Part shown: piece by piece, positions 1-64,000 of the stretch | Position numbering within the stretch: position 1 is the first letter of the stretch | How the letters are laid out: each line of letters begins with the position of its first letter | NCBI GenBank assembly: GCA_937922675.1 | Contig: CALAJN010000002.1 | Coordinates: 1 to 64,000 of the forward strand | DNA length: 64,000 bases | Direction of reading: 5' to 3' | Source: an uncultured Granulosicoccaceae bacterium | GTDB lineage: Bacteria > Pseudomonadota > Gammaproteobacteria > Granulosicoccales > Granulosicoccaceae | The notes under the pieces: generated by a model | Database searches by the model: none | What the model saw: only the letters and a program-made list of their open reading frames with translations | What the model was told of the DNA's origin: nothing | Position numbers and translations under genes: made by a program

Positions 1-45
1 GCTGTCAACATAGACTCGTTTTACTCGGCTTCGCACGTGGATAGA

Positions 46-354
46 CTACAAGACCGCCACGTAATCCCGCTTTTCTTCGTTGGTTTGATTTGCAGATAGC
101 AAAGCAACCATCAACATGTGACAGAGCAGGACATCACCGATCGCCGTATTGGGACTTAGGTTGTTGTATGTCTGAGTCCCTTGAGTAGCTAGTCCTTGCG
201 CGTGCTGCACGCTCTCGAACAGGTGAAGGCCTAGCCATTCAAATAGACTATGGTGGTTACGTTCCGGCTGATCGGCTGTCGAGGCAGCTCCCTGCTGTAC
301 TGCTTCAGGATCGTTGACAGCCGGTATAACGCTAGCCCTCAGCGTACGTCGAGG
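46..354 (-). other. Unassigned open frame without a start codon
   Basis: A 102-codon frame on the minus strand runs from just after a stop at 355-357 to a stop at 46-48. Its translation looks protein-like (for example LFEWLGLHLFES, then a hydrophobic GDVLLCHMLMVALLSA stretch near the C-terminus). No ATG, GTG or TTG occurs in its first half. I do not recognise the family. It lies beside decayed transposase fragments, so it is most simply the tail of a truncated gene. Confidence 0.2.
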
Positions 355-450
355 TTATCGCGTAGTCGGCCGTGTTGGTCGAGATCTTGAATTTCCGTGC
401 TGCTCTGGTAGGCCGGGTGAGGTTTGGATGCGTTCATCGCACGACGAACA

Positions 451-482
451 GAACCAACTCTATTTAGAACCAACTCTATTTA
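451..482. repeat. 16-bp perfect tandem duplication
   Basis: The unit GAACCAACTCTATTTA occurs twice back to back (451-466 and 467-482). The duplication sits at the truncated end of the IS66 transposase remnant and supplies that frame's stop codon (476-478). It may be a small slippage duplication or a scar of the event that cut the element. Confidence 0.8.
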
Positions 483-685
483 ATGTGCTGGATCACGCAC
501 ACTTGGGCCGGCACGACGTACAGCTCTTCGCTGGTGTTCTCACCGATCTCTCGCATCGTGCATTCACAAGCAAACTGAGGATCGGTTTCCGGAAAGTCGT
601 GCATCACACTTCCGCGCGGCGGATCAGCTGGTAACGGCTTTCGTGCTGGCTTGCGTGCTGGCTTGCGGTGTGAGCGCTTGGTCGG
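476..685 (-). mobile_element. IS66-family transposase (TnpC) remnant
   Basis: Reading the minus strand from about 685 to the stop at 476-478 gives 69 open codons. They contain the IS66 TnpC N-terminal zinc-binding region: a basic linker ending RKPLPADPPR, then VMHDFPETDP, FACECTM and REIGENTSEELYVVPAQV. In full IS66 TnpC proteins this part precedes a catalytic DDE domain of about 300 residues. Here it stops right after VIQHIK, so the catalytic core is gone and the fragment cannot be active. The left end coincides with a 16-bp tandem repeat, and the right end runs into an IS3-like fragment in another frame. Confidence 0.7.
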
Positions 686-735
686 TGAACCTTCTTGTGA
701 TTGATACGCCAGCCCTCGCGGCGATACCGTTGACC
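682..735 (-). mobile_element. IS3-family OrfB remnant (short)
   Basis: A different minus-strand frame from the IS66 fragment encodes GQRYRREGWRINHKKVHR. It resembles the conserved helix before the catalytic domain in IS3 OrfB integrases (LRREGWRINHKRVYR type). Only about 18 codons are recognisable. Upstream (736-900, minus) the frame is broken, with scattered protein-like pieces in shifted frames. Between 736 and the next gene's start at 1141 I see no intact gene. The short match makes the family call moderate. Confidence 0.45.
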
Positions 736-1124
736 GCTTTTCTCAGTGCCGTATCCAGGGCTTTTTCTGATCGGTATGGTACCCAGAGTCCAATTCCTTC
801 ACTACTCCACAGGCTTTGGCAACAGACTTTCGATACGCATCATTTAGATAGACCGAGAGTTCTCGCATGGCTCGTGAATAGTTCTGGGACTCAATGCTGA
901 CAGAATCCTCTGGTTTGGGACGTCACGCTTTAAGGCAGCAGCCCAATTTCCGTCCCTCGAAAGCTTGTTCCGGGAGGGTAGACGAGCTCAGGGTAGACCG
1001 GCAAAAGTGCCGTACTTACGGCGGTGTGCCGAGTTTTGGCGCTACATTTTGGTAATTTTGAGACAATTCTGAGCGATAAAGCACCATTTCCTGGCGCAAA
1101 CCTGCGTAAGCTTCCCCCCAGTGT

Positions 1125-1132
1125 AAAGGAGG
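1125..1132 (+). promoter_or_regulatory. Strong Shine-Dalgarno that fixes a TTG start
   Basis: AAAGGAGG lies 8 nt upstream of TTG at 1141. The longer reading from GTG 1024 has no comparable ribosome-binding site and adds 39 residues unlike the family, so TTG 1141 is the likely start. Confidence 0.75.
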
Positions 1133-1140
1133 ACCCGTCA

Positions 1141-3105
1141 TTGGTTGCGCGTGTGGATAAGTCAGAGAGTTTTTCGAGAACACTCGAAGCCCTGACCAAC
1201 AATCTGGCCAACACTGGGAGGGGGCGCAAGCAGCTGTTCAGCGGCGCGGTTGACTTTATTTTGGCGTTACTTAGCTTGTGGGGCGCGTACTCTCTGCGCC
1301 ACGGCGAGCTGTTCACTGATTTTGGCAGTACCTGGCATTTGTTCCTGGTGCTACCGGCGCTAACCGTACTGGTGTTCCTTTCACTCGGCATCTACCGATG
1401 GTCGGTGCGGTCGACCAACCAGCGGCTGTACCGCCAGATTCTCAAAGGATCTGCGCTCGCGTCCTTGGCGCTGGTGCTCGTCGCCTTTCTGCTGCCACCA
1501 GACCGCGTCACGCCGCGCTCCCTGTTCGTGATTTTCGGGATGCTGCTGGCTATCGGTGCCTGTTTGGCTCGAGGGGTGTGGCAAGGGCTATTCGACGTTG
1601 ACAAAAAAGGGCAGCCCGTTGCGATCTATGGGGCAGGCGGCAGTGGCCAACAGCTCGCCATGCTGTTGGACAGGGACCAACACATTCGTCCGGTAATATT
1701 TATCGACGACGATCCGCGTCTCGCGGGATCTCGAGTTGCGGGTATGCTGGTTGTCTCTGGAGCGTCGCAGGAACTCCGCTCGGAGCTTTTGAGGCGTGAC
1801 GTGCAGCTTGTCGTGTTGGCCATACCCCAATTGTCCCGGCAGGCGTTTGACCAGAAGCTGGCCCTCTTTGTACAGATGGGAGTGACGCTCAAGACGGTGC
1901 CCAGTGTGCAGGACATGATGTCCGGCTCGTTTACCTCGGGACAGATTCGGGATATTTCAGTCAATGACATCCTCGGTCGGTCCGAGGTTGCGCCTGACAA
2001 ATCCTTGATAGGCAAGCGCGTGACGGGCCGTGCCGTATTGGTGACAGGCGGTGGTGGCTCTATCGGGTCGGAACTGGCAAGGCAGATCGCTGTGCTCAAT
2101 CCCGCTCGGCTGGTAGTACTCGACAGCAGCGAGGAAAACCTGTACGAAATCACCGAAGACATCACTCACAACCACGAGATGGCTCCGGGTCGATTCGTGC
2201 CCTGCCTAGGGTCGGTGAGGAGTCGCGACAGTGTTGACCGGCTTATGCGGGAATACCGGATCGACACCGTGTTCCATGCGGCAGCCTACAAGCATGTACC
2301 CATTATCGAGTCATATCCGGAGGAGGGCGTCCGTACCAACGTGTTTGGTACAAGAACCGTGCTGGAGTCCTCGATAGAGCATGGCGTAGCCGATTTCGTT
2401 TTGATCTCCACAGACAAGGCGGTCAGACCCACCAATGCGATGGGGGCATCCAAGCGTGCTGCTGAACTTGTTCTGCAAGCCGCGGCACTTGAGTCGCACA
2501 GCACGCGCATATCCATGGTGCGCTTTGGCAACGTGCTTGGGTCCTCCGGATCCGTGGTGCCCAAGTTCAAGCGTCAGATCCTGTCGGGCGGGCCGGTCAC
2601 GATTACACATCGAGACATCACTCGGTATTTCATGACGATTCCGGAAGCCGCACAGCTCGTGCTGCAGGCAAGTGCCATAGCGCGAGGCGGTGATGTCCAT
2701 GTGTTGGATATGGGAGAGCCTGTTCGCATTCTCGACCTGGCGCGAACCATGATCAGACTGTACGGAAAGTCCGTGAACGAGGCGGGCAATGAGGGAGGCG
2801 ATATCGCCATTGTTGAAGAAGGCTTGCGACCCGGTGAGAAAATGTATGAAGAGCTTTTTCTGACCGACGATCACGCCCGAACCGTGGTCGACAAGATCTT
2901 TACAGCGGACGAGGCCTATATGCCTGCTGCGCAGTTGAGCGCTCGTCTTCAACGCATCAGTGACATGCTCGACACCAGCGATGCCGCTAGCGTCAAAGCG
3001 GCGCTACTCGCGCTCGTTCAGGCCGCAGAAAGGCCTGAGGTCCGTACCTCGGCAGGCGAGCCGATTGAGGCGCGCAATGATCGCAGGCTCACGCCTGTGG
3101 TATGA
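1141..3105 (+). CDS. Long-form nucleotide-sugar 4,6-dehydratase/epimerase (WbpM/CapD/FlaA1 family), 654 aa
   Basis: Membrane-bound enzyme acting on a UDP-HexNAc sugar (typically UDP-GlcNAc 4,6-dehydration) for O-antigen, capsule or exopolysaccharide synthesis. About four transmembrane segments lie at residues 33-51, 65-83, 103-118 and 127-145. A CoA-binding-like Rossmann fold follows (IYGAGGSGQQ, about 161-171), then the catalytic extended SDR domain with its NAD(P) loop TGGGGSIGSE (about 302-311). The signature TDKAVRPTNAMGASK (about 424-438) carries the MxxxK that replaces YxxxK in this family. Length fits the long-form class. No glycosyltransferase neighbours are present; on its left are only IS remnants, so it may be the edge of a polysaccharide cluster cut by rearrangement. 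Exact substrate not deducible. Confidence 0.88.
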   Translation: MVARVDKSESFSRTLEALTNNLANTGRGRKQLFSGAVDFILALLSLWGAYSLRHGELFTDFGSTWHLFLVLPALTVLVFLSLGIYRWSVRSTNQRLYRQILKGSALASLALVLVAFLLPPDRVTPRSLFVIFGMLLAIGACLARGVWQGLFDVDKKGQPVAIYGAGGSGQQLAMLLDRDQHIRPVIFIDDDPRLAGSRVAGMLVVSGASQELRSELLRRDVQLVVLAIPQLSRQAFDQKLALFVQMGVTLKTVPSVQDMMSGSFTSGQIRDISVNDILGRSEVAPDKSLIGKRVTGRAVLVTGGGGSIGSELARQIAVLNPARLVVLDSSEENLYEITEDITHNHEMAPGRFVPCLGSVRSRDSVDRLMREYRIDTVFHAAAYKHVPIIESYPEEGVRTNVFGTRTVLESSIEHGVADFVLISTDKAVRPTNAMGASKRAAELVLQAAALESHSTRISMVRFGNVLGSSGSVVPKFKRQILSGGPVTITHRDITRYFMTIPEAAQLVLQASAIARGGDVHVLDMGEPVRILDLARTMIRLYGKSVNEAGNEGGDIAIVEEGLRPGEKMYEELFLTDDHARTVVDKIFTADEAYMPAAQLSARLQRISDMLDTSDAASVKAALLALVQAAERPEVRTSAGEPIEARNDRRLTPVV

Positions 3106-3233
3106 GGCAGCCGCGGCGAACGGACGGATGAGGCTGAATCGATGCAGGGCTTGCTTTGCAAGGTGACAGGCGAGAGCCGCAACAACAGGTTGCCGCGACA
3201 CTCGTCCTAAACTGCAAGACCACCCCTACGCAA

Positions 3234-3713
3234 TCATGCCAGCGGTGCAAAACCGCGTACAGTCAGTGGAGCCAATTGACCGTTCCGAAGCTCCGCAGAC
3301 ATGCTGCGCTTGAGCGTGTCTGCCAATGAGTGGGCTCTTCCCGTGAGCTCGGATCCATCCAGCACGACTCGGCGACGCTGCATGGGCACCGTGACGCTCT
3401 CGCCAGCAGCGAGATACAGGTGACCGTCTGCATGGGTGGCTGCCGTGAAGTCAAAGCGACCACGCCGGGTAGTTGTCTCGCTCGGAGTGAGCTGACGAAT
3501 GTCAGCATCGGCATCGCCCACGTTCGTGATGACCACCTCGAGTTCGTTGCTGGCGGCTGAGACGCGAGTATGTACCTCGAGAGCGGGCGTGCCGTGACCT
3601 GCCATCCCGGCCATGGCGGGGCTGGCAAGGTTTGCCAGTCCGGCAGTGGCGGCGAGGGCTCCAATGCGCTTGAGCGTACGGCGTTTGGCCTTGTCGGCAG
3701 CGAAATCCTTCAT
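3234..3713 (-). CDS. Secreted protein of unknown function with Tat-like signal, 159 aa
   Basis: Start chosen at ATG 3713, which has AGGAGA 6 nt upstream; the reading 16 codons longer lacks an SD. The N-terminus KRRTLKRIGALAATAGLANL followed by ASPAMAG looks like a twin-arginine signal peptide with an AxA-type cleavage site near residue 35. The mature part (about 125 aa) is predicted soluble and beta-rich: segments such as ELEVVITNVGDADADIRQ and AGESVTVPM suggest an immunoglobulin-like or cupredoxin-like fold. No cysteines or metal-binding motif seen. It is divergent from the cytochrome c' gene at 3927, so the pair may share a regulatory region of about 210 bp. Function unknown. Confidence 0.6.
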   Translation of the reverse strand: MKDFAADKAKRRTLKRIGALAATAGLANLASPAMAGMAGHGTPALEVHTRVSAASNELEVVITNVGDADADIRQLTPSETTTRRGRFDFTAATHADGHLYLAAGESVTVPMQRRRVVLDGSELTGRAHSLADTLKRSMSAELRNGQLAPLTVRGFAPLA

Positions 3714-3926
3714 GCGGGTTCTCCTGTGATGGAGCGAAAAAGATCTGGTCATCGCGTGCAATTGACAAGTGTGTACACCGGACGATCAGTTGTATTTCAC
3801 GATTGATGACAGTTGCTGTGTGTCTGGGCCGTAGCCTGAGAACCCGGTGGTTCTCCTCTGTGGCCTCTTGACTGTCGCTTCTGGCGGCGCCGTGTTAGTG
3901 TCTGTTGACCTTGTATGGCAACCCCC

Positions 3927-4391
3927 ATGAAACCTTTCAATGTAAAAACAGCGTGTGCCGTGCTGGTTGTATCCGGCACGGTTGTCGCCCACGAGGGCGC
4001 GTCCGGCATCGTCGCCGAGCGCATGGATGCGATGAGCGAATTTGGCGATGTCACCCAGTACATCGGAGACATGTTCAAGGGCCGGCAGGTGATGGACCGG
4101 GACACCATCGGCAATGCTGCGCGCCTGTACATCAAGCATGGCGACAAGATTCCGATGCAGTTCCCCGACACGCTACATAGCCGGACAAGTGGCAACACCG
4201 AGGCTCTTGATGCTATCTGGGAGCGCCGTGAGGCGTTCGACGCCAGCGCCCGAGAGTTTGTCGCGCGCAGTCGTGAGCTACTTGCCGCCTATGACCGGGG
4301 TGCCGAGCTGGACGAACTGAAAGCCGCGTTCTACAGCGTCGCTCGCGGGTGTCGCGAGTGTCATGACGACTTTCGCGCGGCACAGGACTGA
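3927..4391 (+). CDS. Cytochrome c' (class II c-type cytochrome), 154 aa
   Basis: The C-terminal CRECH (CxxCH) at about residues 142-146 is the haem c attachment site. Its C-terminal position in a mostly helical protein of about 130 mature residues is diagnostic of cytochrome c' (four-helix bundle; periplasmic electron transfer or NO/CO binding). The N-terminus MKPFNVKTACAVLVVSGTVV is a Sec signal. Helical segments include MDAMSEFGDVTQYIGDMF and WERREAFDASAREFVARS. An ATG four codons earlier (3915) is possible; neither has a good SD. Divergent from the Tat-type secreted protein. Confidence 0.85.
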   Translation: MKPFNVKTACAVLVVSGTVVAHEGASGIVAERMDAMSEFGDVTQYIGDMFKGRQVMDRDTIGNAARLYIKHGDKIPMQFPDTLHSRTSGNTEALDAIWERREAFDASAREFVARSRELLAAYDRGAELDELKAAFYSVARGCRECHDDFRAAQD

Positions 4392-4492
4392 TCCTGTGAA
4401 TGGATGTGCAACAGGAATTTGCGTTGTAGGCGCTTTTACCGTATTCCCCCTAAAACCGCTGGACTGAACAGTAGAGCAATCTCAGAGCGAAC

Positions 4493-4529
4493 GAAGGAGG
4501 TTTCAATGCGCAAGTCCCGATCTATGTAA
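4493..4529 (+). other. Strong ribosome-binding site on a 7-codon reading frame
   Basis: GAAGGAGG (4493-4500) is followed 5 nt later by ATG (4506) and the frame MRKSRSM with TAA at 4527-4529. It is the best Shine-Dalgarno in this neighbourhood but leads to no gene; the next gene is convergent on the minus strand. It could be a leader peptide or the 5' relic of a deleted gene. Confidence 0.3.
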
Positions 4530-4537
4530 ATCCCTCG

Positions 4538-5731
4538 CTACTTCATCGGTAGTGGGTAATGTAGCCCCCCATCGGAGTACAGCGCATTCTGGCCTCGTGG
4601 CAGATCAAACAGTGTGTCGGGCCCGAGGTGACGGGTGTATATATCGCTGTAGTTGCCCACCTGTTTGATCACCTGATAGCAAAAATCATTGGCAAGCCCC
4701 ATCATCTGTCCGAGCTTCGAGGTGATGCCCAGTTGGCGCTCGACAGTTTCACGGTCAGCATTGAGCCGGCTATCGATATTCTCCCTGGACAGATCGTACA
4801 GTTCACCATTGAGTAGACATTGGAAGGTCCAATTGACGATATCCAGCCAATTGTCGTCTTCATGGCGAACAACCGGTCCGAGGGGTTCGCGACTGATCTC
4901 TTCGATGAGGAGCGTATGTTCGTCAGGTCGTGGTAGCAGGGTGCGTTGTGCAAGCAAACTTGATTTGTCGCCGGTGTAGGCATCACAACTCTCGTCAGCA
5001 TATTGTCGGAGCGCCGTTATCCTGTCTTCAAAGTCACGTATTTCTATTGGGATACCTACGCTTGCAAAGTAGTCTTCGACATTGACCGCAGATGTACTCG
5101 CGCTCTGCACGCAGATTGACTTTCCCTGCAGGTCAGATAATTTGCGTATTTCATCGGCCTTGCGCACGAGCATGCCCTGACCATCGTAGAACACCACACC
5201 GCCGTAGTTGCCTCGTGATTCGACATCGCGGCTGAGTGTCCATGTGGTGTTACGGGACAAAACGTCCACTTCTCCGGATTGCAGCGACGCGAATCTGAGT
5301 TTGCTCGTCAAGGGGATGATATGCACCTGGCTTGCCCCTTGTTCGCCCAACACAGAAGCTGCAATGGCGCGGCAGATGTCGATATCGAAGCCGACGAACT
5401 CGCTGGAGTCCGGGTCCAGATAGCCGAAGCCTGGCAAGTCGGCGTTGCCACCACAGCGCAGTACCTTGCGATCAAGCACTGATTGCAATGTGTCTCCGCC
5501 GCCTGCGTATTTGACCGGCTGCCACACCACCTGTTGCGTAATAAACCCCTGTTGTGCGTTGCGCTGCTCTTCAAATACTGAAGTCAGGGTGGCCAATTCA
5601 CTGCTGAGGCGGGTGTTCTCGCTGGACAGCTCAGCGAGCCTGATTTGAAACTGCTCCGAGTCATCGCCCGAGCACGCGCTCAGCAACAGGGCCATGGAGA
5701 TGCCAAGGCCTGTATGTATTCGAACTTTCAC
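4538..5731 (-). CDS. Amino-acid-type solute-binding lipoprotein (SBP_bac_3) with coiled-coil spacer, 397 aa
   Basis: GTG start at 5731, overlapping the stop of the upstream MscS gene by 4 nt (GTGA). The lipobox LLLSAC places the lipidated Cys at residue 20. Residues about 27-60 form a heptad-rich helix (FQIRLAELSSENTRLSSELA), likely a coiled coil holding the domain away from the membrane. From about residue 78 the sequence is a family 3 periplasmic amino-acid-binding domain (KVLRCGGNADLPGFGYLDP, FVGFDIDICRAIAASVLG) of the AapJ/general L-amino-acid type. No ABC permease or ATPase lies nearby, and the gene is translationally coupled to a channel and a receptor, so a sensory role is more likely than import. 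The coiled-coil linker is unusual for this family. Confidence 0.82.
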   Translation of the reverse strand: MKVRIHTGLGISMALLLSACSGDDSEQFQIRLAELSSENTRLSSELATLTSVFEEQRNAQQGFITQQVVWQPVKYAGGGDTLQSVLDRKVLRCGGNADLPGFGYLDPDSSEFVGFDIDICRAIAASVLGEQGASQVHIIPLTSKLRFASLQSGEVDVLSRNTTWTLSRDVESRGNYGGVVFYDGQGMLVRKADEIRKLSDLQGKSICVQSASTSAVNVEDYFASVGIPIEIRDFEDRITALRQYADESCDAYTGDKSSLLAQRTLLPRPDEHTLLIEEISREPLGPVVRHEDDNWLDIVNWTFQCLLNGELYDLSRENIDSRLNADRETVERQLGITSKLGQMMGLANDFCYQVIKQVGNYSDIYTRHLGPDTLFDLPRGQNALYSDGGLHYPLPMK

Positions 5732-7236
5732 GATTGCGCCATCTCAGCCTGAGGCTCCGATTTCATGGTGTTGTCAGGGGACTCGCCAGTAGCCGATGTC
5801 AACTCCAGCCTCGCACGTCGCTGCTCGACAACGAGGCTGAACTCATGTGCAAAGCCCGGATTGCGGTTTATGACATCGTTGATCAGATCATGCGGTATGC
5901 ACAGGATCTCTGCACTTGTACCTGCAATCGCTTTGACGGGACTGACCGCTTTGCCGAACAAACCTGCCTCACCAAAGAATTCACCGGGGTGCAGGGTTTG
6001 TAGTGTCTTGCCCGCTTGGCTCGTGGTGCCGTAGCTCAGATGGACAACGCCGGAAAGAACAACTGAGACACCGGTTTCTGTCTCACTTTGATTGACGATG
6101 ACTTCTTCTTCTGCATACAGTTTCAGATGTGCGCCGGTCGCGAGTCGTTCACGGACTGTCTGCGGCAAGCGCGAGAAATGCGGCACCCAGTCCAGCCTGT
6201 TTTTCAGAGCGTCCATTGTTGCTTCCTGCGCGGCGTTGACTACCCGCTGACCGCTGTAGGTATGCAGGTTGTAAAGTGGGGTGGGCAGTTCGATGCGATG
6301 TCGCTGAAGCGCGTACCAGACTCGCGACATGAATTCCGCATGCACATCGTATTTTTCACCATAGTCGCTTATCCAGAAATCAGCGCTGTAGTGCATTGCA
6401 GGGTCATCGATTTTGGTGACGACAATACTTGGTGCCGGTTCTGCGAGTATGCCGGGTGTGTTGCTGAACACTTCGTCAAACATATCCTTGATTGTGTTCG
6501 GCGAGTGTTGATAGGAAAAGGTGAAGGTTTCTGAAACCAGCGCCGTCTTGTGTGGGCGATTGTGATTCTCGATCGATTCACCAGCGATGGAACCATTGGG
6601 TATGACGACCAGATCTCCGTTCCAGTTTTCGATATTGGTATAGCGCCAGTTCACCGCGGTGATCTTTCCCTCCACGTCGCCCACTTGCACCCAGTCACCG
6701 GGTTTGAAGGGACTGTTGGCAACCAGTAAAATGCCTGACACCAGGTTGCTCAGCGTGTCTTGCAATGCAAACGCGACAACGATGGAGCCGATACCCAGTG
6801 TGGTTGCCATTTCACGAATGGGCAGTGACCACAGGTTTTGTACAACATGAAAAACGATCAGCCCCATGATGGTGTAGGGCGGCAATCGCAGAAACATGTG
6901 CGGCACCATATTGCGCCAGTCTTCGGCCGAGTAACTGCCACTGCCGATCAACCGGAGTGTGAGTCGGAACACGGCAATCATCAGCGCACCCCAGAACAGC
7001 GTGCTGATGACCTTTGTCGGCAAGTTCTGTGCGTCCACATTGAACACGAAGCGCAGCAGAATCACGAGGACCAGCAGGGGCAAGAGAACATCGCGCAGCA
7101 TCAACAGCAGATCCGTAAACTGACCCCCATTGCGCCGCGTCCGGTCTATGCCCTCGTTAAGCAGAACAATCGCCAGTGGCACCAGAAGCACCAGCGCCAC
7201 GCACCAGTACACATAGCTTGTCGCCAACACACTCAT
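5728..7236 (-). CDS. MscS-type mechanosensitive channel with C-terminal cyclic-nucleotide-binding-like domain, 502 aa
   Basis: ATG 7236 overlaps the upstream stop by 4 nt (ATGA); a longer reading of 17 codons is possible but uncoupled. Transmembrane segments lie near residues 5-26, 51-64, 76-95 and 115-135. The MscS pore helix and beta domain follow (FALQDTLSNLVSGILLVAN, then FKPGDWVQVGDVEGKI, NWRYTNIENWNGDLVVIPN; about 155-215), then the alpha/beta domain to about 330. Residues about 360-470 form a Crp-type cNMP fold (GVSVVLSGVVHLSYG, GEFFGEAGLFG). After FFGEAGLFG the usual phosphate-binding Arg is not seen (KAVSPVKAIAG), so cAMP/cGMP binding is doubtful. Resembles the bCNG/MscS-cNMP group. 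Middle gene of a coupled trio. Confidence 0.88.
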   Translation of the reverse strand: MSVLATSYVYWCVALVLLVPLAIVLLNEGIDRTRRNGGQFTDLLLMLRDVLLPLLVLVILLRFVFNVDAQNLPTKVISTLFWGALMIAVFRLTLRLIGSGSYSAEDWRNMVPHMFLRLPPYTIMGLIVFHVVQNLWSLPIREMATTLGIGSIVVAFALQDTLSNLVSGILLVANSPFKPGDWVQVGDVEGKITAVNWRYTNIENWNGDLVVIPNGSIAGESIENHNRPHKTALVSETFTFSYQHSPNTIKDMFDEVFSNTPGILAEPAPSIVVTKIDDPAMHYSADFWISDYGEKYDVHAEFMSRVWYALQRHRIELPTPLYNLHTYSGQRVVNAAQEATMDALKNRLDWVPHFSRLPQTVRERLATGAHLKLYAEEEVIVNQSETETGVSVVLSGVVHLSYGTTSQAGKTLQTLHPGEFFGEAGLFGKAVSPVKAIAGTSAEILCIPHDLINDVINRNPGFAHEFSLVVEQRRARLELTSATGESPDNTMKSEPQAEMAQS

Positions 7237-9377
7237 GGGACCAGCTCGTCCAGCGCTGCGGTCTCTAGCGGGCGCTCCGGAATCCATTCATAGATGGCAA
7301 AGCCATCATCATGACCATTCTGCCTCTGTTCGAAACCGTATCGATCGCCAATTCGTCCATAGACATCCTGCGAGACCATGATGGTGTTTGGTCGGGCGTG
7401 GCTGCAGACTTTGCGTGCGTGATCTGCGGTTTCCCCCCACAAACTGAAGCGCAATTTTCGTGAGCCGACAACGCCTGATGAAACCGTGCCCGAGTCAAGA
7501 CCGACACGTATTGAGAGTTGGCAGTGCTGCTCGGTATTGAAGCGCTTGACAATCTGAAGCGCTGCAATGGAAAAGTCGATGGAGCGCCGTGCGTGATCGA
7601 GTCTGGCGCCGCTGAGGCCGCAAACGGCACAATATTCAGTGCCGGAGGAACTGATCGCCTTCACATCAAACCGTTCGGTGGCATCGTCCAGTGCGTCGAG
7701 AATGTCCTGAAGGCCCTCGGCCGCGCGCATGATGCCCAGTTTTTCGGTGACCTGACCAAACCCATCGAGTTCCAGTTGGATCACAGTGACTTGTTGATGC
7801 TGGTCGGCTATGTGTTCCTTGCTGTGGTAACGCGCGTGCAGCTCTGCCGGCAGGATGTGAGAAAGCAATTCAGCATTCTCGGTTTGACGCTCTTTGAGTT
7901 GTCGGGATTTCTCATGAATGCTGGTGTTCATCTTGTTGAACTGATGTGCCAGATCACCAAACTCATCGTTGTCCGGAGCGTCGATCTGTACCAGCGTGTC
8001 GCCAGCCTGCATTTTTTGTACACCCGCGCTCAAGCGTTCGATCGGCCTGACAAAATAGCGAGAAAGCAGGATCGCGATAAAGGCTACTCCAAGTACAAGA
8101 ATGGCACTCCAGGTCAGTAAGTTGCGCTGTAGCGTGGTGATGGGTTCAAACGCCTCCTCTACGGTCATCTCGGAGATGATCGCCCAGTCCAGTCCCTCGA
8201 CATTCAAAGGTGAGTAAGAGCTGAGCACACGCTGTCCAAGGTAGTTGGTCGTTATGTGGTTGCCAGACTGATCATCCAGTGCATTTTGAACACTGGCACT
8301 GACAACCGGTTGAACTAGCAAGGTCGTGTCAAAGGCACTGATACGATTCACCGTGGTGCTGGAGAGGTCGTACTGCTTGATAGCATCGAAATACGCATCC
8401 TTGTCTTCAACAAACAGACGCGATACAGAGCGCATCAGCCGGTCTGAGCCCACCAGGTAGGATTCACCGGTTTGGCCCAGGCCATTCTCGCTCCACTGTT
8501 GATCGACTGTCATGACGGTGTTCAGGGCATCAACGGGAATCTGCACAACCACTATTCCAACGACCTCGTTACGGTCGAATATCGGTGCGCCAATGAACGC
8601 TGCCGGAGCACCGTAGGAGGGTGCATAGGATCTGAAATCAACAATGGAGACGCTGTCGCGTTCAGGATTTTCCCTGATTTGATTGGCGATCAGGCCCAAC
8701 CCGGATTCTCGGTGGGGACCATCCTGAAGACTGGTAGCAAAATCGACCTCCTTGAATACGCTGTAGACAACACTAAGTGACTTGATGTCGATCAAAAAAA
8801 CATCGTAGTAACCAAATTCTTCCTGCAGGCTACGGAAGATCGGATGATAGAAGCTATGAAAGCGGTTGTAGATCGTGCTGTCTTCCTTCGACTCGACCAG
8901 GCTGTCCTTTTCATTGAGCGGGTAGGGGTTGTTGACAATATAGTGGTACTGAAAGTACCTGGCAGCTGCGCGGCTGGGCTGATACAACACAGAGAGTGGT
9001 GTGCTGGTGGAATTGGCGGCGATCTCCGGAACAAAAATGTCATCATAGAAAGCGGATACTGCTGCTTCCTGCTCCTCACTCAAGGATTTGTACAGCCCGC
9101 TGGTATAGCCTTGCTGAAACTGGTTCATCGCATTGACGATCATGCGATCGTGCGCGAGGCTGCGTGTGTGCGCGAATGACTGGGTAAAGAGCTGCTCTAT
9201 CTGACGAGACTGCAGTGAACGGATGCTGTTGAGCTGATTGGTAATGGAGGTGTCGAGCGCACGGCGACCATTCTGCCAACCCAGAATGCCAACCACGACA
9301 CTGGCAATGAGCGTGACACTGATCAGCATGATAATCAGCCGTGATTTGATGCTGAGGTCGTTAAAAAGTTGACTCAT
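7233..9377 (-). CDS. Cache-HAMP receptor with class III cyclase-like domain, 714 aa
   Basis: Start chosen at ATG 9377 (AGGA 6 nt upstream). TM1 is about residues 12-34; a large periplasmic dCache-type sensor spans about 35-420; TM2 about 421-441; HAMP about 442-495 (RPIERLSAGVQKMQAGD, DEFGDLAHQFNKM); a class III nucleotide cyclase domain about 527-700 (VTVIQLELDGFGQ, IRVGLDSGTVSSGVVGSRK, LRFSLWGET). Catalytic positions deviate: the first metal Asp is Glu (LEL), the second metal Asp region reads AISSSGTEYCAV, and the usual N-x3-R reads ADHARK. It may be a degenerate, regulatory or differently specific cyclase. First gene of the trio with the MscS-CNBD channel and binding lipoprotein. Confidence 0.83.
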   Translation of the reverse strand: MSQLFNDLSIKSRLIIMLISVTLIASVVVGILGWQNGRRALDTSITNQLNSIRSLQSRQIEQLFTQSFAHTRSLAHDRMIVNAMNQFQQGYTSGLYKSLSEEQEAAVSAFYDDIFVPEIAANSTSTPLSVLYQPSRAAARYFQYHYIVNNPYPLNEKDSLVESKEDSTIYNRFHSFYHPIFRSLQEEFGYYDVFLIDIKSLSVVYSVFKEVDFATSLQDGPHRESGLGLIANQIRENPERDSVSIVDFRSYAPSYGAPAAFIGAPIFDRNEVVGIVVVQIPVDALNTVMTVDQQWSENGLGQTGESYLVGSDRLMRSVSRLFVEDKDAYFDAIKQYDLSSTTVNRISAFDTTLLVQPVVSASVQNALDDQSGNHITTNYLGQRVLSSYSPLNVEGLDWAIISEMTVEEAFEPITTLQRNLLTWSAILVLGVAFIAILLSRYFVRPIERLSAGVQKMQAGDTLVQIDAPDNDEFGDLAHQFNKMNTSIHEKSRQLKERQTENAELLSHILPAELHARYHSKEHIADQHQQVTVIQLELDGFGQVTEKLGIMRAAEGLQDILDALDDATERFDVKAISSSGTEYCAVCGLSGARLDHARRSIDFSIAALQIVKRFNTEQHCQLSIRVGLDSGTVSSGVVGSRKLRFSLWGETADHARKVCSHARPNTIMVSQDVYGRIGDRYGFEQRQNGHDDGFAIYEWIPERPLETAALDELVP

Positions 9378-9859
9378 CGCTTCCTGGCAATAACGCTGCT
9401 TTACTCGGTAGATAGTACTCGGACGCCCCGTCGTGGACAAGAGGAAACAGTGCTCGCGGGCGTAGCTGTGCTTGGGCAAGTACCCGTTCTCGCATAGGCT
9501 GCGGCCTCTTCGGCATACCAGTCGGGTGTGGCGACAAAAAATCGGGAACTGCTCAAGAATACGTCGAAGAAGTTCAGGTGGCGCCAACGACGAGGACGAG
9601 CGTCCTGTGCCGGCTGAACAGCCGCGCCGTGGGCCCGACAATCGATCTGGCAGCGAGGGCTGCTAATCTAGCGCCGATTGATCAGACGGTTGCAAACGAG
9701 GAACAACGTTCCTTTTGAAGGGACAATAAATCCGGCGCACACTGAATCGGGTCTATTCAATAATCCGGATTGAGAGAAGAAATCCAGCTTCTACTCTGTT
9801 AGAGAACTCAATGCACGATAGCTGTCATTGCCGATAACCGTAGCCAGATGCAAGGCGCC
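9378..9859. other. Intergenic region with protein-like fragments in three minus-strand frames
   Basis: About 480 nt between two divergent genes. No intact gene is seen. On the minus strand three frames in succession carry protein-like segments: RRWRHLNFFDVFL and ATPDWYAEEAAAYA (about 9495-9590), CENGYLPKHSYAREHC (about 9445-9492) and HDGASEYYLPSKAALL (about 9390-9437). Together they could be one gene broken by frameshifts, not identified. The cyclase-like gene's SD lies at the end of this patch. From 9660 to 9859 I see nothing certain apart from AAGG at 9849-9855 ahead of the next gene. Confidence 0.3.
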
Positions 9860-10450
9860 ATGATTTCATCGATAAAACCTGCAGACACCATGCGAGTATC
9901 AGTCTCGCTAGGTGTCGCTCTACATGTCGTGGCGTTGATGATCAGTGGTCAAAGCGCGGTTAGCAGCCCAATCAACGAGCTGGCGCAATCACCCACCAGC
10001 TTGTTGCTCGGCCTCAGCGTTTTTGCCTTTGCCGTAGCGCAAATGGCCTTCAGGTTTCATCTGCTTCGATCAGGCCGTCTGTCCTTTCAACGCACAATAG
10101 AGAACTTGTGTGTTGCAGCCGGAGTAATACTAATCGCTCTGCCTGTATTCTTGATCCCTGGAGAGGACCGCTACGCCGCTGTTGCACTCAGCGCGCTTGC
10201 GACAGTGGTGGCTTCAATAATGAGTCTGTTGATACCTGCATTGCGTCACCGATCGCGTCGAATCCCTGGGTTGAATCTGCACGGGTTGAATCTGATTGTA
10301 CTGGCCCTCTGGATTGTGCTGATTCCTGTCGGGCTGTCGTTGGGTCCTGGTGTTGAAGGCGCTTATCAACGATCGGTTGGGGTCTTGTACGCAATCTGGC
10401 TGTTCAGCTTGAGTTTCATGATGCCAACGTCGGACGACAGCAAAACATAG
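9860..10450 (+). CDS. Small integral membrane protein, six predicted TM segments, 196 aa
   Basis: Not recognised with certainty. Six hydrophobic segments (for example SVSLGVALHVVALMIS, LLLGLSVFAFAVAQMAF, VAAGVILIALPVFLIP, ALSALATVVASIMSLLIP, IVLALWIVLIPVGLSLG, VLYAIWLFSLSFMMP) make up nearly the whole protein, a layout like DUF998-type membrane proteins. ATG 9860 is chosen for AAGG a few bases upstream; ATG 9848 and 9890 are alternatives. It is transcribed alone, divergently from the cyclase-like receptor, and ends before a strong terminator. Function unknown. Confidence 0.55.
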   Translation: MISSIKPADTMRVSVSLGVALHVVALMISGQSAVSSPINELAQSPTSLLLGLSVFAFAVAQMAFRFHLLRSGRLSFQRTIENLCVAAGVILIALPVFLIPGEDRYAAVALSALATVVASIMSLLIPALRHRSRRIPGLNLHGLNLIVLALWIVLIPVGLSLGPGVEGAYQRSVGVLYAIWLFSLSFMMPTSDDSKT

Positions 10451-10496
10451 AGCATTCACAAGGCCCACTCTCAAAAGCGTGTGCTGTTGCTGCCTG

Positions 10497-10524
10497 GGCC
10501 TCTTGGGAGGCCTTTTTGTTTTTT
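10497..10524 (+). terminator. Rho-independent terminator
   Basis: GGCCTC, a 4-nt loop and GAGGCC form a perfect 6-bp stem followed by a T-rich tract (TTTTTGTTTTTT). It ends the transcript of the small membrane protein and separates it from the TRAP operon. Confidence 0.85.
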
Positions 10525-10619
10525 CGGGCGCGCCGTACTGGAGCGGTTTACCCGTGGCGACAATTGAGCGATAGTGCATCGCGTGGCGTCTTGCGCCCGA
10601 AACCCATGAGGAGACAAGA

Positions 10620-11600
10620 ATGAAATCAATCAGTCTGGCCCTGATAGCCGCGGTAGTGGCGGGCACTGCAAGCTCGGCCGCGTTCGCTGCAGAAAACTGG
10701 GATATGCCCATGGCTTACCCGGCAGATAACTATCACACCGAGAATGCTCAGATGTTTGCCGACGCGGTGGATGAGTGCACCGGTGGTGAGCTCAAGATCA
10801 CCATCCACGCCAGTGGCTCGTTGTTCAAGGGCAGTGAGATCAAACGAGCTGTGCAAGTGGGTGAGGCGCAGATCGGCGAGCGCCTCTTGTCGGCACACGC
10901 CAATGAGAATGCTGTATTCGGATATGACTCGGTGCCGTTTCTAGCCACCTCCTTTGAGGCCTCGGATACGCTCCGCGAGGCTGCAGAGCCTACTCTCACC
11001 AAGGTGCTTCAGGCGCAGGGCCTGACCCCGCTGTACTCGGTGCCGTGGCCGCCTCAGGGCTTGTATTTTGCCAAGCCTGTTGCCTCCACAGCCGATATGG
11101 CTGGTATCAAGTTTCGCGCATACAACGCAGCGACAGCACGGGTTGCCGAGCTTGCCGGGATGATCCCGACCCAGATCGAGGCTGCTGAGCTGAAGCAGGC
11201 GCTGTCAACCGGCGTCATTTCATCGTTCATCTCCTCGGGTTCCACTGGTGTTGACGAGAAGGTATGGGAAGACCTCACCCACTTCTATGACACTAAGGCC
11301 TGGTTGCCGCGCAACACGATCTTCGTCAACACAGCGGCCCTTGATGCCTTGGGTGAGACCGAGCAGGGCTGTTTGACCAGCCTCGCTTCGGAGGCACAGG
11401 AGCGAGGCCTTGCAACGGCTGCCGAGCTCGCCGACGGCTTTCTGAAAACCCTCGCCGATAACGGCATGACCGTTGAAGAGGCGGGTGCGGATCTGGCGGC
11501 CGAGCTTGCAGGCATCGGTGAAACGATGACAGGCGAGTGGCTAGAGAGCGCCGGGGACGATGGCGCCGCGATCGTGGACGCATACAAGGCTAGCCAGTAG
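10620..11600 (+). CDS. TRAP transporter periplasmic solute-binding protein (DctP family), 326 aa
   Basis: Captures an organic acid in the periplasm and delivers it to the DctQM membrane protein encoded just downstream. GAGGAG precedes the ATG. The signal peptide MKSISLALIAAVVAGTASSA is cleaved around AFA-AEN (residue 23). The mature domain shows the DctP layout (NYHTENAQMFADAVDECTGG near the N-terminus, GIKFRAYNAATARVAELAG with the substrate-contacting Arg around residue 162). The region GLYFAKPVASTADM is also typical. The acidic, Ala-rich C-terminus is normal for these proteins. Substrate not deducible; C4-dicarboxylate, 2-oxo acid or amino-acid-derived anions are possible. Confidence 0.92.
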   Translation: MKSISLALIAAVVAGTASSAAFAAENWDMPMAYPADNYHTENAQMFADAVDECTGGELKITIHASGSLFKGSEIKRAVQVGEAQIGERLLSAHANENAVFGYDSVPFLATSFEASDTLREAAEPTLTKVLQAQGLTPLYSVPWPPQGLYFAKPVASTADMAGIKFRAYNAATARVAELAGMIPTQIEAAELKQALSTGVISSFISSGSTGVDEKVWEDLTHFYDTKAWLPRNTIFVNTAALDALGETEQGCLTSLASEAQERGLATAAELADGFLKTLADNGMTVEEAGADLAAELAGIGETMTGEWLESAGDDGAAIVDAYKASQ

Positions 11601-11630
11601 CCTGCTGCATCCTTCTTGATCAGGCGGATG

Positions 11631-11660
11631 TGCCTCCCGGTAGTGGGCAATCGGGAGGCA
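11631..11660 (+). promoter_or_regulatory. Intercistronic hairpin between dctP and dctQM
   Basis: TGCCTCCCG and CGGGAGGCA form a perfect 9-bp stem around a 12-nt loop, without a T-tract. This is the expected position for an mRNA-stabilising or partially attenuating hairpin that raises binding-protein expression over the membrane subunit. Confidence 0.6.
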
Positions 11661-11691
11661 TGCCGTTCGTCGTACTACCGAGGTCACTCAC

Positions 11692-13611
11692 TTGCGCGTA
11701 TTTCTCGATTCGGTATATCGGTTCAGTGGCCTTGCCTCAGCGCTTGCCCTGTGCGCGATCCTGGTACTGGTTACCGCCCAAATGGTGGCGCGCTGGCTCG
11801 GGCTGATCTTTACCGGAGGAGCCAACTACGCAGGCTACGCCATGGCCACCACCTCGTTTCTGGCGCTCGCCTATACCTTCAATCACAACGCTCACATCCG
11901 CGTGTCCTTGTTTGTGACGCGGTCCGGGCGCTGGCGACGCGCCATGGAGATCTGGTGCTACACGCTGGCCTCGCTGGCCGCCTGCTTTCTTGCGTGGTAC
12001 GCGATAAAGGCGACGTTGTTGTCGCATCGCATCAACGACATCTCGCAAGGTCAGGATGCGACTCCTTTGTGGATACCGCAGACCTTCATGGCCATGGGGG
12101 CCGTGATATTTGCAGTGGCGGTTGTCGATAACCTCTGTCGAATTGTATTGACCGAACATCAGGGTGTCGATGGCAAGGCAGATCCTGTTGAGTGGCTGCA
12201 CAACAAGGTGGGATCACGACGCGCTCGACTGCTGCTCTTTGGTGGCGTTCTGCTCATCGTATGGGCAGCGGCGGTACTGATGACAGGCTTTGACCGAGAA
12301 GCTGTCGCCTTGAAGATAGGTATCTTTCTGGTCGTGCTGTTCTTGTTGTTGGGCTCAGGCTTGTGGGTGGGTCTTGCCTTGATGGGTGTTGCCTACATCG
12401 GGATGATCGGATTTACCACGCGCGATCCAGGTAATGCCATGATCATCACCGTCTGGACCGGCGCCAGCAGCTGGACGCTGACGGCTCTGCCGTTGTTTAT
12501 CTGGATGGGTGAGATCCTCTACAGAACGCGATTGTCCGAAGACATGTTCAAGGGCCTGGCACCCTGGATGTCCCGTATTCCCGGTGGGTTGCTACACACC
12601 AATGTGGTCGGTTGCACCGTCTTCGCCGCGGTATCAGGCTCATCAGCGGCAACGTTGACCACGGTTGGCAAAATGTCGATACCTGAGCTTAGAAAACGTG
12701 GCTATCCGGAGTTCATGACGATAGGCACCCTGGCAGGGGCGGCCACGCTTGGACTGATGATCCCGCCGTCGCTGACACTGATTGTGTACGGCGTCACGGT
12801 GAAGGAGAGCATCAGCAAGTTGTTTATCGCAGGCGTTATTCCAGGTTTGGTGCTAGCGTCACTGTTCATGCTGTACATCGTGGCCTGGTACTTTTTAAAG
12901 CCGGGTGAGCGCCCGATCCCCGAGCCGCGTGTGCCATTTCTTGCGGCCATCAAGCAGTCGCGACTGTTGTTCCCGGTGATCGCGCTGGTGATGCTCGTCA
13001 TCGGCTCGATGTACACAGGCTACGCAACAGCGACAGAAGCTGCGGCCTTTGGCGTGATCGGTGCGCTGGTTCTAGCCGCGTTGCAGGGCTCATTGTCGCG
13101 CGCCACCTTTACCGAAAGTGTGTTGGGCGCCACGCGCACCTCAGCCATGATTGCCTTGATCTTGATGGGCGCGGGTTTTTTGTCCTTGTCCATGGGATTT
13201 ACCGGCTTGCCACGTGCCCTTGCAGAATGGATAGCCACACTTGGCTTGTCACCAGTGGAGCTGATTGTTGCCTTGACGGTGTTCTACATCATCATTGGCA
13301 TGTTTCTGGACGGGATTTCGGCTGTGGTTCTGACCATGGCCATCATTGACCCGATGGTGAGGGCTGCAGGCATCGACCTGATCTGGTTCGGCATCTTTAT
13401 CGTGGTGGTTGTGGAAATGGCCCAGATCACGCCACCGATTGGTTTCAATCTGTTTGTCTTGCAGGGCATGACCAATCACGACATTGCCTACATCTCACGT
13501 ACCGCCGTGCCGATGTTCTTGATCATGGTGCTGATGGTGGCCATCCTGACCGTGTTCCCGGAGCTTGCTACCTGGTTGCCTGATCAAGTGCGCCAGACAC
13601 CTCGTGGGTAG
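11692..13611 (+). CDS. TRAP transporter fused small and large permease subunits (DctQM), 639 aa
   Basis: Sodium-coupled secondary transporter. The first about 160 residues are the four-helix DctQ part (LALCAILVLVTAQMVARWLG, then FNHNAHIRVSLFV). After a linker with one extra helix (LLLFGGVLLIVWAAAVLM) comes the DctM part with its typical motifs: ALPLFIWMGEIL, GCTVFAAVSGSSAATLTTVG (about 305-324), AGAATLGLMIPPSLTLIVYG and DGISAVVLTMAIIDP. DctQ-DctM fusion is common in marine proteobacteria. Start is TTG 11692, since no ATG or GTG fits the family N-terminus. Follows dctP by 91 nt with an intervening hairpin. Confidence 0.92.
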   Translation: MRVFLDSVYRFSGLASALALCAILVLVTAQMVARWLGLIFTGGANYAGYAMATTSFLALAYTFNHNAHIRVSLFVTRSGRWRRAMEIWCYTLASLAACFLAWYAIKATLLSHRINDISQGQDATPLWIPQTFMAMGAVIFAVAVVDNLCRIVLTEHQGVDGKADPVEWLHNKVGSRRARLLLFGGVLLIVWAAAVLMTGFDREAVALKIGIFLVVLFLLLGSGLWVGLALMGVAYIGMIGFTTRDPGNAMIITVWTGASSWTLTALPLFIWMGEILYRTRLSEDMFKGLAPWMSRIPGGLLHTNVVGCTVFAAVSGSSAATLTTVGKMSIPELRKRGYPEFMTIGTLAGAATLGLMIPPSLTLIVYGVTVKESISKLFIAGVIPGLVLASLFMLYIVAWYFLKPGERPIPEPRVPFLAAIKQSRLLFPVIALVMLVIGSMYTGYATATEAAAFGVIGALVLAALQGSLSRATFTESVLGATRTSAMIALILMGAGFLSLSMGFTGLPRALAEWIATLGLSPVELIVALTVFYIIIGMFLDGISAVVLTMAIIDPMVRAAGIDLIWFGIFIVVVVEMAQITPPIGFNLFVLQGMTNHDIAYISRTAVPMFLIMVLMVAILTVFPELATWLPDQVRQTPRG

Positions 13612-13634
13612 TGCAGGACGCCCAGGCTGGTCTC

Positions 13635-14408
13635 TCATGCGCGCCTTTGGCGCTGTAGTGCCCAACAGACAACATCAACCAGGTCTACCACCGGTACCTT
13701 GCAAACACGTTCGACGACTGCCCGCCAGGGGGCAAGATTGGTGCACTCGAGAATAACGAAGGCAGGCCGCTGAGCCGCCAAACGTATCGCTGCAGTCTCG
13801 ACGTCTTGCTCGAGCAGACTCACATCCGGTGGTGATCGCTCATGGATGACATCAGCAAAGTGACTGTCAGGCGCGATTCCGACAATGTGCGGTGTGGGGT
13901 ACACACCGCCCTGCTCGCAGATGGCTCGTGTATCGAGTGCTCGTTCATCAAAGGTCAGCACGCCCGCGTGTTGTGTCTCGCCCGCGAGTTTTTGCAAGGT
14001 CGGCAGCACCAGCAATGAGCTTGCAACAACCGGTACCGAAAGCGACGCTGCGAGTTCGGCTTGTACGCTGTGCAGAAACCCGCAACTGGTTGTGATCACA
14101 CTTGCCCCATGTTTGATGAGCGCATTGCCTGCGCGGGCAAAGCCCTCGAACAATTGCGGTGGCAATTCATCCCTTGTGACCACCGCGTCTACTACAGCGC
14201 TCTCCACTCGCCTTTGCAGCGTGGCAAACGGCAAGGAGTCGGGGCAACCGATGTCCCGCGGGTATCGCTTGAATGCGGTATCCAGCATCAACACCCCAAC
14301 CGGTGCGCTCTGGTCGCAAGCGTTTTCGATGTGGCGGACGTTGACAGACCGCGCAACCCACTCAAGCTTGAGTTCGCTGTCATCTATCGGAAAGGGATAG
14401 GGCGCCAT
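13635..14408 (-). CDS. Aspartate/glutamate/hydantoin racemase-like protein, 257 aa
   Basis: The protein has the two-cysteine layout of cofactor-independent Asp/Glu racemases: VITTSCGFLH (first Cys near residue 109) and VILECTNLAPW (second Cys near residue 222). The middle VPVVASSLLVLPTLQKLAG and AGVLTFDE also fit. It could be an amino acid racemase or a maleate/arylmalonate-type relative. It converges on the TRAP operon with only 23 bp between stops. If linked by function, the TRAP substrate may be a dicarboxylate or acidic amino acid, which is inference. No strong SD identified. Confidence 0.75.
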   Translation of the reverse strand: MAPYPFPIDDSELKLEWVARSVNVRHIENACDQSAPVGVLMLDTAFKRYPRDIGCPDSLPFATLQRRVESAVVDAVVTRDELPPQLFEGFARAGNALIKHGASVITTSCGFLHSVQAELAASLSVPVVASSLLVLPTLQKLAGETQHAGVLTFDERALDTRAICEQGGVYPTPHIVGIAPDSHFADVIHERSPPDVSLLEQDVETAAIRLAAQRPAFVILECTNLAPWRAVVERVCKVPVVDLVDVVCWALQRQRRA

Positions 14409-14561
14409 TGTGGGCTTAGGGGTGTGCTGGGGCAGCTAAATGGGCATTAGGCAACAGATGCGATTTGGGCGCCAGCAGTCGGCTTGCCGTTCGAGTCTGC
14501 GCTGAATCCCGGCCAATGCGATAATCCTCGGATCAACCTCCCTGGAATCGCTGCCTGCCTC

Positions 14562-15926
14562 GTGTCAAACCTTCCGCAAGCTGCAACGGACAGCCGTACC
14601 TTTGTAGCAGAACCTGCTGTGGGTCTGTCTGGCTCCCTGAGGGTGCCGGGCGACAAGTCCATGTCGCACCGTTCGATCATGTTTGGCTCGATTGCCGAAG
14701 GGGTCACCGAGGTGACAGGCTTTCTCGAAGGTGAGGACAGCGTGCATACGCTGGAGGCGTTTCAGGCCATGGGCGTGTCAATCGAGCGTGGCGGTCCGGG
14801 TGAAGTGCGCATTGAAGGCCGAGGTGCTGCGGTGCTCAAGCCGGCCGGCCGGGCGCTGTATCTGGGTAACTCCGGCACCGGCATGCGCTTGATGACAGGG
14901 CTTTTGGCAGGGCTCGGGATAGAGACGAGGCTCACGGGTGACGCTTCGCTGAGCGGGCGGCCGATGGCTCGCATTGTTGATCCGCTCGTTTCCATGGGTG
15001 CGCGCATTGGCACCGAGGACAAGGGCAGGCCGCCCTTGCATATCCAGCCCGGTCCTCGTTTGTCCGGTATCGAATACACCTGTCCGATGGCGAGCGCACA
15101 GGTCAAATCTGCGGTCTTGCTCGCCGGTCTTCACGCCGGCGGTGTGACCACGGTGCATGAGCCGGCAGTGACCCGCGATCACACCGAGCGCATGTTGCGC
15201 GGCTTTGGTGTCGACGTCGCGACCGACGGTCTGACCGCCAGCCTGCGCGGCGGCCAGACGCTGAGCGCGACCAACCTGACGGTGCCAGGAGACATCTCTT
15301 CATCGGCCTTCTTTCTGGTTGGTGGGTGCCTGTCGCCGGCGGGCTCCAGTCTGATTGTGGAAAGTGTCGGCTTGAACCCGACCCGCACGGGTGTGATCGA
15401 CATCCTGCGATTGATGGGTGGACGTATCGAGGTGCGCAATGAGCGCCTGCAGGGCGGGGAGCCGGTAGCGGATCTGTTTGTCAGTGGCGGTGGGCTCACC
15501 GGAATCGAGGTGCCGGAGCACCTGGTATCGCTTGCCATCGATGAGTTTCCCGCGTTGTTTGTTGCCGCTGCCGGCGCCAGGGGTCAGACTCTGGTCACGG
15601 GTGCCGAGGAGCTGCGCGTCAAGGAGACTGACCGGATTGAGGTGATGGTGCAGGGGCTCAAGGCACTCGGTGCTGATATCGAGGGCACCTCCGACGGCGC
15701 TCTAATACAGGGTGCTCGATTGCGCGGTGGTACAGCCGACAGCTGTGGTGATCACCGCACGGCCATGGCGTTCTCGATCGCCTCGCTGATCAGCGATGGT
15801 CCGATCACGGTGCTCGACTGCGACAATGTGGACACCTCCTTTCCCGGCTTTGCCGAGCTTGCCAACCGCAGTGGTCTGGATATCACCGTGCAAGGGCACG
15901 GCGCAACGGCCTCCGCTGCGGGATGA
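14562..15926 (+). CDS. aroA: 3-phosphoshikimate 1-carboxyvinyltransferase (EPSP synthase), class II-like, 454 aa
   Basis: Sixth step of the shikimate pathway: joins PEP to shikimate-3-phosphate. VPGDKSMSHRSIMFG, LYLGNSGTGMRLM, LSGRPMARIVDPL, MASAQVKSAVLLAG, NPTRTGVI and EELRVKETDR are family motifs. Several stretches follow the class II (Agrobacterium CP4-type) pattern, such as PMASAQVKSAVLLAGL and VTRDHTERMLRGFG, but the PEP-loop residue is Gly (NSGTG) where CP4 has Ala. GTG 14562 gives a normal length; TTG 14484 would add 26 residues. The stop overlaps cmk by 4 nt, and rpsA and ihfB follow, the classic gammaproteobacterial order. Confidence 0.95.
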   Translation: MSNLPQAATDSRTFVAEPAVGLSGSLRVPGDKSMSHRSIMFGSIAEGVTEVTGFLEGEDSVHTLEAFQAMGVSIERGGPGEVRIEGRGAAVLKPAGRALYLGNSGTGMRLMTGLLAGLGIETRLTGDASLSGRPMARIVDPLVSMGARIGTEDKGRPPLHIQPGPRLSGIEYTCPMASAQVKSAVLLAGLHAGGVTTVHEPAVTRDHTERMLRGFGVDVATDGLTASLRGGQTLSATNLTVPGDISSSAFFLVGGCLSPAGSSLIVESVGLNPTRTGVIDILRLMGGRIEVRNERLQGGEPVADLFVSGGGLTGIEVPEHLVSLAIDEFPALFVAAAGARGQTLVTGAEELRVKETDRIEVMVQGLKALGADIEGTSDGALIQGARLRGGTADSCGDHRTAMAFSIASLISDGPITVLDCDNVDTSFPGFAELANRSGLDITVQGHGATASAAG

Positions 15927-16609
15927 GTAGCAGTGCGGCGCCGGTCATCGCCATCGACGGCCCCTCGGGCGCAGGCAAGGGCACTATCGCTGCGCTGCTT
16001 GCCGAGCGCCTCGGTTGGCACTTGCTTGATTCCGGAGCGGTCTATCGTGCGGCGGCTCTGCATGCGCTTGATAGTCTCGCTGACTTGTCTGACGATGCCG
16101 CCGTGGTGGCGGCCTTTGAGGGCTTCGCGCCGCGCTTTGAAGCCAGCGCCGAGGGCGTGCGCGTTTGGCTCACCGATGCGGCCGAAGAGCGCGAAGTCAC
16201 CGCGCAGCTGCGCACGGAACGAACCGCGGATGCCGCCTCTCGGGTGGCCGCTATCCCACACGTGCGCGCCAGCTTGCTGGATGCGCAGCGCTCGTTTCGA
16301 GTCCTGCCGGGTCTTGTGGCCGATGGGCGCGACATGGGCAGTGTGGTGTTTCCTGACGCGGTGCTTAAGGTGTTCTTGACAGCCTCGGTTGAAGAGCGCG
16401 CCCGCAGGCGAGCTAAGCAGTTGAAAGAAAAGGGAAACTCGACTACACTCGCCGCCCTCGTGAAGGAATTGGAACTGCGGGACGAGCGGGACGCCAATCG
16501 GCGGCACGCCCCGTTGGTGCAGCTTCCGGAGGCCTTGCGCATCGATTCCAGTGGTCTGGGTGTTGATGAGGTCGTGCAGCGCATCATCGACGTACACGAG
16601 CGCTGCTGA
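15923..16609 (+). CDS. cmk: (d)CMP kinase
   Basis: Phosphorylates CMP/dCMP with ATP for pyrimidine salvage and phospholipid CTP supply. The P-loop GPSGAGKGTIAALLAERLG is at residues 14-32, followed by HLLDSGAVYRAAA. The CMP-binding region VADGRDMGSVVFPDA is near residue 130 and the LID-like RRRAKQLKEKG near 160. 228 aa matches the family. ATG overlaps the aroA stop (ATGA), so the two are translationally coupled. The rpsA gene follows after 121 nt, which probably contains rpsA's own promoter. Confidence 0.97.
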   Translation: MSSSAAPVIAIDGPSGAGKGTIAALLAERLGWHLLDSGAVYRAAALHALDSLADLSDDAAVVAAFEGFAPRFEASAEGVRVWLTDAAEEREVTAQLRTERTADAASRVAAIPHVRASLLDAQRSFRVLPGLVADGRDMGSVVFPDAVLKVFLTASVEERARRRAKQLKEKGNSTTLAALVKELELRDERDANRRHAPLVQLPEALRIDSSGLGVDEVVQRIIDVHERC

Positions 16610-16730
16610 GGTCGTTCCCCACACCTGGAGTGTTTTCATCCCCGACATGACGCCGGGGCCATTGCCACAACTCGAATCCGCTTCGCGAGGATCGCGGCGC
16701 GCCATCCATTAACAGAAACCCCCATTCACA

Positions 16731-18416
16731 ATGTCCGAATCATTTGCGGAGCTCTTCGAAGAGAGCATCGCCCAAACCAAGATGAAGACCGGCTCCATCC
16801 TCATGGGCCAGGTCGTCGATATCACCGGTGACTTTGTCATTGTCAACGCCGGGCTCAAGTCTGAAGGCGCGGTGCCCATTGAAGAGTTCATGGGCGAGAC
16901 CGGCGAAACTGACGTCGCCATCGGCGATACCGTGGAGGTGGCACTGGATTCCGTCGAAGACGGATTCGGTGAAACCCGCCTCTCACATGAAAAAGCCCGT
17001 CGCGCGCGTTCCTGGACGCGTCTTGAACAGGCTCAGGATGATGATGAGATCATCACCGGCGCCATCACTGGCAAGGTCAAGGGCGGTTTTACCGTCGAGG
17101 TCGCGGGCATCCGCGCCTTCCTGCCGGGTTCTCTTGTCGATGTGCGGCCGGTGCGCGACACCAGCTACCTCGAAGGCAAGGAACTGGAATTCAAGGTCAT
17201 CAAGCTGGACCAGCGCCGCAACAACGTGGTTGTGTCACGTCGCGCCGTTGTCGAGAGTGAGTACTCCGAAGAGCGCGAAAAGTTGCTCGCCAACCTGCAG
17301 GAAGGCCAGACTGTCACCGGTATTGTCAAGAACCTCACCGACTACGGTGCGTTCCTGGACCTCGGTGGCATCGATGGTCTCTTGCACATCACCGACATGG
17401 CCTGGAAGCGCGTCAAGCATCCTTCCGAGGTGGTTGAAGTCGGCCAGGAAATGCGCATCAAGGTTCTGAAGTTTGATCGTGATCGCAACCGTGTGTCGCT
17501 GGGACTCAAGCAGCTGGGCGAAGATCCGTGGGTCGATCTCGTGCGCCGTTACCCGGAAAACAGCCGCATCTTCGGCAAGGTCACCAATATTGCCGACTAT
17601 GGCTGTTTTGTCGAGATCGAAGAGGGCGTCGAGGGCCTGGTGCACGTCTCCGAGATGGATTGGACCAACCGCAACGTCAACCCGAACAAGGTCGTTGCCC
17701 TGGGCGATGAGACAGAAGTCATGATCCTGGACATCGATCAGGAGCGTCGTCGTATTTCTCTGGGTATCAAGCAATGCAAGCCCAACCCCTGGGATGATTT
17801 TTCCGAGTCCTTCAACAAGGGCGATCGCGTTTCCGGCACGATCAAGTCCATCACCGACTTTGGCATCTTCATTGGCCTCGACGGTGGTATCGATGGCCTC
17901 ATCCACCTCTCGGACCTGTCCTGGAACGAAGTGGGCGAGGAAGCGGTACACAACTACAAGAAGGGTGACGAGATCAATGCCATCGTTCTGGCAGTTGATC
18001 CGGAGCGTGAGCGTATTTCGCTGGGTGTGAAGCAGATCGATCGTGATCCTTTCGGTCAGTGGGTTGCAGATAACCCGCGTGGCAGTATCGTCACCGGCAA
18101 GGTCAAGGAGCTTGAACAGCGCCACGCCGTGATTGAACTCGACGAAGGTGTCGAGGGCATCCTGCGCTCGAATGAAATTGACCGTGAGCGCGTTGAAGAT
18201 GTGCGTACACGCTTCAAGCTGGGTGATGAGGTCGAGGCCAAGTTCGTTGGTCAGGATCGCAAGTCACGCATGCTGAGCCTCTCCATAAAGGCGAAAGACT
18301 ACGCTGAAGAGAGTGAAGCGATGCAGGAGTACAACCAGCAGGAAGCCGAGATCTCGGCTCCGACTACGCTGGGTGATCTTCTCAAGGACCAGTTGGGAGA
18401 TCTCAACAAGTCCTAG
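16731..18416 (+). CDS. rpsA: 30S ribosomal protein S1
   Basis: Six tandem S1 (OB-fold) domains fill the 561 residues; the repeated signature is visible as [18 protein letters not shown]-like segments ([59 protein letters not shown]). It binds mRNA leaders on the 30S subunit. Domain 6 (GIL.SNEI) is more diverged, as usual. Length close to E. coli S1 (557). Codon use is the strongly biased pattern of a highly expressed gene, which creates long shadow frames on the minus strand. Ends in a strong terminator. Confidence 0.98.
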
Positions 18417-18426
18417 AGTGCTGCGT

Positions 18427-18472
18427 GCCGGCACCCGGGTTACACACTCGGGTGCCGGCTTTTCTTTTTTTT
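18427..18472 (+). terminator. Rho-independent terminator after rpsA
   Basis: GCCGGCACCCG and CGGGTGCCGGC form a perfect 11-bp GC-rich stem with an 11-nt loop, followed by TTTTCTTTTTTTT. One of the strongest terminators in the window. Confidence 0.95.
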
Positions 18473-18488
18473 CGATTGACAGAGCCCG

Positions 18489-18512
18489 CTACGAGCCCGT
18501 CTACGAACCCGT
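18489..18512. repeat. 12-bp imperfect tandem repeat before ihfB
   Basis: CTACGAGCCCGT and CTACGAACCCGT (one mismatch) stand back to back, followed by the related CTAACCGTCCGA. They lie 17 nt before the ihfB ATG, where a ribosome-binding site is otherwise weak. Significance unknown. Confidence 0.5.
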
Positions 18513-18528
18513 CTAACCGTCCGAGACG

Positions 18529-18891
18529 ATGTCTGAGCACGATAGAACGGATTACAGTCTGACCAAATCAGATCTGATCGAGCTCCTTGCAAGAGATCAA
18601 AGCCATCTTGCTCACAAGGACGTGGAGCTGGCGGTCAAGAACCTGCTCGAGAAAATGAGTGGCGAGCTGGCAAGCGGCGAGCGTATAGAGATTCGTGGCT
18701 TTGGCAGTTTCTCGCTGCACTTTCGCGGCGCGCGGATGGGGCGAAACCCCAAGTCGGGTGATGCAGTCGCCTTGCGCGGTAAGTACGTGCCGCACTTCAA
18801 GCCCGGCAAGGAGCTGCGCGAGCGTGTCAATGTACTCGCCGGTGAGGACAAGCTCGGCACTGATGCTGAGCCTGACTTGCCTGAATCGTGA
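18529..18891 (+). CDS. ihfB: Integration host factor subunit beta
   Basis: DNA-bending nucleoid protein working as a heterodimer with IhfA. The DNABII fold is plain: [10 protein letters not shown] at the start, [24 protein letters not shown] with the intercalating Pro in the beta arm, and [15 protein letters not shown]. At 120 aa it is longer than the E. coli protein (94): an extra N-terminal SEHDRTDYS and an acidic tail. Position right after rpsA is conserved in gammaproteobacteria. Its stop overlaps the lapB GTG. Confidence 0.95.
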
Positions 18892-20162
18892 TCGACCTGC
18901 TGTGGCTATTGTTGCCGGTTGCGGCAGGGGCCGGTTGGTTTGCCGGACGACGCAGCGGCGAGCGCAAACCTGAAGCCTACTGGGACTACGCTACGCATTT
19001 TCATCGCGGCTTGTCCGATCTGTTCAATGATCGCGATGCGATTGACGAAGACGTGTTCGAAACACTGGGAAGCCAGGTTCAGGACGGCGCCGACGTTCCG
19101 ACTCGTCAAGGCCGAGCAAACAAGGACGCGAAAACAGGCTTGGACACGAGCGCCGACACGGTCGCTCGCGACACGGCCGATACCCATATCGCGCTTGGCA
19201 AGCTGTTCCGCCGTCGTGGCGACGTGGAACGGGCAATACTGATTCACGAAGCCTTGATAGAGCGACCGGGCCTTGATGAGTCAACGCGTGTTGATGCACG
19301 CTACGAGCTGGCTCGTGATTATGAGTCGGCTGGTTTACTGGATCGATCCGAGGCGGTGTTTCGTGAACTCGTTGATCGCGGCGAGCGCGTTCAGGATGCC
19401 TACACGAGCTTGCTTGAGCTGATGGAGAGCCAGCATGACTGGGCGCGTGCTACCGAGCTGGCTACCGAGATTGCTGGCAGTTCAGTAATCACTGCTGATG
19501 AATCCCTCGCCAACAGCGTGCGTTTGCGACTCGCACACTATTTCTGCGAGTCAAGCGCCGAGGCCCGTTCTGCAGGCTATGCCGACGAGGCAGACGCCTT
19601 GTTGAGCAAAGCGCTGGAGCACTATGCTCGCTCGGCGCGAGCCAATCTGATGAGCGGTGGTCGCGCACTCGACGAAGGGCGTGCTGCTGATGCCTTGAAT
19701 CACTACGATGTTGTCTCCGAGGTTCGTCCAGACTTGATGCCGGAAATCATCGATGCACAGTTTCGGGCGCTTGCAGCACTCGGCGATGAGCAGCGCACCA
19801 GTGCTTTCATTGCCGGTCTGACCGGGCAGCGCAATGCCTACTCGGTGATTCGTCGCACGCGCGAAGAGATCGCATCACGCGAGGGGGCCGACGTCGCCAA
19901 TCGTTTTTTCAAGGATCAGATTGTGAAGCGACCCTCCTTGCGTGCGCTGCGCGACTGGGCCAAGGATCAGCTTGATTCTCCGCGCACCAGGGAGCGCGAC
20001 AAGGTTGCTACCGTTGTGGCCATGCTCGATAGAGTGATAGAAGACAAACCTGCCTACCAATGTGCGCACTGTGGGTTTCGCGGCAACGTGCTGCACTGGC
20101 GCTGTCCAAGCTGCGGGACCTGGGACAGTGTCAGCACAATCATCGGTGCCGAAGGTGAATGA
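18888..20162 (+). CDS. lapB: Lipopolysaccharide assembly protein B (LapB/YciM), 424 aa
   Basis: Inner-membrane-anchored TPR protein that in E. coli recruits FtsH to degrade LpxC and so balances LPS synthesis. An N-terminal membrane anchor ([19 protein letters not shown]) is followed by TPR-type helices ([19 protein letters not shown] and onward). A rubredoxin-like zinc knuckle ends the protein: CAHCGF and CPSCGTW near residues 400-416. It is about 35 residues longer than E. coli LapB, with a polar insert after the first helices (residues about 58-95). GTG start overlaps the ihfB stop (GTGA). Downstream pyrF is the usual neighbour. Confidence 0.93.
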
Positions 20163-20164
20163 CC

Positions 20165-20926
20165 ATGAGTGAAAGACCTCCCTTGCACATCATTACGGCG
20201 CTTGATCTCGACGATCCCGGTCAAGCACTTGCGTTGGTCGAGCGCCTGGACCCCGAACTGACCCGACTGAAAATCGGCAAGCAACTATTCACATTGGCAG
20301 GCCCCGCCTTTGTCGAGCGACTGCAGCAGCGCGGCTACGACGTGTTTCTGGACCTCAAGTTTCACGACATACCCAACACCGTTGCAGGGGCTGTCGCCGC
20401 TGCAGCCTCACTCGGTGTGTGGATGGTCAACATACACGCAAGTGGCGGCCCGCGCATGATGACAGCAGCGCGCGATGCCATTGAGAGAATGAACCCCTCG
20501 GCCAGTGACACCGGCGGCACACGCTTGATCGGGGTGACCGTGCTCACCAGTCATGATGCTGAAGAACTTGCTGCCGTTGGTATCGATGAGTCGCCCGGCG
20601 CGCGCGTGGAACGATTGGTCAAGCTGTGCATGGCGGCAGAGCTCGATGGCGTGGTGTGTTCTGCAGAAGAGTGCCAACTGCTCAGGGCTATTGTCCCTGC
20701 CAACTTCTTGCTGGTCACCCCCGGTATTCGCCCGACAGGCGCCGTACGTGGCGACCAGCGACGTGTTGTCACACCTGCAGACGCGATTGCTGCAGGTAGC
20801 GATCATCTGGTGGTCGGCAGACCCATTGTGGCTGCAGAAGACCCCGCTGCCGCCTTGCAAACGATAGCTGCTGAAGTGTCCATGGCGGTTGAAGAGCGAG
20901 CCCGGAAACAACGCGATGTCAGCTGA
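20165..20926 (+). CDS. pyrF: Orotidine 5'-phosphate decarboxylase
   Basis: Last step of UMP synthesis. The catalytic DLKFHDIPNTV (DxKxxD) is near residue 60, with ITALDLDD at the N-terminus and the phosphate-binding TPGIRPTGA and LVVGRPI at the C-terminus. TIM barrel of about 253 aa, usual size plus a few residues. ATG 20165 is favoured over ATG 20159 because AAGGTGA lies at the right distance. Overlaps the following phosphoribosyltransferase by 11 nt. Confidence 0.96.
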   Translation: MSERPPLHIITALDLDDPGQALALVERLDPELTRLKIGKQLFTLAGPAFVERLQQRGYDVFLDLKFHDIPNTVAGAVAAAASLGVWMVNIHASGGPRMMTAARDAIERMNPSASDTGGTRLIGVTVLTSHDAEELAAVGIDESPGARVERLVKLCMAAELDGVVCSAEECQLLRAIVPANFLLVTPGIRPTGAVRGDQRRVVTPADAIAAGSDHLVVGRPIVAAEDPAAALQTIAAEVSMAVEERARKQRDVS

Positions 20927-21539
20927 CACTTCACTTGACGCCAAGCGGTTTATCACCGCACAGCAACTGATCGAGGACTCGCTGGAAATAGGTCGGCAGA
21001 TTCTTGTCAGTGATTTTCGTCCCAACTACATCGTGGGCGTGTGGCGCGGTGGCACTCCCGTGGGCATTATGGTGCAGGAGCTGCTCGACTTCTATGGCGT
21101 GGAGACCGACCACATCTCGATTCGTACCTCATCCTATTCGGGCATGAACGCGCGCAAGGGCTCTCCGGTGCGCGTGCACGGCTTGTCGTATTTGACCAAG
21201 TCCATGAATGCCGACGACAGGCTTTTGATCGTGGATGATGTATTTGATACCGGGCTATCGGTCAAGGCCATCATCGCCAAGCTCAAATCACGGTGCCGTC
21301 GTAATCTGCCGGAGGACTTGCGGGTGGCTACTGCATACTACAAGCCCGGCAAAAATCGCACCGACTTCAAGCCGGACTTTACTGCTCACGAGACCGACGA
21401 ATGGCTGGTCTTTCCACACGAGATGGACGGGCTGAGTCGTGAGGAGATGGCCGAGCACAAGCCGCACTTGTTGAAGGTGCTGGATTCATTGGAGGGGGTA
21501 ATGGAGCCTGCCAAACTGCGTAGGCCGGGCTCCACTTAA
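20916..21539 (+). CDS. Purine-type phosphoribosyltransferase, 207 aa
   Basis: The PRPP-binding motif LLIVDDVFDTGLS is near residue 104, with the PRT loop GVWRGGTPVG near residue 41. The family resembles hypoxanthine/xanthine phosphoribosyltransferases that salvage purine bases; substrate not fixed by the sequence. ATG 20916 lies inside the end of pyrF (11-nt overlap), and a reading from 20889 would overlap more. The polar C-terminus (HEMDGLSREEMAEHKP) is a typical late feature of this group. Ends tail to tail with a small lipoprotein gene, overlapping by 4 nt. Confidence 0.85.
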   Translation: MSADTSLDAKRFITAQQLIEDSLEIGRQILVSDFRPNYIVGVWRGGTPVGIMVQELLDFYGVETDHISIRTSSYSGMNARKGSPVRVHGLSYLTKSMNADDRLLIVDDVFDTGLSVKAIIAKLKSRCRRNLPEDLRVATAYYKPGKNRTDFKPDFTAHETDEWLVFPHEMDGLSREEMAEHKPHLLKVLDSLEGVMEPAKLRRPGST

Positions 21540-21694
21540 TGGTTGGTCGAAGGGGCCAATGAAGCGGCAGGGCCTACCGTGAATTCGACCTCGGACATGC
21601 TCATGCTGATGCGCACGCCTTTCGCGTGCGGAGACGAGCACGCGGCGAGTAGCGCTACGCAAATCCCTGTAACGATCAGTTTGAATGAGCGCAT
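21536..21694 (-). CDS. Small lipoprotein, 52 aa
   Basis: MRSFKLIVTGICVALLAACS is a classic lipoprotein signal with lipobox LAAC (Cys at residue 19). The mature part is only about 34 residues (SSPHAKGVRISMSMSEVEFT and a short tail). No family recognised; it resembles in size the small entericidin/LptM-like lipoproteins but has no specific match visible. Convergent with the phosphoribosyltransferase gene. The longer upstream reading (to 21841) is unlikely, as it lacks a signal sequence. Confidence 0.55.
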   Translation of the reverse strand: MRSFKLIVTGICVALLAACSSPHAKGVRISMSMSEVEFTVGPAASLAPSTNH

Positions 21695-21849
21695 TGATGT
21701 CTGATCACTTGTCTGATCACCGGAGCGTTTCTCAAGCGAGAGTTTCCAGATTGCAGAGACACGGTTGCGCGGCGCTCCAGCCGGAGGCCGAGCCCGTATA
21801 CTTCTTGCGATCCATGTGCGCTCTACCAGAACCCCTTTCAAGAGATTCT

Positions 21850-21910
21850 TGGTACCGAGGGGGGGACTTGAACCCCCACTCTGTCACCAGAATCGGATTT
21901 TGAATCCGAC

Positions 21911-21936
<26 letters not shown>
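21850..21936 (-). tRNA. tRNA-Leu (anticodon CAA)
   Basis: Cloverleaf on the minus strand: acceptor GCCGGGG with CCTCGGT, anticodon stem TCGGA/TCCGA around the loop TTCAAAA (CAA, reads UUG), long variable arm, T-loop GTTCAAGTC, discriminator A and encoded CCA (21850-21852). 87 nt, class II. Its 5' end overlaps the only in-frame start available to queA on the other strand. Confidence 0.95.
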
Positions 21937-24132
<2,196 letters not shown>

Positions 24133-24221
24133 TACCGCCTCCGTGCAGGTATAGTTGCGGGTTGATTCTCAACCGGCGCACCCTGGGGTGTTGCCTTCCA
24201 TCCGCGCTTCGAGGCCTTCTC

Positions 24222-24551
24222 ATGTTGGATTTCTTCATTTCCCCCGCTCACGCTCAGGCCGGTGCCCCTCCAGGTGGCGGCCTCATCAGTCTCGCTCTGC
24301 CGTTGCTGCTGTTGGTCGTGTTCTATTTTCTGATGATTCGTCCGCAGCAAAAGCGTATGAAGGAGCATCGGGAGATGGTGGCGGCCTTGTCCAAGGGCGA
24401 TGAGGTGGTTACCAACGGAGGGCTCGGTGGCACCATCACCAAGGTGGGCGATGCCTATCTGTCGGTGCGCGTCTCAGAAGGGGTTGAAGTGGCTGTGCAA
24501 AAGACGTCAGTTGCGGCACTGCTACCCTCAGGTACCTTGAAAGCGCTCTGA
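24222..24551 (+). CDS. yajC: Sec translocon accessory subunit YajC
   Basis: Small inner-membrane partner of SecDF. MLDFFISPAHAQAG starts the protein; the single transmembrane helix LISLALPLLLLVVFYFLMIRPQQKRMKEH is at about residues 21-40, followed by a cytoplasmic SH3-like domain (GDEVVTNGGLGGTITKVGD). 109 aa fits. Upstream frames extend left but lack the conserved MLDFFISPA start. tgt-yajC-secD-secF order is conserved across proteobacteria. Confidence 0.95.
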   Translation: MLDFFISPAHAQAGAPPGGGLISLALPLLLLVVFYFLMIRPQQKRMKEHREMVAALSKGDEVVTNGGLGGTITKVGDAYLSVRVSEGVEVAVQKTSVAALLPSGTLKAL

Positions 24552-24582
24552 TCGAGCGTCCTCTACGGCAATAGCTCTCTAG

Positions 24583-26436
24583 ATGAACAACAGCACCGTC
24601 CTCTGGCGGGTCCTGCTGCTCGCAGCAGTCGTGCTCACAGGCGCTCTTCTGGCGCTGCCCAACTGGTTCGGCAGTGATCCTGCCGTGCAGATTTCGGGAC
24701 GCGATGCCGAGGTCGACACCAGTGTTGCCGTGGCGGTGCGCGGCGCGCTGACCGAGGCGGGTCTGGCCGCATCCGAGACCCGCGACGATGAAGGCCGCCT
24801 GTTGGTGCTGTTCGAGGATGAGGACACACAGTTGAGAGCGCGTGATGCGATCGCAAGCGCGCTCGACCCTAACGACTACACCGTGGCGCTCAATCTGGTC
24901 TCGGCGAGTCCTGCCTGGTTGCGCAAGATTGGCGAGCCGATGAGTCTTGGGTTGGACTTGCGCGGCGGTGTTCACTTTCTGATGGAGGTGAACATGGCGG
25001 CGGCGATCGACTCGGCCGAGGAGCGATACGTTGCTGACTGGAAGCGCGAGGTACGCGAGGAACGTATTCGTGGCACGCGCATCCAGCACGAGAATGGCGA
25101 GTTGTCCGCACGCTTTCGGGATGAGGCGGATCGCGACCGCATGCTCGACGCCTTTGCTAACGAGGTCTTCGATCTGGACTTTGACACCAGCGAGGAGGGC
25201 GGCGGCTTTTTCATCACCGCCAATCTGTCCGAGGCTGCCGCAGAAGAGGAGCGTCGCAGCGCTATTCAGCAGAACATCACAACCTTGCGCAACCGTATCA
25301 ACGAGCTCGGGGTGTCGGAGCCGATAGTGCAACAGCAAGGGCTTGAGCGAATTGTTGTGCAACTGCCCGGCGTGCAAGACACCGCGCGTGCCAAGGACAT
25401 CCTCGGCGCTACCGCGACGCTTGAGTACCGCCTTGTCGTGGGTGGTCCGGCGGAGTGGGCTGCGGCAGAAAATGGCAATGTACCGGCAGATGCGCGCCTC
25501 TATCGCGAGCGTAACGGCAGTCCGGTGCTGCTAAGCCGTGACATTATCGTGACCGGTGATCAGATCAAGGGCGCTTCATCAGGCCTGGATCAGCAGTCCG
25601 GCACTCCTGCGGTGTTCGTCAATCTCGATGGTGCCGGTGCGCGTCGCATGCAGGATGTGACGCAAGAGAATGTCGGTAACCCGATGGCGGTTGTGTACAT
25701 CGAAAACCGAGTTGATGTGCGTATGGAAAACGGCGAGGAGGTCACCGAGAACACCAAGGTCGAGGAAGTGGTCAGCATCGCCACCATCCGTGATGTGCTC
25801 AGTCACCGTTTTCAGACCACCGGGCTCGGCTCACAGGAAGCGGCGGATCTTTCCTTGCTGCTGCGCGCGGGTGCGTTGAAGGCTCCGGTCAATATCGTTG
25901 AAGAGCGCACCGTTGGGCCCAGTCTCGGCAAGGACAATATTCGTCAGGGCTTTTTGTCCGCGGCGGTCGGCCTCGCACTCGTGATTGTCTTCATGGGGTG
26001 GTACTACCGTGTATTCGGGCTGATCGCAGGAGCGGCTCTTGTAATAAACGTGGTCATGATCATGGCTGTGCTCTCTGCACTGCAAGCCACACTGACCTTG
26101 CCGGGTATTGCCGGGATTGTGCTCACCACCGGTATGGCAGTGGATGCCAATGTGCTGATCTTTGAGCGCATACGCGAGGAACTGCGCGCGGGCACCGCAG
26201 TGCAGGGTGCGATTTCTGCCGGCTATGACAAGGCATTCTCAACCATAGCCGATGCCAACGTCACCACACTGATTGCGGCGATCGTTCTGTTTGGTATGGG
26301 AACAGGGCCTATCAAGGGCTTTGCGATCACGCTGTGCATCGGCATTCTGACGTCGATGTTCACGGCCATCTTCGGATCACGAGTGATTGTCAACTGGCTG
26401 TATGGCGGTAAGCGCCTCAAGAGCTTGCCCATTTAA
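24583..26436 (+). CDS. secD: Protein translocase subunit SecD
   Basis: Proton-driven periplasmic pulling partner of SecYEG. TM1 (VLLLAAVVLTGALLALPNW) is followed by the large periplasmic P1 domain; the conserved GLDLRGGVHFLMEV is near residue 125. Five C-terminal helices include GLALVIVFMGWYYRVFGLIA and GIAGIVLTTGMAVDANVLIF with the functionally critical Asp (VDANVL). 617 aa equals the usual gammaproteobacterial size. ATG follows yajC after 31 nt. Confidence 0.97.
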   Translation: MNNSTVLWRVLLLAAVVLTGALLALPNWFGSDPAVQISGRDAEVDTSVAVAVRGALTEAGLAASETRDDEGRLLVLFEDEDTQLRARDAIASALDPNDYTVALNLVSASPAWLRKIGEPMSLGLDLRGGVHFLMEVNMAAAIDSAEERYVADWKREVREERIRGTRIQHENGELSARFRDEADRDRMLDAFANEVFDLDFDTSEEGGGFFITANLSEAAAEEERRSAIQQNITTLRNRINELGVSEPIVQQQGLERIVVQLPGVQDTARAKDILGATATLEYRLVVGGPAEWAAAENGNVPADARLYRERNGSPVLLSRDIIVTGDQIKGASSGLDQQSGTPAVFVNLDGAGARRMQDVTQENVGNPMAVVYIENRVDVRMENGEEVTENTKVEEVVSIATIRDVLSHRFQTTGLGSQEAADLSLLLRAGALKAPVNIVEERTVGPSLGKDNIRQGFLSAAVGLALVIVFMGWYYRVFGLIAGAALVINVVMIMAVLSALQATLTLPGIAGIVLTTGMAVDANVLIFERIREELRAGTAVQGAISAGYDKAFSTIADANVTTLIAAIVLFGMGTGPIKGFAITLCIGILTSMFTAIFGSRVIVNWLYGGKRLKSLPI

Positions 26437-26466
26437 CGTGCCCATCTAAAGAAGGCGAACACGATC

Positions 26467-27408
26467 ATGCGAACGCTTATCAGCGAGGGTGGCTTTGATT
26501 TCATGGGACGGCGTACCTTTGCGTACGTGGTCTCTGGCGTCTTGTTGTCCGTTGCGATTCTGGCCATCCTCTTGCGCGGCCTGAACTTTGGTGTGGACTT
26601 CACAGGGGGTTACACCATCGAAGTCGGATACCAGTCAGCGCCCGATCTGGACGTCGTGCGCGACACGCTCGCCGCTGCTGAGCTGCCGGATGCGGTCGTG
26701 CAGACGTTTGGCACCAGTACCGATGTGCTAATTCGAATGGCGCCGGGCGCGGAGCAGTCCAACGATGCCAAAGTGTCAGACGATGTACTTGCGGCCCTGG
26801 CCACGACATCAGATGAGCCCATTGACATGCGCCGGGTTGAGTTCGTTGGGCCACAGGTCGGTGAAGAGCTTCGTGAGACAGGTGGGCTTGCGGTACTGTT
26901 CGCGCTGGGCGCGATCGTTGTCTACATCTGGTTCCGTTTTGAGAAGAAGTTCTCTGTTGGCTCGGTCGCGGCACTCGTACACGATGTCGTCATTACCATC
27001 GGCTTTTTTGCCTTGTTCCAGATCGAGTTTGATCTGACCGTGCTCGCGGCGATCCTTGCAGTGATCGGTTATTCGCTCAACGACACGATCGTTGTGTTTG
27101 ATCGTATACGGGAAAACTTTCTCGGCATGCGTCGCGGTACGCCAGCAGAGATCATGAACGCCTCGATCAACCAGACGCTCATGCGCACGGTTGTGACCTC
27201 GGGTACAACCCTGTTGGTGTTGTTGTCGCTGTTTTTTCTTGGCGGCGCTATCATTCACGGGTTTGCGCTTGCGCTGCTGATCGGCGTGGTCGTCGGTACG
27301 TATTCCTCGATCTTTGTCGCAAGCCTTGCGGTACTGATGCTTGGCATCACCCGTGAAGACATGATGCCGGTCGAGAAAGAGGGCGCCGAGCTCGACTCGA
27401 TTCCTTGA
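26467..27408 (+). CDS. secF: Protein translocase subunit SecF
   Basis: Partner of SecD. FDFMGRRTFAYVVSGVLLS begins TM1; FGVDFTGGYTIEV is the conserved D1 motif of SecF, FVGPQVGEEL leads into TM2, and IGYSLNDTIVVFDRIRENF is the TM4-TM5 signature. 313 aa, typical. An AGAAGG-type SD stands before the ATG. A small GAAGGC/GCCTTC hairpin overlaps the stop codon but lacks a T-tract. Confidence 0.97.
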   Translation: MRTLISEGGFDFMGRRTFAYVVSGVLLSVAILAILLRGLNFGVDFTGGYTIEVGYQSAPDLDVVRDTLAAAELPDAVVQTFGTSTDVLIRMAPGAEQSNDAKVSDDVLAALATTSDEPIDMRRVEFVGPQVGEELRETGGLAVLFALGAIVVYIWFRFEKKFSVGSVAALVHDVVITIGFFALFQIEFDLTVLAAILAVIGYSLNDTIVVFDRIRENFLGMRRGTPAEIMNASINQTLMRTVVTSGTTLLVLLSLFFLGGAIIHGFALALLIGVVVGTYSSIFVASLAVLMLGITREDMMPVEKEGAELDSIP

Positions 27409-27689
27409 AGGCGGGTGCCTTCGATAGCGGGGTTGCTGTCTACAACCTTGTCGCGCTGACGCATATCGGCTCGCAGGTTGTCAGCAATCGCATCCTCCGT
27501 ATCCCGTCGTACCGTTGGCGTTGATGTCATCTGCTGTGACAGCCTAGCTCGTTCGGATCAGACAGAAGTGTTGAGGGTCGCAACGGCTTGCACCCCTTCA
27601 GCATACAGATCCGTAAGACCGATCCGTGAACCAATCATGGCGTGAGCCAGTCGTAGTAGTCCCTTCCCAAGCGAGTACAAGTCGTGAGC

Positions 27690-28190
27690 ATGAATACCTT
27701 ATCGCGCCGTTTCGGTGCCCTGATTGCCCCTGGTGTGGCCGCATTGATGTTGTTTGCCTCGCCAGCCACTTTTGCAGCCGAGCCGGTCAATACGCTTGAG
27801 AAACAAGGGCTTCTCAGTGGATACAAGACGTCTGGTATTGCCATACGTGGCTATGACACGGTTGCCTACTGGACGGAAGGTGCACCCCGCGAGGGTACTG
27901 CCGAATTCGCCACCGACTGGATGGGGGCAACCTGGCAGTTTGCCTCGGCCGATAACATGGCTCTCTTCGAGGGTGATCCTGAGCGTTATGCGCCGCAATA
28001 CGGTGGCTATTGTGCCTTTGGAGTTGCACAGGATGCGCTGGTCAAGATCGAGCCAGAAAACTGGTCCATCGTCGATGACAAGCTCTACCTGAATTACAAC
28101 GACAGCGTGCAGTCACAGTGGAACGCCGACGTGCCAGGCTTCATTGCTCAGGCAGACGCCAAGTTCGAGGCGCTACTCGCTAGCGAGTAG
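27690..28190 (+). CDS. Exported YHS-domain protein, 166 aa
   Basis: A signal peptide (RRFGALIAPGVAALMLFAS, cleavage after TFA) precedes a YHS domain: GIAIRGYDTVAYWTEGAP, WQFASADNMALFEGDPERY, APQYGGYCAFGVAQ. YHS domains are short metal-associated folds found in copper/heavy-metal proteins and, as here, in stand-alone periplasmic proteins of unknown role. Start ambiguous between GTG 27684 and ATG 27690. Its last 11 nt overlap the convergent EamA transporter gene. Confidence 0.85.
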   Translation: MNTLSRRFGALIAPGVAALMLFASPATFAAEPVNTLEKQGLLSGYKTSGIAIRGYDTVAYWTEGAPREGTAEFATDWMGATWQFASADNMALFEGDPERYAPQYGGYCAFGVAQDALVKIEPENWSIVDDKLYLNYNDSVQSQWNADVPGFIAQADAKFEALLASE

Positions 28191-29082
28191 GGTCCTTGGC
28201 AGGTTTCACGGCGGTGGTCAGCGCAGTACCTGCCACGATGACCACCGCCCCCAGTACGATCATCAGCGTGAGCTGCTCGTCGAGCAAGAGCATGCCCCAG
28301 CCGATGCCAAAGACCGGGATGATGTAGGTTACCGCAACCGCCTGCGTCGCGCCCAGCGATGCGATCAGGCGAAAGAACAACAAATAGGCAATACCGGTGC
28401 ACACCACACCGAGTACCACAACCGCAACCCACAAGCGCAGGTCTCCAGGGGTTGTCTCCGGCCATGTAGCCAAGCCGGGCCCAAGAAGAGCCAGTGTTGC
28501 AGAAATCTGGCTTCCGGTAGCTATGGCAAGCGGGTTGATACCCCTGAGTTTGCCACGCGCAATATTGGCACCCAGCCCATAGGCAGCGGTGGCTGCCACG
28601 CCTGCTGCAAAGGCGAGCACGAGGGAGTTGAGGTCGGTAATCGCCGCCTTGCCTGATCCTGCAACAAGGATAACAACGCCCACCACACCGAGGATCATGC
28701 CAACGACTTGTAGCTGGCTCAGTCGATCCTTGTACCAGGCAAAGGCGATGGCTGCAGTCCACAGCGGTGCCGCTGAATTGAGAATGGAGGTAACACCAGC
28801 ACTGAGACTCAAGCTGGCGTAGCCGAGCAAGACAAAGGGGATGGCCGAGTTGACGAGTCCGACCAGGCCGATGCCTCGGAGGTTGTGCTTGAGTGCTGGC
28901 CAGGCGTTGCGCGCTAGGAGTATGCACAGCAGGGTCACAGCCCCGATTCCGCAACGCAGCATGGCTAGCGTCATGGGGCCGAGTTCAGGGGCGGCGATGC
29001 GCATGCACAGAAACGACGAGCCCCAGATGGCTGCGAGCAACAGGAATTCGACAGCGTTACGTGCGGGCATCATTGGCTGCAA
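28180..29082 (-). CDS. EamA/DMT-family transporter, 300 aa
   Basis: Ten transmembrane helices arranged as two EamA repeats: LLLAAIWGSSFLCMRIAAPE opens the first and AAGVAATAAYGLGANIARGK the second. Such proteins usually export amino acids or other metabolites. PxxAPLW and GSSF-type motifs of the family are visible (ILNSAAPLWTAAIAFAW). Substrate unknown. A truncated homolog lies divergently at 29264-29574. Confidence 0.88.
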   Translation of the reverse strand: MQPMMPARNAVEFLLLAAIWGSSFLCMRIAAPELGPMTLAMLRCGIGAVTLLCILLARNAWPALKHNLRGIGLVGLVNSAIPFVLLGYASLSLSAGVTSILNSAAPLWTAAIAFAWYKDRLSQLQVVGMILGVVGVVILVAGSGKAAITDLNSLVLAFAAGVAATAAYGLGANIARGKLRGINPLAIATGSQISATLALLGPGLATWPETTPGDLRLWVAVVVLGVVCTGIAYLLFFRLIASLGATQAVAVTYIIPVFGIGWGMLLLDEQLTLMIVLGAVVIVAGTALTTAVKPAKDPTR

Positions 29083-29263
29083 TGAGTAGGTGCGCGCAGA
29101 GTGCCAGCTATTGAAGAGGTTTGCCTACCGTTTTTATCAGGGCAATTCGGCACGGACTGGTACGAAGGCACAGGAGAAAACGTGTGCGGAAGCGTGTTCA
29201 AGCTGCTACTGGCTTTGGCATGGCAGACTGTCTCTGGCAGCCGCGGTTGTCGAGGTCAAAGCG

Positions 29264-29574
29264 ATGAAGTGTCACGTACCCACAGCAGCACTTGCTGCGC
29301 TTTTTGTAGTGTTGTGGAGTTCGGGTTGGATAGTTGCGCAAATTGGTGTTGCTGACATCGCATTGTTTACGATGCTGGTTGCCCGCTATGCCGTTGTCAC
29401 GTTTGTGGTGGGTCTGGTGTCGCTCGCACGTCGCTCCTGGCGGGCCTGACCTTTTTGACTCCCCCAGCGACAATGATGATCGCGTGGTTGGTTTTTAGCC
29501 AGCCGATCGGTGTTACCGATCTTGTCGGTCTGAGCATCGCGGCGATCGGCGTCGCAATTACGCTGTATCGACCG
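29264..29574 (+). pseudogene. EamA/DMT transporter pseudogene with internal deletion
   Basis: The N-terminal piece from ATG 29264 (ALFVVLWSSGWIVAQIGVAD, then TMLVARYAVVTFVVGLVSLA) is a standard EamA first repeat and hits a stop at 29447-29449. In the next frame, overlapping that stop, the C-terminal end of an EamA second repeat appears (LTFLTPPATMMIAWLVFSQ, VTDLVGLSIAAIGVAITL). Roughly 200 residues between them are missing and the junction is out of frame. The C-terminal frame then runs on to 29775 without its normal stop. It is not a recent copy of the EamA gene on its left, as the sequences differ. Confidence 0.8.
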
Positions 29575-29813
29575 AGAGAGACACTGCAATACAGAGCACA
29601 GATGCGTCACGCTTCTGGTATGCCACAAAGGGTGGTGCTCGACATCGAGCTGCAGGGAGACGGCGAGCACATACGACTCAATGGCGTATGCATCGCGCGC
29701 GCAAAGAGACGCCCGGAAAGGAAAGTCACGACAATGCCGGCTGCAGCCTGCGTTTCGGTATACCTTTGTGGGTAAGGCTCATGCCCGAAAACCGCTGAAA
29801 CCGACGCTGCACC

Positions 29814-30821
29814 ATGACTCAGACACAGACCTTACGTGCCTTGATCGATCCGCTCAGAATGGCACAATACAACTGGGAACCTGCTGTTGTGCGTGCTGCC
29901 ATGGCTCAGGCCTTCGCGCCCGATGGGGTCGTGCGTGTCTGCCACCCTTTTGGTGATCTACAAGCGGCCGATCTGTACGAACAATTGTATGCTCCACTGG
30001 TAAGTGCCGTGCCGGACATCGAGCGGCGCGACACCATCCTTGTCTCAGGGACTGATGGCGGCGGCCATGCCTGGGTGGGTTGTGGCGGCTACTACACCGG
30101 TGCCTTCATGCAGGCCTGGCTAGGTATCCCGCCCACGCGACGTCAGGTCGCGATTCGCTTCCATGAGTTCTATCAAGTCATCGACGGCAAGATTGTCGAG
30201 GCGCATCTGTTGTGGGATCTGCCGCATGTGATGATGCAGGCCGGAGTCTGGCCGATGGGTGCATCCCTTGGCCGCGAGTGGCAGGTGCCCGGGCCGAGTA
30301 CTCAGGATGGATTGTCAGTGCGTGAGACGGATGATGATCTCTCTCGTCGCAGTCTTGAGCGTGTCACTGCCATGCTGGGGGACATGGGCAGGCATCCGAA
30401 GGAGCCTGCGGAGGCGATGCGTCTTGAGACACATTGGCATCCACGTTTCAGTTGGTATGGGCCGTCCGGTATTGGCACTCAGCGCGGTGTTGCCGGGTTC
30501 AGACATGGGCACCAGATTCCCTTCCTTGCAGCTCTTCCCGATCGTCGTGGTGGATACCGGGGAGAAGGTCACTTCTTTGCCGAGGGCAACTACGTCGCGG
30601 TCACCGGGTGGCCCAACATGGCAATGACGGTGACCGGGTCGGGGTGGCTCGGGATAGCGCCGACGGGTGCAGAGATCACCATGAAGAGCCTTGATTTCTG
30701 GCGCATTGAAAATGATGTGATCCGCGAGAACTGGGTGCTCATCGATCTGTTGGACGTGTGGGATCAGTTGGGCGTGGATGTGTTCGCGCGCATGCGAGAG
30801 CTGGTGGATGGACCTGCTTGA
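29814..30821 (+). CDS. Tandem SnoaL-like (NTF2-fold) protein, 335 aa
   Basis: Two NTF2-like alpha+beta barrel domains of the SnoaL/ester-cyclase type in one chain. The first (about 5-150) shows WVGCGGYYTGAF and IRFHEFYQVIDGKIVEAHLL. The second (about 185-330) shows HWHPRFSWYGPSGIGTQRG, FAEGNYVAVTGWPNMAM and LDFWRIENDVIRENWVLID. Stand-alone double-domain members occur near catabolic genes; the reaction is unknown. It overlaps the convergent kinase-like gene by 58 bp. Confidence 0.75.
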   Translation: MTQTQTLRALIDPLRMAQYNWEPAVVRAAMAQAFAPDGVVRVCHPFGDLQAADLYEQLYAPLVSAVPDIERRDTILVSGTDGGGHAWVGCGGYYTGAFMQAWLGIPPTRRQVAIRFHEFYQVIDGKIVEAHLLWDLPHVMMQAGVWPMGASLGREWQVPGPSTQDGLSVRETDDDLSRRSLERVTAMLGDMGRHPKEPAEAMRLETHWHPRFSWYGPSGIGTQRGVAGFRHGHQIPFLAALPDRRGGYRGEGHFFAEGNYVAVTGWPNMAMTVTGSGWLGIAPTGAEITMKSLDFWRIENDVIRENWVLIDLLDVWDQLGVDVFARMRELVDGPA

Positions 30822-31834
30822 TGGCAGGCTAGCGCGCGGGCGGTCATGCCCGCTGACCAGCTGTTGCGTTTGTAGTGGTTTGGTGCCCAACCGGCGAGAA
30901 AGCGTTCAAAGTCTGCGATCGCTGCCGGAAGCAGGGCACGCCAGTCGGCTTCAAGTGCTTGATGATCCACCGTTGTCGGCAGGTGTTCGCGCAGGCGTGC
31001 AAAGTAGATATCGGTGAGTGCATCGGCGTGTCTCAACAGTGCCGCTTCGTCCAAGGCGCTGCCGAGAAAGTAGGCAAGGTCACGCACACCGGGTCCGTGC
31101 CCGACATACTGAAAATCGACCGCTGCCACCCGCTCATGGTCTGCGCTGAAACAGAAGTTGGCGAGTTTGGCGTCTCCGTGAACCAGGGTTGTAAAAGCGG
31201 TATTGGCCAAAGCCTGATCCAGCGCTTTTGCCGCGTGCTTCAATGGACTGTCGGGCATTGCTGCAAGCTCATCCTGACGTGTGTCCAGATGCCAGTAGCA
31301 TCCGGTGGGCCATAGCTCGGATGCAAGGGCGCCAAGCTGCGAGGCGTGCAAGGCTGCGAGCCAATCGAGGCAGGGCAAGATGCCGCTGTCATCGAGTCCC
31401 TCAGGATCGAGGTACTCGGGCTGGTGCGGAAACTCCGCATCGAGATCTTCCATGATCAGCGTGAGTGCCCCGGTCTTGTCGACATGGACACTCAAGGCTG
31501 CAGGGACCCGACACGACGCAGGTAGTGAGTGGGCGTGTTGACGGTACCAGGCCGCCTCTACCTGATACGAGCGGCGCTTGCGTTGTTCACTGGCGTCGCC
31601 GTCCCATCCTCGCGGGTGCATGACCTTGTCCGGTGGGCGAACGTACTTGATGATCACCGATGCGGGTTCGCCCTCGCAAAAGTGTGCGCGCAACAGTCGC
31701 CCATAATCACTCCACAGAGACTGAACCGTACGCAGGGATTCGAGTTCGCGGCCTCCGGTACAGGCCACTAGTTGCTTTCGTGCGGCCTCGTCGAGACTAT
31801 CCCCATCCAACGTAGTCTTGAGCGATTGATTCAT
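30764..31834 (-). CDS. Small-molecule phosphotransferase (choline/ecdysteroid kinase-like, APH fold), 356 aa
   Basis: Protein-kinase-like fold. The catalytic loop TTLVHGDAKLANFCF (HGDxKxxN) is near residue 235 and the metal-binding AAVDFQYVGHGPGVRDLAYF near residue 255. GALTLIMEDLDAEFP fits the hinge. Likely ATP-dependent phosphorylation of a hydroxyl group on a small metabolite. ATG 31834 (MNQSLKT) chosen; a 15-codon longer reading exists. The C-terminus overlaps the convergent SnoaL-like gene by 58 bp. Confidence 0.8.
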   Translation of the reverse strand: MNQSLKTTLDGDSLDEAARKQLVACTGGRELESLRTVQSLWSDYGRLLRAHFCEGEPASVIIKYVRPPDKVMHPRGWDGDASEQRKRRSYQVEAAWYRQHAHSLPASCRVPAALSVHVDKTGALTLIMEDLDAEFPHQPEYLDPEGLDDSGILPCLDWLAALHASQLGALASELWPTGCYWHLDTRQDELAAMPDSPLKHAAKALDQALANTAFTTLVHGDAKLANFCFSADHERVAAVDFQYVGHGPGVRDLAYFLGSALDEAALLRHADALTDIYFARLREHLPTTVDHQALEADWRALLPAAIADFERFLAGWAPNHYKRNSWSAGMTARALACHQAGPSTSSRMRANTSTPN

Positions 31835-31946
31835 CCGCAGGTGTTCGGCGCCCGTTGTAGGAAAACAAGGTGTTACCACGTAAAGTCGCGTCTATCTTCG
31901 CACGTATTTTTTGTGCCCAACTTTCGTACGAATTCTCAACAAAGCA

Positions 31947-32444
31947 ATGAACTTGCCTTTCGTCCAGCTTGTCGCCGCAGCGCTGCTGCTCCCGACCATG
32001 GCTATGTCGCAGTCGACCGGTGTGGCCCAAGGCGCGGCAAACTCCATAGCCGCGGTAGGTTACTGGGTTACACCCAACTTCAGCTCGATTATTCGTATCA
32101 CCACCTGCAAGGAGTCACAGCTCTGCGCAGAGCTTGTCTGGTTGTACGAGGTGTCCATTGACGGTCGTCGGATGCTCGACAAGGATAATCCCGACGAGTC
32201 CTTGCGCCGGCGTCCAATCGTGGGCCTGGAGTTGTTTCGCAACATGAAGGCGACACGCTCGGGATGGTCCGGGCGAATATACAACCCCGGTGACGGACGT
32301 CGCTACAAGGCCACAGTGACTCAACCCGCTCGACACCAGCTCAAACTGCGTGGATGCTGGGGACCCTTCTGCAAGCGTCAGACCTGGCGGCGCTTGAGTA
32401 CAGTGAAGATGCCGACCGAAGGCCAGCTGTCAGCGCGCCGCTAG
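31947..32444 (+). CDS. DUF2147-family secreted protein, 165 aa
   Basis: Signal peptide MNLPFVQLVAAALLLPTMA, cleaved near residue 21. DUF2147 pattern: VGYWVTPNFSSIIRITTC (G.W.T....I.I..C), ELVWLYEVSIDGRRMLDKDN, GLELFRNMKATRSGWSGRIYNPGDGR and YKATVTQ. The tail LKLRGCWGPFCKRQTWRR closes the beta-rich domain. Function unknown across the family, sometimes linked to envelope stress. An in-frame ATG or GTG upstream (31911) would precede the signal peptide and is less likely. Confidence 0.8.
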   Translation: MNLPFVQLVAAALLLPTMAMSQSTGVAQGAANSIAAVGYWVTPNFSSIIRITTCKESQLCAELVWLYEVSIDGRRMLDKDNPDESLRRRPIVGLELFRNMKATRSGWSGRIYNPGDGRRYKATVTQPARHQLKLRGCWGPFCKRQTWRRLSTVKMPTEGQLSARR

Positions 32445-32467
32445 CCCTTTGTGCGCAGCGGCCAGGC

Positions 32468-33277
32468 TTAGTTGGGCATACGCTTGCGCGCGGCTGACAG
32501 CGGCTTCATTACCTCAAGCATCTCGTGGTGAACTTTCGGGGTTGCGGCGATAAGATCGCCACTGCTACGCCAGGTGTCACCACCGTCAAAGTCGTTGATC
32601 AGTCCGCCCGCCTCGCGCACCAACAGTGCACCTGCTGCCAGATCCCACTCAGACAGACCGAGTAACCAGGCGCCATCGAGCCTGCCCGCTGCGACGTAGG
32701 CGAGATCGAGCGCTGCCGAGCCAAGACGGCGCACGCCTGAGCAGCGTTCCGTGTAATGACGTGCGGTGCGTTGGTAGAAATCCAGATCCTGTTGAGTGCG
32801 GTTTGGAAAGCCGGAGCCAAGCAGAGCATCGGCAAGATGCTGGGTTTTTTTGACGCGCAGGCGCTTGGCGTCGAGAAACGCACCATCACCTTTGCCAGCG
32901 GTAAACAGCTCCTGGCGCGTCGGGTCGTAGATCACGGCCTGAAACAAGCGGTCTTGCTTGAGCAACGCAATCGACACACTGAAGTGCGGCAAGCCGTGCA
33001 GAAAATTCATCGTGCCGTCGAGCGGATCGATGACCCAGCGGTACTCGGCATCCGCCGAACCGGTCAGGCCGGATTCCTCGCCGAGAAAGGCATGGTCTGC
33101 ATAGGAGCGCTTGAGCACCGAGATAATTTCGGCCTCGGCCTGCCGATCGACTTCGGTCACAAAATCGTTGTGGCCCTTGGTCTCAACCTGCAGGGTGTCC
33201 AGTCGACCCATGCTTTGTGTGATGACGCGCCCGGCGGCACGGGCGGCGCGAACGCCGATATTCAGCATCGGATGCAT
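32468..33277 (-). CDS. suhB: Inositol-1-monophosphatase family protein SuhB
   Basis: Mg-dependent phosphatase that in E. coli also acts in ribosomal RNA antitermination. Starts MHPMLNIGVRAARAAG exactly as its homologs. Metal-binding motifs: AFLGEESG, WVIDPLDGTMNFLHGLPHF and LSEWDLAAGALLVREAGG. 269 aa. Divergent from trmJ across 95 bp, a conserved pairing in gammaproteobacteria. Confidence 0.96.
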   Translation of the reverse strand: MHPMLNIGVRAARAAGRVITQSMGRLDTLQVETKGHNDFVTEVDRQAEAEIISVLKRSYADHAFLGEESGLTGSADAEYRWVIDPLDGTMNFLHGLPHFSVSIALLKQDRLFQAVIYDPTRQELFTAGKGDGAFLDAKRLRVKKTQHLADALLGSGFPNRTQQDLDFYQRTARHYTERCSGVRRLGSAALDLAYVAAGRLDGAWLLGLSEWDLAAGALLVREAGGLINDFDGGDTWRSSGDLIAATPKVHHEMLEVMKPLSAARKRMPN

Positions 33278-33372
33278 GAGCAGGACAGGGCAGAAGTTCA
33301 GGGGCGCACAGTGTAGTCCGCAGTTGACGGTGCGTGCGGCTCAAGAGCATGTTTGCGTGAGATCATGCGCCG

Positions 33373-34155
33373 ATGAGCTCGATAGTCTTCATACTTGTTG
33401 GTACCACTCACGCCGGCAACCTTGGTGCCGCCGCCCGTGCCATTCGCACCATGGGTTTTGACACGCTGCGACTGGTAGATACCGTATCGCCGCGCAAGGA
33501 CGAGGCGCTGGCGCGTGCCTCAGGTGCGCAACCCGTGCTTGAGTCCGCGGCGCGGTTTGACAGGCTTGCCGAGGCGATCGCCGATTGTCAGGCGGTATAC
33601 GGCACCAGCGCTCGGCAGCGGCATCTATCGGTGCCATTGCTGTCGTGCCGTGAGGCCTGCGAAATGGCCGCTACGTCAATCACCTCGGAGCTTGCGCCAC
33701 TTGAGCGTGTTGCCTTTGTGTTTGGCCGTGAGCGATCCGGTTTGACCAACGAGGAGCTGGATCTGTGTACGCGGCACTTGCACATACCAACAGATCCTGA
33801 TTTCAGCTCCTTGAATCTCGGGGCAGCGGTGCAGGTGGTGGCCTATGAAGCGGCATCGGCGTTGGCAGCTCAAGGCGGCGGCGCGCCTGCAACAACCTCG
33901 GGCAAGGAGGAAGATCCGCCAGTGAGCAGCGATTCGATGGAGCATCTGCATGCTCATCTTGAGAGGGTGATGATCAATACCGGGTTTCTGGATCCGGCAC
34001 GCCCGCGCCATCTCATGCGACGGCTAAAGCGTTACTTTGAACGCAATCGGCCCAGTGAAAATGAAATGGCGATACTGCGGGGAATCCTGTCAGCCACAGA
34101 AAACCCGCGCCCGCCCGCTCCTGAGAAGCGCGCCCCTGTGCCGGGCAAGGACTGA
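33373..34155 (+). CDS. trmJ: tRNA (cytidine/uridine-2'-O-)-methyltransferase TrmJ
   Basis: SPOUT methyltransferase that modifies tRNA position 32. Motifs: THAGNLGAAARAIRTMGF, VFGRERSGLTNEELDLC and SLNLGAAVQVVAYEA (trefoil-knot SAM site). 260 aa. Followed by cysE and the isc genes, the same order as in many pseudomonads. Confidence 0.94.
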   Translation: MSSIVFILVGTTHAGNLGAAARAIRTMGFDTLRLVDTVSPRKDEALARASGAQPVLESAARFDRLAEAIADCQAVYGTSARQRHLSVPLLSCREACEMAATSITSELAPLERVAFVFGRERSGLTNEELDLCTRHLHIPTDPDFSSLNLGAAVQVVAYEAASALAAQGGGAPATTSGKEEDPPVSSDSMEHLHAHLERVMINTGFLDPARPRHLMRRLKRYFERNRPSENEMAILRGILSATENPRPPAPEKRAPVPGKD

Positions 34156-34226
34156 CCTGATGCTGTCCGGCAGAGCAGCGTATGATGACCCAGCGTTCCA
34201 GTTTGATATTCCGTGATTGTCCGGCC

Positions 34227-34955
34227 ATGTGGGATCTGATCAAAGAAGACGTTACTTGCGTGTTTCAGCGCGACCCGGCGGCACGCAGCGTGTTCGAAGT
34301 GTTGACCTGTTACTCAGGGGTTCATGCATTGCTGTTGCATCGCTTGAACCATGTGCTGTGGAAGCGTGGCCTGCGATGGCCAGCGCGTTTTCTCGCCAAC
34401 CTGGGCCGGTGGTTGACCGGTATCGAGATCCATCCGGGAGCCGTTATCGGGCGCCGTTTCTTTGTTGACCATGGCACTGGCGTGGTCATCGGTGAGACCG
34501 CAGAGATCGGCGACGATGTCACGCTCTATCAGGGCGTTACTCTGGGCGGGCGCACCCTGGACGATGGCAAACGACACCCAACGCTGGAGGATGGCGTAGT
34601 CGTGGGTGCTGGAGCAAAGATTCTCGGGCCCTTCACGGTCGGCGACTTGGCACGGGTTGGTTCCAACGCGGTTGTGCTGGACGCTGTGCCGGCCGGGGCC
34701 ACTGTGGTGGGTGTGCCTGCACGAGTGGTGCGCTGCCGGGACGAGAATCGAAAGTGTCTTGATCTGATCACGGGTGCCCCGGTTCAAGACGCTCCGACGC
34801 CGTTTGCGGCCTACGGTATGGATGGCTCCGAGGATATTGATGAACCTCTGGCTCCGGTCGTTGAGCGTTTGGAGGAGGAGCTTGCGGCGCTGCGAGCGGA
34901 GGTGCGGCAGATGCGCGCTGAGGCACGAGCGCCCGGCAGGACGGCTGCCAAGTAA
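34227..34955 (+). CDS. cysE: Serine O-acetyltransferase
   Basis: First committed step of cysteine synthesis (serine + acetyl-CoA). Start ATG 34227 aligns with homologs ([20 protein letters not shown]). Left-handed beta-helix hexapeptide repeats with the catalytic His: [40 protein letters not shown]. After the repeats a long helical tail ([19 protein letters not shown]) looks like a coiled coil. 242 aa. Sits just before iscR, feeding cysteine to IscS. Confidence 0.94.
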
Positions 34956-34994
34956 GGCGCAAGGGCTCAATTGGCGAGTCATCGGTGCTGATTA

Positions 34995-35019
34995 ATACTT
35001 GACTAGTTTGCTAGGTTAT
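34995..35019 (+). promoter_or_regulatory. IscR type 1 binding site in the isc promoter
   Basis: The 25-bp stretch beginning ATACTTGACTAG matches the type 1 IscR consensus (ATA-S-Y-TGACT-R-WWW-Y-AGTC-RR-S-TAT) at about 20 of 25 positions, strongest in the left half. It includes a TTGACT that could be the -35 element. It lies 38 bp before the iscR ATG. Known biology: holo-IscR represses its own operon from such a site, so Fe-S demand controls the operon. Confidence 0.7.
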
Positions 35020-35056
35020 GAGAGCCTAGGTGCTGACAAGAACGCGGATGAGTCCG

Positions 35057-35560
35057 ATGAAGCTCACCACCAAGGGTCGTTACGCCGTAACAGCGATGCT
35101 CGATCTGGCCTTGAATAGCGAGCAGGGACCTGTTCCGTTGGCTGCGATCAGTGAGCGCCAGGAAATCTCCCTGTCTTACCTTGAGCAGTTGTTCTCGCGT
35201 CTGCGCAAGAACGGTCTGGTTGTCAGCACACGTGGTCCTGGCGGCGGATATCGGGTCGCGCGCTCGCTGGATCAGGTGGCGGTCTCGGAGATTATTGGCG
35301 CCGTCAACGAATCGGTTGACGCAACGCAGTGTTCCGGCGCAGAAAACTGCTTGAGCAGTGGACGTTGTCTGACTCACGATCTGTGGGAAGACCTCTCAGC
35401 GCAGATCGAGGAATTTCTCAGCGGTGTATCGCTTGCAGATATGATTGCGCGCCACCGCGACCGGCCCGCAGTGCATTCGGGTGATCTGCGTCGAGGTCAG
35501 GACATTGTCATTGCGCCGCCCGGCCACATCACAGCACCAATTTCGCGCAGCGCCGTATAG
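35057..35560 (+). CDS. iscR: Fe-S cluster assembly transcriptional regulator IscR
   Basis: Rrf2-family repressor. Start [19 protein letters not shown] matches homologs, so ATG 35057 is used. Winged helix: [17 protein letters not shown] and [13 protein letters not shown]. The cluster ligands are in [13 protein letters not shown] followed by LTHDLW (three Cys and His, about 92-107). The C-terminus carries about 25 residues more than E. coli IscR. First gene of the isc operon; a type 1 site lies upstream. Confidence 0.96.
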
Positions 35561-35595
35561 GTAGCTGTCAAATATAGTTAAAGAGGTCACATCAC

Positions 35596-36819
35596 GTGAG
35601 TGCGTTGAACGTTCCGATTTACATGGACTACTCGTCCACCACACCCGTTGACGAGCGCGTGGCCGAGAAGATGTCCGAGTGCCTGACTCGTCAAGGTCAC
35701 TTCGGCAACCCGGCTTCTCGCTCACATCCCTTTGGATGGACGGCGGATGAGCTTGTGGAGCAAGCCCGCGCCAACGTCGCCGAGTTGCTTGGGGCTGACC
35801 CGAGAGAGATTGTCTGGACCTCTGGTGCCACCGAGTCGGACAACCTTGCGATCAAGGGGGCGGCGCACTTCAACGTCAAGAAGGGCAAGCACATCGTTAC
35901 CTTGAAGACCGAGCACAAGGCGGTACTCGACACCTGTCGCCAGCTCGAGCGTGAAGGGTTTGAAGTGACCTACCTCGAGCCGCTCAAGAACGGTCTTCTG
36001 GATTTTGATGCCTTCGAGGCGGCGCTGCGCGATGACACCACGGTTGTGTCAATCATGCATGTACAAAACGAGATCGGTGTCATTCAGGACATCCCGCGCA
36101 TCGGGCGCATTTGTCGCGACCGTGGCATCGTGTTTCACGTTGATGCAGCGCAGAGCCCGGGCAAGGTCGCCATTGACGTTGATGAAATGAACGTGGATTT
36201 GATGTCTATCTGCGCGCACAAGGTCTATGGCCCCAAGGGTATTGGTGCGCTTTACGTGCGACGAAAGCCGCGTGTGCGTATTGCTGCGCAAATTCATGGC
36301 GGTGGTCACGAGCGCGGTATGCGTTCGGGCACGCTGCCTACCCACCAGATTGTGGGTATGGGTGAAGCTTTTCGTATCGCTCGGGAAGAGATGATGGAGG
36401 AGAACAAGCGCCTGGAGAAGTTGCGTGACCGCCTGAGTGCGGGCTTTGCCGATATGGAGGAGATCTACATCAACGGTGACACTGAACAGCGTATCCCTGG
36501 CAACCTCAACATCAGCTTCAATTTTGTTGAGGGCGAGAGTCTGATCATGTCAATGAAGGATGTAGCGGTGTCTTCAGGTTCTGCCTGCACCAGTGCAAGC
36601 CTGGAACCGTCCTACGTACTGCGTGCGCTTGGACGCAGTGATGAGCTCGCCCATAGCTCCATTCGCTTCACGATTGGTCGTTTCACGACCGAGGAAGAGA
36701 TCGACTTCACCATAAAGCAGACACGAGCAGCGGTTGAAAAGCTGCGTGAGTTGTCCCCACTGTGGGATATGCACAAAGAAGGGATCGACCTTGACTCTGT
36801 TCAGTGGGCCGCACACTGA
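35596..36819 (+). CDS. iscS: Cysteine desulfurase IscS
   Basis: PLP enzyme that removes sulfur from cysteine for Fe-S clusters and tRNA thiolation. [18 protein letters not shown] start; [16 protein letters not shown] holds the PLP Lys; the active-site loop [19 protein letters not shown] holds the persulfide Cys near residue 331. 407 aa. GTG start with AAAGAGG upstream. Confidence 0.97.
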
Positions 36820-36874
36820 CACCGTCTTTTTCTGACCGACCACACTCAAACACGCACTTCACAGGAATCACATC

Positions 36875-37288
36875 ATGGCTTACAGTGACAAGGTACTTGA
36901 CCACTACGAGAATCCGCGCAACGTTGGCGTACTCGACAAGGACGATCCCAATGTCGGCACCGGCATGGTGGGAGCGCCGGCTTGTGGCGACGTCATGCGT
37001 CTGCAACTGAAGGTGACCGACGATGGCATCATCGAAGATGCCAAGTTCAAGACCTATGGCTGTGGTTCAGCGATTGCGTCAAGCTCGCTGGTAACCGAGA
37101 TGGTCAAGGGCAAGACTATCGATGAAGTCGCAGCGATCAAGAACAAGGACATTGCTGACGAGCTCGCGCTGCCACCAGTCAAGATCCACTGCTCGGTACT
37201 GGCAGAAGATGCAATTGCTGCGGCCATCGCTGACATCCGTGCCAAGCGTGGCGAGTCGGCCGATGCGCCTGTCGCCGCTGCAAGCTGA
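36875..37288 (+). CDS. iscU: Fe-S cluster scaffold IscU
   Basis: All three cluster cysteines are present (GAPACGDVM, TYGCGSAIASSS, VKIHCSVLAEDA), and the HscA-recognition motif LPPVK stands directly before the third. MAYSDKVLDHYENPRNVG opens the protein. 137 aa including a short variable tail (RGESADAPVAAAS). Confidence 0.98.
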   Translation: MAYSDKVLDHYENPRNVGVLDKDDPNVGTGMVGAPACGDVMRLQLKVTDDGIIEDAKFKTYGCGSAIASSSLVTEMVKGKTIDEVAAIKNKDIADELALPPVKIHCSVLAEDAIAAAIADIRAKRGESADAPVAAAS

Positions 37289-37327
37289 TTGAGCGATAGC
37301 ATTCCTCTTCAGGCTTCCGGTCAAGCG

Positions 37328-37651
37328 ATGAGTATCTCTTTGACAGACAGTGCTGCCGATCAGGTAAGGCTGTATCTGGACAAGCGTGGCAAGGGCGTCG
37401 GGCTCAGGCTCGGCGTTCGAACCACCGGCTGCTCGGGCCTTGCGTACACGCTTGAATTTGTCGACGAGGTTGCGGCGAATGATGAGGTGTTCGAGTCAAA
37501 CGACATCACCGTCGTAATCGACAAGAAGAGTCTGGTGTACCTGGATGGGACCGAGCTCGACTTTGGTAAGGAGGGGCTCAACGAGGGCTTTCGTTTCCGT
37601 AATCCCAACGTCAAGGACGAGTGCGGTTGTGGCGAATCCTTCAACGTCTGA
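37328..37651 (+). CDS. iscA: Fe-S assembly A-type protein IscA
   Basis: A-type carrier of iron or clusters. Cysteine ligands: [13 protein letters not shown] and the C-terminal CGCGESF. ATG 37328 gives 107 aa, the family length; a TTG frame directly after iscU would add 13 residues with no family support. Confidence 0.95.
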
Positions 37652-37721
37652 AGGCCCGGCTGCGATGATCTCAGGGTTCAAGTTGCGCGTTGCGCAGTGT
37701 CGTTGTTGAAGCCAGGCGCCT

Positions 37722-38303
37722 GTGGAAACTGAGGTGACGAGTCAAGAAAAGGTGAGCGACTCGGGTATTGACTTGAGCGCAGATTACTTTGCGCTGTTTG
37801 CGATTGAGCCTGGATTCGAGGTCGATCTTGTGCACGTGTCGCGACAATATCGCCACTTGCAAGGGCTTTTGCACCCGGATCGGCACACGACTGCGAGCGC
37901 TGCGCAGCGTCGCTGGTCCATGCAGGCGTCCTCCTTTGTCAACGACGCCCACGACACGCTGCGCAAACCACTGCGCCGAGCGGTGTATCTGCTGTCGCTC
38001 GCCGGCATTTCCACGGATGAGGAAACAGATACCCAGATGGATCCGATGTTTTTGATGGAGCAGATGGAGTTGCGTGAGGCCATTGAGTCGGCACCGTCGG
38101 CAAACGATCCGCACGCGGTCCTGCTGGATGTGCGTGGGCAGTTGTCCCGGGCGATGTCTGCAGAACAGGTAAGCTTTGCCGAGGCGAGTGCTGCGCACGA
38201 CTGGTCCGCTGCGCGTGACACCGTGAGACGCTGGCAGTTTCTGGACAAGCTGGGTCGAGAGATCTCTGATCTTGAAGCCCATCTGGACGGCGATGCTCCC
38301 TGA
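37722..38303 (+). CDS. hscB: Co-chaperone HscB (J-domain protein)
   Basis: DYFALFAIEPGFEVDL starts the J domain; GLLHPDRH contains the essential HPD; the C-terminal three-helix IscU-binding part includes FLMEQMELREAIE. Stimulates HscA ATPase and delivers IscU. GTG start; about 193 aa, slightly longer than E. coli because of an N-terminal polar stretch. Confidence 0.95.
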   Translation: METEVTSQEKVSDSGIDLSADYFALFAIEPGFEVDLVHVSRQYRHLQGLLHPDRHTTASAAQRRWSMQASSFVNDAHDTLRKPLRRAVYLLSLAGISTDEETDTQMDPMFLMEQMELREAIESAPSANDPHAVLLDVRGQLSRAMSAEQVSFAEASAAHDWSAARDTVRRWQFLDKLGREISDLEAHLDGDAP

Positions 38304-38362
38304 GTTCGGTTGACCCACACCTTTTTCTTTGACACAGACCGACCTGGAGTGGCTGGATACGC

Positions 38363-40252
38363 GTGGCACTACTACAGATTTCCGAGCCTGGGCAATCGGC
38401 TGCGCCACACCAGCACCGGTTGGCGATTGGTATTGATCTAGGCACCACCAATTCGCTCGTGGCGACCGTGCGCTCCGGAGTCGCGGACGTGTTGCCGGAC
38501 GCAAGCGGTGCTCGATCCCTGGCCTCGGTTGTGGCTTTCAAGGCTGACGGTACTGCCGACGTTGGCGAGGCTGCGACAGTTGAGTCGTCCGCTTATCTTC
38601 CGATACGGTCTGCCAAGCGATTGATGGGCAAGGGCGCGGACGATCTGGAGGGTCATTGGCTCGCTGAGCACCATCGCTTTGATCGGTCGGGATCAGTGCC
38701 GGCTTTTGAGACAGCGGCAGGTCCCAAGACCGCCGTTGCCGTATCAGCCGAGATACTGGCAGCGCTCAAGGCGCGTGCCGAGCACACCCTGGGTGGCGAC
38801 CTGGTAGGTGCGGTGATTACGGTACCCGCGTATTTCGATGACGCTCAGCGTCAGGCCACCAAGGACGCTGCGGCGCTGGCGGGCTTGAATGTGCTGCGTT
38901 TGTTGAACGAGCCAACAGCCGCTGCGGTGGCCTACGGTCTTGATCAGGGCGAGGCGCTGGGTGCTGGCAGTGTCGTCGCCATTTACGACCTGGGTGGCGG
39001 TACCTTTGATATCTCACTGTTGCGCCTGAATGCAGGGGTGTTTGAAGTGCTTGCCACCGCGGGCCACACGGCCCTCGGCGGTGATGACATTGATCATGCG
39101 CTGGTCGCATGGCTACTGGAGAAAAGCGGTTTGCGCGCCTTTCCTGACGATGCGGCGCGCGCCGAGGCCGTGGCGCAAGCTCGCCAGATCAAGGAGCGAC
39201 TCTCAGCAGCGACCTCTGTCGATGTGGATTTTGTGGTCAACGGCGAGTCGGTGTGGCAGGGTGAGTTCGCGCGCGAAGCTTTCGACGCTCTGGTATCCCC
39301 TCTGGCGGAGCGCACACTGGGGCTGTGTCGGCGTGTGCTGCGTGACGCGGGCGTCGAGCGCGATGAGGTGGCATCTGTAGTGATGGTGGGTGGGTCAACA
39401 CGTGTACCGTTGGTGCGTGAGCAGGTGTCCAGGTTTTTTGATCAGGACGTGCTCACAGACATCAATCCGGATGAAGTGGTCGCTATAGGTGCTGCGATTC
39501 AGGCCGATGCCCTTGCCGGTAATCGGCCTGAGGACGATCTGCTGCTGCTCGATGTAACACCGCTGTCGCTGGGGCTTGAGACGATGGGTGGGCTTGCCGA
39601 GAAGGTGATACCGCGTAACACCACGATTCCTGTGGCGAGAGCGCAGGAGTTCACCACCTACAAGGACGGACAGACGGCGATGGCCTTGCACGTCGTTCAG
39701 GGCGAGCGTGAGATGGTGTCTGACTGCCGGTCACTAGCCCGTTTTGAGCTGGCTGGCTTTCCCGCGCGCGTGGCGGGAGCTCTGCGCATCCAGGTGCTGT
39801 TTCAAGTCGATGCCGATGGCCTGCTGACTGTCAGCGCGATAGAGCGCGAAAGCGGCACTGTTGCCAGTGTCGACGTAAAACCCTCCTACGGCTTGTCAGA
39901 CGGTGAGATCGAGTCCATGTTGCGCGATTCGATGGATCTGGCAGCTGAGGACATGCAGGCGCGAGCGCTCGCTGAGCAACGCGTCGAGGCGTCGCGTGTG
40001 CTCGAGGCGATAACGGCTGCGCTGGACAGCGACGGGGACGAGCACCTGAGCGCTGACGAGCGTGCTGCCATCGACGCATCTGTGATTGCCGTGCAAGGGG
40101 CGCTGGCCAGTGATGATCGCGACGCAATCAACGCTGCCGTGCAAGCTCTTGAGAAGGGTAGCGAAGCGTTTGTCGAGAGGCGCATGAATGCCAGTGTCCG
40201 ACGCCTGATGGCCGGGCGCGACCTCGATGAGCTTGAATCCAGAAACAACTGA
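38363..40252 (+). CDS. hscA: Hsp70-type chaperone HscA
   Basis: Nucleotide-binding domain motifs: [15 protein letters not shown] (about 22-37), [30 protein letters not shown]. Substrate-binding domain begins after [18 protein letters not shown]. 629 aa, close to E. coli HscA. It releases clusters from IscU by binding LPPVK. GTG start; C-terminal lid is shorter and acidic ([17 protein letters not shown]). Confidence 0.96.
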
Positions 40253-40272
40253 ATCACTGACAGGCGGGAGCA

Positions 40273-40611
40273 ATGCCGACCATAACCGTACAACCACATC
40301 CTGAAATGTGCCCGGAGGGCGCACGCTTTGAAGCGACTGCTGGCGTCTCTGTCTGCGACTCGCTGCTGGCCAATGGGGTCGATATCGAGCATGCGTGCGA
40401 GAAGTCCTGCGCCTGCACGACCTGTCACGTCCACATCCGTGAGGGCGGGGCGAGTCTGGAGGAGGCGGACGAGCTCGAGGAGGACTATCTCGACAAGGCC
40501 TGGGGTCTTGATCCGGACTCTCGCTTGTCCTGTCAGGCCATCGTCGGCGATGCTGACCTGGTTGTCGAGATACCCAAGTACACCATCAACATGGTGTCGG
40601 AGAACCACTGA
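40273..40611 (+). CDS. fdx: ISC-type [2Fe-2S] ferredoxin
   Basis: Adrenodoxin-like ferredoxin supplying electrons to Fe-S assembly. Cluster ligands in [16 protein letters not shown] (C-x5-C-x2-C) and the distal RLSCQAIVG. 112 aa. GGCGGGAG precedes the ATG. Its stop overlaps the iscX ATG by one nucleotide. Confidence 0.97.
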
Positions 40612-40811
40612 TGTTGAAATGGACCGATACTCGCGAGATCGCAGAAGCCTTGTTTGATGCGCACCCGGATGTAGATCCGCAGTACGTGCGTTTCACTGAC
40701 CTGCACGCCTGGGTTCTTGCGCTAGACGGATTTGAGGATGATCCCGAGAAGTCCAGTGAAGGGATTCTCGAGGGTATACAGATGATCTGGATAGACGAGG
40801 CGGCCGATTGA
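40611..40811 (+). CDS. iscX: Fe-S assembly protein IscX
   Basis: Small acidic protein (66 aa), binds IscS and modulates assembly, possibly as iron donor. [39 protein letters not shown] and the terminal IWIDEAAD match the IscX family. Last gene of the isc operon; TGATG overlap with fdx. Confidence 0.96.
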
Positions 40812-40904
40812 GCAGCACGTGTCCGTGAAAAATCAGCGCAGATAGCCTTTAAGTTTGGAAGTTGTGGCCCCTGATGCGCTTTGGGAGGCTACACTTGCGA
40901 TTGT

Positions 40905-40981
40905 CGGGGCATGGCGCAGCCTGGTAGCGCATCTGCTTTGGGAGCAGAGGGTCGCAGGTTCGAATCCTGCTGCCCCGACCA
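40905..40981 (+). tRNA. tRNA-Pro (anticodon TGG)
   Basis: Acceptor CGGGGCA with TGCCCCG, discriminator A and encoded CCA. Anticodon loop TTTGGGA gives TGG (UGG). 77 nt. First of a four-tRNA cluster (Pro-Arg-His-Leu), similar in content to the argX-hisR-leuT-proM operon of E. coli. A TACACT hexamer at 40890-40895 may be its -10 element. Confidence 0.96.
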
Positions 40982-41022
40982 AGTCTTTGGGGCAAGTCTC
41001 CGGAATCCTACCGGTCTGCGCT

Positions 41023-41096
41023 GCGCCCGTAGCTCATGTGGATAGAGCATCGGCCTTCTAAGCCGAGGGTAGCAGGTTCGAATCCTGCCGGGCGCG
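41023..41096 (+). tRNA. tRNA-Arg (anticodon TCT)
   Basis: Acceptor GCGCCCG with CGGGCGC, anticodon loop CTTCTAA gives TCT, T-loop GTTCGAATC. Discriminator G at 41096 is followed by CAT rather than CCA, so the CCA end must be added enzymatically; the other tRNAs of the window encode it. Confidence 0.93.
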
Positions 41097-41135
41097 CATT
41101 CCAGAGCTGCAGGCTGCTAGACTTGAACACTCGGT

Positions 41136-41212
41136 GGTGGGCGTAGCTCAGTTGGTAGAGCGCAGGATTGTGATTCCTGTGGTCGCCGGTTCGAATCCGG
41201 TCGTCCACCCCA
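41136..41212 (+). tRNA. tRNA-His (anticodon GTG)
   Basis: Anticodon loop TTGTGAT gives GTG. G-1 is encoded at 41136, opposite discriminator C73, as required for HisRS. Encoded CCA at 41210-41212. G34 is a queuosine target, and queA and tgt are in this window. Confidence 0.96.
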
Positions 41213-41295
41213 TCAAACACACTGAGAAACGAATCGTAATTTACGGCCCGTACTCATCGAGTTCGACAAGCGAGTGCCTTGCGGCGCACGCTCAG

Positions 41296-41380
<85 letters not shown>

Positions 41381-41454
41381 CATTCCCTGCCACCTGCAGC
41401 GACGTGCAGGTGCAGCGAGGATGGAGCAACAAGGTTCACGGGGTCTCTACGGGC

Positions 41455-41476
41455 CCTGACTAACGTTTTCGTCAGG
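41455..41476 (+). other. Hairpin between tRNA cluster and tig
   Basis: CCTGAC and GTCAGG form a perfect 6-bp stem around the 10-nt loop TAACGTTTTC, with no T-tract. It could be a weak processing or termination signal for the tRNA transcript, or part of the tig leader. Confidence 0.3.
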
Positions 41477-41522
41477 TCCACTTAGGGTACAAGGCTTGAG
41501 TGACCTGGCCAATGAGATCAGC

Positions 41523-42911
41523 ATGCAAGTATCAGTAGAGAGCACTGGCACCCTCGGCCGTCGGATGACAGTGGCACTGCCCAACGATGACGTTGAGACG
41601 GCGGTTGCCGATCGTCTGCAAAATATCAGCAAGACGGCACGTCTTAATGGCTTTCGACCGGGAAAGGTGCCCTTCAAGGTCGTCAAGAAGCGCTTCGAGC
41701 CTCAGGTACGCTCAGAGGTGCTTGGGAGCTTGATCAGCAGCTCGCTGCAGGATGCTCTGCGCCAGGAGGAGATTCGCCTGGCCGGGCAGCCGGCTATCGA
41801 GGCGGTCGAGGAGCCCGGCAAGAACGGTGTGGCAGAGGATCCTGAAACCGGTTTTCGCTATACCGCGACCTTCGAGGTGTACCCGGAGTTCGAGCCAAGC
41901 TACGGTGATTCGATCGCGGTCACGCGCCCGGTTGTGGACATCGTCGAGACCGATATAGACGAGATGGTCGAGTCCCTGCGCAAACAGCGCACCGACTATA
42001 CCGCCGTGGATCGCGCCGCAGCAAATGAAGACCAGGTGGTCATGGACTTCGAGGGGTATATCGACGACGAACTCTTCGACGGAGGCTCGGCGGAAAAAGC
42101 ACCGCTGGTGCTTGGGTCCAAGGCCATGATCCCGGGCTTTGAAGAGCAGGTCATAGGCGTCAAGGCGGGTGACAAGAAATCCATTGAAGTGACCTTTCCG
42201 GAGACCTACCAGGCCGAGCATCTGGCTGGCAAGGCGGCGCGCTTCGATATTGTCGTTCATGAAGTCAAGGAGCCGATATTGCCCGAGCTTGACGAGGAGA
42301 TGGTCAAGAGCTTTGGCATCGAGGACGGCACAGTGGACTCACTGCGTGCCGACATCCGCAAGAACATGGAGCGCGAGCTGGGACAACGCGTTGATAGCCA
42401 GATCAAGTCGCAGGTGATGGATGGGCTGGTTGAATGCAATCAGATCGAGGTGCCCGAGGCATTGGTCATTGATGAAATCGGCCGCCAACGTGAGCAGCTG
42501 CTTGGGCAGATGCCCGCAGGGACCGACAGCTCGTTTTTGTCCGATGAGCTGTTCCGTGACCAGGCTATAAAGCGCGTGCGCTTGGGGCTCGTGGTGGGTG
42601 AGATCATTCGCCGCGATGAGCTGAAAGCTGATGCTGCCGCAGTGCGGGCGCAGATCGAGAAACTGGCGTCCTCGTATCAGGATCCGCAGGAGGTCATTGA
42701 CCACTATTACGGCGATGCAGAGATGCTGCGTAACATAGAAGGCCTGGTTCTTGAAGAGGCTGTCACCGAGCGCGTGCTGGCAGTTTCCACCGTGACGGAC
42801 GAGCAGAAGTCCTTCAAGGAAATGATGAACCCGCCGACGCCTGCACAGTCAGAGGGCGAATCCGCGCCCGATGACGTATCAAGTGAAGAATCGAGTGAAC
42901 AAGGGGCCTGA
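41523..42911 (+). CDS. tig: Trigger factor
   Basis: Ribosome-bound chaperone and peptidyl-prolyl isomerase. Starts MQVSVESTGTLGRRMTVALP as homologs do, so ATG 41523 is used. The ribosome-binding loop is GFRPGKVPFKVVKKRF (about 42-57). The FKBP-like PPIase domain is around 160-240 (VVMDFEGYIDDELFDGG, MIPGFEEQVIGVKAGD). Helical C-terminal chaperone arms follow. The acidic Ser-rich tail (GESAPDDVSSEESSEQGA) is lineage-specific. 462 aa. Confidence 0.96.
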   Translation: MQVSVESTGTLGRRMTVALPNDDVETAVADRLQNISKTARLNGFRPGKVPFKVVKKRFEPQVRSEVLGSLISSSLQDALRQEEIRLAGQPAIEAVEEPGKNGVAEDPETGFRYTATFEVYPEFEPSYGDSIAVTRPVVDIVETDIDEMVESLRKQRTDYTAVDRAAANEDQVVMDFEGYIDDELFDGGSAEKAPLVLGSKAMIPGFEEQVIGVKAGDKKSIEVTFPETYQAEHLAGKAARFDIVVHEVKEPILPELDEEMVKSFGIEDGTVDSLRADIRKNMERELGQRVDSQIKSQVMDGLVECNQIEVPEALVIDEIGRQREQLLGQMPAGTDSSFLSDELFRDQAIKRVRLGLVVGEIIRRDELKADAAAVRAQIEKLASSYQDPQEVIDHYYGDAEMLRNIEGLVLEEAVTERVLAVSTVTDEQKSFKEMMNPPTPAQSEGESAPDDVSSEESSEQGA

Positions 42912-42917
42912 CCGACG

Positions 42918-43655
42918 ATGAGTTTTGGATTTACACAGGGCGGAATGCCGGCCGGCATGAACGCAGCTGGACCCTCCGCGCCCTCAGCGGCTGGCGGTCT
43001 CGTCCCGATGGTCATCGAGCGCACGCCACGCGGCGATCAGGGCTACGACATCTATTCACGCTTGCTCAAGGAGCGTGTGATTTTCATGGTCGGTCAGGTA
43101 GAGGACTACATGGCCAACCTGATCGTGGCGCAGCTGCTGTTTCTGGAGTCGGATAACCCTGACAAGGACATCTCGCTCTATATCAACTCACCGGGCGGCT
43201 CAGTGACTGCTGGGATGGCCATCTACGACACCATGCAGTTCATCAAGTCCAGCGTGTCCACCTTGTGTATCGGGCAGGCCGCCAGTATGGGCGCGTTCCT
43301 GTTGTGTGCGGGTGAGCCTGGCAAGCGCTTTGTGCTGCCCAATTCGCGGGTCATGATCCACCAGCCCTCAGCCGGATTTCAGGGGCAGGCCACCGATATC
43401 GACATACACGCCCGAGAGATCCTGTCGATAAAAGAGAGGATGACGCGTTTGATGGCCGATCATTGCGGTCAGCCTTACGAAAAGGTGATGGAAGACACAG
43501 AACGTGATCGCTTCCTGACCGCCTCCGAGTCGGTAGACTATGGGCTGGTGGATCGGATCGTGCAGACCCGTGACGAAGAAATGACAGCGGCGTCAAGCGG
43601 TGACTCCGACGAGCCGGAAACCAACTCGAAAGAGGGAGCTGACCCCAGTTCGTGA
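42918..43655 (+). CDS. clpP: ATP-dependent Clp protease proteolytic subunit
   Basis: Serine peptidase forming the ClpXP barrel. Catalytic Ser in [11 protein letters not shown] (near residue 123), His in [14 protein letters not shown], Asp further on. [19 protein letters not shown] matches the family. An N-terminal Gly/Pro/Ala-rich propeptide-like extension (about 27 residues) and a Ser/Glu-rich tail make it longer (245 aa) than E. coli ClpP (207). Confidence 0.96.
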
Positions 43656-43773
43656 TATTTATTGCTCCAGCGGTGTGACGGCGGCGCCAACACGTGAGTC
43701 AGCCGCTGGAGTGAGCTTGAAACTTGTCGTTAAACCAGTCAATGTGGTTGGGAGTCAGAGACATTCTTAAAGT

Positions 43774-45069
43774 ATGAGCGACCAGGAAGACAAGAAAGAC
43801 GACGGAAAGCTTTTGTACTGCTCTTTCTGTGGAAAGAGTCAGCACGAGGTGCGCAAGCTCATTGCGGGTCCATCCGTGTTCATTTGTGACGAGTGTGTCG
43901 ATCTGTGTAACGACATCATCACAGAGGAGATGCAGGAGCAGACGGACAGCGAGGAGACATCGCTGCCCCGGCCTCACGAGATCAACGAGTTGCTCGACCA
44001 CTACGTGATTGGTCAGGCCAAGGCCAAGCGGATTCTCTCGGTCGCGGTTTACAACCACTACAAGCGCCTCGAGTACAAGGACAAGAAGGGCGATGTGGAG
44101 TTGGCGAAATCCAACATCCTGCTCATCGGTCCGACAGGGTCGGGCAAGACCCTGCTTGCCGAGACCTTGGCTCGCACACTCAACGTACCGTTCACCATCG
44201 CTGATGCGACCACACTGACAGAAGCAGGTTATGTCGGTGAGGACGTTGAGAACATCATTCAGAAGTTGCTTCAAAAGTGCGACTACGACGTCGAGAAGGC
44301 GCAGACCGGTATTGTCTACATCGACGAGATCGACAAGATCAGCCGCAAGTCGGACAACCCCTCCATCACTCGAGATGTGTCGGGCGAGGGTGTGCAGCAG
44401 GCCCTGTTGAAACTCATCGAGGGCACCGTGGCCTCGGTGCCTCCTCAAGGCGGGCGCAAGCATCCGCAACAGGAGTTTCTGCAGGTGGACACCAGCAACA
44501 TCCTGTTCATCTGTGGCGGCGCGTTTGCCGGGCTTGAAAAGGTCATCCAGGATCGCTCCGAGAAGGGCGGCATTGGCTTCGGTGCCCAGGTCAAGAGCAA
44601 GGACGACAGCAAGAACATCGGTCAGTTGCTGTTGGATGTCGAAGCGCAGGATCTGATCAGCTTTGGCTTGATACCCGAGTTTGTTGGCCGGCTGCCAGTC
44701 GTCGCAACGCTTGAAGAGCTCGATGAGGAAGCACTTGTGCGCATCCTTGTCGAGCCCAAGAATGCGATCACCAAGCAGTTCGAAAAGCTGCTCTCCATGG
44801 AAGAGGTCGATATCGAATTCCGCAAGGACGCTCTGCAGGCGGTTGCGCAAAGCACCCTGGATCGCAAGACGGGTGCCCGCGGTTTGCGCACCATCCTCGA
44901 GAACATCCTGCTCGATACCATGTACGAGCTGCCCAGGATCGAGAACGTCAAGAAGGTTATTCTTGATGGCGCGGTCGTTCGGGGCGAGTGCAAACCTTAC
45001 CTGCTCCTTGAAGGACAAGAGAAGGTCATGGAAGAAGAGAAGTACAAGCGGGCTGCATCGGACGACTGA
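43774..45069 (+). CDS. clpX: ATP-dependent Clp protease ATPase subunit ClpX
   Basis: AAA+ unfoldase. N-terminal zinc domain with four Cys ([29 protein letters not shown]). Walker [16 protein letters not shown] near residue 120, pore loop [11 protein letters not shown], Walker [11 protein letters not shown], arginine-finger region [16 protein letters not shown]. 431 aa. 118 nt after clpP, so it may have its own promoter as well. Confidence 0.98.
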
Positions 45070-45127
45070 TCAGGCTCTCGTCGCGGGGTGTGTAACACAC
45101 GCACCGCGACTCGCCAAAAGACGTCGA

Positions 45128-45152
45128 GGCCGCCCATCGGGCGGCCTTTTTT
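45128..45152 (+). terminator. Rho-independent terminator after clpX
   Basis: GGCCGCCC, loop ATC and GGGCGGCC form a perfect 8-bp GC stem followed by TTTTTT. Separates clpPX from lon. Confidence 0.95.
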
Positions 45153-45214
45153 ATGGCTTGGTCATTTTTTGTGCAGCCAAACGACGCCGGGTGGTTGATT
45201 TTTCCATCAGCGCC

Positions 45215-45243
45215 TTCCACCTTGTCCGGTATGCTCGTATAAC
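45215..45243 (+). promoter_or_regulatory. Candidate sigma-70 promoter of lon
   Basis: TTCCAC (45215-45220) and TATAAC (45238-45243) are separated by 17 bp, 30 bp before the lon GTG. The -35 is weak. No clear heat-shock (sigma-32) CTTGAA/CCCCAT pair was found. Confidence 0.4.
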
Positions 45244-45272
45244 GACGGGCAAGGCTCTGGAGAATCCAACGC

Positions 45273-47807
45273 GTGTCAGAAGACAACAATACCGCCACGG
45301 CAAGTCAAGCTCAGGCGGGCGAGCTTCCCGTCCTGCCATTGCGGGATGTGGTGGTCTATCCCCACATGGTTATCCCCCTGTTTGTCGGTCGCGAGAAATC
45401 GATCGAGGCGCTGGACGCTGCGATGTCCGCCGGCAAGCAGATCATGCTCGCGGCTCAGACGAGCGCGTCAGTTGATGAGCCGGGCGAGAACGATATCCAT
45501 CGCGTCGGTACCATTGCCAACATCCTTCAGCTGCTCAAGTTGCCTGACGGCACGATCAAGGTACTGGTAGAGGGACAGCAACGCGCCCGCATCGACGAGG
45601 TGGGCGAATCCAGTGACGGGTTTTTCACCGCTCGCTGGAGTATTCCGAACATTGATGCTGAGGACAGTCGAGACCCCAAGGAGCTCGAGGTGTTGGTGCG
45701 TTCGGTGACCAACATGTTTGATCAGTACGTGAAGATGAACAAGAAGGTCCCACCAGAGATTCTGTCGTCGATGTCCGGGATCGAGGACGCCGATCGATTG
45801 GCTGACATGATTGCCGCGCAAATGTCCTTGCGGGTTGAGGAAAAGCAGAACATCCTTGAACTGTTTGATCCGGCGGGCCGTCTTGAGCACTTGCTTTCGC
45901 TGATGGAGTCAGAGCTCGACATGTTGCAGGTCGAGAAGCGTATCCGTGGTCGAGTCAAGCAACAAATGGAGAAAAGCCAGCGAGAGTACTACCTCAATGA
46001 ACAAATGAAGGCCATCCAGAAAGAGCTCGGTGAGCTTGATGATGTGCCTAATGAAACCGAGGAGCTGGCGCGCAAGATCGAGAAGGTCGGCTTGTCCAAG
46101 GAGGCTCACAAGAAAGCCAAGTCGGAGTTCAATAAACTCAAATCGATGTCACCGATGTCTGCTGAGGCAACGGTGGTGCGCAACTATGTTGATACGCTGG
46201 TCAGCCTGCCCTGGAAAAAGCGCTCCAAGCTCAAGAAAACACTCGCTGACGCCGAGCGCGTGCTCAACGGCGATCACTACGGGCTCGAGAAGGTCAAGGA
46301 ACGCATCCTTGAGTACCTTGCGGTACAACAAAGAGTGGGTCATGCCAAGGGCCCGATATTGTGTCTCGTGGGGCCGCCGGGTGTGGGCAAGACCTCGCTT
46401 GGTAAATCCATTGCGCGTGCGACCGGGCGCAAATTCAGCCGTATGGCTTTAGGCGGCGTTCGTGATGAGGCAGAGATTCGCGGTCACCGACGCACCTACA
46501 TCGGCTCGATGCCGGGCAAGATCGTGCAGACATTGGCCAAGGTCAAAAAACGCAACCCGTTGATCCTGCTTGACGAGATAGACAAGATGTCGATGGACTT
46601 TCGTGGAGATCCGTCATCAGCCTTGCTCGAGGTGCTTGATCCGGAACAGAACCACACCTTCACCGACCATTATTTAGAGGTGGAGTTTGATCTGTCGGAT
46701 GTCATGTTCGTTGCCACCGCCAATTCCATGAATATCCCCGAGCCGCTGCTCGATCGGATGGAGGTCATTCGTATACCGGGATACACAGAACAGGAAAAGT
46801 CAAACATCGCAGAGCGTTATTTGTTGCCGCGCAAGATGAAAGACAACGGCCTGGCCGAGACCGAACTGTCTATCAGCGAAGACGCGATCATGGAGATCAT
46901 TCGCAGTTACACACGCGAGGCAGGCGTAAGAAATCTTGAGCGTGAGATTTCCAAGATTTGTCGCAAGGTGGTGCGTGAATTGCTCGAGCGTGAATTGGCT
47001 GCAGAGCAGGGCAGTGGATCGGCTGATGCGCCGATGAGTGATTCAAGTGGGCTGGATGCAAATCTCGGCGTGGATGAAAAGCCAAGTCTGGCTACAATCG
47101 AGGTAGATGCTGACAACCTCGGTGATTACCTCGGTGTGCAGCGTCATCGTCATGGACGGGCAGAAACAGAGAACAAGATTGGTCAGGTAACAGGCCTTGC
47201 CTGGACCAGTGTGGGTGGTGAGTTGCTGACAATCGAGTCTGCCGTTGTGCCAGGCAAGGGCAAGTTGTCCTACACTGGCCAGCTCGGTGACGTGATGCAG
47301 GAATCCATTCAGGCTGCAATGATGGTCGTACGCTCGCGCGCTGAGACGCTCGGCATTGATGAATCCTTCCATGAGAAGAATGACTTGCATGTTCATGTAC
47401 CCGAGGGCGCGACTCCCAAGGACGGCCCAAGTGCCGGAGTTGGCATGATCACGGCATTGGTCTCGGCGCTCACACAGGTGCCGGTGCGTGCCAATGTTGC
47501 AATGACAGGTGAGATCACTTTGCGAGGCGAGGTCCTGCCGATTGGAGGTCTCAAGGAAAAATTGCTGGCGGCTCAGCGTGGCGGCATTGATACAGTGCTT
47601 ATCCCCATCGAGAACGAGAAGGATCTGTCAGAGATTGCCGAGGAGATACTCGAGGGTCTGGATATCAGGCCAGTCAAGTGGGTTGATGACGTGCTTGATT
47701 TGGCTCTGGAGCGTGCACCATCGGGTGATGCCGCTGGTCGGGTCGAGCCGGTTGCCGGAACGGATGAACGCAACACCGACACCGGCAGTGGTGTGCGTCA
47801 TCACTAG
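45273..47807 (+). CDS. lon: ATP-dependent protease Lon, 844 aa
   Basis: N-terminal LAN domain ([20 protein letters not shown]), AAA+ module with Walker [14 protein letters not shown] (about 369-381), and S16 peptidase domain with the Ser-Lys dyad ([25 protein letters not shown]). Between the AAA+ C-terminal helices and the conserved [17 protein letters not shown] there is an acidic Ser/Asp-rich insert ([20 protein letters not shown]) of about 30 residues absent from E. coli Lon. GTG start. Follows clpX, with hup downstream: the usual gammaproteobacterial order. Confidence 0.97.
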
Positions 47808-47969
47808 GCTCCAGGGCTGTTGAACCGGGAGAATCTCATCGGGATCGCGAGTTCAGGACTGTATTCCATGGCTAAATCGCGTATGATCCCAGCGATTCAG
47901 GAGGGAGGCAACTCATAAGGTCGCGCTCTTTCACACGATAAAAAATTGCGATAACGGGGATTTCATTAC

Positions 47970-48242
47970 ATGAACAAGGGCGAGTTTATCGACGCGGTTG
48001 CCGCCAAGGCAGATCTATCCAAGCAGGATGCAGGGAATGCCGTTGACGCGGTTCTCGACAGTTTGAGTGATGCAATGCAGAACGGTGACCAGGTCACTCT
48101 GATCGGTTTTGGTACCTTTCTGGTTCGTGATCGTCCAGCTCGCGATGGGCGCAATCCGCGTACCGGTGAGACAATAAAGATCCCGGCTTCAAAAATGCCT
48201 GCTTTCAAGGCTGGTAAAGCGCTTAAAGACGCAGTAAACTAA
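47970..48242 (+). CDS. hupB: DNA-binding protein HU-beta
   Basis: Nucleoid protein, 90 aa, DNABII fold: [59 protein letters not shown]. The beta-arm proline is in RNPRTG. GGGGA precedes the ATG. The 160-nt leader contains a TATGAT (47882-47887) that may be a -10 element. lon-hup adjacency is conserved. Confidence 0.97.
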
Positions 48243-48254
48243 GGGGCTTGGGCG

Positions 48255-48276
48255 CAACGCCTTGATGGTGGCGTTG
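48255..48276 (+). other. Hairpin between hup and tRNA-Val
   Basis: CAACGCC and GGCGTTG form a perfect 7-bp stem with an 8-nt loop, ten bases before the tRNA-Val 5' end. No T-tract, so it is more likely an RNA-processing or stability element than a terminator. Confidence 0.35.
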
Positions 48277-48285
48277 TAGTCTGTC

Positions 48286-48361
48286 GGGTGCTTAGCTCAG
48301 CTGGTAGAGCATCGCCCTTACAAGGCGAGGGTCGGCGGTTCGATCCCGTCAGCACCCACCA
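48286..48361 (+). tRNA. tRNA-Val (anticodon TAC)
   Basis: Anticodon loop CTTACAA gives TAC. Acceptor GGGTGCT with AGCACCC, discriminator A, encoded CCA. 76 nt. Confidence 0.96.
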
Positions 48362-48366
48362 TCTAT

Positions 48367-48443
48367 GGAGCGGTAGTTCAGTTGGTTAGAATACCGGCCT
48401 GTCACGCCGGGGGTCGCGGGTTCGAGTCCCGTCCGCTCCGCCA
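48367..48443 (+). tRNA. tRNA-Asp (anticodon GTC)
   Basis: Anticodon loop CTGTCAC gives GTC. Acceptor GGAGCGG with CCGCTCC, discriminator G, encoded CCA. 5 nt after tRNA-Val, co-transcribed. A queuosine target. Confidence 0.96.
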
Positions 48444-48564
48444 TATTCAAGCCGTGTGACAGCGGCAAGGGAAATTGACAAGGCAAATCGCACCCCAGAG
48501 CATATCTGGGGCGGCGTGAAGCCGAGTGAGTCGTCCGGGTAGACGCAGTCTGGCGGATCTTCAG

Positions 48565-48589
48565 AGGGGTGCTTCGGCACTCCTTTTTT
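48565..48589 (+). terminator. Rho-independent terminator after the tRNA pair
   Basis: AGGGGTGC, tetraloop TTCG and GCACTCCT (one G-T pair) form an 8-bp stem followed by a T-tract. It closes the hup/tRNA transcript before ppiD. Confidence 0.88.
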
Positions 48590-48671
48590 GTGGGCGCAAC
48601 ACTTGGGTGCTCCGCCGGGCGGCTACACTACAGGGTATCGCTGGCGATCCGCCCATTTACCTGACTTCACC

Positions 48672-50621
48672 ATGCTTCTCGATCTTCGCGAAACCATTCG
48701 CAACTCAAAGCCCATCAAGTACACCTTGATCGCGGTGATCTGTATCCCTTTCGCCCTGGTGGGGATTGGCTCCTATTTCACTGGCGGGGGCAATGGCTCG
48801 GTCGCCACCGTCAATGGTGAGGAGATCAGCGAGAACGAGCTCGAGTATGCGTATCAGCAGCAGCGCCAGCAGCTCGCCCAGGTATTTGGCGGTCAGATTC
48901 CTGAAGGTTTCGGGGACGAGGACATGCTGCGCCGGCAAGCGCTTGATCAACTGGTCACCCAACGCGTGGTAATCAGTGAGGTGGCTGACCAGCGTTTTGC
49001 CGTTGGCGATGAAACACTTGGGCGCGCGATAAGACAGCGCCCGGAGTTCCAGACTGACGGCCAGTTTGATGCCGAGCGGTATCGTCAGTTGTTGGGTGCA
49101 CAAGGCGGCCAGGTAGCCGCATTTGAGGCGCAATTTCGCGACGAGACGGCGCTTGATCAGTTCAGAGCGGGTGTCATCGGTACCAGCTTTACCCTGCCGA
49201 CCGAGGCCGAGCGCATCGATGCGCTCACCCGCCAAACCCGAACGATTGATGCTGTTCGCTTTGATATCGACTCCATCAGAAACACCATCGAAATCGATGA
49301 GGCTGCCGTTAAAGGGCGCTTTGACGAGACCGCCGATACGCTCGTGTTTCCACCGCGTGCACGCATTGAATGGATTGAACTGTCCGCAAGCGACCTGGCA
49401 AAATCCATTGAGGTGTCAGAGGACGAGGCACGAGCCTGGTACGAGGAGAATCGCTCCAGCTACATGACGCCAGAGCTTCGGGAGGCGTCGCATATCCTCA
49501 TCGCTGTTGATGATGCCGGTGATGCCGATGAGGTGGCAGAAGCGCGTGCCGAAGTGGAGGCGATCATCGCCCGAATCGAGGCGGGTGAGAGCTTTGATGA
49601 GCTTGCTCGCGAGTTGTCTGATGATGCTGGGTCAGCGAGTTCGGGTGGCAGCCTGGGTGCGATACGTCCAGGCTTGATGGTCGCGCCGTTTGAAGAGGCA
49701 AGCTACGAGATTGAGGGCGAGGGCAGTCTCAGTGGTCCTGTTGAAACCGAGTTTGGTGTTCACCTGATCCGTATCGACAAGATCATTGCCGAGGAAGGGC
49801 AGAGTTTTGAAGATGTTCGTGAGGAGGCATTTACAGGGGCGAGTCGTGATATAGCTGACCGCGATTTCTTTGAGCTTCGCGTACAGCTTGAAGAGCTCGT
49901 GTTCGACAATCCGGATTCCTTGCAGGCGGCGGCGGATGCCACAGGCCTGGAGGTTCAGACCTCTGACTGGCTGGATACCGACACCGATTCCGGGCCTGTG
50001 TTGTCTCACCCGGCCGTGCGGGCGGCGATGTTCAGTGAGGATGTGCTCGATGAAGGCAACAATTCCGAGCTGATCGAAGTGGCTGATCGTCATGTAGTGA
50101 GCTTGCGCGTAGTCGAGTATGAGGATGAGCGACCGAAGGCACTTGACGATGTGCGAGAGGACATCACCGAGCAATTGCGTACGGAGCGAGCTGGTGAGGC
50201 TCTGGATGAAGGGGCGGAGTCAGCACTTGAGGCGCTTGCAGGTGGTGCTGATGTCGAGACCTATTCAGAGGGTGATGAGAACACCGAAGCGCTGGCAGCT
50301 GAGGTCTTGACGCGTGACTCAACCGTGTTTGACCGAGAGGCCATACGAGAGATCTTTGCGGCTGCAGCTCCGACGGATACCGATGCATCAACAGGCGTGA
50401 CGGAGTTGAGTGATGGTGATCGATTGGCTTGGAGGATCACCGAGATCGCAGTACCGGATGCCGTCGTTTCCGACACCGACACAGGAACTACCACAGTTGC
50501 AATACCGTCAGAGCAAGCGCCGCTTGCCCTCTCCGGTGCTGACCCGCAGCGTGGTAACGCTGAGTTCAGCGCGATGATTGGTAGCCTTACAGAACGGGCA
50601 GACGTGGAGCTTGATCTCTGA
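48672..50621 (+). CDS. ppiD: Membrane-anchored periplasmic folding factor PpiD, 649 aa
   Basis: Anchored by one N-terminal helix (YTLIAVICIPFALVGIGSYF, about 18-37) as in MLLDLRETIRNSKPIKYT homologs, fixing ATG 48672. A SurA_N-like chaperone domain follows, with a parvulin domain around residues 265-360 (LREASHILIAVDD, ELSDDAGSASSGGSLGAI, ETEFGVHLIRID). The C-terminal half is helical and acidic. Assists outer-membrane and periplasmic proteins leaving SecYEG. Its stop overlaps the mscL ATG by one nucleotide. Confidence 0.93.
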   Translation: MLLDLRETIRNSKPIKYTLIAVICIPFALVGIGSYFTGGGNGSVATVNGEEISENELEYAYQQQRQQLAQVFGGQIPEGFGDEDMLRRQALDQLVTQRVVISEVADQRFAVGDETLGRAIRQRPEFQTDGQFDAERYRQLLGAQGGQVAAFEAQFRDETALDQFRAGVIGTSFTLPTEAERIDALTRQTRTIDAVRFDIDSIRNTIEIDEAAVKGRFDETADTLVFPPRARIEWIELSASDLAKSIEVSEDEARAWYEENRSSYMTPELREASHILIAVDDAGDADEVAEARAEVEAIIARIEAGESFDELARELSDDAGSASSGGSLGAIRPGLMVAPFEEASYEIEGEGSLSGPVETEFGVHLIRIDKIIAEEGQSFEDVREEAFTGASRDIADRDFFELRVQLEELVFDNPDSLQAAADATGLEVQTSDWLDTDTDSGPVLSHPAVRAAMFSEDVLDEGNNSELIEVADRHVVSLRVVEYEDERPKALDDVREDITEQLRTERAGEALDEGAESALEALAGGADVETYSEGDENTEALAAEVLTRDSTVFDREAIREIFAAAAPTDTDASTGVTELSDGDRLAWRITEIAVPDAVVSDTDTGTTTVAIPSEQAPLALSGADPQRGNAEFSAMIGSLTERADVELDL

Positions 50622-50992
50622 TGAGCATGCTTCAGGAATTCCGTGAATTTGCCATGAAGGGCAGTCTTGTCGACATGGCTGTCGGCATCATTATTGGCGC
50701 AGCTGTCACCTCAATGGTGGGTGCGCTTGTCGATAGCGTAATCATGCCAATAGTCGGCATCTTCATGGGAGGGCTGGATTTCACGAGTTTGGCAGTCACT
50801 GTCGGTGAGGCCAATATTCGCTATGGCGAGTTCATCCAGGCTCTGGTCAATTTTCTGATCGTGGCCTTTGTGATCTTCATGATGCTCAAGGCCATCAACA
50901 AGATGCGTACGGCCGAGCAAGAAGCGCCCGAAGAGGTCGCAGCGGACGTAGCGCTGCTCGGCGAAATACGAGATCTACTCAAAAACCGCTGA
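50621..50992 (+). CDS. mscL: Large-conductance mechanosensitive channel MscL
   Basis: Emergency osmotic release valve. MLQEFREFAMKGSLVDMAVG is the amphipathic N-helix and start of TM1; TM1 continues IIIGAAVTSMVGALVDSVIM; TM2 is ALVNFLIVAFVIFMMLKAIN. The C-terminal bundle helix is LLGEIRDLLKNR. 123 aa with a short periplasmic loop. Coupled to ppiD by a TGATG junction, an unusual pairing that may link it to envelope expression. Confidence 0.96.
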   Translation: MSMLQEFREFAMKGSLVDMAVGIIIGAAVTSMVGALVDSVIMPIVGIFMGGLDFTSLAVTVGEANIRYGEFIQALVNFLIVAFVIFMMLKAINKMRTAEQEAPEEVAADVALLGEIRDLLKNR

Positions 50993-51005
50993 ATCCGTTC
51001 AGCGG
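50981..51005 (-). terminator. Minus-strand rho-independent terminator overlapping the mscL stop
   Basis: CCGCTGAA, loop TCCG and TTCAGCGG form a perfect 8-bp stem (50986-51005). Read on the minus strand it is followed by TTTTT (complement of AAAAA 50981-50985). It can end the dapE-fabI transcript after a long 3' tail and shields ppiD-mscL from antisense. On the plus strand it has no T-tract. Confidence 0.65.
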
Positions 51006-51291
51006 CACGCTCGGCTTGACAGAAAGCGCTGGGTGGGAAAAATCGCCGGGTTGTTGTTGGAGTTTGGGTCAGTTGCTCGTTGCCTGGCTTGAAGCGATAT
51101 CAACGCATTGAGGGTTCAGCTGCTCCTACAGTGCCTACCGTGCCGTCTTAGCCGACACGTGAGAGCAAAGTGACCGGTTGCTCACCGCGTAACTATGCTA
51201 TCGACTACGGGCTACCGTTATTTCAGCCGCGCCGTGTTACTTTCATCAAGACTTGCTTGCAGTTCCGAAAATTCAGCCCCTTGTGATCACT

Positions 51292-51311
51292 GCCGTGACC
51301 GATGTCACGGC
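51292..51311. repeat. Perfect palindromic hairpin in the mscL-fabI gap
   Basis: GCCGTGAC, loop CGAT, GTCACGGC: 8-bp stem. Lies in a 371-bp stretch (50993-51363) between convergent genes with no CDS seen. It could be a protein-binding palindrome or an RNA hairpin at the fabI 3' end. Confidence 0.5.
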
Positions 51312-51323
51312 CTTGGTTTGTCA

Positions 51324-51351
51324 CGGCGCGCTTGCTGCGGCGCGCTTGTTG
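51324..51351. repeat. 14-bp tandem repeat near the fabI 3' end
   Basis: CGGCGCGCTTGCTG and CGGCGCGCTTGTTG follow each other directly, one mismatch apart, 12 nt before the fabI stop. Possibly slippage. Confidence 0.5.
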
Positions 51352-51363
51352 CGGCAGATGCTG

Positions 51364-52149
51364 TCAAGAAAGATCGGGCATCGACACGATGTTAAAGCCG
51401 CTGTCCACGTACACCACTTGCCCGGTAATGCCGCTTGACATGGTTGAGGCAAGAAACGCAGCAGTATCACCCACTTGCTCGATGGTGGTGTTTTCGCGCA
51501 GTGGCGCAACGGCTGAAACGTGGCCAAGCAGTTTCTTGAAATCCCCGATACCAGAGGCGGCAAGGGTTTTGATAGGTCCTGCCGAGATTGCATTGACACG
51601 GATGTGATCAGGGCCCAATGAATGAGCCATGAAACGGGTGTTGGCTTCAAGTGACGCCTTGGCAAGGCCCATGACGTTGTAGTTGGGCATCGCGCGTACC
51701 GCGCCGAGATAGGACAGGGTAATCAGGGACGCCCCTGCATTGAGCTGCGGGCGCAGTGCCTTGGCAACTGCCGCAAAACTGTAGGAGCTGACATCGTGCG
51801 CTATGCGAAACGACTCCCGCGTGACCGAGTCCAGATAGTCACCGTCGAGCGCCTCACGCGGAGCAAACGCGACCGCATGAACAAAGCCATCTATGCCTTC
51901 TTTCCAGGTGTGTGCAAGGGATGCAGCCAGAGCGTCTATCTCGGTATCCTCCGAGACATCGCAAGGCAGTACAACTGATGATCCGCAGGCGGCCGCCATG
52001 TCGATCACACGGTCCTTGAGGCGATCATTCTGGTAGGTAAAGGCAAGAGTTGCACCTTCGCGATGCATGGCCTGTGCAATACCCCAGGCGATGGAGCGCT
52101 TGCTGGCACAGCCAAAAATCAGAATTCGCTTGCCGTCGAGCATGCCCAT
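51364..52149 (-). CDS. fabI: Enoyl-ACP reductase (NADH) FabI
   Basis: Last step of each fatty acid elongation cycle. [20 protein letters not shown] is the typical cofactor-binding start. The SDR catalytic motif is Y-x6-K spanning [37 protein letters not shown] is the substrate-loop signature. 261 aa. ATG 52149 lies 4 nt after the dapE stop, so the two genes form one transcript. Confidence 0.96.
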
Positions 52150-52153
52150 GGTG

Positions 52154-53311
52154 TCAGGTGTCCTGTTGCGTAAGTAACCGTCTGGCGACGGTCTCGTAGA
52201 TTGACGACAGCAAGTCAAGATCGCTGGCGTTAACGTGTTCGTCCAGTGCGTGAATACTGGCGTTGATCGGCCCGAATTCTACAAGCTGTGCGCCGCTGGG
52301 TGCGATGAAACGTCCATCCGAGGTGCCACCCGCGGTATTGCCTTCAACCTGAATTCCCGTCACCTCATGGATCACCGTTTGCAGCGTGTCGACCAGTGCG
52401 CCGTTGCCAGTCAAAAAGGGTCTTGCACTGTCATTCCACGCGATTGAGGTGTGCAGTGCATGTGCCTCGATCAGGGATTGGATGCGTGACTTGATGCGCT
52501 CGGCGGGGGTAGCAGGGCTATAGCGCAGGTTGAAGTCAACGGTGCACTCTGCGGGAATGACATTGGTGGCGCCGGTACCGGCGGCAATATTGGACACTTG
52601 CAGTGTGGTTGGCGGAAAGTGCTCGTCTCCTTGATCCCACTCCATGCTGACAAGTTCTGCCAGAAACGGGGCGGCACGGTGCACCGGATTATCAGCCAGG
52701 TGAGGGTAGGCTACGTGGCCTTGGCGCCCCTTGATGGTCAATCTGGCCCCGAGCGAGCCGCGACGGCCGAGGCGCATGACATCACCCAGAACATCGGTGC
52801 TGGACGGCTCGCCCAGCAGGCAGTAGTCAATGGATTCATCGCGTGCATCGAGGGTCTCCATGACCCGGCGTGTGCCGTCACGCGCTGGCCCTTCCTCGTC
52901 ACTGGTGAGCAGCACCGCAATGGATCCCTGTAGTCGTTCAGCGTGGTCACCCTCATCGGCTGCCAGCCGTTCACAGGCAGTGATCATGGCCGCCACACTG
53001 CCTTTCATATCGGCAGCTCCGCGACCGTAGAGCACGCCGTTCACCACGTTTGCATCAAAGGGTGCCTGACTCCACCGAGACGCCTCGCCAGTGGGTACGA
53101 CGTCGGTGTGGCCAGCAAACACGAATAGCGGGCCGGTATCGCCTCGCCTCGCCCAGAGGTTATCGACCGCACCAAAGCGCAGGTGCTCGGTAATGAAGCC
53201 TGCCGCCTGCAGACGTTCAGCGATCAGCTGCTGACATCCCGCGTCGTCGGGAGTGACAGAAGGTCTTCGCACCAGCTCACGAGCCAGTGCCAGAGTGGCG
53301 CTATCAGTCAT
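52154..53311 (-). CDS. dapE: Succinyl-diaminopimelate desuccinylase
   Basis: M20 zinc peptidase-fold enzyme of lysine/meso-DAP synthesis (cell wall). Metal ligands visible: [26 protein letters not shown] and [12 protein letters not shown]. 385 aa from ATG 53311 ([18 protein letters not shown]), which matches family length; a longer frame to 53410 lacks support. 19 nt after glnD. Confidence 0.96.
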
Positions 53312-53330
53312 TGGGTAGGGCGGTGCACAG

Positions 53331-56030
53331 TCAGATTTCCCTGGTGAGTGTTTCTGCAAGCGCGGCCCGTGTGCTTGCTTTGAGCTCGCTGCCGTCGGCC
53401 ATCGACACAAAGAAGACGTCGTCTATGCGTTCGCCCAAGGTCGCAATCCTGGCGGCGTGTACCGAGATGCCCGCGGTGGCCAGCATGCGCCCGATGCTGG
53501 ACAGAATACCGGGTCTGTCACCGGCGGTGATGCGGACCTCGACGTGACCGTTGTCGCGATCAGAGAACGCGACCTCGGTGTTGATATCAAAGTGCTTGAG
53601 GCGTCGCGATGCGCGGCGTTCCGAGCTGGTGGGCAGATCGCTGGGGGCGAGGCGAGCCTGCAGCAGCGACTCGTGCAGATAGCGCTTGATCTCGTCACGG
53701 CGTAGCTCGCCTTGTATCAGTGTTCCGTCGCGCTCCAGCACGTAGAAGGTGTCCAGCGCGTGGCCACGCACGGTCGTGCAGATCGTCGCTGACAGCACGT
53801 TCAGTTCCAGCGTTTCAAGCAGGGTTGTGATCCGCGCAAACAGACGCATGTCGTCGTCTGTGTGGATCAGGATCTCGGCGCAACCGCGAGACTCGCAGTC
53901 ACGCAGGTTGACCAGGGGCCGGGCTGGGTGTCCGTCACGATCACAGGACGCAATCAGTGCCGTGGTGTGATGGGCGATATCGCTCGCCTGGTGTTGCCGG
54001 AAATAGTCCTCGCCAAAGCTCTCCCACAGCGACTCCAGTGCATCACTTGAGGCCGTTGCCTGATCGAGCATGGCGCGCGTCTGGGCCTGTCGATTGGCAA
54101 TGACACGGTCGGCCTCCAACGCCTCATCCAGGCCGCGCTCCAGAATCAGTTGCGTGTGCCTGAAGAGCGCCTGCAGCAAACTCTGCTTGAAAGAGTTCCA
54201 CAACTCCGGGTTGGTCGACCGGATGTCTGCCACGGTCAGAAGATAGAGGTAGTCCAGTCTTTCCAGAGTGCCTACGGAGCGCGCAAATTCGAGCTGTACA
54301 TCCGGATCATCGATGTCACGGCTTTGCGCCGTCATTGACATGTCCAGGTGGTGGCGCACCGTCCAGCTCATCAGCGCTGTGTCTTCATCAGAGAATCCGT
54401 GCGAGCGCGCAAAGGTTTCCATGTCCTGTGCGCCGAGTACGCTGTGATCGCCGCCGCGACCCTTGGCAATGTCATGAAAGAGCGCAACCAGGTACAACAA
54501 GCGTGGGTGCTTGATGCGTTCCATCACCGCGCTGCAGTGAGGTAGCTCATCGGCGTGTTCGGGTATCGTGAGGCGTCGCAGGTTCTGGACGACGCGCAAC
54601 GTGTGCTCATCCACCGTGTAGATATGGAAGAGGTCGTACTGCATACGACCCACGATGGCGTCAAAGGCCGGCAGGTAGGCTGCCAGCACACCGTAGCGAT
54701 TCATCAGGCGCAAGGTTTCGGTGACCTTGTCCTTGCTGTCGAACAGGCTGACGAACTGCTTCTTGATCGCCGGGTCGCTGCGAAAACGGTCATTGATCAG
54801 TTTCAAGTGGGCGCGCACCTGACGTACCGTGCTCGAGCGGATGCGTGTGGCTCCGGGGTTCTCGGAGAACACGCGAAAGAGCTCCAGCAAGGCAGCAGGG
54901 TAGTGCAGAAAGACCGTGTCCTCGGTCGTCTCCAGAAAACCATTGCGCAGCTGAAAGCGGCTGTTGATTGGCACGACCTCGGATGCCGCGGTGACGCCGG
55001 ACAACACACCGCCAATGCCTTGCAGGCAGATTTCGGCGATCCCCTGCAGGCCCATGACGGTGCGATAGAACTTCTGCATCAGCGCCTCAATGTTCTGATT
55101 GCCAGGCGTGGTATGGCTGGGGTCGCCGTATCCGAGCGCTTCAGCAATGCGCCGCTGGTAGTCGAGCAACAAGCGGTCCTCCGCGCGTCCGGCGTAGTGG
55201 TGCAGCAGATAGCGAATCCGCCACAGCAGCTCCAGACCCTCGTTCAGGCTGTCGATCTCCGCCGACTCGAGCACGCCTGAGTCAACCAGGGGGGCGAGTA
55301 CGCGCGGTGAGCCGGGGTCGCGCCCGAAGACACGCTGGCAGATCCAGGCGATGGTCTGAAAGTCACGCAGGCCACCCTCGCTCTCCTTGATGTTGGGTTC
55401 AAGTCGGTAGGCGTTTGAACCAAACTTGGCGCGACGCTCGGCTTGCTCATCGAGCTTGGCGTGGAAGTACTCCTCGGCCGGCCACATTTTGTCGGGTGAC
55501 ACAGCCTCACGCATATCGTCAAGAAGCCCGGCGTTGCCCGCCACCAGACGCGCCTCCATCAAGTTGGTGATCACGGTGATATCGGCTGCCGCCTCACGAG
55601 CGGACTCTTCAACCGTGCGTACGCTGTGTCCGATTTGAAGCTCGAGATCCCACAGGGCCGTGATCCACGCGCTCAGCTGTTCATCGCGGGCACCCTGGTC
55701 CTGTAAATCGTCCTCGGGAAGCAGGATGGCAAGATCAATGTCCGAGGCGGGCTCCAGCTCACCGCGCCCGTAACCGCCTACAGCGCATAGCGCCAGCCCA
55801 TCAAAGGCGCTACCAGCGGCAAACCACAAGCGCGTGAGCACCAGGTCGACAACGGCTGTCCGGCCAGCCATCAGGCTGGATGCCGGTACGCCCTGCTCAA
55901 AGGCTGCGTGTACGGCATCACGCCCGGCGTGCAGCGCTACACGACACGCCTCGGGTGAGGTCTTGCCTTTGTCCACAATGCTGGCGAGTGGCGCCAGATC
56001 AATGGTCTGTGGCGCGATGGCGGCGTTCAC
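53331..56030 (-). CDS. glnD: Bifunctional [protein-PII] uridylyltransferase/uridylyl-removing enzyme GlnD
   Basis: Nitrogen sensor that uridylylates PII proteins. Nucleotidyltransferase motif GGYGRGELEPASDIDLAIL at residues 85-103, helical linker, HD hydrolase motif LVALFHDIAKGRGGDHS mid-protein, and two C-terminal ACT domains (second: VRITAGDRPGILSSIGRML). 899 aa, full length. 13 nt from map, typical neighbour. Confidence 0.96.
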   Translation of the reverse strand: MNAAIAPQTIDLAPLASIVDKGKTSPEACRVALHAGRDAVHAAFEQGVPASSLMAGRTAVVDLVLTRLWFAAGSAFDGLALCAVGGYGRGELEPASDIDLAILLPEDDLQDQGARDEQLSAWITALWDLELQIGHSVRTVEESAREAAADITVITNLMEARLVAGNAGLLDDMREAVSPDKMWPAEEYFHAKLDEQAERRAKFGSNAYRLEPNIKESEGGLRDFQTIAWICQRVFGRDPGSPRVLAPLVDSGVLESAEIDSLNEGLELLWRIRYLLHHYAGRAEDRLLLDYQRRIAEALGYGDPSHTTPGNQNIEALMQKFYRTVMGLQGIAEICLQGIGGVLSGVTAASEVVPINSRFQLRNGFLETTEDTVFLHYPAALLELFRVFSENPGATRIRSSTVRQVRAHLKLINDRFRSDPAIKKQFVSLFDSKDKVTETLRLMNRYGVLAAYLPAFDAIVGRMQYDLFHIYTVDEHTLRVVQNLRRLTIPEHADELPHCSAVMERIKHPRLLYLVALFHDIAKGRGGDHSVLGAQDMETFARSHGFSDEDTALMSWTVRHHLDMSMTAQSRDIDDPDVQLEFARSVGTLERLDYLYLLTVADIRSTNPELWNSFKQSLLQALFRHTQLILERGLDEALEADRVIANRQAQTRAMLDQATASSDALESLWESFGEDYFRQHQASDIAHHTTALIASCDRDGHPARPLVNLRDCESRGCAEILIHTDDDMRLFARITTLLETLELNVLSATICTTVRGHALDTFYVLERDGTLIQGELRRDEIKRYLHESLLQARLAPSDLPTSSERRASRRLKHFDINTEVAFSDRDNGHVEVRITAGDRPGILSSIGRMLATAGISVHAARIATLGERIDDVFFVSMADGSELKASTRAALAETLTREI

Positions 56031-56043
56031 TTGCGTTGACCGA

Positions 56044-56811
56044 TCAGAGCGATCGTCCTTCGGCCAGGGTCAGCACATCGCAGCCGGTTTCGGTGACATG
56101 GATGGTGTGTTCCCATTGTGCAGACAGGCTGCGATCCTTGGTCACGACAGTCCAGCCATCGGCGAGTACCCGCGCGTGACGTTTGCCCTGATTGATCATC
56201 GGCTCGATCGTGAAGGTCATGCCGGGACGCAGCGTAACGCCCTGGCCAGGTTTGCCATGGTGCAGCACTTGCGGATCCTCATGAAATTCAGAGCCAATAC
56301 CGTGTCCGCAGTACTCCTCTACCACCGAGTAGCGGCGCGATTCCGCCAGGCGTTGGATCGCATTTCCGATGTCGCCCAGGGTGGCGCCGGGGCGGACCGT
56401 CTGGATGCCGACAACCAGAGCCTCATAGGCTGTCTCGCACAGACGACGAGCATGCGGCGCCACCTGGCCGACGTAGTACATGCGGCTGTTATCACCGAAC
56501 CAGCCGTCCTTGATGACCGTGATGTCTATGTTCACGATATCGCCACGTTTGAGCTTGCGATCGCCGGGAATGCCATGGCAGATCTGCTGATTGACTGAAA
56601 TGCAACTCGCGTGTTGATAGCCCTTGTAACCGATTGTTGCCGGAATGGTGCCTTGCTCATCAACCATGTAGCGGTGGCAGATCCGATCGAGCTCGGCTGT
56701 GGTGACGCCTGGCTGGACATGCTCATCGATCATGTCGAGCACGTCGCTGGCGAGGAGTCCGGCGACGCGCATGCGAGCGATCTGTTCCGGGGACTTGAGT
56801 TGGATGGCCAT
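56044..56811 (-). CDS. map: Methionine aminopeptidase, type I
   Basis: Removes the initiator Met. All five metal ligands are present: VNIDITVIKDGWFGDNSRM (two Asp), YCGHGIGSEFHEDP (His), FTIEPMINQG (Glu) and WEHTIHVTE (Glu). 255 aa from ATG 56811 (MAIQLKSPEQIARMR). Divergent from rpsB. Confidence 0.97.
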   Translation of the reverse strand: MAIQLKSPEQIARMRVAGLLASDVLDMIDEHVQPGVTTAELDRICHRYMVDEQGTIPATIGYKGYQHASCISVNQQICHGIPGDRKLKRGDIVNIDITVIKDGWFGDNSRMYYVGQVAPHARRLCETAYEALVVGIQTVRPGATLGDIGNAIQRLAESRRYSVVEEYCGHGIGSEFHEDPQVLHHGKPGQGVTLRPGMTFTIEPMINQGKRHARVLADGWTVVTKDRSLSAQWEHTIHVTETGCDVLTLAEGRSL

Positions 56812-56878
56812 GCAGGGCGAAATCTGGGCAGGTTCAATGCGGGACAACCCAAGAGTGTACCGCGCTCTGTCCTTGTGT

Positions 56879-56884
56879 TATAAA
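56879..56884 (+). promoter_or_regulatory. Candidate rpsB promoter -10 with GC-rich discriminator
   Basis: TATAAA followed by GACGGGC, a discriminator type typical for ribosomal promoters under stringent control. The 150-nt leader to the rpsB ATG is long enough for the S2 autoregulatory structure known in gammaproteobacteria; I did not fold it. The -35 is poor. Confidence 0.45.
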
Positions 56885-57039
56885 GACGGGCTACGTCACG
56901 TGGTTTCGCGTTGACGAATTCACACGTGGATCATCCAGACAAGGTTGGGTGCCCCGGGGCGACGCATTTTCACGATGTGTGGCCGCAGGGTCTTCCGTCG
57001 TCGGTCCACGGAGGCCAAACCCGAACCGAGGACTATCCC

Positions 57040-57942
57040 ATGGTCGATGTCACCATGCGTCAGATGCTGGAAGCTGGCGTGCACTTTGGACACCAGACAC
57101 GTTACTGGTCACCGCGCATGGCGCCGTACATCTACGGTGAGCGCAACAACATCCACATTTTCAATCTTGAGAAGAGTCTGCCCGCTCTCCAGGATGCCGC
57201 CAATTACTGCGGCAAGATTGCGGCGAAGAACGGGCGAATCCTGTTTGTCGGCACCAAGCGTGCGGCGCGCGACCCGGTCAAGGCTTTTGCTGATCAGTGT
57301 GGCATGCCCTTCGTCAATCGCCGCTGGTCTGGCGGCATGATGACCAATTTCAAGACCGTCAAGCAGTCGGTAAAGCGTCTGCTCGAGCTCGAGACGATGC
57401 GCGATGAGGGTGGATTTGAGCGCCTCAGCAAGAAAGAGGCACTCGGGCTGACTCGCGAGTGGGAAAAGCTCGATCGCGGCATGGGCGGTATCAAGCACAT
57501 GGAAAGACTCCCTGATGCCCTGTTCGTGATCGATGTCGGCCACGAGCGCATCGCTATCACCGAAGCGAACAAGCTCGGTATTCCCGTGGTTGCGGTGGTC
57601 GATTCAAACAACACACCGGAGGGCATCGATTACGTCATCCCCGGTAACGATGACGCTATTCGTGCCATCAACGTGTATTGCGACACCATTGCCAAGGCCA
57701 TCACAGACGGCAAGCGTTCGTCTGGCCGCTTCGAGGAAGAAGAGCAGGCAGCTGCTCCTGCGCCAAGCCAGGCAGCAGGTGAAGCAGAAGCTGCGACCGC
57801 TGCAGCCGAGGCTGAGGTGGCTGCGGTAGCGGCGGCTGAGGCAGCTCCTGCCGAGGTGCCCGCTGAGTCAGCGCCCGCTGCGGAAGCGCCTGCTGCGGCG
57901 CCTCCGGCCGAAGCACCGAGTGGTGATACTCCGGCTGCCTGA
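57040..57942 (+). CDS. rpsB: 30S ribosomal protein S2, 300 aa with Ala/Pro/Glu-rich tail
   Basis: [20 protein letters not shown] start fixes ATG 57040. [35 protein letters not shown] and [18 protein letters not shown] are S2 hallmarks. The globular part ends near residue 230; then about 65 residues of Ala, Pro and Glu ([20 protein letters not shown]) extend the protein well beyond E. coli S2 (241). Confidence 0.97.
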
Positions 57943-58027
57943 GCAGCCGAACGCCACCACCCTTGTCATAACGGAGTGGCCGCACTCTGTCCCTTGAACC
58001 ACACACGCACGAGACAAATTAGATCCG

Positions 58028-58894
58028 ATGAGTATTTCCGCCAGCATGGTCAAGGAGCTCCGGGAGCGCACCGGCGCGGGCATGATGGAGTGCAAGAAGG
58101 CACTTGCCGCCGTCGACGGTGACATGGATGCAGCCATTGAACAGATGCGCATCTCCGGGCTAGCCAAGGCCGACAAGAAGTCGGGTAATACCGCCGCCGA
58201 GGGCGTGGTGAATATTCTGCTCGATGGCTCCAACAAGAAGTTCGCCATGGTTGAAATCAACAGCCAGACCGACTTCGCTGCCAAGGCCGAAGATTTTGTC
58301 GCTTTCACCGACAAGGTCAGTCAGGCTGTACTGGCGGATCAGCCCGCGTCTGTCGATGACATCAAGATCGACGGTGATGCACTAGAGGAAGTGCGCAAGA
58401 CCCTGGTTGCCAAGATCGGCGAGAACATTCAGGTGCGTCGCTTCGAGACCGGCAGCACAGACGGTGTGCTCGGTGAGTATTCACACAGCGGACGCATCGG
58501 CGTGGTGGTTGATTTGCAGGGCGGCTCGGCAGATCTTGCCAAGGACATTGCCATGCACATCGCTGCCAGCAAGCCAGTCTGTGTCGATGAGAGTGGTGTT
58601 CCGGCAGAGCTTCTTGAAAAGGAACGCGCCATTCTGGTGGCCGAAGCATCCGAGAGCGGCAAGCCTGCCGAGATCGTTGAGAAGATGGTGCAAGGCCGTA
58701 TTAACAAGTACCTCGCCGAGGTCACGTTGGTGGGTCAGCCCTTCGTCAAGGATCCTGATCAGACCGTTGGCAAGCTTTTGTCTGCCGCTGGTGCAACCGT
58801 CAATGCCTTCTATCGTCTTGAGGTCGGTGAAGGTATCGAGAAGAAAGAGGAGAATTTTGCCGAGGAAGTCATGGCGCAGGTGCGTGGTAGCTGA
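58028..58894 (+). CDS. tsf: Elongation factor Ts
   Basis: Nucleotide exchange factor for EF-Tu. N-terminal LRERTGAGMMECKKAL and MVEINSQTDFAAKAEDFVAF (the Phe-containing TDF motif that contacts EF-Tu) are conserved. 288 aa. Directly after rpsB, as in nearly all bacteria. Confidence 0.98.
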   Translation: MSISASMVKELRERTGAGMMECKKALAAVDGDMDAAIEQMRISGLAKADKKSGNTAAEGVVNILLDGSNKKFAMVEINSQTDFAAKAEDFVAFTDKVSQAVLADQPASVDDIKIDGDALEEVRKTLVAKIGENIQVRRFETGSTDGVLGEYSHSGRIGVVVDLQGGSADLAKDIAMHIAASKPVCVDESGVPAELLEKERAILVAEASESGKPAEIVEKMVQGRINKYLAEVTLVGQPFVKDPDQTVGKLLSAAGATVNAFYRLEVGEGIEKKEENFAEEVMAQVRGS

Positions 58895-58935
58895 TTCAAT
58901 AGGCACTCTTTTTCAAACGCGGAGCGGGCAGCACC

Positions 58936-59697
58936 ATGATTGACGTTGGCAGGCCTGGAAGCCGCTCCGCTCAGCAACTCCCGTATCCACGCGTTCTGTT
59001 GAAGCTGAGCGGTGAGGCGCTGATGGGCGACCTCGACTACGGTATCGATCCGGTCTACATCAAGCGGATCGCAAGTGAAGTCAAGGCGGTCTCCGACATT
59101 GGTGTCGAGGTCGCGATGGTGGTCGGTGGTGGCAATATCTTTCGTGGCGCAGGGCTTGCCGAAGCTGGCATGGACCGGGTTACCGGAGACCACATGGGGA
59201 TGCTCGCCACCGTCATGAATTGCCTCTCCATGCAGGATGCGCTCGAACAGCTTGGCGCATACTGTCGCGTCATGTCGGCTTTGCCGATCAATGCGGTGTG
59301 TGAGGACTACATACGACGCCGTGCCGTAAGGCATCTGGAAAAGGGGCGGATCGTGCTGTTTGCCGCCGGTACCGGCAGCCCTTTTTTCACAACGGATTCA
59401 GCGGCCAGCCTGCGTGCGGTTGAAGTCGCTGCGGATCTGATGATCAAGGGCACCAAGGTCGACGGAATCTACGACAAGGATCCAATGAAGCACGATGATG
59501 CGGTGCGCTACGATGTGGTGAGTTTTGATGAGGCCGTTCAAAAGCGTCTCGGCGTCATGGACCAGACCGCGATCGTCATGTGTCGTGACAACGATCTGCC
59601 GGTCAAGGTGTTCAATATGAATAACGAAGGCGATCTGATGCGTGTAGTGCTCGGTGAGAATGTCGGCACTACGGTACGTCAGAGCGTCGCTCCCTAG
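58936..59697 (+). CDS. pyrH: UMP kinase
   Basis: Amino-acid-kinase fold; makes [60 protein letters not shown] and [13 protein letters not shown] are family motifs. 253 aa with a short N-terminal extension. rpsB-tsf-pyrH-frr order. Confidence 0.98.
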
Positions 59698-59726
59698 AGC
59701 TGAGGCGAACAACGCAGGGCGACATC

Positions 59727-60284
59727 ATGATCGACGACATTCTGGAAGACGCGCGCACACGGATGGGCAAAAGCGTTGATTCGCTGGAAAATGATCTGGC
59801 GCGTATGCGCACTGGGCGTGCACACCCGAGCCTGCTCGAAAACGTCAAGGTGGACTACTACGGCGCCGAGTCTCCGCTTTCGCAGGTCGCCAATATCAAC
59901 ACCGAAGACGCTCGCATGCTCACTGTTACCCCATGGGAGCAGTCCATGGTCAAGGCAGTGGAGAAGGCGATTATCGATTCTGACCTCGGTCTCAACCCGA
60001 ATACCGCCGGTACCGTTATTCGTGTGCCGGTTCCTCCGATGACCGAGGAGCGTCGCCGTGACATGGTCAAGCTCGTTCGCGGAGAGGCCGAGAATGCGCG
60101 CGTGGCGATCCGCAATATCCGACGTGACGCCAATAGCGACCTCAAGGAGCTCGAGAAAGAAAAGGAGATATCCAAGGATGATTTGCGTCGTGGTGAAGAG
60201 CGCGTGCAAAAGGCTACGGATGACGCAATCGGCAAGGTCGACTCGGTGTTGCAGACCAAGGAATCGGACTTGATGGAAGTGTGA
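59727..60284 (+). CDS. frr: Ribosome recycling factor
   Basis: 185 aa, tRNA-shaped protein splitting post-termination ribosomes with [59 protein letters not shown] are diagnostic. Confidence 0.98.
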
Positions 60285-60317
60285 GCTTGACGCCACTTCA
60301 CGTATCGGGTCATTGTT

Positions 60318-61121
60318 GTGGATGACAAGTCGGACGCGCACCTCCGCGTAAAGCCAGTCCCCAGTAGCTTCGATCAGCCGACTGCCAGTTCGGCTGATGA
60401 GCCTGACTTGCCGCGACACGTGGCAATCATCATGGACGGCAATGGTCGCTGGGCCAAGCAACGTGGACGTCCTCGGCCGGTGGGGCATCAGGCAGGCTTC
60501 ACGGCTACTCGCGATATCGTCGAAGCGAGTGCACGTCGTGGCATTGAAGCGCTCACCTTGTTTGCGTTCTCGAGTGAGAACTGGCGCCGCCCTGAGACCG
60601 AGGTCGGTTTGTTGATGGATCTGTTCATGCGCGGGCTCAACAGTGAAGTCGGCAAATTGTCGGACAACAACGTGCGCATCAGCTTCATTGGCGAGCGCGC
60701 GGCATTCAAGAGTAATCTGCAAGAGGAGATGCTGCGTGCTGAGCAACTCACCGCTGACAACACGGGTTTGCGGCTCGCGGTAGCGGTCAATTACGGTGGG
60801 CGCTGGGATATCGTCAATGCAGCCCGCACGCTGGCTGTCGACGTGCAGGAGGGTCGCCTGTCGGTCGATCAGATCGATGCCGATACCTTTGGCGCGCGTA
60901 TCTCACTGGCCAATGTTCCGGATCCGGACTTGTTCATTCGTACCGGTGGTGAAAAGCGAATCAGTAATTATCTGATGTGGCATCTGGCCTATACCGAGCT
61001 GTATTTCACTGACGTCTTCTGGCCGGACTTCTCTGACGAGGAGCTTGGCCGCGCGCTTGAGTTCTTCAAGGGTCGTCAGCGCCGCTTTGGACGCACCGGG
61101 GAGCAGATCTCAGGTGCTTAA
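60318..61121 (+). CDS. uppS: Undecaprenyl (di-trans,poly-cis) diphosphate synthase
   Basis: Makes the lipid carrier for peptidoglycan. Catalytic HVAIIMDGNGRWAKQRG, with the Mg-binding Asp at about 37; AFSSENWRRP and DLFIRTGGEKRISNYLMWH are the other signatures. GTG start; the first about 25 residues are a variable tail. 267 aa. Overlaps cdsA by 8 nt. Confidence 0.97.
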   Translation: MDDKSDAHLRVKPVPSSFDQPTASSADEPDLPRHVAIIMDGNGRWAKQRGRPRPVGHQAGFTATRDIVEASARRGIEALTLFAFSSENWRRPETEVGLLMDLFMRGLNSEVGKLSDNNVRISFIGERAAFKSNLQEEMLRAEQLTADNTGLRLAVAVNYGGRWDIVNAARTLAVDVQEGRLSVDQIDADTFGARISLANVPDPDLFIRTGGEKRISNYLMWHLAYTELYFTDVFWPDFSDEELGRALEFFKGRQRRFGRTGEQISGA

Positions 61122-61929
61122 GCGACGCATTGCGACCGCTGTGGTCATGCTGGTGATCTTCGTGCTGGACTTGTTCTTTGCGCCTAGTGGGTTGTTTGCA
61201 CTCAGTATTGCCTTGTTGTGTGCGGCTAGTGCCTGGGAGTGGGGGCGACTTGCGGGTATCCAGACCGACAGGGGCGAAGTGGTGTTTGCCACTGTTGTGG
61301 GTTTGAGTGCATTGATCTGTCTCTACCTGCCATTCAGCGACGTGTTGTTGCAGGTCTTGCTTGGCGCGGTACTGGTTTTTTGGCTATCGGTGCCTCTGCT
61401 GTTTCGGTTGCGTCCGGTGCACCCGGAGATCACCGAGGCAAGAGCGGGATTGTTGTGTATAGGGGCGGTGGTGATCACAGCGGCGGCGGTCGCCATCGAA
61501 TACCTGCGTGCGCAGGTAATCCCTGCCTCACCCTGGTTGCTACTGTATGCCTTCGCGATTGTCTGGTCGATGGACATCGGTGCGTATTTCACTGGTCGGC
61601 GTTTTGGTCGTCACAAATTGAGCCCCGCGATCAGTCCGGGCAAAACCTGGGAAGGTGTTTGGGGTGGTCTGGCTGTGGCTATGCTGGTGCTTGTGCTGGT
61701 GTTGCTCCTGGGTGATCTGCCGGCGCGCATGGCGCTGCCCATGATGCTTGCCACCGTGGTGGCGGCGTTGACCTCGGTCGTGGGTGATCTCTATGAAAGT
61801 CGTATCAAGCGTGCTGCCGGGCGCAAGGATTCCAGTCGGTTGCTGCCCGGTCACGGTGGTGTGCTTGATCGCTTTGATGGCGTCATCGCTGCATTGCCTG
61901 CATTTGCGGCAGTGTGGGTGTGGTTCTAG
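61114..61929 (+). CDS. cdsA: Phosphatidate cytidylyltransferase
   Basis: Forms CDP-diacylglycerol for phospholipids. About eight TM helices. Signature near the C-terminus: DIGAYFTGRRFGRHKL, SPGKTWEGVWGG and SSRLLPGHGGVLDRFDG. GTG 61114 chosen, overlapping the uppS end; 271 aa. uppS-cdsA-dxr-rseP order is standard. Confidence 0.96.
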   Translation: MLKRRIATAVVMLVIFVLDLFFAPSGLFALSIALLCAASAWEWGRLAGIQTDRGEVVFATVVGLSALICLYLPFSDVLLQVLLGAVLVFWLSVPLLFRLRPVHPEITEARAGLLCIGAVVITAAAVAIEYLRAQVIPASPWLLLYAFAIVWSMDIGAYFTGRRFGRHKLSPAISPGKTWEGVWGGLAVAMLVLVLVLLLGDLPARMALPMMLATVVAALTSVVGDLYESRIKRAAGRKDSSRLLPGHGGVLDRFDGVIAALPAFAAVWVWF

Positions 61930-61952
61930 CGCCTCGATCTGACGAGCACACA

Positions 61953-63176
61953 ATGTCAGTTGACCACGCTAGCCACGAGATGCGTTCCATTGCTCTTTTG
62001 GGAGCAACCGGATCGATCGGCAAGAGCACGCTCGATGTTCTCCGCCGGCACCCGGATCGCTACCGCGTGCATGCGGTTACTGCGAATGCCAATGACACTG
62101 CACTCGCTGCGATCTGCAAGGATGTCGAGCCGGATGTCGCGGTTATGGTGGATACGGATGCGGCTGAGCGGTTGCATCGCTCGCTTGCCAGCCTGGGTGT
62201 CAGCACACGGGTAGAGCAGGGGGAGGTCGCCCTTGAAGCGGTGGCGCGCGAGGAGAGTGTGGATACGGTCGTTTCTGCCATTGTGGGGGCTGCGGCCTTG
62301 CTACCGACCCTCGCTGCGGCAGAATCTGGCAAGCGCATCCTGCTCGCCAACAAGGAAGCGCTGGTCATGAGCGGCGATTTGCTTATGCGGGCTGCGCGTA
62401 AGTCGGGTGCGTTGGTGATGCCCGTTGATAGCGAGCACAACGCCATATTTCAGTCTCTGCCAGCGGTTGAAACCGGCGTGTCGACCGAGGGTGTGGAAAA
62501 AATAATATTGACAGCCTCCGGTGGACCCTTCCGTGAAACGCCGCTGGAAGCGCTTCGTGTTGCAACCGTACAACAAGCCTTGGCCCACCCGAACTGGTCG
62601 ATGGGGCCGAAGATTTCGGTTGATTCTGCCACGCTCATGAACAAGGGTCTGGAGGTTATCGAGGCCTGTCGCCTGTTTGATCTTTCGGCTGATCAGATCG
62701 AGGTCATAGTGCACCCCGAGAGCATTATTCATTCGATGGTGCGGTACGTGGATGGGTCTGTTGTCGCGCAGCTGGGGCGGCCTGACATGCGCACACCCAT
62801 CGCTCATGCACTCGCCTGGCCGGAGCGTATCGATGCCGGCGTGGCGCCTCTGGATTTCAGCGAGGTATCAGGCTTGCATTTCGAAAAACCCGATCTTCAG
62901 CGCTTCCCGGGGCTGCGTCTGGCGTTCGAAGCGCTGGTTGCCGGTGGCACAGCGCCTGCTGTACTCAATGCGGCCAACGAGGTGGCGGTTGATGCCTTTC
63001 TCGCCGGAGATGTCGCATTTTTGCAACTTGCCGAGATTGTTGAGCGGACACTGGTTCACGCGAAAAGCGCCACGCAGCCGGATTTGAGCACTATCATTCA
63101 AGCTGATGCGGAAGCGAGAGCCATCGCAGTCGAACAGCTCGGCCAGCTTGCCTCTCACGGCGGAGCCACAGGCTGA
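61953..63176 (+). CDS. dxr: 1-deoxy-D-xylulose 5-phosphate reductoisomerase
   Basis: Second step of the MEP isoprenoid pathway. NADPH site LLGATGSIGKSTLDVL, then LLANKEALVMSGDLL, PVDSEHNAIFQSL, LTASGGPFRETP and VHPESIIHSMV. ATG 61953 gives 407 aa; ATG 61980 gives 398, the E. coli length, and is equally possible. Confidence 0.96.
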   Translation: MSVDHASHEMRSIALLGATGSIGKSTLDVLRRHPDRYRVHAVTANANDTALAAICKDVEPDVAVMVDTDAAERLHRSLASLGVSTRVEQGEVALEAVAREESVDTVVSAIVGAAALLPTLAAAESGKRILLANKEALVMSGDLLMRAARKSGALVMPVDSEHNAIFQSLPAVETGVSTEGVEKIILTASGGPFRETPLEALRVATVQQALAHPNWSMGPKISVDSATLMNKGLEVIEACRLFDLSADQIEVIVHPESIIHSMVRYVDGSVVAQLGRPDMRTPIAHALAWPERIDAGVAPLDFSEVSGLHFEKPDLQRFPGLRLAFEALVAGGTAPAVLNAANEVAVDAFLAGDVAFLQLAEIVERTLVHAKSATQPDLSTIIQADAEARAIAVEQLGQLASHGGATG

Positions 63177-63242
63177 CAGAGCCGTTCACGGTAGCTCCGC
63201 GACCTCCCAGTAACCGTCCAGCACTCGTATTCGCCACAACGC

Positions 63243-64000
63243 ATGTTCAGCAATGTCGCCACCAGCGCGCTGGCTTTTGTCGTGGCTCTCGGCCTGCTCG
63301 TGGCTATTCACGAGTTCGGGCACTTCTGGGTCGCGCGACGTGTGGGCATCAAGGTGCTGCGTTTTTCGGTCGGATTTGGCAAGGCGCTGGTCTCACGTCG
63401 TGGGCGTATCGACAACACCGAGTTTGTGCTCGCCGCGATCCCACTCGGCGGCTACGTGAAGATGCTCGACGAACGGGAGGCCCCCGTTGCCCCCGGTGAG
63501 CGTGATCGCGCCTTCAACAGACAGCCTTTGTGGGCACGCTCGGCGGTTGTGATCGCGGGCCCGCTCGCGAACTTTATCCTCGCCGCACTGGTGTGGTGGA
63601 TCGTCAATCTGATTGGCATCCAGGGCCTTGCCCCGCTGGTCGGTGAGCCCGCCCCGGGCACGGCCGCTGCAGCAGCCGGTTTTGAGCACGAGGATCGCAT
63701 CCTGGCAGTGTCGGGGGAGACAACCGAGACCTGGCAGGAAGCTCGTCTGGCGTTGTTGCAAGCGGCTCTCAACGGCGACAGCAGCGTGACTTTGGACATC
63801 CGTACCGCTACCGGTGAGCAGATCCAGCGGACCCTGGAGATGTCATCCGAGGCCGTGCTTGAATCCGGCGGTGATGCCGTGGAGACCCTGGGCTTTGGCA
63901 CGTGGTGGCCGCGTGTTGAACCGCGGGCCGGTGAGGTCATCAGTGGCAGCGCCGCCGAGCGTGGTGGTCTGCGGAGCGGGGATCTGGTTGTGGCAGTGGA
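63243..64000 (+). CDS. rseP: Site-2 protease RseP (partial, 3' end beyond window)
   Basis: Intramembrane zinc protease that cleaves RseA in the sigma-E envelope-stress cascade. Zinc motif HEFGHFWVARRVG (residues 21-33) in TM1, FGKAL and IPLGGYVKMLDERE, then AGPLANFILAALVWWIV and the first PDZ domain. The LDG active-site motif would be in the missing C-terminus. ATG 63243. Runs off the right edge without a stop. Confidence 0.95.
   Translation, partial: MFSNVATSALAFVVALGLLVAIHEFGHFWVARRVGIKVLRFSVGFGKALVSRRGRIDNTEFVLAAIPLGGYVKMLDEREAPVAPGERDRAFNRQPLWARSAVVIAGPLANFILAALVWWIVNLIGIQGLAPLVGEPAPGTAAAAAGFEHEDRILAVSGETTETWQEARLALLQAALNGDSSVTLDIRTATGEQIQRTLEMSSEAVLESGGDAVETLGFGTWWPRVEPRAGEVISGSAAERGGLRSGDLVVAV

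Follow-up and report, generated by a model that had tools for sequence, protein, structure and literature searches.

A dCache-HAMP receptor with a degenerate cyclase domain encoded beside an MscS-type channel with an Arg-less CNBD: a candidate receptor-gated channel in Granulosicoccaceae

Does a cyclase-like receptor encoded next to a CNBD-bearing channel address that channel through a chemical messenger? The question is raised by three minus-strand genes in a 64,000-nucleotide stretch of DNA (hereafter the window) from a marine-type bacterium of the Granulosicoccaceae, which encode, in order, a receptor (CYC), an MscS-type channel (MSC) and a binding lipoprotein (SBP) (Table 1). The original prediction, made from the sequence alone, described a trio with overlapping stops and starts at both junctions, and the 4-nt overlaps are indeed present in the sequence. 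Its domain assignments are borne out by Pfam, with Guanylate_cyc (2.6e-29) and HAMP (2.9e-11) in CYC, MS_channel_2nd (7.9e-22) and cNMP_binding (3.7e-14) in MSC and SBP_bac_3 (5.7e-14) in SBP, the dCache_1 match of CYC falling below its gathering score (7.7e-07, 29.3 bits against a 45-bit cut-off; the homologue L228 scores 45.8). Overlaps of 4 nt are by themselves commonplace in bacterial operons; what rises above chance here is the kept gene order, with all three genes recurring in a second genus and the CYC-MSC pair at 44 loci in four phyla. Promoter-like sites were found at chance level only. Inspection by eye of the opposite strand past the trio revealed genes for a TRAP-type binding protein and a fused permease (10620-13611), on which an Asp/Glu racemase-like gene (13635-14408) converges.

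Table 1. Coordinates of the trio and its parts in the window, and, by locus, of receptor and fusion genes at other MscS-CNBD loci.
Feature	Position	Strand	Evidence
CYC, transmembrane receptor, dCache-HAMP-degenerate class III cyclase, 714 aa	7233..9377	-	ORF, Pfam, AlphaFold model, structure comparison
Predicted periplasmic Cache sensor of CYC, residues 36-410, between two TM helices	8148..9272	-	sub-threshold Pfam dCache_1, AlphaFold
HAMP domain of CYC, residues 437-483	7929..8069	-	Pfam
Pseudo-cyclase domain of CYC, residues 525-685, E536/T580/D652/K656 replacing D/D/N/R, fold kept	7323..7805	-	
CYC/MSC stop-start overlap, ATGA	7233..7236	-	sequence
MSC, MscS-type channel, 502 aa, CNBD at the C-terminus, five long helices predicted in the N-terminal part	5728..7236	-	
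CNBD of MSC, residues 373-459, phosphate-binding cassette FGEAGLFGKAVSPVKA, Glu423 kept, Ser432 replacing Arg	5860..6120	-	
MSC/SBP stop-start overlap, GTGA	5728..5731	-	sequence
SBP, AapJ-type amino-acid binding lipoprotein, 397 aa	4538..5731	-	
Coiled-coil spacer of SBP, residues 26-60, lipid anchor to binding domain	5552..5656	-	heptads in sequence; similar stretch in L033
HAMP-HAMP_2 membrane receptors, no output domain recognised, immediately upstream of MscS-CNBD with intact Arg	L132 3294-4982; L133 3127-4536; L135 3412-4863; L145 3080-4531		
dCache_3 receptors adjoining MscS-CNBD with Gln for CNBD Arg	L136 1151-2977; L137 3263-5089; L138 1814-3601; L146 3312-5078; L148 3333-5159		
Peripla_BP_6/ANF_receptor-like + MscS-CNBD fusions	L091 3496-6924; L092 2614-6108; L093 3750-7547; L094 327-3830; L095 3324-6878; L096 3308-7456		

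The same trio is carried by a second Granulosicoccaceae genus (genome G030), at 48% (CYC), 52% (MSC) and 59% (SBP) identity, with the CYC/MSC overlap of 4 nt retained and a gap of 258 nt ahead of SBP. Among 57 genomes (the window's own and its relatives), G030 is the only other one with a close full-length channel; the channel is single-copy in the window's genome, where other MscS matches are partial and 22-29% identical. Within the genus, 27 genomes were covered and the window's own is the sole carrier of the module, so the distribution is patchy. Profile searches coupled with neighbourhood analysis gave 44 CYC-MSC pairs, distributed over Pseudomonadota (6), Bacteroidota (16, mostly Saprospiraceae MAGs), Cyanobacteriota (20) and Planctomycetota (2) and including the named assemblies Waterburya agarophytonicola and Lyngbya confervoides; a related-locus search seeded with the window channel alone returned no matches, and one seeded with a three-row alignment returned some. 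In these pairs CYC comes first, on the same strand as MSC, and the two genes mostly overlap or lie <100 bp apart. The Bacteroidota pairs rest on a pattern scan, as a broad class sample of 247 genomes yielded the pair in the seed genome only. Channels scoring above about 490 bits against the family profile are all paired except L081, L083 and L157 (L181, whose ORF a simple caller did not resolve, is left out of this statement), and the identities of CYC and MSC across pairs correlate (Spearman 0.87), as co-inheritance would give. The second genus and the four phyla refute a one-strain artefact.

The predicted adjacency of all three families stood only in part: the Cache-cyclase and MscS-CNBD genes recur as neighbours, and most such pairs lack SBP. 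This third gene is specific to a lineage and not a core member, since it was found only with the two Granulosicoccaceae pairs and, as a protein of another family, in one cyanobacterium. In the latter (G814, L175/L228), the CYC-MSC-SBP order is found with a PBP_like_2 (PstS-like) lipoprotein, unrelated in family to the window SBP, whose gene overlaps that of the channel by 4 nt. Genome G808 (L176/L229) has a PBP_like_2 lipoprotein after the channel and no CYC; at L229 (4893-7431) this paired-group channel lies between an upstream LysR-type gene and the downstream PstS-like lipoprotein gene. The pair tree groups the window with L033, L162, L163, L175 and L177 (SH-aLRT 99), a join that includes several long branches and may be false.

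CYC has the predicted layout of a periplasm-sensing receptor, with transmembrane helices predicted by hydropathy at residues 14-32 and 420-438 and a Cache region modelled by AlphaFold at pLDDT mostly 85-96. Its cyclase domain keeps the fold, the model superposing on 1azs_A with a TM-score of 0.89 (1.4 A) and on many catalytic cores at 0.85-0.89, and carries other residues at each of the four class III catalytic positions tested, namely those of both metal-binding Asp, the transition-state Asn and the transition-state Arg. Among paired cyclases, whose domains share a mean pairwise identity of 41%, 39/43 miss at least one residue of this tetrad, with losses that differ between lineages, and just four (L055, L090, L158 and L160) have it in full. 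By comparison, the tetrad is complete in 26 of 28 control cyclases taken from related genomes and not adjoining an MscS-CNBD channel of the paired kind (Fisher p 5e-13, relatedness uncorrected). The minimum numbers of changes on the pair tree (Me1 7, Me2 4, Asn 5, Arg 7), accumulated while the fold stayed, suggest that catalysis is dispensable in several lineages. Some paired cyclases may nevertheless be active, since four keep the tetrad and many from Saprospiraceae miss Arg alone. Two cyanobacterial pseudo-cyclase receptors of the CYC family carry a C-terminal Globin domain (L228 4822-7566 and L230 5701-8298). Separately, a same-genus relative encodes an unlinked degenerate cyclase (tetrad EDDE; L210 1399-2840), whose gene overlaps one resembling, by eye, a truncated hemoglobin.

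The receiving side has likewise lost a canonical residue. MSC has an MscS pore and beta domain (Foldseek match E 6e-15), and the CNBD fold at its C-terminus is also found in the structure model. The Arg that binds the cyclic phosphate occurs in none of the 44 paired channels (37 Ser, 4 Gly, 2 Thr, 1 Asn), those beside the four tetrad-bearing cyclases included, and in 45 of 60 unpaired MscS-CNBD channels. By sequence the paired channels seem to form a single group, so this loss may have happened just once; L157 and L176, which score like the paired group and have no CYC found adjoining, also carry Ser at this position.

SBP bears a lipobox (LLLSAC, Cys20) followed, at about residues 32-53, by heptads of Leu and Asn, both features being found in L033 too. 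Its residues 79-396 resemble the general L-amino acid binding protein AapJ (4z9n residues 9-327, E 2e-74) over the whole binding protein, including the AapJ C-terminal region. Within 258 class genomes, no SBP with an N-terminal coiled coil was found besides that of the window, the other matches being AapJ-type proteins that match only from profile position 71 or later. No ABC permease gene adjoins SBP among the window's listed ORFs, and a canonical AapJ paralogue (L227) adjoins an AapQ-like gene in the same genome.

With the pairing conserved and both messenger synthesis and messenger binding lost, direct receptor-channel coupling is the simplest account; since making and reading of the message both look switched off, the sensor probably acts on the channel by physical contact and not through a chemical messenger. 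In the resulting scheme, for which we judge the case evenly poised, a periplasmic cue would be sensed by the dCache-HAMP receptor and the change relayed through HAMP to the catalytically dead cyclase domain, which would serve as a coupling head, in contact with the partner channel's CNBD, and would set the open probability of that channel with no diffusible cAMP or cGMP. In Granulosicoccaceae, the added lipid-anchored, coiled-coil AapJ-type SBP would dock on the receptor and present (or report) a ligand resembling an amino acid to receptor and channel. The earlier suggestion that the unit ties ligand sensing to a channel finds support, with the ligand and the gating as its putative elements. 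The family expectation of a dimeric receptor and a heptameric channel implies a symmetry mismatch, which is, together with the intact tetrad in four homologues, the main doubt about direct coupling. Arg-intact channels linked to HAMP-HAMP_2 or Peripla_BP_6 proteins, the patchy same-genus presence and the absence of SBP from most pairs also count against it.

Elsewhere, MscS-CNBD genes likewise follow receptor genes that lack a recognised active output enzyme (Table 1). Four lie directly after HAMP-HAMP_2 receptor genes, with a 4-nt overlap at L135. Five adjoin dCache_3 receptors, whose cytoplasmic half gives sub-threshold HisKA/HATPase_c matches with Ala at the inferred phospho-His position, which is suggestive, at the level of sequence, of another dead enzyme. 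A gene for a Peripla_BP_6 protein precedes an MscS-CNBD gene at L141, and six gammaproteobacterial proteins of about 1140-1380 aa (L091-L096) fuse a periplasmic-binding-protein-like region (Pfam-confirmed as Peripla_BP_6 in three) to MscS-CNBD through a middle region without Pfam match. These fusions, which have a canonical CNBD Arg, are candidate one-piece ligand-gated MscS channels. The channels linked to HAMP-HAMP_2 or Peripla_BP_6 keep this Arg, and SBP + MscS-CNBD linkage recurs with three SBP families.

Three other explanations have to be weighed. The one that survives best, though we consider it unlikely, is that both domains, though degenerate, have kept small-molecule ligands: an NTP in the pseudo-cyclase and, in the CNBD, something non-cyclic, for instance a nucleoside. 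The unit would then integrate an outside cue with the nucleotide state of the cell. The purine-recognition Lys of the cyclase is indeed kept in 36/43 paired proteins and the CNBD Glu in 37/44, and the Arg-less CNBDs of trypanosomatid PKA-R bind purine nucleosides (PMC10959531); however, the window cyclase has Ala at the Lys position, and its CNBD has Gly425 where the glutamates that set PKA-R nucleoside specificity sit (PKA Ala202/Ala326 positions; PMC10959531). Classing the window CNBD as a nucleoside binder of the trypanosomatid kind was rejected, the defining Glu being absent. Plain co-transcription, by which a channel gated by tension, a signalling protein and a surplus amino-acid SBP that serves an AapQMP-type transporter encoded elsewhere would share an operon with no direct functional link, appears more improbable still: the second AapJ beside an AapQ-like gene, the pairs lacking SBP and the many MscS-CNBD channels with no adjoining CYC fit it, but the CYC-MSC order and proximity kept across four phyla and the recurrent linkage of SBPs to these channels do not. 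The local second-messenger gate of the original prediction, in which CYC would make cAMP or cGMP to open the neighbouring channel, can draw on the juxtaposed folds, the four complete tetrads and the widely kept CNBD Glu, but is not supported by the residues themselves, at the locus and in 39/43 cyclases and 44/44 CNBDs, and we regard it as very improbable.

Direct coupling between receptor and channel may extend well beyond this locus. As a tentative generalization, somewhat less probable than the scheme for the trio, a widespread bacterial class of receptor-gated channels could exist: a Cache receptor whose cyclase head is catalytically dead would directly touch the cyclic-nucleotide-blind CNBD of an MscS-type channel made as a separate protein, and so open it. 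Binding proteins, fused or as separate lipoproteins, would have been taken on repeatedly to sense ligands outside the cell, and the result would be a prokaryotic counterpart of ionotropic receptors with an MscS pore at its core. If so, the MscS superfamily would include channels gated by chemical receptors instead of tension or cyclic nucleotides, the transmission line would consist of an enzyme and a ligand pocket that are both dead, and a cyclase gene found beside that of a CNBD channel should not be annotated as cAMP signalling without caution. The module is small, at two or three genes, has named cyanobacteria among its hosts and is directly open to electrophysiology. Its component parts are already known; a description of the CYC-MSC(-SBP) module was not found in the literature searched (MscS-CNBD with cyclase, HAMP or SBP), in which subscription papers were thinly covered.

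Among known systems, LuxP-LuxQ and NspS-MbaA are SBP-dependent sensors, in which a solitary binding protein is encoded beside a periplasm-sensing membrane receptor; the presumed output of the window unit is, in contrast, an ion channel. Compared with AapJ (PDB 4z9n family), the window SBP is similar throughout its binding domain but adds a lipid anchor and coiled-coil spacer and has no AapQMP alongside. CYC shares its predicted receptor layout and its cyclase fold with the dCache-HAMP class III nucleotide cyclases, whereas the tetrad of paired CYC proteins is mostly incomplete and their output is apparently a channel and not a messenger. The Arg-less CNBDs of trypanosomatid PKA-R (PMC10959531) resemble that of the window in replacing the phosphate-binding Arg by a polar residue, and differ by the hallmark of their group, a ribose-binding Glu at the Ala202 position. 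The closest relatives of MSC in architecture are the bCNG (bacterial cyclic nucleotide-gated) channels of the MscS superfamily (Caldwell et al. 2010, as cited in PMC4560390), with which it shares the MscS pore, beta domain and C-terminal CNBD, and from which the paired channels are set apart by the uniform lack of the cyclic-phosphate Arg and by their constant partner, a dCache-HAMP pseudo-cyclase receptor.
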